From a virus, in the IMG/VR virus record IMGVR_UViG_3300020163_000369, positions 1-24,984 of that record: a DNA stretch of 24,984 nt. One strand, 5' to 3'. This document shows, in pieces, positions 1 through 24,984 of the stretch (positions within the stretch are counted from its first letter, which is position 1; each line of letters starts with the position of its first letter). The position numbers and the translations under genes are program-made. The notes beneath the pieces were generated by a model. The model saw only the letters and a program-made list of their open reading frames with translations. It did no database searches and had not been told where the DNA came from.

Positions 1-357
1 TACATCCCCAAACCGGCAGCAGGAACGGGGGCGGAAAATAACCTGACCCCGGAAGCGCTTCTGGAATCGGAACCCGTAAAGGCGAAGGTAGCGGCGGCTA
101 CCGCCGAGGGGGTAGCCGCCCTGAAGGCCTACGTCATCGCCATTATGGAAATGTGCGCCCTGGGCGGCGCATCGGAAACCCTGGCCATCGGCTTTATCGC
201 GGCGGGAACCAGCCTGGAAGACGCCCGGACCAAGATCATGGCGGATAAGGCGGCGGCAGCGGGACGAACCCACATCACCAGCACCGTCGGCGCATTGTCA
301 ACCGGCCAAGTCAATCCGTTGAAGGCCGATGCAGAGAAAAGGGCGGCAGGCAAATAA
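1..357 (+). CDS. C-terminal part of phage head maturation protease/scaffold (S49-type), partial
   Basis: The reading frame is open from the first base of the window to the TAA at 355-357, so the start and the catalytic domain lie upstream and only the last 118 residues are visible. The visible part is Ala- and Glu-rich and predicted mostly helical. It contains a segment (about residues 24-82) resembling the C-terminal tails of S49/ClpP-type phage capsid proteases. In those proteins this tail also acts as, or is shared with, the internal scaffold. The next genes encode the decoration and major capsid proteins, which is the lambda C/Nu3-D-E order and supports the assignment. No catalytic residue can be seen here, so the family call rests on the tail pattern and position. 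An internal ATG at 145 would give 70 aa, but the open upstream frame makes it an unlikely start. Confidence 0.6.
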   Translation, partial: YIPKPAAGTGAENNLTPEALLESEPVKAKVAAATAEGVAALKAYVIAIMEMCALGGASETLAIGFIAAGTSLEDARTKIMADKAAAAGRTHITSTVGALSTGQVNPLKADAEKRAAGK

Positions 358-359
358 TA

Positions 360-380
360 CGCAACGCTGTTGCGCAAAAC
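360..380 (+). repeat. Short hairpin repeat, copy 1 (CGCAAC-GCT-GTTGCG plus CAAAAC)
   Basis: A perfect 6-bp inverted repeat (360-365 and 369-374) with a 3-nt loop lies two bases after the protease stop codon and is followed by CAAAAC. A near-identical copy, 19 of 21 positions by eye, occurs at 12978-12998 after the major tail gene. Both lie between a stop codon and the ribosome binding site of the next gene. The role is unknown: RNA processing, translation control or a module-exchange boundary are all possible. Confidence 0.6.
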
Positions 381-404
381 ATGAGGATTAAGGAGGAATG
401 AAAT

Positions 405-1088
405 ATGAGTCATCTGCATGAAGGCAATAACTTTCGGGACGTGGTTCGGTACGAGGAAGACAGCGCCGGGCGCCTTTCCCGTGAACAGGTATCCGTTCTG
501 ACGGGGGAAGTTTTGACGATGGGTATGGTCATCGGGAAGATTACCAAGTCCACTCCCACGACAGGAACCGCCGCAGCCGGGAACCAGGGAGCAGGTACGT
601 GCGGTAGCGTAACAGCGGGCCAGAAGGCTAAGATCGGCGAATATCAGATCAAGTGCCTCACATATCAAGCATCCCCGCTGGCGGCAACCTTTGAAGTAAC
701 CGACCCTGACGGGTTGCAGCTTCCGATTGCCACGTTGGCAGCCTACGTCAGCGATGCAATCAATTTTGACATCGCCGACTCCAGTCCCGCCATCACCGTG
801 GGAGACATCTGGACCATTACCGTTGCCGCCGGATCGGGCAAGGTGGTGCAGATTCGACGCGGCGCAAGCACCGCTGTTGATGGGTCTCAGAACGCCTACG
901 GCATCATCACCGCTGACTGTGATGCGTCCCTTGGCGATGTCGAAGCCGTGGCCATCGTGAAGGACGCGGTCGTTATTGAAGCCAACTTGACATGGCCCAC
1001 GAGTTCGCCGGCTATGTCTGCCGCTGAAATCGTTGTGGCGATGGCAGAGCTGGCGGCAAAGGGAATCGTAGCAAGGGACGAAGCCTAA
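405..1088 (+). CDS. Head decoration protein (lambda gpD-like) with an inserted domain
   Basis: Predicted capsid-stabilising decoration protein that would bind the outside of the expanded head. The N-terminal segment (about residues 1-50, with REQVSVLTGEVLTMGMVIGK) and the C-terminal part (about 145-227, with the self-contained 'DAVVIEANLTWP' strand) match the pattern of gpD family members. The ATG at 405 has a strong AAGGAGG site just upstream. At 227 aa it is about twice the length of lambda gpD. The extra length is an inserted beta-rich domain at about residues 57-143 (GTCGSV...FEVTDPDG...INFDIADSS...VGDIWTITVAAG). A recognisable version of this insert reappears at residues 105-195 of the 742 aa tail protein at 19212. 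The gene sits between the protease and the major capsid gene, as in lambda C-D-E. Confidence 0.82.
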   Translation: MSHLHEGNNFRDVVRYEEDSAGRLSREQVSVLTGEVLTMGMVIGKITKSTPTTGTAAAGNQGAGTCGSVTAGQKAKIGEYQIKCLTYQASPLAATFEVTDPDGLQLPIATLAAYVSDAINFDIADSSPAITVGDIWTITVAAGSGKVVQIRRGASTAVDGSQNAYGIITADCDASLGDVEAVAIVKDAVVIEANLTWPTSSPAMSAAEIVVAMAELAAKGIVARDEA

Positions 1089-1105
1089 CTAACTAACACA
1101 TTAAT

Positions 1106-1120
1106 GGGGCGAGCCCCTTT
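1106..1120 (+). terminator. Small GC hairpin followed by TTT between decoration and capsid genes
   Basis: GGGG-CGAG-CCCC followed by TTT lies in the 53-nt gap between the decoration and capsid genes. The stem is only 4-5 bp and the T-run is short, so it would be a weak attenuator or an mRNA-processing hairpin rather than an efficient terminator. It stands just upstream of the AAGGAGG site of the capsid gene. Confidence 0.3.
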
Positions 1121-1141
1121 AAGACAAGGAGGAACAAGAAA

Positions 1142-2314
1142 ATGAGAAATATCCACAAAGAATTTAAAGTCACTGGCCGACTACTGACCGTTGGGGTGCT
1201 GTTAATGGTAGCCTTCGTTAGTCGCGTGATGGGGTGGGAGCTGATCCCGGAAGCGCTGGCAGGCGTGTCAATGGCGCTGATCCTCAACCCGTTTGAAGCA
1301 GACGACGCTTTCAATATGGTTTCCTTGACTCAGTCCATCAACATCCTGCCCAATAAGTATGGGCGCGTCGGGCAGCTTGGCATTTTTCCCGACAAAGGGG
1401 TTAGGACCAGAACGATTGTCGTAGAGGAGCAAAACGGCGTTCTCAACCTGCTTCCTACCGCACCCGTTGGCGCACCCGGTGTTCAGAACAAGCTCGGCAA
1501 AAGGATTGTCCGTTCATTCACGATCCCTCACATCCCGCTGGATGATGCCATCCTCCCGCAGGAATACGAAGGAATCCGGGCGTTTGGGTCGGAAAACGAA
1601 ATGGCCTCGCTCGCTTCGATCATGAATGATCACCTGCAGGCAGCTCGCAACAAATTCGACATCACGTTGGAGCACCTTCGCATGGGAGCCCTGAAGGGCA
1701 TCATCCTGGACGCGGACGGGTCCACCCTTTACAATCTCTATACCGAGTTCGGCATCTCTGCCAAGACGGTCTATTTCACCCTCGGGACGACCACCACGAG
1801 TGTAGCAGCCAAGTGCCGCGAGGTTATCCGCCATATCGAAGACAACCTCAAGGGCGAGGTCTATACCGGGGTTCGTTGCCTTTGCCACGAAAACTTCTTC
1901 GATGCGTTAATCAATCACGCCGAAGTCACCAAGTATTACCTCAACCATGTGGCCGCGCTCGCGCTGGTCGGCGGCGACCCCCGCAAGGGCTTCACCTTCG
2001 CAGGCATTACCTTCGAGGAATACCGGGGAACGGCAACCGATAAGGACGGCAACACCCGGGCGTTCATCGATTCGACCGCGTCTCCGGTTATGGGTGAGGG
2101 ACATTGCTATCCCGAAGGAACTTCGCAGTCCTTCAACACGATTTATGCGCCCGGTGACTTCATCGAAACCGTGAACACCATCGGCATCCCTCTTTACGCG
2201 AAACAGGAAACCGGCAAGTTCGGTCGGCGTGTTGATCTCCATATCCAGAGCAATCCGCTGCCCATCTGCTATCGTCCCGCGCTGCTTGTGAAGGTTGCAT
2301 CCGACGCTTCATAA
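1142..2314 (+). CDS. Major capsid protein (lambda gpE-like family)
   Basis: Main structural subunit of the head shell. From residue 44 onward (MALILNPFEADDAFNM, then SINILPNKYGRV) the protein follows the lambda-E capsid family (Phage_cap_E). It includes the conserved early segment, the RTIVVEEQNGVLNLLPTAP strand region, the central 'MGALKGIILDADG' region and the C-terminal half running to residue 390. Members of this family normally begin at or near residue 44 here. The ATG at 1142 has a strong AAGGAGG site at the proper distance, and no good site precedes the internal ATG at 1271. A 43-residue extension (GRLLTVGVLLMVAFVSRVMG core) is therefore probably translated. It is hydrophobic, looks like a membrane or signal segment, and could be a pro-peptide removed during maturation. 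The family call is firm; the extension is uncertain. Confidence 0.9.
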   Translation: MRNIHKEFKVTGRLLTVGVLLMVAFVSRVMGWELIPEALAGVSMALILNPFEADDAFNMVSLTQSINILPNKYGRVGQLGIFPDKGVRTRTIVVEEQNGVLNLLPTAPVGAPGVQNKLGKRIVRSFTIPHIPLDDAILPQEYEGIRAFGSENEMASLASIMNDHLQAARNKFDITLEHLRMGALKGIILDADGSTLYNLYTEFGISAKTVYFTLGTTTTSVAAKCREVIRHIEDNLKGEVYTGVRCLCHENFFDALINHAEVTKYYLNHVAALALVGGDPRKGFTFAGITFEEYRGTATDKDGNTRAFIDSTASPVMGEGHCYPEGTSQSFNTIYAPGDFIETVNTIGIPLYAKQETGKFGRRVDLHIQSNPLPICYRPALLVKVASDAS

Positions 2315-2340
2315 CCTTAAGCGGTAAGGGAGGATACACC

Positions 2341-2661
2341 ATGATATTATTCAATGAAGTGGTATCCGGCAAGTCGCAGGCGGACGGTGTATTTACCGTC
2401 CTGCTTGCGGGTGCAGACTGTTTTGCCCGGCATCAGATACAGGTCGAAGTAAGCGCAACACCCGCCGATGGACACCTTGCGGTAGCCATGCGGTCACCGG
2501 GCGCGGAAGACTTCGTGACTCTGGACGGAGCTTTTGACTTGGCGTCGGATGATCTTGTGAAAGTATTTGGCCCGGCTTTTGTGGCTGAATTCCAGTTTAC
2601 CCCCACGGATTTTGACGCAGCCAAGACATATAACGTCATCGTGACGAGCGGGGAGGGCTAA
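2341..2661 (+). CDS. Small hypothetical head-module protein (106 aa)
   Basis: I do not recognise this family. The protein is 106 aa, predicted beta-rich, with no signal, membrane segment or metal motif. A strong GGGAGG site precedes the ATG. Its TAA overlaps the next ATG (TAATG at 2659-2663), so it is translationally coupled to the 50 aa gene that follows. It lies between the major capsid protein and the head-tail connector, where phages often encode small head-completion or accessory capsid proteins. That location is the only functional clue. Confidence 0.7.
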   Translation: MILFNEVVSGKSQADGVFTVLLAGADCFARHQIQVEVSATPADGHLAVAMRSPGAEDFVTLDGAFDLASDDLVKVFGPAFVAEFQFTPTDFDAAKTYNVIVTSGEG

Positions 2662-2813
2662 TGGCTTACGAGAATCCTGTTCTGGCAACGCCGGTTCTGG
2701 AATCGTTGAGTCTGACCCCTCCAAGCATGGAGGATGCGGCCTCCGAGCCGGTCCTTGATGAAATCGGAAACCCCTTAAAAGACGAAAAAGGGGGTGTCAT
2801 CTATGGGTCTTAG
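2661..2813 (+). CDS. Very small hypothetical protein (50 aa) in head module
   Basis: A 50 aa frame starts in TAATG overlap with the previous stop and ends at the TAG at 2811-2813, inside the start region of the next gene. The sequence is acidic and Pro-rich (MAYENPVLATPVLESLSLTP), with a C-terminal 'DEIGNPLKDEKGGVIYGS'. It has the codon character of its neighbours and fills what would otherwise be an unexplained 130-nt gap in a tightly packed operon. The function is unknown. In lambda this interval holds the small packaging and connector genes, but no homology was recognised. Confidence 0.6.
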   Translation: MAYENPVLATPVLESLSLTPPSMEDAASEPVLDEIGNPLKDEKGGVIYGS

Positions 2814-3126
2814 GGCCGTATTCGCCGCCGCCATGCCGGGAATGTTCACCGCCGCCGGCGAGGATGCCGTTTTCACCCCGGCGACCGGCGCTCCGATCGA
2901 TTGCAAGATTTTCATCGACTTCAATGTCGATCTGCAACCGGCCGGGATGAACTCCCAAGTATGGCAGCAGGGGACCACAATCGAGGCCTCGCTGTCCACT
3001 GAGACCGGGATTGGGATTGGCCGTGAACCGGACCGGGGCGAGACGTTTACCTACGATGGAGTGGTCTACACCGTCCAGGCGATCCTCGCCAACGACGGCC
3101 TGACGGTCAAGATGGTGGTGACATAA
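2803..3126 (+). CDS. Head-tail joining protein, lambda gpFII-like
   Basis: Predicted connector that caps the filled head and provides the tail attachment surface. The layout follows the FII/Phage_attach family: a short N-terminal helix (LRAVFAAAMPGMFTAAGEDA), a 'FTPATGAPIDCKIFID' strand pair, a 'TTIEASLSTETGIGIGREPDRGE' segment, then 'TFTYDGVVYTVQAILANDG'. The length of 107 aa is normal for the family (lambda FII is 117). I chose ATG 2803 because a GGGGG run lies 8 bases upstream. A GTG at 2794 would add three residues. The gene overlaps the 50 aa gene before it, and its stop overlaps the next ATG (TAATG). Confidence 0.72.
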   Translation: MGLRAVFAAAMPGMFTAAGEDAVFTPATGAPIDCKIFIDFNVDLQPAGMNSQVWQQGTTIEASLSTETGIGIGREPDRGETFTYDGVVYTVQAILANDGLTVKMVVT

Positions 3127-3728
3127 TGGAAGTTAAAATGAACCCGGACGACAAAGCCAAGATCGCCGCGCTTTTTGCAGAAACCCCGAAGATCGCCTCC
3201 AGGATCACCAAGCGGGCGGTCGACAGGACCATGGGAACCGTCAAGACGACGGTCTCCCGGGTAGCCCGCGAAACGCTGAATGTTTACAAGCGGGACCTGG
3301 ACCAGAACATCGGCGTTTTAAAGTACGATGTTGCCAAGGCCTCGGGTGCTGTCACGATTGTTGGGGCGTCGTTGCCTGTTTTCGATTTCAAGCCGGTCCA
3401 GCTCCTCAGCGGCGTCCAGGTAAGAATCAAGAAAAAGGGTCCCTCAAAACTCATCCCGGGTGCCTTTATCGCCAAGATGAAAACCGGACATGAGGGCGTT
3501 TTTTTGCGTGAATGGCATGGTCCCAAAAAGCCCGGCAGCATCACCCTGAAGAAGCAGTGGAAAAAGATGCCGGAAAAGTATCGGTTACCTGCCCACGAAC
3601 TATTTACCACGTCCCTGCCCGAAGCGGTCGGCGACAAGATGCCCATGGATCAGATCCTGGCGGACGCAGGCGACAACCTCCACAAGAATCTCGAACGGGA
3701 GCTCAATTACGAGCTCTCGAAACTGTAG
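3126..3728 (+). CDS. Minor tail protein Z-like (lambda gpZ family)
   Basis: Predicted tail completion protein acting at the head-proximal end of the tail. The 200 aa length, basic character, N-terminal helical part with many Lys/Arg (ITKRAVDRTMGTVKTTVSRV), central 'VRIKKKGPSKLIPGAFIAKM' and C-terminal 'VGDKMPMDQILADAGDNLHK' helix fit the prophage minor tail protein Z family. An AKMKTGHEGVFLRE segment, typical of these proteins, is also present. It starts in TAATG overlap with the FII-type gene and is followed by the U-like gene, giving the lambda order FII-Z-U. Confidence 0.75.
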   Translation: MEVKMNPDDKAKIAALFAETPKIASRITKRAVDRTMGTVKTTVSRVARETLNVYKRDLDQNIGVLKYDVAKASGAVTIVGASLPVFDFKPVQLLSGVQVRIKKKGPSKLIPGAFIAKMKTGHEGVFLREWHGPKKPGSITLKKQWKKMPEKYRLPAHELFTTSLPEAVGDKMPMDQILADAGDNLHKNLERELNYELSKL

Positions 3729-3737
3729 GAACGGGAC

Positions 3738-4241
3738 ATGAACACGATCCGCGAGCTGATCATCCTTGAATTGCTGGCCAGGGCAGCCGTCATCCGGACG
3801 ACTGGATCCCCGCAGGCCTATGCGACGGATATCGGCGAGACGGTATTGCGGGCCCGCCTGAAGGTTGATCCCGACGAACTTCCCTGCACGGTCGTCTGGC
3901 CACAGCCGGAAACAGCGGAAAACTCCAACGGCATGGTCAGACACAGAATGCCGGTCCGGATCGAGGGGATCTCCCTTTTCGCCGCCGAGAGTCCCTCCAT
4001 CGTCTCCGAACGTATCCTGGGCGACCTGATCAAGTGCTTCACCTCGCCCGCCTGGGATCGCCGGCGGATCGTCGCGAGTCCTGCCTCTCCGGTCACATAC
4101 CTCCAGCCTTACGCGGAGTCCATCATCTACCAGGGCGGCGGGACAGACACCTACCCGGACGATGGATCAGTCGCGGTCGGCGCATCGGCCACCTTCCTCG
4201 TCAGCTATTGGACAGCGATTGGAGACCCATATAGCCAATGA
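3738..4241 (+). CDS. Tail terminator-like protein (lambda gpU analogue)
   Basis: A 167 aa protein placed directly after the Z-like gene, where lambda-type phages encode the tail terminator (gpU or a functional analogue) that stops tail-tube growth at the correct length. The N-terminal helix (MNTIRELIILELLARAAVI), followed by a beta-rich part and a 'GGGTDTYPDDGSVAVGASAT' loop then a strand, is compatible with terminator proteins. Sequence similarity to gpU itself is weak, so the call depends mainly on gene order and size. The start at 3738 is preceded by an AGGAACGGG site. The stop is in ATGA overlap with the next gene. Confidence 0.55.
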   Translation: MNTIRELIILELLARAAVIRTTGSPQAYATDIGETVLRARLKVDPDELPCTVVWPQPETAENSNGMVRHRMPVRIEGISLFAAESPSIVSERILGDLIKCFTSPAWDRRRIVASPASPVTYLQPYAESIIYQGGGTDTYPDDGSVAVGASATFLVSYWTAIGDPYSQ

Positions 4242-4756
4242 AAACGAACGTCCTGATCATATCCGGCGCTGCGCCCTGTGTCATCGACGACATGAACGCC
4301 GCCGCATCTTCGATGCTCAGGGAATTCGACTACATGGCCATCGGCCTGGACGCCGTTGACAAGTATCCGCAGCATATCAAATACATGGCGACTTACCACC
4401 CGGTGGAGATCCCCGAGATCAAGGCCCGCCGCGAATCCATCGGCGGCAACACCGATTATCAGGTCATATCCCATGTCGGGCAGGCGGGTGTGAACATCAT
4501 CGAGCCCCTTCTTCCTGGCGAACGCTCCGGATCTTCGGCGCTGCTCGGGACCCTGGCGGCGATCAAGCTGGGATACACCCGGATAATCCTTTGCGGATGC
4601 CCCCTGACCGGAAAGAATGACAAGAACACCGCTTATGAGAGTTTCCGCGTCGGCTGGGAGCAGAAAAAGGACTTCTTGGCGGATCGCGTCCGCTCGATGT
4701 CAGGATGGACCCGAGACCTGCTCGGCGCACCGACGGAGGAATGGCTAAATGGCTAA
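4238..4756 (+). CDS. Rossmann-type putative glycosyltransferase (GT42 sialyltransferase/DUF115-like), paralogue 1
   Basis: The 172 aa sequence has an N-terminal beta strand and glycine loop (NVLIISGAAP, residues 4-13) and a conserved C-terminal block (SGSSALLGTLAAIKLGYTRI, then ILCGCPLTG). This layout is shared with CstII-type GT42 sialyltransferases and DUF115/Maf-type proteins, which use sugar nucleotides. The family call is from pattern only and no catalytic His could be confirmed. The gene is clearly paralogous to the one at 8158. Conservation is strongest in the C-terminal half (SGWT, EWLN endings), and a 24-nt stretch is identical at DNA level (4333-4356 versus 8283-8306). It overlaps the tail terminator-like gene by ATGA, so it is co-translated with structural genes. 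A role in modifying virion or host glycans is inferred. Confidence 0.6.
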   Translation: MKTNVLIISGAAPCVIDDMNAAASSMLREFDYMAIGLDAVDKYPQHIKYMATYHPVEIPEIKARRESIGGNTDYQVISHVGQAGVNIIEPLLPGERSGSSALLGTLAAIKLGYTRIILCGCPLTGKNDKNTAYESFRVGWEQKKDFLADRVRSMSGWTRDLLGAPTEEWLNG

Positions 4757-4779
4757 ACTATCAACAGGAGGAATTTACC

Positions 4780-5205
4780 ATGTCAATGGATAATAAGACT
4801 GAAAACGACGCGTTGCTTATGTTTTTGAAAGGAACCGATCCTGCATACCGGACTGATGCGACGCAGTATATCGCCCTGCTCACGGGTGCGGGCGCGCCAA
4901 GCGAAGCCACGCCGATAGCGACCGAATGCACCTATACGGGATATGCTCGCGTCCCGATAACAAAAGCAAGCGGATGGGACGACAACGGATCTTCGTTCAC
5001 CAATCTCGGAACTTTAACATTCGGAGCGCGGTCTGATGACGGGGCAACCCAAACGGCTTATTGGTTCGCAGTCGTGGATACGGGTCCTGTGAAGGCAACC
5101 GCTGTCAATATGTGCATAATCGGGGAGCTTTCAACTCCTTTGGCAATCAGCCAAAAAATTCAACCTATCTTCGCGATAGGAGACCTTGAAGTGACGGCGG
5201 ATTAA
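4780..5205 (+). CDS. Phage tail-fibre-type structural protein (141 aa)
   Basis: A 141 aa beta-rich protein. Its layout of N-terminal helix, 'QYIALLTGAG' strand, 'ECTYTGYARVPIT' segment, 'LTFGARSDDGATQTAYWFAVVD' and C-terminal strands matches a recurring family of small phage proteins usually annotated as tail fibre proteins. In that family the YIAL...GYAR...WGIFDA pattern is diagnostic. I chose ATG 4780 because CAGGAGG lies 8-9 bases upstream. A frame open from 4705 would overlap the preceding gene and has no such site. The protein probably forms or decorates a virion fibre. It precedes three further probable structural genes, so this stretch looks like an accessory virion module. Confidence 0.62.
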   Translation: MSMDNKTENDALLMFLKGTDPAYRTDATQYIALLTGAGAPSEATPIATECTYTGYARVPITKASGWDDNGSSFTNLGTLTFGARSDDGATQTAYWFAVVDTGPVKATAVNMCIIGELSTPLAISQKIQPIFAIGDLEVTAD

Positions 5206-5207
5206 GA

Positions 5208-6128
5208 ATGGAAGGATTCAAGAGCATAAGGGAATGGGTTGATTCCACCTCCGAAGGCAAGTGCGACATCTTCCAGTTTCGCAAGATGGCAGGTGGTGCG
5301 ACTATTGCCGGTCAATGGGCAGACTATACCTATGCTTCCGGAAGGCCCGTTTCAAACTTCTACGCCACGGCCCCGCTCGCAAGTGCGCTTATTGGCGACG
5401 ACAAAGGCATTTATGTCGGGGAGAACGTCTTTCCCTTAAAGAAGTATATCCATCGCCTTACTACGATGATGGGCGCAGGCGCAACCGTAACCACCTGTCA
5501 AAACGTCCAGTTGCTTCTTTGCGATTTCCTTCTCTCTTATCCCTTTACCGATATGGATGCAGGGGGTGAGGATCAGGACATGAACGTGGGCGTTGCATCG
5601 CCGGTAACTTTACCAAACCGGTACGGAAACAGCATCGGCGTTAAGATGATGCTTGTTGCGCAGGGGCAGACTATCGGCGGCGGCACGTTTACCATAACTT
5701 ACACCAATTCGGACGGAACCCCGGGCAGGGTTACCCCGCTGCATTATTGTGCAGCCGCGCAACCGGCAGGATCGCTGGTTCAGTCAAGGGTTGCCGCTGC
5801 GGGAGTCAACCCCTTTATCACGCTACAAGCGGGAGACAAAGGGGTGCAGAGTGTACAGCGCATCAAATATGCGTTGGCAAACGGTGGAATCGCCGCGATT
5901 GTTCTTGTCAAACCTTTGCGGAATCATATCCAGATGGAGGAATGCCGGACAACGACTACGAGTACCCTGTATTCCGTAGGCTCACCCTCTGAAACAGAAA
6001 TGATTACAAGCGGAATGAATTTAACCGAAATAGTGGACGGTGCGGTGCTCGGCTTCATCGGTCAGACGATGGCGGGTTCGATAGCCAGTTCACAGTTGGT
6101 TGGGACGATAGAAACGATCTGGAGGTAA
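5208..6128 (+). CDS. Probable virion structural protein, tandem paralogue A (306 aa)
   Basis: No characterised family is recognised, but the protein is clearly related to the next one (6132). Shared landmarks in the same order include the N-terminal amphipathic segment, 'AGQWADYTYASGRPVSNFYA', 'NVQLLLCD', 'LPNRYGNSIGVKMMLVAQ', 'FTITYTNSDGTPGR', a Cys near 'HYCAAA', 'LQAGDKGVQSVQ', 'VLVKPL' and 'EIVDGAVLGFI'. It is beta-rich, with no membrane segment or signal. Similar ~300 aa proteins occur in other phages, normally annotated as hypothetical next to tail-fibre-type genes. A role as a capsid or tail appendage is inferred. There are only two bases between the previous stop and this ATG, and the ribosome site is weak, which suggests translational coupling. 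Confidence 0.65.
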   Translation: MEGFKSIREWVDSTSEGKCDIFQFRKMAGGATIAGQWADYTYASGRPVSNFYATAPLASALIGDDKGIYVGENVFPLKKYIHRLTTMMGAGATVTTCQNVQLLLCDFLLSYPFTDMDAGGEDQDMNVGVASPVTLPNRYGNSIGVKMMLVAQGQTIGGGTFTITYTNSDGTPGRVTPLHYCAAAQPAGSLVQSRVAAAGVNPFITLQAGDKGVQSVQRIKYALANGGIAAIVLVKPLRNHIQMEECRTTTTSTLYSVGSPSETEMITSGMNLTEIVDGAVLGFIGQTMAGSIASSQLVGTIETIWR

Positions 6129-6131
6129 GCC

Positions 6132-7028
6132 ATGGGTTTTACATCAATGGACGACCTGCTCGCCAAAATCTCGGCGGGGCAGATAGGTAGAATAGATTAC
6201 GGGAAGACAACAACCCCCGCGCAGGTTGCCGGGTATTGGAGCAATGTGGGCCGCTGGGACGGAATGCCGATCATGAGCGCCTACGCAGGGGCATCAAAGA
6301 CCTTTGTGCCGACGGACAACACCTCTGACGGAGCACCGTATACAGGGGAGTCTGTGGGCGGTTCGCCCATTAAGACGAAGCATATCATCAATGCCTCCGC
6401 CAATTTATTTGCAGCCGCAGGCGCACCATGGATTCTCATGTGCTGCGATCAGATCGGCTATGTGCCGTTGGCCGAGGCGGATATTGAGTCAACGACAGAG
6501 CGCACGATCACCATGACGGCGCTTGATTCAACTTGCCGTTACCCGGCAGGCGTTGGGCTGAGGGCTTTTTTCTCGACATACACGGCCCCCCTCACAGGCG
6601 GCCCCAACATGACATCATTCAAGTACAAGAACGTGGCTGGGGATTCACATGAGGTCACGAAAACAATCAATATGTGCGCCACGCCGGTTGCCGGTCAGGT
6701 TCCTCATTCCGGCAATGCTGCCAACAGATTCGCTCCGTTCATCCCCTTACTCGCAGGCGATACGGGAATATCGGATATTGAGGCTTTTACGTGGACCGGT
6801 GGGACGACTTATACAGGCGCAGGCGCGATGATACTTCACCTTGTCAAACCGATATTCACGCTTCCCCTTCCTGCAAACGGAATCATGACCGAGAGGGACT
6901 TTGTCAATCAGCTACCTTCTTTGCCGCGAATCGTAGATGGGGCGCATCTGATGTTCATGCTTTTTCAGACAGGAGCAACGACAACCACAAGCCCACTTTA
7001 CATCACGATGGATTACGCTTGGGAGTAA
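6132..7028 (+). CDS. Probable virion structural protein, tandem paralogue B (298 aa)
   Basis: Second member of the tandem pair. It shares with the gene at 5208 an 'AGYWSNVGRWDGMPIMSAYA' N-terminal block, an 'LMCCDQIGY' strand, 'TCRYPAGVGLRAFFSTY', 'SFKYKNVAGDSHEVTK', a Cys in 'NMCATPV', 'LLAGDTGISDIEAF', 'HLVKPIF' and 'PRIVDGAHLMFMLF'. The MTERDFVNQLPSLPRIVDGA block near the C-terminus is a hallmark of this phage protein type. It is beta-rich, without a signal or membrane segment. A good GGAGG site at 6120-6124 precedes the ATG, so it can be translated at its own level. The two copies have diverged considerably, so the duplication is not recent. It may form hetero-oligomers with paralogue A. 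Confidence 0.65.
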   Translation: MGFTSMDDLLAKISAGQIGRIDYGKTTTPAQVAGYWSNVGRWDGMPIMSAYAGASKTFVPTDNTSDGAPYTGESVGGSPIKTKHIINASANLFAAAGAPWILMCCDQIGYVPLAEADIESTTERTITMTALDSTCRYPAGVGLRAFFSTYTAPLTGGPNMTSFKYKNVAGDSHEVTKTINMCATPVAGQVPHSGNAANRFAPFIPLLAGDTGISDIEAFTWTGGTTYTGAGAMILHLVKPIFTLPLPANGIMTERDFVNQLPSLPRIVDGAHLMFMLFQTGATTTTSPLYITMDYAWE

Positions 7029-7031
7029 TTG

Positions 7032-7985
7032 ATGCTTTTGAGTAACCGCGCATATGCAGGGTCGAATCCGGGAAAACTTTATTCCTTCACGAATGCGGTA
7101 ACTACGGATTGGGCGCTCTATACCAACAAGAACAACTGGTGCAAGGCCGGGATGCTACGGAACTTCCATTGCGGGGATGCGGTTGTGTCGGGATTAACCG
7201 ACAGGGCCTCGCAACCGGCGGGGAATACGCATCCCGTGGCCTATGTCCTCGCGCAGAAACCCGGAAGAATATCAAGCCACGCTCTTGCCGTTGTCAGTTT
7301 ATCAGGGGAAGGAAGCGCGGCAAAGGGTTCTCTGGTCTTTACCAAGTCATGCGCCATAGGCCTTGCCGGTTCGGCCACAGGAACGCTGATTGTCGGCTCT
7401 CTGATAGACGGCAGCGCGGCAATTATCATTGATGGTTCGGCAATCGGAGCGATGACGCTTGGCGGTGCAGGAAGCGCGATTATTACCGTGTCATCGAACG
7501 GATCAATTCTCGGTCATGTACCCGCGAGGGGCGCGGCGTCGATTGAACTCGGTGCGGTTGTAAATGCCACAGCTGTCGGATGGCTTATCGGGAACGCACC
7601 CATTACGCTTGACGGCACCCTTGCGAGTTACGCCGTCGGCTGGTTGGCAGGTTCCACGGAAGACAGAAGCGTGTTGACCGCGAAGGCCGTGGCAGAGGCC
7701 GTATGGAGCGAACTTCTCTCGGCTTACGATGACTCCGGAATGGCGGGCAAATATCTCCGGGAACTTGGCGCCGGTGCAGACCCATGGGCCTCTGAGATCG
7801 AAGGAGATCATACGGCGCAAGACATTCTCCGATATTTGCTGTCTTTTATCGGCGGCAAGGCAACGGGCGGAGGGACGGCAAATCCCGTCTTCCGAAGCAC
7901 CGGCGATGTCAAGGACCGGATCAGCATGACCGTTGATGAGAATGGAAACCGTACTCAGGTGATCTTGGATGGGGACGATGAATGA
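7032..7985 (+). CDS. Gly/Ala-rich repeat structural protein with conserved phage C-terminal module (317 aa)
   Basis: Three parts are visible. The N-terminal ~75 residues form a small domain with 'DWALYTNKNNWCKAGMLRN'. Residues ~85-210 are a low-complexity Gly/Ala/Ser-rich stretch with imperfect repeats of roughly 17-20 residues alternating small and hydrophobic residues (for example 'VGWLIGNAPITLDG' and 'VGWLAGS'), which suggests stacked beta strands of a fibre. The C-terminal ~100 residues carry 'AEAVWSELL', 'TAQDILRYLLSFIGGKATGG' and 'DVKDRISMTVDENGNRTQVI'. That module recurs at the end of many phage virion proteins. I prefer ATG 7032 (GGGAG upstream) to the TTG at 7029. It is probably an elongated appendage protein; the exact role is unknown. 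Confidence 0.6.
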   Translation: MLLSNRAYAGSNPGKLYSFTNAVTTDWALYTNKNNWCKAGMLRNFHCGDAVVSGLTDRASQPAGNTHPVAYVLAQKPGRISSHALAVVSLSGEGSAAKGSLVFTKSCAIGLAGSATGTLIVGSLIDGSAAIIIDGSAIGAMTLGGAGSAIITVSSNGSILGHVPARGAASIELGAVVNATAVGWLIGNAPITLDGTLASYAVGWLAGSTEDRSVLTAKAVAEAVWSELLSAYDDSGMAGKYLRELGAGADPWASEIEGDHTAQDILRYLLSFIGGKATGGGTANPVFRSTGDVKDRISMTVDENGNRTQVILDGDDE

Positions 7986-8148
7986 GAAAGCATCCGTCAG
8001 CACCGTTTTCGACATTGCCGAAGGCGGCAATCCCGGAATGGTCCCTCCCCGGATGGGCGATCTTATCCATAGCGCCGGTCGTTACAGCGACGCAACGAGC
8101 CCCGGCGAGGACAAAAGTAGAACATTTAATAGAACCGATCAGGGTTAA
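7978..8148 (+). CDS. Small hypothetical protein (56 aa)
   Basis: The frame from ATG 7978 to TAA 8146-8148 encodes MNEKASVSTVFDIAEGGNPG and a further 36 mixed, soluble-looking residues. It overlaps the end of the preceding gene by 8 nt and is followed after 9 nt by the ATG at 8158. I prefer it to the competing 69 aa frame (7982-8191), which overlaps both neighbours. Its residues and codons look more like the neighbouring genes, and its TAA lies inside the TAAGAGG site of the next gene. The competing frame has an odd basic, Pro-rich composition, but it does have ATGA-type junctions at both ends, so it cannot be excluded. Confidence 0.45.
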   Translation: MNEKASVSTVFDIAEGGNPGMVPPRMGDLIHSAGRYSDATSPGEDKSRTFNRTDQG

Positions 8149-8157
8149 GAGGCCACA

Positions 8158-8703
8158 ATGGAACGCGAGCTTTGCACGGAGAATGAAATGAAAGATGACT
8201 TGATCGCCGTTGTCGGCTCCGCGCCCAATGCCCTCCTTGATCTTTACAGCCTCATTGAGAGCACCGGGAGATTCTGCGACATCATGGCCATCGGCCTGGA
8301 CGCCGTGCGGATGATCACCGGCGCGCCGCGTTATGTCGCTACGAATCATATCGAGGACATACCGGAAATAAGCCACATTCTCTCAGGAAAACAGGCAGAC
8401 ACGATGATTATCTCCTACAAGCAAGCGCCGGGTGTGGACATCGTTGAGCCTTACGCTCCGATCATTGAAAGATCGGGGTCGTCATCCATGACGGGAACCC
8501 TTGCCGCCATCCGGCTTGGTTACAAGAAGATCGTTTTGTGCGGCATCCCCCTGACCGGCAACGCTCCTGAAGGCAATCCTTATGAAGCCTTTCGCCTGGG
8601 ATGGGAAGACAAGAAAGATGAGCTGACCGGCAAGGTTAAATCCCTGTCCGGCTGGACAAAGGAACTGCTCGGAAATCCGACGTGGGAGTGGTTGAATGAA
8701 TAG
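8158..8703 (+). CDS. Rossmann-type putative glycosyltransferase (GT42 sialyltransferase/DUF115-like), paralogue 2
   Basis: Second copy of the family at 4238. Visible features are the N-terminal strand and loop 'LIAVVGSAPN', 'DIMAIGLDAV', then 'RSGSSSMTGTLAAIRLGYKK', 'IVLCGIPLTGN', 'PYEAFRLGWEDKK' and the C-terminal 'LSGWTKELLGNPTWEWLNE'. The SG...LGYKKIVLCGI...PYEAF block strongly recalls the CstII/GT42 pattern. The assignment to a sugar-nucleotide-using enzyme is by resemblance and by the four sugar-modification genes that follow in overlap. ATG 8158 has a TAAGAGG site. ATG 8188, 30 bases later, aligns with the start of paralogue 1 and has a GGAG site, so the N-terminal ten residues are uncertain. 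The stop overlaps the next start. Confidence 0.62.
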   Translation: MERELCTENEMKDDLIAVVGSAPNALLDLYSLIESTGRFCDIMAIGLDAVRMITGAPRYVATNHIEDIPEISHILSGKQADTMIISYKQAPGVDIVEPYAPIIERSGSSSMTGTLAAIRLGYKKIVLCGIPLTGNAPEGNPYEAFRLGWEDKKDELTGKVKSLSGWTKELLGNPTWEWLNE

Positions 8704-9394
8704 GACGATCACAATCGGCGCGTGCTGGGATGGAAGGGATTTTTACAGCGCGGAATATGTCAACCGGCTTTATCGCGCCTGCCTGCGTAACACGACCATT
8801 CCGTTTGATTTCGTCCTGTATATCGGTCCGTCCGCTGAAGGCCGGAGGCACGAGATCGATCCGGCGATACGGATAGTCCAGACCGGCCTTCCTTACTGGT
8901 GGTCAGGGTTCATGTTCTGGAAGAATGACCCCCCCGGCATAAACACGGAAACCGTTCTTTACCTCGATCTTGACCAGGTCATCGTGGGCGGCCTTGACGA
9001 TCTGATCAATTTCCCCTCGGAGCAGGCATACATGACCGGCTACCCGAGACACGCCTGCCCTCCCGGGATGGAGCGCCTCACTTGCGTAAGCACCTCGTTA
9101 TTGCGCAACGGCGCGGGGCGAAAGGTGTGGGATGAATACGTGGCATTGGGCAAGCCTCAATGGGACCCGTGGAATCCTCCGACGGGACGCCTCCTGCCGA
9201 TAGGTTGCCAGAGCATCATCGACGATCCTGCCCACGGGATGAAATACGACCTTTTTCCCGAGGAGTGGGTTGCCTCGTATAAATTGCAGATCCTCAAGAA
9301 GGGTATGCCGCATGATTGCCGCGTGGTCGCGTTTCATGGCCGCCCGAAACAGCATGAGGTTCCGGACGATTTCGTGAAGGAGCACTGGATATGA
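8696..9394 (+). CDS. Glycosyltransferase, GT-A fold with DxD motif
   Basis: A 232 aa protein with the organisation of small GT-A glycosyltransferases: an N-terminal strand (TITIGACWDG), an acceptor-side segment 'GLPYWWSGFMFWKNDP', the metal/nucleotide-binding 'VLYLDLDQVIVGGLDDL' (DLD at residues 91-93), and C-terminal 'CRVVAFHGRPKQHEV'. This FHG-x-PK ending is typical of these enzymes in phages and Proteobacteria. It is expected to transfer a sugar from a nucleotide donor, using Mn or Mg at the DLD. Donor and acceptor cannot be read from the sequence. It overlaps the genes on both sides, so it belongs to a single translation-coupled sugar cassette. Confidence 0.82.
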   Translation: MNRTITIGACWDGRDFYSAEYVNRLYRACLRNTTIPFDFVLYIGPSAEGRRHEIDPAIRIVQTGLPYWWSGFMFWKNDPPGINTETVLYLDLDQVIVGGLDDLINFPSEQAYMTGYPRHACPPGMERLTCVSTSLLRNGAGRKVWDEYVALGKPQWDPWNPPTGRLLPIGCQSIIDDPAHGMKYDLFPEEWVASYKLQILKKGMPHDCRVVAFHGRPKQHEVPDDFVKEHWI

Positions 9395-10731
9395 GCGAAC
9401 GGCTTCCATTCAACCGGCGCGGGCTTGATGTGACCATTTACCCACAGGCGAAGATTATCCAGCCGGAGCGGATCTCCATCGGGAATCATGTCATCATCGA
9501 TGATTTCTGCTTTATCGTCGGCGGACAGAAAACGGAGATCGGCGATTATGTCCACCTCGCCTCCTATGTTTCCCATACCGGCGCGGGCGAACTCACCATC
9601 AGTGATTTCTGCCAGGTCGCGCAAGGCACTTGTTTCCTCACCGGGACGGACGATTTCACGGGAGTTTGGGGCGGCATCCCCAGCCCGACGATTCCCCCGA
9701 AATACCGGTTCCCGAAGCGGTCGTTTATCATGATGGAGAAACACGCCATGATCGGGCAGGGGTCAAGAATAATGCCCGGCGTAACCCTCGGTGAAGGCTG
9801 CGCGATAGGGTCTATGTCCCTCGTGTTGAAGGACATGCCGCCCTGGACGATCTGCACGGGAATCCCCGCGAAACCGATCAGGGAAAGAAAGAGGGATCTC
9901 GTGTTGAAGTGTGAGGAAGGATTGAGGAAAGACAACGAAAGGCCGCTGGTTTCTATATGCTGCCTGACCTACAATCAGGAGAAGTTCATCCGGCAAACGC
10001 TGGACGGCTTCCTGATGCAGAAAACGTCCTTTGACTTTGAAGTCCTGGTGCATGACGACGCCTCGACAGACGGCACGCAGGCGATCCTCCGCGAATACGA
10101 GCAGCGTCATCCCGGCATCGTCAAACTGATCATTCAGCCGGTGAACCTCTATTCCAAGACCGGGATCTATCCCATCATGAACCTGTACCGGGCCGCCAAG
10201 GGAAAATATATCGCGGAATGCGACGGCGACGACTACTGGACAGATCCCCGCAAACTGCAAAGGCAGGCCGATTTTCTGGAAGCAAACCCGGATTACGCCA
10301 TGTGCCACCACGATTATCAGATTTTCCAGGACGGCGTTTTCAAGGAACCGTCAAAGGGCGATGCACCGAAAGATTTTACTGCCCTGGAGCTGATCGGCTA
10401 CACGGGCGCCGGTTATGGGATCGGCGTTATGACCAGGATGTTCCGCAACCGTTACAGCGCGGAGACAGCGGCGGACATCGAAGCCATGGTGGGTGATTAC
10501 CCCACGATCGTTTATATGGGCACCGTCGGCAAATGCAAGTTTATCGAAGGAGTGGCCCCCTCCGTATATCGTCGGAAACACGGAACGAATTCATGGTGCA
10601 GCCTGCCTCCGAATGAAATGGCCAGGCGCACGGCGGAAATGCACAAGCGCATTTATGACTGGTTTCTGAAAAGAGGGAGCCACCGGAATATCGAGATTCG
10701 GAAGGGGTTCGTGGAGGTCAAATGTCGATAG
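9391..10731 (+). CDS. Bifunctional fusion: hexapeptide-repeat acetyltransferase plus GT2 glycosyltransferase (446 aa)
   Basis: Two enzymes are joined. Residues ~15-165 form a left-handed beta-helix acyltransferase: repeated hexapeptide turns such as 'RISIGNHVIIDD', 'TEIGDYVHLASYV', 'LTISDFCQVAQG', 'AMIGQGSRIMPGVTLGEG' and the closing 'IPAKPIRERKRD'. His62 in 'YVSHTG' is a possible catalytic histidine. Residues ~185-445 form a GT2 glycosyltransferase: 'PLVSICCLTYNQEKFIRQTL', the nucleotide-binding 'VLVHDDASTDGT' (DDAS at 222-225), 'AAKGKYIAECDGDDYWTDP' (DGD at 278-280) and 'KLQRQADFLE'. Such enzymes acetylate sugars and transfer sugar residues; the substrate is unknown. No stop codon or frameshift separates the parts, so the fusion looks genuine. 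It is in ATGA overlap with the previous gene and overlaps the next by 10 nt. Confidence 0.85.
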   Translation: MSERLPFNRRGLDVTIYPQAKIIQPERISIGNHVIIDDFCFIVGGQKTEIGDYVHLASYVSHTGAGELTISDFCQVAQGTCFLTGTDDFTGVWGGIPSPTIPPKYRFPKRSFIMMEKHAMIGQGSRIMPGVTLGEGCAIGSMSLVLKDMPPWTICTGIPAKPIRERKRDLVLKCEEGLRKDNERPLVSICCLTYNQEKFIRQTLDGFLMQKTSFDFEVLVHDDASTDGTQAILREYEQRHPGIVKLIIQPVNLYSKTGIYPIMNLYRAAKGKYIAECDGDDYWTDPRKLQRQADFLEANPDYAMCHHDYQIFQDGVFKEPSKGDAPKDFTALELIGYTGAGYGIGVMTRMFRNRYSAETAADIEAMVGDYPTIVYMGTVGKCKFIEGVAPSVYRRKHGTNSWCSLPPNEMARRTAEMHKRIYDWFLKRGSHRNIEIRKGFVEVKCR

Positions 10732-11360
10732 GAGTGCATCGCATCACCGCCGAGTTTGAGCAGGCCCTGGCCGATTACACCGGCGCCAAGTACGCCGTAG
10801 CCGTGGACAATCAGAGCAACGCCCTGTTCCTGGCCCTCAAATATGAAGGGATCGAAGGAAAGGAAATTCTGATCCCTTCCCGGACATATCCCTCGGTTCC
10901 CTGCGAGATCATCCATGCCGGCGGAAAAGTAAAGTTCGTCCCCTGGCCGGGCAGCACCCTGAAAGGTGCCTATCCACTGAAAGGGTCCCGCACCTGGGAC
11001 AGCGCCCTGAGATTCACAACGGGAATGTATTTGCCGGGGATGTTCATGTGCCTGAGTTTTACCGGACCCTACAAGCACCTGAAACTTAGCAAGGGCGGCG
11101 CGATCCTGACGGACGACCACACGGCTTATCTCTGGTTCAAGCGTGCCAGGTTCTCCGGCCGGCGCGAGTGCAGCTATCACGACGATCATTTTGATCAGAT
11201 CGGCTGGAATTTCTACATGATGCCCGAAATCGCGGCGCGGGGCCTGTTGATGATGTCGCAATTCTACAACATGGACGGCACGCCGAAACACAACGAGGAC
11301 CTGGAAGTCCCTTATCCGGACCTGAGCAAGTTTGAAATCTACGCACGGGAGGCGGCATGA
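10722..11360 (+). CDS. Compact DegT/DnrJ/EryC1/StrS-type sugar aminotransferase homologue (212 aa)
   Basis: The order of motifs follows PLP-dependent sugar aminotransferases: 'EFEQALADYTGAKYAVAVDN' followed by 'SNALFLAL' (N-terminal cofactor region), 'ILIPSRTYPSVPCEII', 'TWDSALRF' (Asp93, the position of the conserved pyridine-binding Asp), 'LSFTGPYKHLKLSKGGAILT' with the candidate Schiff-base lysine at 118 or 121, and 'DQIGWNFYMMPEIAARGLL'. Full-length members have ~370 aa. Here ~50 residues are missing between the 'VKFV' strand and Asp93, and most of the C-terminal domain is absent. There is no sign of a frameshift, and both ends overlap real neighbours, so this is a shortened form rather than decay. 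It would aminate a keto-sugar if active; a non-catalytic role is possible. Confidence 0.7.
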   Translation: MSIGVHRITAEFEQALADYTGAKYAVAVDNQSNALFLALKYEGIEGKEILIPSRTYPSVPCEIIHAGGKVKFVPWPGSTLKGAYPLKGSRTWDSALRFTTGMYLPGMFMCLSFTGPYKHLKLSKGGAILTDDHTAYLWFKRARFSGRRECSYHDDHFDQIGWNFYMMPEIAARGLLMMSQFYNMDGTPKHNEDLEVPYPDLSKFEIYAREAA

Positions 11361-11926
11361 CAACACCCGCAACATACAACGAAATATGGGAGAAAGGCTT
11401 TTACCGGGAGGGGTCGTGCTCAAAGCGCATGATTCCCACGATGCTCAATTACATCCCATCCGGCAGCACGATCAACGATTATGGATCGGGAACGGGCAGA
11501 GCAGAGGTTGACATGATGGCGCTGAACAAGGGCTTCAAGATCAACATGGTGGACTTTGCGGACGTGGCGCTGGAGCCGGAAGCCCGCGCCTTGATCGGCC
11601 CGAATCTGACCTACACCATCGCCCCCCTCGAAGCCTTGCCGGAAGATTTTCCCGTAGCCGATTGGGGTATTTGCATCGGCGTCCTTATGGTTGTGGACCC
11701 TGCGAAATTGTCCGTCATCCTGTCGGAAATAAGACGGACATGCCGGAATCTGTTTGTGGAAGTTTATGACACGCCCGATGTCAGGCTCGGAGAAGACCGA
11801 ACCCTGATCAAAGGCGACGCGGCATGGTGGGCCAATAAGCTGCGAGAACATTGGCCTTATGTAGAATCGGTAAGAAGTCCGGAGCACCCGCGCCGGTACA
11901 TAACAATTTGTAAATCACAGCAATAA
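11357..11926 (+). CDS. SAM-dependent methyltransferase (class I, small)
   Basis: A 189 aa class I methyltransferase. Motif I is 'TINDYGSGTGRAEV' (around residues 38-51), the acidic end of the next strand is 'INMVDFAD' (Asp66), and 'ADWGICIGVLMVV' plays the part of motif IV. The N-terminal 'YNEIWEKGFYREG' is a common cap in phage-type methyltransferases near glycosyltransferase genes. Position at the end of the sugar cassette, in ATGA overlap with the aminotransferase-like gene, suggests O- or N-methylation of a sugar. Nucleic acid as substrate is less likely, because no target-recognition domain is present. The next gene has its own AAGGAGG site 12 nt downstream, which marks the cassette's end. 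Confidence 0.8.
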   Translation: MTTPATYNEIWEKGFYREGSCSKRMIPTMLNYIPSGSTINDYGSGTGRAEVDMMALNKGFKINMVDFADVALEPEARALIGPNLTYTIAPLEALPEDFPVADWGICIGVLMVVDPAKLSVILSEIRRTCRNLFVEVYDTPDVRLGEDRTLIKGDAAWWANKLREHWPYVESVRSPEHPRRYITICKSQQ

Positions 11927-11938
11927 GGAGGAATAATC

Positions 11939-12973
11939 ATGTCAACAGCGGAAAATGCAAAAATTCAGTACGAATCTGGACAGGACCTTGTGGCTTTTGT
12001 GGCCCTGACCGATCAGGGCGATCACAAGGATTTCCGGGGCTTGGATGCTTTATGGTCGAACCGGTCCGGATACGAACCAGATGTGAAGCCCAACGGCCTG
12101 GCAACGGGCGGCGCCGTGGGAGTTGCTGTAAGCGGAAGCCAGAACGTGGTTGATGTCGCGGCCCTGACCGCTTATCTGGCGGGGATTCTCACTCCCGTAG
12201 GCGCGGGCGCGGATACGGCCATCGTGCGTCCTACTGGCGGTTCGCCGCTGAACAGCCATAACAAATCATCCATCACGATCACCGGCGCCGGGGCCATTGC
12301 CGTCGTCAAGGGTACGGACGGGACATCCCATTCGACCACTCGCGGCGCGGCAGGCGGACCCGCCTACATTCCCCTGGACAGCATCGAGATCGCTCAGGTG
12401 TGGCTGACCTCTGCATCGGCAGGCGTCATCACGGCGGACGAGATCAAGCAGGTTGTCGGCACCCACTGTGAACGATACGACTATCCGACCTGGGAAGAAA
12501 ACAGGTTCAACGTCGAAGCCGGGATCATCGGAAACGCCGGGATCGAGTTCTCCTCGGCTCTGCCCCTGATCCATTCGGCAACCTCTCCCGTTGTCGGCGT
12601 GGCCAAGGCGGTTTATGCGCAGTATTACGAGCCCGCCTTCACGGACATCACCAAAAGCTCCGATTTCGTGCCCCCGGAAACCACTTACTCGGTCAGCTCG
12701 AAGCAGATCTACGGCACAACCCTCGGCTCGTCCTCGGCATCCCTGAATCAGGGTTCTTTCACGGCCTACCTCCAGGATGGAATCTCTGACGGCCTGTTGT
12801 CCCTGAAGGGAGCGAACCTGTTCTTCAAGTTCCTCCAGAACCGGCTGAACAGCACCCCGTATATTCTGACCCAGGGTATCTTCGGCGTGTCGCGTCAGTT
12901 CCCGGCGTCCGATCAGATTGTGGCCACCTGCACGATCTCCTCTGAAGCGGCGGCAGTGGAAGTCATCGGCTAA
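11939..12973 (+). CDS. Major tail tube protein (siphophage type)
   Basis: A 344 aa protein with strong AAGGAGG initiation, placed directly before the G/GT frameshift chaperones and the tape measure. This is the position of the major tail protein (lambda V) in long-tailed phages. The sequence is beta-rich, with an N-terminal 'YESGQDLVAFVALTDQG', a Gly/Ala/Ser-rich part around residues 85-140 that could form an added surface domain, and a C-terminal half (residues ~180-344) with 'YDYPTWEENRFNVEAGIIGN' and 'GSFTAYLQDG'. It is longer than lambda V (246 aa), mainly through inserted Gly/Ser-rich segments. The assignment is by position and general character; the alternative is a sheath, but no second tube gene or baseplate set is present. 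Confidence 0.68.
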   Translation: MSTAENAKIQYESGQDLVAFVALTDQGDHKDFRGLDALWSNRSGYEPDVKPNGLATGGAVGVAVSGSQNVVDVAALTAYLAGILTPVGAGADTAIVRPTGGSPLNSHNKSSITITGAGAIAVVKGTDGTSHSTTRGAAGGPAYIPLDSIEIAQVWLTSASAGVITADEIKQVVGTHCERYDYPTWEENRFNVEAGIIGNAGIEFSSALPLIHSATSPVVGVAKAVYAQYYEPAFTDITKSSDFVPPETTYSVSSKQIYGTTLGSSSASLNQGSFTAYLQDGISDGLLSLKGANLFFKFLQNRLNSTPYILTQGIFGVSRQFPASDQIVATCTISSEAAAVEVIG

Positions 12974-12977
12974 AATG

Positions 12978-12998
12978 CGCAACGGTGTTGCGTAAAAC
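12978..12998 (+). repeat. Short hairpin repeat, copy 2 (CGCAAC-GGT-GTTGCG plus TAAAAC)
   Basis: A second copy of the hairpin at 360-380. It again has a 6-bp perfect stem with a 3-nt loop, again just after a stop codon, and is again followed by YAAAAC and a purine-rich ribosome site, here AAGGAAAGG, before ATG 13015. Only the loop base (C to G) and the base after the stem (C to T) differ. Confidence 0.6.
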
Positions 12999-13014
12999 AA
13001 GGAAAGGTTAGGTT

Positions 13015-13530
13015 ATGTCGTTCGATTCCAAGAAGTTTCTGAAATCGAAGTTTGTACACCGGATAGAAGAAGTCCCGGTTCCGGACTTACAGATGTTCTT
13101 TCCCGAAGGGGAGGAGGCAATCTGGAAAGTCCGGGGCTTAACGGGGCAGGAACTCGGGCGGGTGAAGGAAGCGCCGGAGCGTCAACAGAAGATGTCCGGC
13201 ATCCTGGAGGGCCTCATGTCCTCCGTGTCAAAGGACGTGGTTGACGGAATAAAGGCGGCCCTGGGAACAGGGACCGCCGAATCTCCCGCCGATATCGCCA
13301 TCCGGATCGAGCAGTTGGTTATTGCGAGCGTCGAACCGAAATGCACGGTCGATCTCGCCGTGAAGATGTGCGAGGTGGCCGCCGTAACCTTCTTTCACCT
13401 CACAAACAAAATCACGATCCTGACCGGGCAGGGGCAGTTGCCGGGGGGGTCGAAGCCCTCTGGCGGGACGGTGGCGTCAGGGCCAGCCTTGCCCTCTGCT
13501 ACGCCCGAGGGCGATTCCTCTTTGAAGTGA
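13015..13530 (+). CDS. Tail assembly chaperone G-like
   Basis: A 171 aa protein made by normal termination at TGA 13528-13530. Tail assembly chaperones of this type coat the tape measure before the tube is polymerised. The helical central region (residues ~60-135), the 'EEAIWKVRGLTGQELGRVKE' N-terminal segment and the location just before the tape measure fit gpG. The last residues (from about 143 on, GGSKPSGGTVASGPALPSAT) are a low-complexity tail. Such a tail is expected when the zero-frame extension is merely what follows a frameshift site. An AAGGAAAGG site precedes the ATG. Confidence 0.8.
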   Translation: MSFDSKKFLKSKFVHRIEEVPVPDLQMFFPEGEEAIWKVRGLTGQELGRVKEAPERQQKMSGILEGLMSSVSKDVVDGIKAALGTGTAESPADIAIRIEQLVIASVEPKCTVDLAVKMCEVAAVTFFHLTNKITILTGQGQLPGGSKPSGGTVASGPALPSATPEGDSSLK

Positions 13531-13616
13531 GGCCGGACCTGTTTCCGCAAGGCTTTTTGACGAACGGCGAAATTGAGTTGTGGGAGCGATACTACGGCTC
13601 GCTAAAGGCAAAGTAA
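13015..13616 (+). CDS. Tail assembly chaperone GT-like, made by -1 ribosomal frameshift
   Basis: Fusion product of the G-like frame with a second frame. Zero-frame codons are CCG GGG GGG TCG at 13441-13452. Slipping back one base within the seven G (13443-13449) continues with GTC GAA GCC at 13449 and runs to TAA 13614-13616, adding 55 residues after residue 145 for a total of 200. The added part ends 'LFPQGFLTNGEIELWERYYG', which has the T-domain look (T/N...EI.LWE.YY) that recruits the tail tube protein to the tape measure. The frame has no suitable start of its own. The ratio of G to GT must be set by slippage efficiency, which the sequence does not reveal. Confidence 0.82.
13443..13449 (+). 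promoter_or_regulatory. Programmed -1 frameshift slippery site G GGG GGG
   Basis: Seven consecutive G, positioned so that the zero frame reads G-GGG-GGG. This is the canonical X-XXY-YYZ heptamer phase. It allows both glycine tRNAs to re-pair one base back. The minus-one frame is open before and after the site and encodes the conserved T-type C-terminus. Lambda uses GGGAAAG at the same place. Confidence 0.85.
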
Positions 13617-14423
13617 ATGGCTGACCCTGAAAAGAAATGCTCTACCTGCAAGAAAAGTAAGCCGCTGGCAGAGTATAACAAAAGAAGCCGCTCAAAAGAT
13701 GGCCACGATGATTTGTGCAGAGCATGTGCATCAGACCAGCATCGGCGCGAATATCAGCGAAACAGAGAGACGATAAAAAATAAAGCCGCGCGATATTACG
13801 CAGATAATAAAAAGAAGTGCAATGTGCGGAGCATTGAATATTACCGTAAAACTCAGCCGCTTAAGCCGCAAACTGTATGCGCTTGTGGCTGCGGAGAAAT
13901 GGCGGCTCCAGGAAGGGCGTTTATAGTAGGGCACAAAAACAAGGGGCGGCAATGGAGCGAGGAGATTAGGGAAAAAATGTCCGAAAGCCGTAAACTTGCA
14001 GTAACGACCGAATACCGTCTCATGGTCAGCGATAGATTCCGTGGCCGGATACAATCGCAAGATGAACGGGCAAGGAGATTAAAGACGAAACAACGTGGAG
14101 AATCCCATCACGCATGGAACGGCGGTTCTTCGTTTGAGACTTATGGTCGCGACTGGAACAGGTCAACAAGGAAAATCGTTTTTGAGAGGGATAGTGGTAA
14201 ATGCCAGAATCCCGGCTGTTTGGAAAAATGCAAGCGTCTTAATGTCCATCATATTGATTATGATAAAAAAAACAGCCAATTAGACAATCTGATCACCTTA
14301 TGTACTTCGTGTCATGCGGCTACAAATTCTAACAGGGGGAAATGGGAGCCGTTCTATGCCGAGGTTATGAGAAATAAAATCATGCTTATTGCTAATGTTG
14401 TGAGGATTGCCAATGTGTGCTGA
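13617..14423 (+). CDS. HNH homing endonuclease with zinc finger and NUMOD3-like motif
   Basis: Free-standing endonuclease gene inserted between the chaperone and tape measure genes. Visible parts: an N-terminal zinc finger (Cys8, Cys11, Cys34, Cys37), a second Cys cluster 'CACGCGEMAAPGRAFIVGHK', a NUMOD3-type DNA-contact motif 'GRQWSEEIREKMSESRK', and a C-terminal HNH domain with zinc cysteines 196, 201, 229 and 232 around 'VHHIDY' (His211-His212), Asn224 and His233. Its base composition (more A/T, AGA and ATA codons) is unlike its neighbours, a sign of transfer. ATG 13617 directly follows the GT stop, and its own TGA lies 8 bases inside the tape measure gene. It probably cuts a related phage lacking the insert at this junction. 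Confidence 0.88.
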   Translation: MADPEKKCSTCKKSKPLAEYNKRSRSKDGHDDLCRACASDQHRREYQRNRETIKNKAARYYADNKKKCNVRSIEYYRKTQPLKPQTVCACGCGEMAAPGRAFIVGHKNKGRQWSEEIREKMSESRKLAVTTEYRLMVSDRFRGRIQSQDERARRLKTKQRGESHHAWNGGSSFETYGRDWNRSTRKIVFERDSGKCQNPGCLEKCKRLNVHHIDYDKKNSQLDNLITLCTSCHAATNSNRGKWEPFYAEVMRNKIMLIANVVRIANVC

Positions 14424-17151
14424 TGTCCGCAAAACAGTCGAGATCATCTTCGGCGGCAAGAACGAACTAAGCGGCGCCGTAAATGAGATAATGAGGGATT
14501 TTAAATCCTTCGAGAAGTCCATTGACGGGGTCGCCACACCCCTGGCCGGTATTGCCGAGAAGATTCTCGGCGTAAGCGCGGCGGCTGCGGCCATGGCTGT
14601 CGGCGGTATGGCCCTGGCGGTAAGGGCGGCAGGTGAGTTCGGAAGTTCTTTCAAGGAAATCAGCACCCTTATCAAGGATACCGGAACGCCGATCAAGAAG
14701 TTTGAAGATGACGTTCTGTCTTATGCAACCAAATCCGGCAAGTCCCTGGAGGAAATCAACAAGGCCCTGTATACCTCCGTTTCGGCAGGGGTTGACTATA
14801 CAAAGTCGATTGACTTTGTGGCGGCGGCGGAGAAACTCGCTGTCGGTGGTCGGTCTGATCTTGGCGATACGACAAAGCTATTGATCGGAACCTTGAACGC
14901 CTATGGCCAAGGAACGGATCAGGCGGCGAAGTATTCCGACATCATGTTCACGACGGTCAAGATGGGCTTGACCACCATGACGGAGTTGTCGGCCTCATTA
15001 TCCCAGGTGACGGGATTGGCGGCAAGTTCTGGCGTTCCCTTTGAAACACTTTCCGCCGCAATCGCGGCCCTTACCACCTCCGGTATGCCGACGGCTCAGG
15101 CAATCACTTCGATCAAGGCGGCGTTACAGAATGTTATTAAACCGACGGGTGAAGCCGAGAAAATGGCGGCCTCCCTTGGTTTGCAATTTAATGCCACCGC
15201 GCTCCAGACAAAAGGCTTTGAGGGGGTGCTCCGGGAAGCCTGGAAGGCAACGGGCGGCAGCACGGAGAAGATGGCGGAACTGTTCGGCTCTGTTGAAGCC
15301 CTGAACGCTGTCCTGGTCCTCTCATCCGACAAGCAGGGAAACTTCAAGAATTCACTTCTCGCCATGAAGGATGCTTCTGGGGCGACGGAAGTGGCTTATG
15401 GGAAGATGGCAGGCGGCTTCTCCCAGGTCAACGCTCAACTGGAAAATTCATTCAAAGTCACCCTCATCACCATCGGCAAAGAGATCATGCCGGAGTATCT
15501 AAAGATAGCAAGCAACTTTGGTGAGCTTTTCAAGGGTATCAAGATCGGCGTAGATTCCGGGGCGTTTGATCCGCTGTTCAAGTATCTTGACACGGTAGGA
15601 AAGTCCATCTCCGATTGGCTGAATGAAGTAGCAAAGGCGTTCCCCGATGCCCTCAAGCAGGTTGATTTCACAGGACTGGTAGAGGCGTTCAAGTCATTCG
15701 GCTCCGCTATCGGCGGGTTGTTTGAGTTAGGCGACGACAAGCCCAAGGCAATGGCCGACGCGATCCAACTTGTTATTGATACCACTGAAACCCTGATCAC
15801 GGTCACAAAAGGCATCGGCGTAGTATTTGCCCCGCTTATCAAGACGGCCACAGAGGTTGTCTCCGGATTCAACGCCCTTGACGAAAAGACGAAGGAACTG
15901 TCCGGGAACCTCATGGGCCTCGCCCTTCAGTATAAACTTTTCGGCCCGGTGGTAACGCTGGTAATGCAGGCCGTGGCAGCCGACACGGAGTCGGGAGGGA
16001 ACGCTGCGAAGATGGCTTTCCTCGCGTGGGAAAACGGCATCAACGCCATAAAGGTAGCAGTCCTGTCTATGGCCGTAGCTTTCGCCAACGCCGCTTTGGA
16101 CATGGCCAAGTTCCTGGACTACATCCCCGGATACGATGCCAGCGAAGACATCAGGAGAACGTCCGAAAGGGTGTCTATCCTGGCCAAGATGCTCGACACA
16201 TCCCAAAACGACCTCGCCTCATCGTCCATGAAGCTGCAAGATGCATGGACCGGGGCCGACTCAGCCGCCGGGAGTTACACGAAGACCGTCAGGGGAGTGC
16301 CAACAAAGGTAGATACGGAATTCAAAGTAGCTCCCAAACTTGACCCTCTCGCCACAGAGGAAACCCAATGGAGGTTGGCGCAAGCATTCTTTCAAAAAGA
16401 CAAGAACGCGATTCTGCTTTACACGAAACTCCAAGAGGAAGAAGCCGCAGCAGCCAAAGTGAAACTTGCGACCGTGTTTCCTTCTGTCCGCGACCTGACC
16501 ATCGTCACTCGCGCCGACGGCTCATCCCTGGACAGCGCCTATGGAATGATTATTGAGAAGTTCCCTGACGGGTCAACCAGGATAGTCCAGGCGCAGGCCA
16601 CCCTGGACAAGATCGCCCTGGACAACGCCAAGGCGAAGATCGAGGAGGCTATCCCTAAAGAAAAACAGTTTGAGATCCAGGCGAAACTTGATGAGGCGAA
16701 GATCAAGGGACAAGCTGACATCATCCAGAAGGCTATCGAATGGAAAGCGAAACTCGATATCGCCGAAGTGGAGGCCAACGCCAAGAAAGTAGAGGCGGCG
16801 TTCAAGTCCATCGACAATACCATCACCAGCACGGGGACCACGCTGAGTTCCATGATGGACAGTTACACGACCTTGGTTGGCGCTGGCAAAGGTGGAACAT
16901 CCTTCGCCGAACAGCAGATCCTCGATGAAAACAGACGTAGGGACGCCGCTCTTGCGATGCAGGAAGAATTAACGGGTGCACAGATAGCGCAAATGAACGC
17001 GCAAACAGCGGCGCTCAAAAAGGGCGACTCTATTATTAAGATCGAAGGCGCCGGGCTACAGCCACATCTCGAGGCGTTCATGTACGAGATATTGAAGGCA
17101 ATCCAGATCCGGGCAAACGCCGAGGGCGCGAAATTCCTCGTGGGAGTATAA
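14413..17151 (+). CDS. Tail tape measure protein (TP901-type core)
   Basis: The longest gene of the window (912 aa). It sets tail length and lies inside the tube. Residues ~70-330 follow the TP901 core (TIGR01760-like): 'FKEISTLIKDTGTPIKKFED', 'LYTSVSAGVDYTKS', 'GTLNAYGQGTDQAAKYSDIM', 'LSQVTGLAASSGVPFETLSA', 'LFGSVEALNAVLVL'. Hydrophobic stretches follow, at residues ~45-65 and in the 490-580 part. Lys/Glu/Ala-rich helices fill the rest, with a conserved-looking end 'QPHLEAFMYEILKAIQIRAN'. By the rough rule of 0.15 nm per residue the tail would be about 135 nm. I chose ATG 14413 over TTG 14407 because GAGG (14402-14405) is 7 bases upstream; that site lies inside the HNH gene. Confidence 0.92.
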   Translation: MCADVRKTVEIIFGGKNELSGAVNEIMRDFKSFEKSIDGVATPLAGIAEKILGVSAAAAAMAVGGMALAVRAAGEFGSSFKEISTLIKDTGTPIKKFEDDVLSYATKSGKSLEEINKALYTSVSAGVDYTKSIDFVAAAEKLAVGGRSDLGDTTKLLIGTLNAYGQGTDQAAKYSDIMFTTVKMGLTTMTELSASLSQVTGLAASSGVPFETLSAAIAALTTSGMPTAQAITSIKAALQNVIKPTGEAEKMAASLGLQFNATALQTKGFEGVLREAWKATGGSTEKMAELFGSVEALNAVLVLSSDKQGNFKNSLLAMKDASGATEVAYGKMAGGFSQVNAQLENSFKVTLITIGKEIMPEYLKIASNFGELFKGIKIGVDSGAFDPLFKYLDTVGKSISDWLNEVAKAFPDALKQVDFTGLVEAFKSFGSAIGGLFELGDDKPKAMADAIQLVIDTTETLITVTKGIGVVFAPLIKTATEVVSGFNALDEKTKELSGNLMGLALQYKLFGPVVTLVMQAVAADTESGGNAAKMAFLAWENGINAIKVAVLSMAVAFANAALDMAKFLDYIPGYDASEDIRRTSERVSILAKMLDTSQNDLASSSMKLQDAWTGADSAAGSYTKTVRGVPTKVDTEFKVAPKLDPLATEETQWRLAQAFFQKDKNAILLYTKLQEEEAAAAKVKLATVFPSVRDLTIVTRADGSSLDSAYGMIIEKFPDGSTRIVQAQATLDKIALDNAKAKIEEAIPKEKQFEIQAKLDEAKIKGQADIIQKAIEWKAKLDIAEVEANAKKVEAAFKSIDNTITSTGTTLSSMMDSYTTLVGAGKGGTSFAEQQILDENRRRDAALAMQEELTGAQIAQMNAQTAALKKGDSIIKIEGAGLQPHLEAFMYEILKAIQIRANAEGAKFLVGV

Positions 17152-17153
17152 TC

Positions 17154-17516
17154 ATGATCGGAATATCGACACAGACATATGACATCGCCGGGGCGCGGGT
17201 ATTCCGACGGTCGGAAAGAACGGCCGGACTCGGCAACATGAAGGGATCGCGGCGCGTCACCCGCACGGCGACTCTCGATGGAGGCGTGGCGATCTACGAC
17301 ACCGGGTATTCGGACAGTGACCGCGATATAGTGGCCACGGAGCCGGATGCAGACGTTTCGTGCATCGACTTCGCCCGTTATATTGTCACCATGTATGGCC
17401 TTGTAACCGTAACGATGGAGGATGGGGTTTATACCGGAGTCCCGGAAACGTATCAGGTAAATAGGGATGGGGCGTTGGAAATGAAGATTTTATTGACCGC
17501 GAAATTATCTCAATAA
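17154..17516 (+). CDS. Small tail protein after the tape measure (120 aa), family unknown
   Basis: A 120 aa beta-rich protein beginning two bases after the tape measure stop. Features: 'GISTQTYDIAGARVFRRSER', 'RRVTRTATLDGGVAIYDTGY', then 'YGLVTVTMEDGVYTGVPETY'. There is no membrane segment. In lambda the equivalent position holds gpM, a 109 aa tail-tip assembly protein, but similarity is not obvious. Distal tail or tip assembly function is inferred from location and size only. It ends 11 bases before the next start, which has its own AGGGAGG site. Confidence 0.6.
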   Translation: MIGISTQTYDIAGARVFRRSERTAGLGNMKGSRRVTRTATLDGGVAIYDTGYSDSDRDIVATEPDADVSCIDFARYIVTMYGLVTVTMEDGVYTGVPETYQVNRDGALEMKILLTAKLSQ

Positions 17517-17527
17517 GGGAGGCTATC

Positions 17528-17992
17528 ATGGCAAGCGAATTAACCTTTTATAGCAAGGCCAAGCAATTCATGCTGGATGGAACGCTCGACTTAGACGCGA
17601 ACACGATCAAGCTCATGCTGGTTACGAGCGTTTATACCTTCGACGTCGCGCACGAAGTTCTGGCTGACGTGAAGGCGAGCCCGGACCCGGAAGTGCTTGC
17701 CGTCGCAAGTCCAGATAATGGATACACGGCGGGAGGAGAAACGCTGGTTTCGGCCGCCGTGACGCATACGGACGCTCCATCGCAGGCGAAGTTTGACGCC
17801 GAGGATGTTACATGGACATCGTTGACGGCCACCTTCCGATACGGAATCCTGTACGCTGAGGGAACGCTAAATGGCGTTGTCGATCCCCTGATCGCCTGCA
17901 TCCTTTTTGACACAACTCCGGCCGATGTAACGATAAGCGGTATCAATTATGTCGTCCAATGGAGTGCGAACGGAATCTTTACGTTGGCTTAG
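17528..17992 (+). CDS. Phage tail/structural protein (154 aa)
   Basis: A 154 aa protein with the sequence plan 'FYSKAKQFMLDGTLDLDANT', 'LMLVTSVYTFDVAHEVLADV', 'NGYTAGGETLVSAAVTHTD', 'FDAEDVTWTSLTATFRYGIL', 'PLIACILFDTTPADVT' and C-terminal 'ANGIFTLA'. It belongs to a widely distributed family of phage virion proteins of this length. In that family an H-x3-L-x-D-V, YTAGG, DV-W-S-LTATFRYG and Gly-Ile ending recur. The protein is probably beta-structured and part of the tail tip or a fibre. It is spaced like a separate operon gene (GGGAGG site). Its last part overlaps an alternative start for the downstream gene, rejected because the later ATG has a better site. Confidence 0.68.
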   Translation: MASELTFYSKAKQFMLDGTLDLDANTIKLMLVTSVYTFDVAHEVLADVKASPDPEVLAVASPDNGYTAGGETLVSAAVTHTDAPSQAKFDAEDVTWTSLTATFRYGILYAEGTLNGVVDPLIACILFDTTPADVTISGINYVVQWSANGIFTLA

Positions 17993-18000
17993 GATATGCG

Positions 18001-19212
18001 ATGACTGTTACGGTAAAACCACTTGCGCGATCTTTGCGGGAATGGTCGCTCCCTCCCGACATTGAGAACGTCATCCCCCTGCAGTGGGACTCATCAGTAT
18101 TTGAGTCCCGCCCGAGGAGCATAACCAATCCGGTACTCGAGCAGGGCGGTCAATCGCTTGGAAGTTTTTTCGCATACTGCTCGCGCATCGACTTGGATTA
18201 CAAATGTGACGTTGAAGAACCTGACTATGGCGAAACGGCGTTGATAATGCTTGCTATCCCTGAAGGTGGCGATATGGGCGACGCAGTCTTCGTTATCGGA
18301 TGTTACGTTCAGGCCGATTGGACGCATATCAGCCAGGACTTGGCGCTTGGTAACTGGTTCTTTATGTTCGGTGTTATGCGTGGGTCTAGTGCGGGAACCA
18401 TCCAGGGATGGATAGATAATGTCGAAATAACCCCCTCGCTCCAGATTACCCCGTTTATGGCGGGGCCGCATACTCAGCAAGTAACGTATGGCGCTTTGCT
18501 GCTTACACCCGAAGTCCCTTTATGGTCAGAGGGCAGTTTTATCCCCCATGGTGAACTTTCATTAACAGGAAGTGTCCCGAATTTCGGGACCCCGTGTGCG
18601 GATATTCCTTGCGGAGCGCTGATCCTTACCGTCCGTAATCCGGCTGCCGTATGGTCTGTTCCCCTGCCAATGATGGTTGGTTCAAAGGTCATCTATAGCC
18701 TAACTTTAACGGGTGCACCGGATGGCATTGATGATCTGACTATCCCCATGTCCTCTTTCCAATCCGTCGTCCGGAGCGGGGAACCATCCTATCTGGCGTG
18801 TGTAGTGCCGAACTCGGTCGATTGGGTCGATGAAATTATCGCCCGACCGAACGGGGATCTGATCATTAAAAAAGGATACCTGCTTTATGACGGAACCCAG
18901 CAGATGGAGGAAATTATCCGGGTAAATTACGAAACGCTCCAGATTGATCGTGGGGCCGCTAATGATTCCGCGACACTCGTGGGGCATAAGACCACAACCG
19001 CGACCGCCCCGAAGGACTGGACGGTTGACGGGGTAACTTTCTATGGCCTCCAGGCGGACGGGAAACGAAGAATCCGCGCAGCGATGGACCTGTTCCTGCG
19101 ACCCGCCGACACGGTATATTACGGCAGCGGGCTGACAGACAATTTCATCGTGGGGTCAATCACCTATATCATTGATTCCAGATCGGCCTATATGGAGGTG
19201 ACGGAAGCATAA
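18001..19212 (+). CDS. Tail tip/minor tail protein (403 aa)
   Basis: Two parts are visible. Residues 1-~245 are a beta-rich region with no recognised domain, starting 'VKPLARSLREWSLPPDIENV'. Residues ~250-403 hold a recurring phage tail-tip domain with 'PSYLACVVPNSVDWVDEIIA', 'LIIKKGYLLYDGTQQMEEII', 'NYETLQIDRGAANDSATLVG', 'GKRRIRAAMDLFLRPADTVY' and a final 'AYMEVTEA'. That C-terminal region is commonly found near the tip of phage tails. I chose ATG 18001 because AGGA (17992-17995) precedes it. The earlier ATG 17959 is inside the preceding gene and has no good site. It is in TAATG overlap with the 742 aa gene, so the two are translationally coupled and may act together at the tip. The exact identity is unknown. 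Confidence 0.62.
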   Translation: MTVTVKPLARSLREWSLPPDIENVIPLQWDSSVFESRPRSITNPVLEQGGQSLGSFFAYCSRIDLDYKCDVEEPDYGETALIMLAIPEGGDMGDAVFVIGCYVQADWTHISQDLALGNWFFMFGVMRGSSAGTIQGWIDNVEITPSLQITPFMAGPHTQQVTYGALLLTPEVPLWSEGSFIPHGELSLTGSVPNFGTPCADIPCGALILTVRNPAAVWSVPLPMMVGSKVIYSLTLTGAPDGIDDLTIPMSSFQSVVRSGEPSYLACVVPNSVDWVDEIIARPNGDLIIKKGYLLYDGTQQMEEIIRVNYETLQIDRGAANDSATLVGHKTTTATAPKDWTVDGVTFYGLQADGKRRIRAAMDLFLRPADTVYYGSGLTDNFIVGSITYIIDSRSAYMEVTEA

Positions 19213-21440
19213 TGGGAGCGGCAACGATAGTTTCAGGAGGGCCGACCGGTCTGTATAGCATCCTGCTCGTTCAAGAGACGACGAAGGCCACGGCTCGCCT
19301 GAAGGTTATAAAGGACCTCATAGACGGCACGAACGGGAATCCGCTCCATAGCCCTCCGATCCTTGCAACCAATGGCCTCACAACGGCGATCATCGCCGCG
19401 ACGGGCGCCTTGACCGTAGCCGAAGTCGCGTTGTCAACTGCCTCTGCGTTGCTTGAGGACGCTATTGAACAATCCAATACGCCAATTCCTTCCCTCGAAG
19501 CCGTCCCACGGTGGTATAATGTTGGGAAGGGAACGTGCACCAAAGTAAGTCCGGGGCCTTCATGTCAGGCCGGCAATTATTCCATTACCTTCGGCGCGTT
19601 CATCGCCGGGGATTATGGTACAAGCCCGGTAATCCCTGATAGCACCGGGTTCACGGTGAGTTCTCCGACGGGCAGCCTTCCCGTTGCCAAACTCGGCTCC
19701 TATGTATCATCCGGGATAAACTTTACAACCACGGAAGGCGACCCCGCGTTTTCTTCCGGAGATTCCTTCGACATAATTGTTACCGACGAGAGTAAAGTTG
19801 TCGCTACACCAACGACGGAAGCGATGAAAGCGGTTTATGCCGCACAGACCGACCTGATCGTGAAGCGCCGGGCGCTGGCCACCCTCAGACTGGAAAAGGC
19901 CTCGCTCGAAAAAGAGCAGGCGCTCATCACGAAGGCTCTCCTGCCCGTTACCCGCACAGGAATATGGTGTGCAGACCTGACCGAAGATATGGCAGCGGGA
20001 AAGGCAGTCGGAACAATCGAGATTAACGGTGAAGAAGCCTCAATGAACATCATGCCCGGCGGCAAGGTGGGCCTCGGGAAGCTGGAACCGGTGCTGTCAA
20101 GCACACCAGCAGGGGTGTTTGTGAATATGGCAACCCTTCCCTGCTGGCAGAAATGGAAGCCGACGTATCGTGTTGGCGAGATTAAGGTAATGGGTCCGGT
20201 CGCCGGCCAGTGCAGCGTTTGTCTTGACGAGGCGTTTAGCGCCGCGCAGGGATTAAAGATAAATCAGGACGGCACTTTATGCTCTCAGGCCCTTGCACCG
20301 GACATTGTTTCCGGGTTTGCGGACTTCTGCCGGACGAACCCGAGTGACCCTCTCGTGTCCAACACGGCAGACTCCAAGATAACCAGTTCGGCGCAACTGC
20401 TCGCGGATCTTGCGGCAGTAAATAAAGCCGTCAATAGCAGCTACACATACAAGAAGGACGTTGATCAGTACGGCACGCTGGAAAAGTGGAACTATATGGA
20501 GCCCGGCGCGTCCGGAGATTGTGAGGACTTTGCACTCACTAAGGCGAGAATGCTCTTGGCAAAGGGTTATCCGGCGAGCGCCATTAAGATAGAAGTCGGT
20601 AAAACGTCCACCGGCGCGGGTCATGCGTGGTTGACCGTCCAGACGGATAAGGGCGACCTCAGCCTTGACCTCAATTACTCCGAAGTCATGCCCGCCGGGA
20701 TGCTAAACTACACAAGCAGATACCGACAGACAGGGTGTTCCTGGAGCCGCCAGGGAGTCCTGCTGTCCAATGTCCCTATCGATTATATGGATGGGTCAAA
20801 CGAGAACGCCTTTGAGGTAGGCGACCGCGTTATTGTGTCCTTTACCGGACAGGTATGGGCAGTCCCGAAGGTTATCGGATTCGAGAGCCACCCACGCTTA
20901 GGATTGGGATTGTATATCAACCAGACGGGATTTCATAATCAACTTGTCATGGGGAAATATACGGTTTCCGGGGTTGTCAAGGACGCCGCCTTCTTGAACA
21001 TATCCGATTGGTGGGGATTCCCTTATTCTATTTTTGAGGGTGACATCTACCTGCCAAGAGAAATGAAGGAAGGGGAAGGGACTCCGTGGCAGGATTGCTT
21101 ATTGGTACGCGTATATAATCTAAAAACAAAGGTGCTTAAGCGCACCATTCCTCTGCATTTTTTCCACATTCCCGCTTTTGTAGGCGATAATGCGGCGATG
21201 TTTAGATTTTCATCGTCCCCGCTTGGCGGTGGCGGCGTGGGTGCTATAACGCATAGCGTCACCGGTACGTTGTATGTCCCCTGCACATGGTACACATTCC
21301 AGGTGGGATATTTTGCATGGATAAGAACAGGGGTTTATGCCTTCAACCATTTGACCGGGTCGGATATGGGATCTTATCAACATACCGGATGTCGCTACGG
21401 CCTCCCCGGCGGCGGGCAACCCGGACCGATTCAGCAATGA
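19212..21440 (+). CDS. Tail tip protein with LapG-like (BTLCP) transglutaminase-fold cysteine peptidase domain (742 aa)
   Basis: Multi-domain virion protein. Residues 1-~100: helical N-terminus. ~105-195: beta domain recognisably the same as the insert of the decoration protein at 405 ('GTCTKVS', 'GFTVSSPTGSLPVAKLGSYV', 'SGINF', 'FSSGDSFDIIV'). ~205-245: coiled coil. ~400-500: a bacterial transglutaminase-like cysteine peptidase (BTLCP, PF06035-type, LapG family) with the triad visible as Cys437 in 'GASGDCEDFALTKARML', His471 in 'GHAWLTVQ' and Asp486 in 'SLDLNYSEV'. ~500-742: unrecognised beta-rich C-terminus. LapG cleaves a surface adhesin, so in a tail this domain might open adhesin, peptidoglycan or protein barriers during adsorption, which is inference. 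The start is in TAATG overlap with the previous gene. Confidence 0.72.
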   Translation: MGAATIVSGGPTGLYSILLVQETTKATARLKVIKDLIDGTNGNPLHSPPILATNGLTTAIIAATGALTVAEVALSTASALLEDAIEQSNTPIPSLEAVPRWYNVGKGTCTKVSPGPSCQAGNYSITFGAFIAGDYGTSPVIPDSTGFTVSSPTGSLPVAKLGSYVSSGINFTTTEGDPAFSSGDSFDIIVTDESKVVATPTTEAMKAVYAAQTDLIVKRRALATLRLEKASLEKEQALITKALLPVTRTGIWCADLTEDMAAGKAVGTIEINGEEASMNIMPGGKVGLGKLEPVLSSTPAGVFVNMATLPCWQKWKPTYRVGEIKVMGPVAGQCSVCLDEAFSAAQGLKINQDGTLCSQALAPDIVSGFADFCRTNPSDPLVSNTADSKITSSAQLLADLAAVNKAVNSSYTYKKDVDQYGTLEKWNYMEPGASGDCEDFALTKARMLLAKGYPASAIKIEVGKTSTGAGHAWLTVQTDKGDLSLDLNYSEVMPAGMLNYTSRYRQTGCSWSRQGVLLSNVPIDYMDGSNENAFEVGDRVIVSFTGQVWAVPKVIGFESHPRLGLGLYINQTGFHNQLVMGKYTVSGVVKDAAFLNISDWWGFPYSIFEGDIYLPREMKEGEGTPWQDCLLVRVYNLKTKVLKRTIPLHFFHIPAFVGDNAAMFRFSSSPLGGGGVGAITHSVTGTLYVPCTWYTFQVGYFAWIRTGVYAFNHLTGSDMGSYQHTGCRYGLPGGGQPGPIQQ

Positions 21441-21447
21441 GGAAAGC

Positions 21448-21975
21448 ATGAGTTCTACTTACGATATAAGCAATATGTTTGAGGTGACCGGGGTTTTTGT
21501 TTCCGGTGCGATAGTTTATATATGCGATACCGGAAACAACCGTATTTCAAGACTGAAACTGGCTGGTTTGGCTATGTTAGATTCTTACGATATGGCTGCT
21601 GATGACCGCCCCCTTGCAATCTTGGTGCAAGGAACCCGTTGTTACGTCTTAGTCAGTCGCGGTACAGGGGGTATTACCACAAGGGTTGATCTGTGGATTT
21701 TCAACCTTGGTGCACTAGATACGGCGCCGATGACGTTCTGGAAAACAGTCACGATTTCATCCCTTGGCATCTTCGGCGGCGGGAATCCCCCACGGGTTGG
21801 CGGGTTATATTTACAGTATGCTGGAAGCTACATTATTGCGGGTTGCTTTATAGGAAGATCATTGTATCCGACGGTCATGGACAGTAAAGTTATTAAACTC
21901 GACCTAGATGGGAATATTATTTCAACCACGGCGCTTCCGTCCGGCGATCTGCTGTATGGCATGGCTATTGGCTGA
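21448..21975 (+). CDS. NHL-like beta-propeller tail tip/fibre protein (175 aa)
   Basis: A short protein with one clear NHL-type repeat near the N-terminus ('IVYICDTGNNRISRLKL', residues ~22-38). Later blade-like segments are looser: 'LAILVQGTRCYVLVS', 'GGLYLQYAGSYIIAGCF' and 'KVIKLDLDGNIISTTALP'. Predicted beta-propeller or partial propeller; full NHL propellers have about six repeats and ~250-300 aa, so this is short. Such folds bind proteins or sugars. It lies between the LapG-like tip protein and the F5/8-domain fibre, so a role in receptor contact is plausible but not proven. An AGGAAAG site precedes the ATG; the gap before the next gene is only 25 nt. Confidence 0.55.
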   Translation: MSSTYDISNMFEVTGVFVSGAIVYICDTGNNRISRLKLAGLAMLDSYDMAADDRPLAILVQGTRCYVLVSRGTGGITTRVDLWIFNLGALDTAPMTFWKTVTISSLGIFGGGNPPRVGGLYLQYAGSYIIAGCFIGRSLYPTVMDSKVIKLDLDGNIISTTALPSGDLLYGMAIG

Positions 21976-22000
21976 CAACGAAAAATAGGGAGGAATGGAA

Positions 22001-23287
22001 ATGGCTAAAATAAGCAAATACCCGGCGGCAACGGTACCGGCGGATGCGGATGTAGTCCCGATGGTGCAGGGCGGGGCAACAAAGAAGGTGGCCCTGAGCA
22101 TTCTCAAGACGTTCTTCGGTGGCGGTGGCCCAACGCCGACGGTAGAGAACGATTTCCAAGTCGCGTTCGGATCGCCTCTTGCGTGGGCGAAAAAGACGCT
22201 GGCGGAAACTCAAGCAATACTTGGAGTAGTGGGAAGTGGCGCAGTTCCTATCGGCCTCCTCCAAGGTCTGGTTGTTTCACGAAAAGACGATGATGAGATT
22301 TATGTCAGTGGAGGAAGTGTTGAAGTTGGCGAGGTTCTTTATAATTCCGATGAACGGTTTGTGGTAAGTATTGGTCGCGAGCCAACCGGGTATACAGACG
22401 ACATTACGTCTTTGGGGGGGACAATGACGGCATCTGCCATGTCTGGTAGTGCCCCCGGTACTATAAATGCCGACGGAGAGTATGGTTTTTGGGAGGCATA
22501 CAGTTTTGGGGGGTACCCTCAGTGGTTGAAACATGACGCAGGAGTAGGTGTAACTTATAACATAGCGAAATACACCATGACTCCTCACTATAATGGTAAC
22601 TTTATGTTTACAGCGTGGACATTTGAGGGCTCAAACGACAACACGGAGTGGACGATCTTAGACACTCAGTCAGTAGGATCTTACGGGGACGTTCTACGAA
22701 CGTTTACTCCTGCCGTTTCAGGAGACTTTAGGTACCATAGGTGGAACATATCAGCAGGACCAGGGGACGTGGCTGTTGAGAATGTGGAACTTATTGAAGC
22801 CATTTATACCCTTTACGCATCCACTCCATACTACGTCTATGTAGATCCTCCGACATCAGGAACCGAATTAGTAGCAAATAATTTCATCCTGTCTCCCACA
22901 GAGCCAACTTTCGATTCTGCAAAGGGAGGTTATTACCATCCCACAAATACCGATCAACGAGCGATTGCTTACTTTGCAACTGACGGAGACGGGCACATCC
23001 CGACTTCGATATTCCATTATCCTCCTGTCCCTGAGGCTATTTCAGTCATCGCTGCTGGCATCAGTGTCGTCAACGACAGCCCGCTTGCCGCTTCAGAGTT
23101 TATTCCCATTCCCGGCATCCTGGCCACGGACGTCGTTGTATGCACGCTGTCTGTCAATGGCGGCAGCCCGTTGCTTAACATCATGAGGGCGGTTGCCTCG
23201 GCTTCCCCCGCGGGGATCACCGTCACGGCGGACGGCACCTTCACGACCGGCGACGCGATCAATTACGTCGTTTACCGGGTGACATAA
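22001..23287 (+). CDS. Tail fibre with F5/8 type C-like carbohydrate-binding domain (428 aa)
   Basis: The N-terminal ~40 residues (MAKISKYPAATVPADADVVP followed by 'MVQGGATKKVALS') follow the phage tail-fibre anchor pattern. Residues ~140-268 resemble an F5/8 type C (discoidin, CBM32-like) domain, with 'WLKHDAGVGVTYNIAKYTM' and 'WTFEGSNDNTEWTILDTQS', then 'FRYHRWNI', typical of the family. The C-terminal ~150 residues are beta-rich, with 'GDAINYVVYRV' at the end. Such domains bind sugars, so the protein is the likely receptor-binding fibre. The stretch coding the F5/8-like domain (~22270-22950) is visibly richer in A/T than its flanks, suggesting acquisition as a block. I chose ATG 22001, 7 bases after GGGAGG; the ATG at 21995 is too close to it. 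Confidence 0.78.
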   Translation: MAKISKYPAATVPADADVVPMVQGGATKKVALSILKTFFGGGGPTPTVENDFQVAFGSPLAWAKKTLAETQAILGVVGSGAVPIGLLQGLVVSRKDDDEIYVSGGSVEVGEVLYNSDERFVVSIGREPTGYTDDITSLGGTMTASAMSGSAPGTINADGEYGFWEAYSFGGYPQWLKHDAGVGVTYNIAKYTMTPHYNGNFMFTAWTFEGSNDNTEWTILDTQSVGSYGDVLRTFTPAVSGDFRYHRWNISAGPGDVAVENVELIEAIYTLYASTPYYVYVDPPTSGTELVANNFILSPTEPTFDSAKGGYYHPTNTDQRAIAYFATDGDGHIPTSIFHYPPVPEAISVIAAGISVVNDSPLAASEFIPIPGILATDVVVCTLSVNGGSPLLNIMRAVASASPAGITVTADGTFTTGDAINYVVYRVT

Positions 23288-23303
23288 GGCAGAGGGGCGC
23301 GTG

Positions 23304-23366
23304 ATGCTCGACTGTATCCTGCTCATCATAGCCGGATGGTTGTATCTCAGGCATAGCGGAATTTGA
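23304..23366 (+). CDS. Possible 20 aa single-span membrane peptide
   Basis: In the 136-nt gap after the fibre gene, ATG 23304 opens a frame encoding MLDCILLIIAGWLYLRHSGI, mostly one hydrophobic span with a basic C-terminal end. A GTG at 23301 adds one residue. AGAGGGG at 23291-23297 is a possible ribosome site. Peptides of this size in lysis regions can be holin regulators or toxins. Nothing else confirms it, so it may be chance. The rest of the gap to 23423 contains only a TTGACA-like sequence (23363) without a matching -10 box. Confidence 0.3.
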   Translation: MLDCILLIIAGWLYLRHSGI

Positions 23367-23423
23367 CACGGAGATTCTAAAAGACGATTTGGGTACCGCC
23401 AATATAAGTAGACGAGAACTGGC

Positions 23424-23894
23424 ATGATTCTATCATTGGGAGTTGTAATAGCAGACAAAATGCCCGGGGGATTGCCATTGATGGCGCAGGAACCTGTTTT
23501 GACCTGGAATCTTTTCGTCACGATTTTGCTCGTTCCTCTATCTGTCATGATACTTTACGGGGCGATCGTCCGGTTTTTCAAGAAACGAGACAAGAAAGAG
23601 GCCATAAACAAAGAAGAGCAAGACAAGAAAGATGCTGCAAACAAGGAAGAGCAAGATAGGAAAGATGAAAAAATCAGGAAGTTGCAAGACGAAAAGGAGG
23701 TCATGAAACAGGCTGCTATCAGTGAAAGATATGACGATCTTAAAAAGACCCTCTGTAGTGTAAAAGATAAAATTGAAGCCATAGGAAAAGAACAACAGGA
23801 ACGGGTGACTTGGGCTCATTGCGAGAAAGAACACGCGGAAGTACGCAATGAATTAAAAGACATTCACGAGAAGCTGCCATGCGCACATGGTTGA
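23424..23894 (+). CDS. Membrane-anchored coiled-coil protein of the lysis module (156 aa)
   Basis: An N-terminal hydrophobic segment (residues ~29-49, 'LFVTILLVPLSVMILYGAIV') is followed by a highly charged helical region ('KKRDKKEAINKEEQDKKDAA') that repeats a 'NKEEQD.KD' motif, then a second helical part ending 'LKDIHEKLPCAHG'. This architecture is seen in phage proteins with the 'TWNLFVTILL' start placed before holin and endolysin genes, and also in inner-membrane spanin subunits. Function in envelope disruption is inferred. ATG 23424 and ATG 23481 are both possible starts; the second begins right at the 'MAQEPVLTWNLF' family-like start and would give 137 aa. Confidence 0.58.
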   Translation: MILSLGVVIADKMPGGLPLMAQEPVLTWNLFVTILLVPLSVMILYGAIVRFFKKRDKKEAINKEEQDKKDAANKEEQDRKDEKIRKLQDEKEVMKQAAISERYDDLKKTLCSVKDKIEAIGKEQQERVTWAHCEKEHAEVRNELKDIHEKLPCAHG

Positions 23895-23977
23895 AACCCG
23901 AATATTGCGTCAAGAGAGAGTTGGCCTACGAGGAGTGCGAGTTGTATATGCGGATTCATCCTGGCGGTCCATCATGA
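23879..23977 (+). CDS. Tiny hypothetical protein (32 aa)
   Basis: A frame of 32 residues starting MRTWLKPEYCVKRELAYEEC overlaps the end of the coiled-coil gene by 16 nt and ends in ATGA overlap (23974-23977) with the next gene. Two cysteines are ten residues apart. The overlap at both ends and the codon usage argue that it is translated, although the ribosome site (GAGAAG) is weak. The alternative frame from 23887 has an unusual Arg-rich start and is not preferred. Function unknown. Confidence 0.45.
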   Translation: MRTWLKPEYCVKRELAYEECELYMRIHPGGPS

Positions 23978-24138
23978 CGATGTTAATCCGATACTGTTAT
24001 TGCGACCTCGCGGATGATCCGGATAAGCAGTGCAATCCGGACAGCAGACCGGAATGTGAATTTCCATATACGAGGTGCAAACACTTTCAGTGCCGCAGGG
24101 CAGAGGGGGATAAAGATGGAATTACGAAGGGCGGCTGA
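23974..24138 (+). CDS. Small cysteine-rich protein (54 aa)
   Basis: ATG 23974 is in ATGA overlap with the preceding gene and reads through to TGA 24136-24138. The 54 aa product has six cysteines (residues 8, 10, 20, 28, 35, 40), with a His at 37 between the last two, in a sequence such as 'YCYCDLADDPDKQCNP' and 'CKHFQC'. This is consistent with zinc binding or disulphide bonding. An alternative start, ATG 23980, would shorten it by two residues. It overlaps the holin-like gene. Function unknown. Conserved small Cys-rich frames are common in phage lysis regions, but I recognise no family. Confidence 0.5.
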   Translation: MTMLIRYCYCDLADDPDKQCNPDSRPECEFPYTRCKHFQCRRAEGDKDGITKGG

Positions 24139-24442
24139 CCAGGCGTTTTTGGGTAAGATCGGGAACGGCCTGATGAGGATCCGGACGGAACTTATCGCAA
24201 TCATCATTCTGATGGCGGCGGTGTGGTTCCTTCCGGTCGAGGCGAAACAGGGATTGATGGCCCTGTTTATCACGAAGGCAATGTTTGTCACCCTGGGCGT
24301 GCTGTATGCGCATGCCTCCCGGAAATTCCTTTTTCCGTATCTCGACATGGAGGGCCTCATCAAAGAGCATCATTGGGGAGGAGTGGCGTTCCTGACTGCC
24401 TATTACGGGGTGGTGATATGGGCTTTCGCTGTTGGTGGCTGA
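24116..24442 (+). CDS. Putative holin (three membrane segments, 108 aa)
   Basis: The protein starts with a short charged helix (MELRRAADQAFLGKIGNG), followed by three probable membrane segments at residues ~24-40 ('ELIAIIILMAAVWFLPV'), ~45-65 ('GLMALFITKAMFVTLGVLYA') and ~86-107 ('GVAFLTAYYGVVIWAFAV'). Small size, three spans and direct overlap with the endolysin gene fit a class I-like holin, which would form the membrane lesion. ATG 24116 is preceded by GAGGGGG at 24102-24108, the strongest site of this region; the frame open from 24014 lacks one. No pore motif can be recognised, so the call is by topology and context. Confidence 0.68.
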   Translation: MELRRAADQAFLGKIGNGLMRIRTELIAIIILMAAVWFLPVEAKQGLMALFITKAMFVTLGVLYAHASRKFLFPYLDMEGLIKEHHWGGVAFLTAYYGVVIWAFAVGG

Positions 24443-24984
24443 TCTTCCTGTTCGTCGCCATGGCCGGTAGCGCTGACGCCCTCGACCGGTGTGAGGCGCA
24501 CGTCCGGGATGTCCGGATCGAGCACACCAAATATTTCGGGCTCCAGTATCCATACTGGTACGCGCTTGGCCAGCTCAAGCAGGAATCGGGGTGCCGCGCC
24601 GGCGTGACAGCGTTCGATGCGGGGATGGGAATCGCTCAGTTCATGCCGAAAACCTCCCGGTATATCCAGTCCCTGATGGGCGAGACCCTCGATCCCTATA
24701 ACCCGAAACACGCTATCCGGATGCAGGCCTTTTACATGGCCAAGATCCACAGGATGGAAAACTGGACGGACCGGCTCTGGATCTCGTATCAAATATATAA
24801 TGGAGGGGCCCCGACGTTGAAGGCGGAATCACGGCGAGCCGGTGCGACGGATTGGGCATCGATGCGGAAGGTTTGCCAGCGGAAAAAGATAAATTTGTGC
24901 GACGTAAATTACGACTATTCGGTCAAAGTCGCAAAATACGGTAATCAATATCGGCGCGGGGCCGATGGAATGAGGTTCTGGTGA
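24418..24984 (+). CDS. Endolysin: lytic transglycosylase (SLT-type) with signal peptide or SAR segment
   Basis: A 188 aa enzyme that would cleave glycan strands of peptidoglycan. The first ~21 residues (MGFRCWWLIFLFVAMAGSADA) look like a signal peptide with a possible cleavage after 'SADA', so export may be Sec-dependent. The SLT fold follows: 'YALGQLKQESGCRAGVTAFD' contains the catalytic Glu56 in the QESG motif, then 'AGMGIAQFMPKTS' and 'YQIYNGGA' further along. The ATG at 24418 overlaps the holin-like gene by 25 nt, and the frame ends exactly at the last base. An upstream frame from 24223 is only open sequence without a start site. Cysteines 25, 59 and two near the C-terminus could form disulphides after export. 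Confidence 0.85.
   Translation: MGFRCWWLIFLFVAMAGSADALDRCEAHVRDVRIEHTKYFGLQYPYWYALGQLKQESGCRAGVTAFDAGMGIAQFMPKTSRYIQSLMGETLDPYNPKHAIRMQAFYMAKIHRMENWTDRLWISYQIYNGGAPTLKAESRRAGATDWASMRKVCQRKKINLCDVNYDYSVKVAKYGNQYRRGADGMRFW

Follow-up and report, generated by a model that had tools for sequence, protein, structure and literature searches.

A sugar-enzyme cassette at an exchange site in a phage tail operon, with a probable role in virion glycosylation

Why does a run of sugar enzymes interrupt the structural genes of a phage, and what would carry the sugar that they make? The question is raised by the stretch of DNA analysed here (the window), a whole 24,984-base IMG/VR virus record and hence a genome fragment. 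An earlier interpretation made from the letters alone (the sequence-only reading) had claimed five coupled frames at 8158–11926. All five are present on the plus strand: 8158–8703 (181 residues; its start may be at 8188), 8696–9394 (232), 9391–10731 (446), 10722–11360 (212), and 11357–11926 (189), successive frames overlapping by 8, 4, 10, and 4 nt. As had also been proposed, they lie inside the structural operon, between genes in the tail-terminator and major-tail-protein positions, among co-oriented tail genes with short gaps; the flanks encode head decoration, major capsid, neck1, tape measure, and other proteins. The names of the two flanking genes, 3738 and 11939, are given by synteny, the family matched by the latter (phrog_30644) having no assigned function. 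Promoter and terminator scans of the window gave internal hits at about chance level, so that no internal transcription boundary can be claimed, and an Rfam scan of it found no RNA. The cargo does not begin at 8158, as had been assumed. The gene at 4238 is a 49%-identical paralogue of 8158, so the sugar cargo really starts there, and its full extent, 4238–11926, includes a block of fibre-like genes. The sequence-only reading had described neither this paralogue nor the exchange-site nature of the locus, nor had it seen how highly conserved the minimal aminotransferase is. The features are, from left to right:

3738–4241, plus strand: left flank, tail-terminator-position gene (placed after the neck1 gene, phrog_27; a homologue lies directly before the major tail protein gene in relatives with an empty site)
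4238–4756, plus strand: first copy of the DUF115/GT42-like transferase, at the cargo border (next gene after the terminator in almost every locus with both)
4780–5205, plus strand: protein like gp80 (fibre I of phage GP4), in the fibre block inserted here (Pfam Gp80, 1.5e-12)
5208–6128, plus strand: beta-rich structural-type protein, without a family match, paralogue of 6132 (24% identity, E 9e-12)
6132–7028, plus strand: beta-rich structural-type protein, paralogue of 5208 by similarity
7029–7985, plus strand: fibre-like protein (C-terminal 58 residues in common with a protein of phage ctUtU524, 52% over 58 aa)
8158–8703, plus strand: DUF115/GT42-like transferase, copy 2 (AF2 model, pLDDT 91)
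8696–9394, plus strand: GT8-like DxD glycosyltransferase (phrog_1962, 2e-13; DLD at residues 91–93)
9391–9930, plus strand: left-handed beta-helix acyltransferase domain, AntD-like
9931–10731, plus strand: GT2 glycosyltransferase domain (Pfam GT2, 2e-21; chondroitin synthase, 8e-17)
10722–11360, plus strand: minimal DegT-type aminotransferase homologue, mini-DegT (DegT profile, family alignment, predicted fold, purifying selection)
11357–11926, plus strand: putative SAM-dependent methyltransferase (Methyltransf_25, 2e-4, below the cut-off)
11939–12973, plus strand: right flank, major-tail-protein-position gene (phrog_30644, 8e-89; with the tail-chaperone-position gene and then the tape measure downstream; right breakpoint in swaps)

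The place between the terminator and the tail gene is an exchange site for cargo. Where the 11939 protein has relatives, the two genes are either separated by no more than 12–370 bp (empty) or enclose 0.5–8.3 kb of cargo. On a tail-protein tree of 57 non-redundant relatives, 33 sites are empty, 20 hold sugar cargo, three hold fibre-type cargo (with collagen repeats in two of the three), and one holds a lysozyme gene, these proportions being biased because the DUF115 gene served as the bait for some of the sugar-type loci. At least six changes of site state are needed on this tree. The loci L048 and L098 are 88–92% identical on both sides of the site and share nothing inside it, where their sugar sets are completely different; one breakpoint is the 3′ end of the DUF115 gene, and the other lies 13 bp upstream of the tail-gene ATG. 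L122/L130 and L102/L104 show comparable swaps, whose right edge lies at the tail gene. In L099, the closest relative of the window, the site is empty (gap of 38 bp), and the major tail and major capsid proteins are 79% and 80% identical to those of the window. The sequence-only reading held that absence of the block from a close relative with the same virion would refute a role on the particle. Taken literally, L099 is such a case, its virion proteins being similar; what its empty site shows is that the block is dispensable and exchangeable, which does not amount to showing that the block leaves virions unmodified. The expectation that the block would recur next to the same structural genes was borne out in other contigs, which keep its order. 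This shared order, together with the strong purifying selection on the fourth gene described below, indicates that the cassette is not a chance assembly. Most of the genomes compared are metagenomic fragments without known hosts, and when the DNA of the whole cassette was compared with annotated phages, two partial matches were the only result.

An exchange site could also be no more than a place where a strongly expressed operon tolerates insertions, holding cargo unrelated to the tail, with enzymes that modify, for example, DNA or small molecules. Such a site would account for the fibre and lysozyme/holin-like cargo found there, as well as for a second cargo region that the window and L094 have ahead of the tape measure, but it would not explain why sugar genes fill 20 of the 24 occupied sites (some of them fetched through a sugar gene itself) or why the same border gene recurs, and the window holds no DNA-modification genes; we regard this explanation as improbable. 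In the window, this second spot holds an HNH endonuclease gene (13617–14423) of low GC3 (0.46), with the tail-chaperone-position gene on one side and the tape measure on the other; relatives such as L094 have other extra genes there.

The border gene is the constant element of the site. Of the 29 loci in the DUF115 scan that show both genes, 28 have a gene of this type immediately behind the terminator gene, some of these loci being the same contig retrieved twice; the cargo of L232 consists of this gene alone. Taken alone, 8158 has no family match by sequence; three of the 22 members of its family have a weak MptE-like/DUF115 match (best 0.002), and a PDB sequence search with the DUF115 profile gave no useful match. 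The AF2 model of 8158 has a GT42/Maf/DUF115-type fold, close to the CstI/II sialyltransferases (Z 11–11.7) and the Maf glycosyltransferase (Z 11.6 over 163 of 171 residues), and also to archaeal HPPK/MptE. Family and predicted structure thus agree with the earlier guess of a sialyltransferase/DUF115-like protein. The likeness of 8158 and 4238 to the Cst sialyltransferases (GT42), the Maf flagellin glycosyltransferase, and MptE (DUF115), with Z about 11–12 over ~160 of 171 residues, is one of predicted fold, whereas sequence identity is 14–17% and the phage proteins are smaller. In L048 and L194, the DUF115 gene is followed by a CMP-Kdo synthetase homologue (CTP_transf_3, 5e-50; KdsB, 6e-54), a neighbour that fits the CMP-sugar transferase fold predicted for the border gene and gives indirect support to a putative CMP-sugar donor. 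A second DUF115 copy, of the copy-2 type, is fused to a GT8-like enzyme in L045 and L048. Between DUF115 copies there are short stretches of nearly the same DNA (in the window, 30 nt at 93% identity; in L048, 54 nt at 89%), at which recombination could take place. When identity was compared segment by segment, the single L002 gene leaned toward a recombinant of the two window copies, without being clear-cut. In L194, a 103-nt direct repeat (2608–2710 and 3886–3988, 96%) with an inner inverted repeat encloses the terminator gene together with the DUF115 gene, a short way upstream of the CMP-Kdo synthetase gene, and is possibly a small mobile or recombination element. The DUF115 model also matched a 684-residue frame with B12-binding and radical SAM domains in L207 (5989–8043).

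Within the interior, the gene at 10722 encodes the mini-DegT protein. It matches PF01041 (DegT/DnrJ/EryC1/StrS) at 62.3 bits, against a cut-off of 19.8, and has 212 residues versus ~370 (about 360–380) in the DegT family, with ~36 middle residues and the C-terminal domain of the full-length enzymes missing. Relatives were found in 483 stretches of viral contigs, the best 80 of the 483 at 73–84% identity; nearly all members have 208–215 residues (median 209). At ~75% identity, the protein appears to be shared by hundreds of phage contigs that are unrelated in other respects. The same search in 84,980 prokaryote genomes gave eight matches, all in MAG contigs, of which one is a regular DegT of full length. 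K118, the PLP lysine, and the aspartate D93 are invariant in all 50 aligned members and align with the Lys and Asp of this full-length protein. The median dN/dS of ~0.08 (pairs with finite dS) is a rough figure, dS being near saturation, and places the gene under strong purifying selection. In sequence, the nearest relative is GDP-perosamine synthase, which is also among the closest folds to the model (pLDDT 87), with other sugar aminotransferases (Z ~18). Residues 148–161, conserved and of low confidence in the monomer model, may fold at a dimer interface. With the full-length architecture missing, the protein is classed as a derived homologue and not as a standard DegT member, and its activity could have been lost or changed together with the C-terminal domain. 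A library of viral structures held no close match of the same small size, and a literature search found no description of such a protein.

Annotated carriers of mini-DegT include the Flavobacterium phage immuto and a huge phage of 595 kb that is itself unannotated, with a 30% relative in a Synechococcus phage, and in annotated loci the gene lies within a sugar island. Its largest cluster of neighbours is present in 42 of 59 loci, the commonest neighbour families being hexapeptide domains (37 of 141 neighbours) and PglD (16), and in L034 a dTDP-glucose 4,6-dehydratase, above the cut-off, is three genes away. These neighbours match the usual order from keto to amino to acylamino sugar. L013 and L031 carry a second, diverged mini-DegT (44% identity) at gene +4 of the same island. 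If the assignment is right, mini-DegT would represent a sugar aminotransferase of unusually small size that abounds in environmental phages, and it could serve as a marker of phage sugar islands.

Of the families named earlier for the remaining genes, the glycosyltransferase and the Hexapep/GT2 fusion, like DegT, were recovered by profile; the methyltransferase match is weak. The 9391 frame joins an N-terminal Hexapep acyltransferase to a Glycos_transf_2 domain. Similarity to AntD extends across the whole acyltransferase domain (residues 5–172, E 4e-33, PDB 3vbi–3vbp, entries deposited as "galactoside O-acetyltransferase" which we take to be AntD structures). The supposed acetyltransferase is accordingly kept as an acyltransferase, whose nearest relative is a sugar N-acyltransferase rather than an O-acetyltransferase. 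The Asp–Asp pair of the AntD active site is retained, and the serine that differs between 3vbi and 3vbk, being altered in 3vbk, is alanine here. Searches of the PDB by sequence with 8696 and with the methyltransferase gave no useful match. The 11357-type methyltransferase family also occurs in relatives without mini-DegT (L101, L102, and L104). Beside cargo methyltransferases there recurs a protein or domain of ~147 residues with a DG(H/K)NR..(I/L)AA(M/L)G motif (L098:9473–9916, L104:8413–8847, L094:7193–7702, and L101:6715–7677), ParB/SerK-like by eye and without a match in PHROGs and Pfam, which also gave nothing for several other cargo proteins of relatives.

Sugar-pathway homology thus covers all five genes of 8158–11926, and it supports the earlier suggestion that the set could aminate, acylate, transfer, and methylate a sugar. 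We favor, with a probability of roughly 0.6, an exchangeable glycan cassette at a fixed site of the tail operon that makes a sugar and attaches it to the virion. On the best reading of the genes, the product would be an N-acylated, probably O-methylated 4-amino-6-deoxy sugar on a virion protein. In the order of reactions that we infer, the host would supply a 4-keto-6-deoxy nucleotide sugar, mini-DegT would aminate it, and the AntD-like domain would N-acylate the amino sugar; the GT8-like, GT2, and two Cst/Maf-like transferases would then build a short glycan on a co-produced virion protein, and the methyltransferase would O-methylate it. By swapping the interior and keeping the border transferase and the tail genes, phages would change the glycan and leave the particle unchanged, most likely as a means of masking or altering the virion surface. 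More tentatively, the locus might be a serotype-like variable glycan locus for the phage's own particle, in which the constant border CMP-sugar (perhaps Kdo) transferase adds the first sugar to a virion protein, the swappable interior varies the outer sugars, and a virus-specific minimal PLP family works without its C-terminal domain.

The enzymes resemble those of O-antigen and capsule synthesis, and elsewhere mini-DegT lies in large sugar islands of phages and not in structural operons. The cassette might thus modify the surface glycan of the host late in infection, bringing about superinfection exclusion or keeping new virions from adhering to debris, and host lipid-linked glycans are among the targets of soluble glycosyltransferases. 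A membrane segment is missing from every cassette protein, however (maximum Kyte–Doolittle value of 1.96, against 2.48 for a spanin control), and the block holds neither a flippase nor a polyprenyl-phosphate transferase. These absences, the position in the late structural operon, and an exchange tied to tail genes across the whole phage group make host-surface modification rather unlikely. The phage serotype-conversion genes gtr and oac likewise change surface sugars, but they differ from the cassette, which has no membrane-bound flippase or transferase and is placed among late structural genes.

Virion glycosylation is a closer parallel. Phage Corndog carries glycosyltransferase and methyltransferase genes among its structural genes (PMC4351075), and glycans are reported on the capsid and tail tube of some mycobacteriophages (Freeman et al. 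2023, as cited in PMC12619734 and PMC13313380). Cassettes of this kind are therefore known. The present one resembles the actinobacteriophage sets in having genes for glycosyltransferases and a methyltransferase among structural genes, but it lies between the tail terminator and the major tail protein instead of between portal and protease, includes an aminotransferase and an N-acyltransferase, and is exchanged between close relatives. As in PglE/PglD and the anthrose operon (antA–D; PMC10050317), a DegT-type aminotransferase stands beside a beta-helix sugar N-acyltransferase; here, in contrast, the aminotransferase has ~210 residues, the acyltransferase has a GT2 domain fused to it, and both are phage-borne. 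As far as the literature searched shows, the terminator/tail-protein exchange site, the constant border transferase, and the mini-DegT family are new. If virion modification is correct, phages would vary the sugar of their own particles as bacteria vary O-antigens, by cassette swaps at one site of the tail operon, and the near-identical L048 and L098, with their different cassettes, would make the role of virion sugars directly testable.

As for the acceptor, the sequence-only reading pointed to the fibre-like proteins of 4780–7985, which do lie inside the same cargo and adjoin the cassette in this phage. L002, L045, L083, and L096 have the same cassette and no homologue of these proteins, which are thus unlikely to be the only acceptor, and their codon composition differs from that of the sugar genes (GC3 of 0.53 in the 4780 gene, against 0.64–0.76 in the sugar genes and most structural genes), which suggests a separate insertion. 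A specific role of the fibre block as acceptor is very doubtful. The glycan would probably be carried by a protein common to all carriers of the cassette; the most likely candidates are in the tail, such as the tail protein, or among other surface proteins that these phages share. Some domains are common to head and tail proteins: the head decoration protein (405–1088) and a 742-residue tail-region protein (19212–21440) have a stretch of ~89 residues in common (36% identity), and in L002, L046, and L096 a head-region protein has a domain of ~79 residues matching, at 68–80%, the C-terminal end of the window protein 21995.
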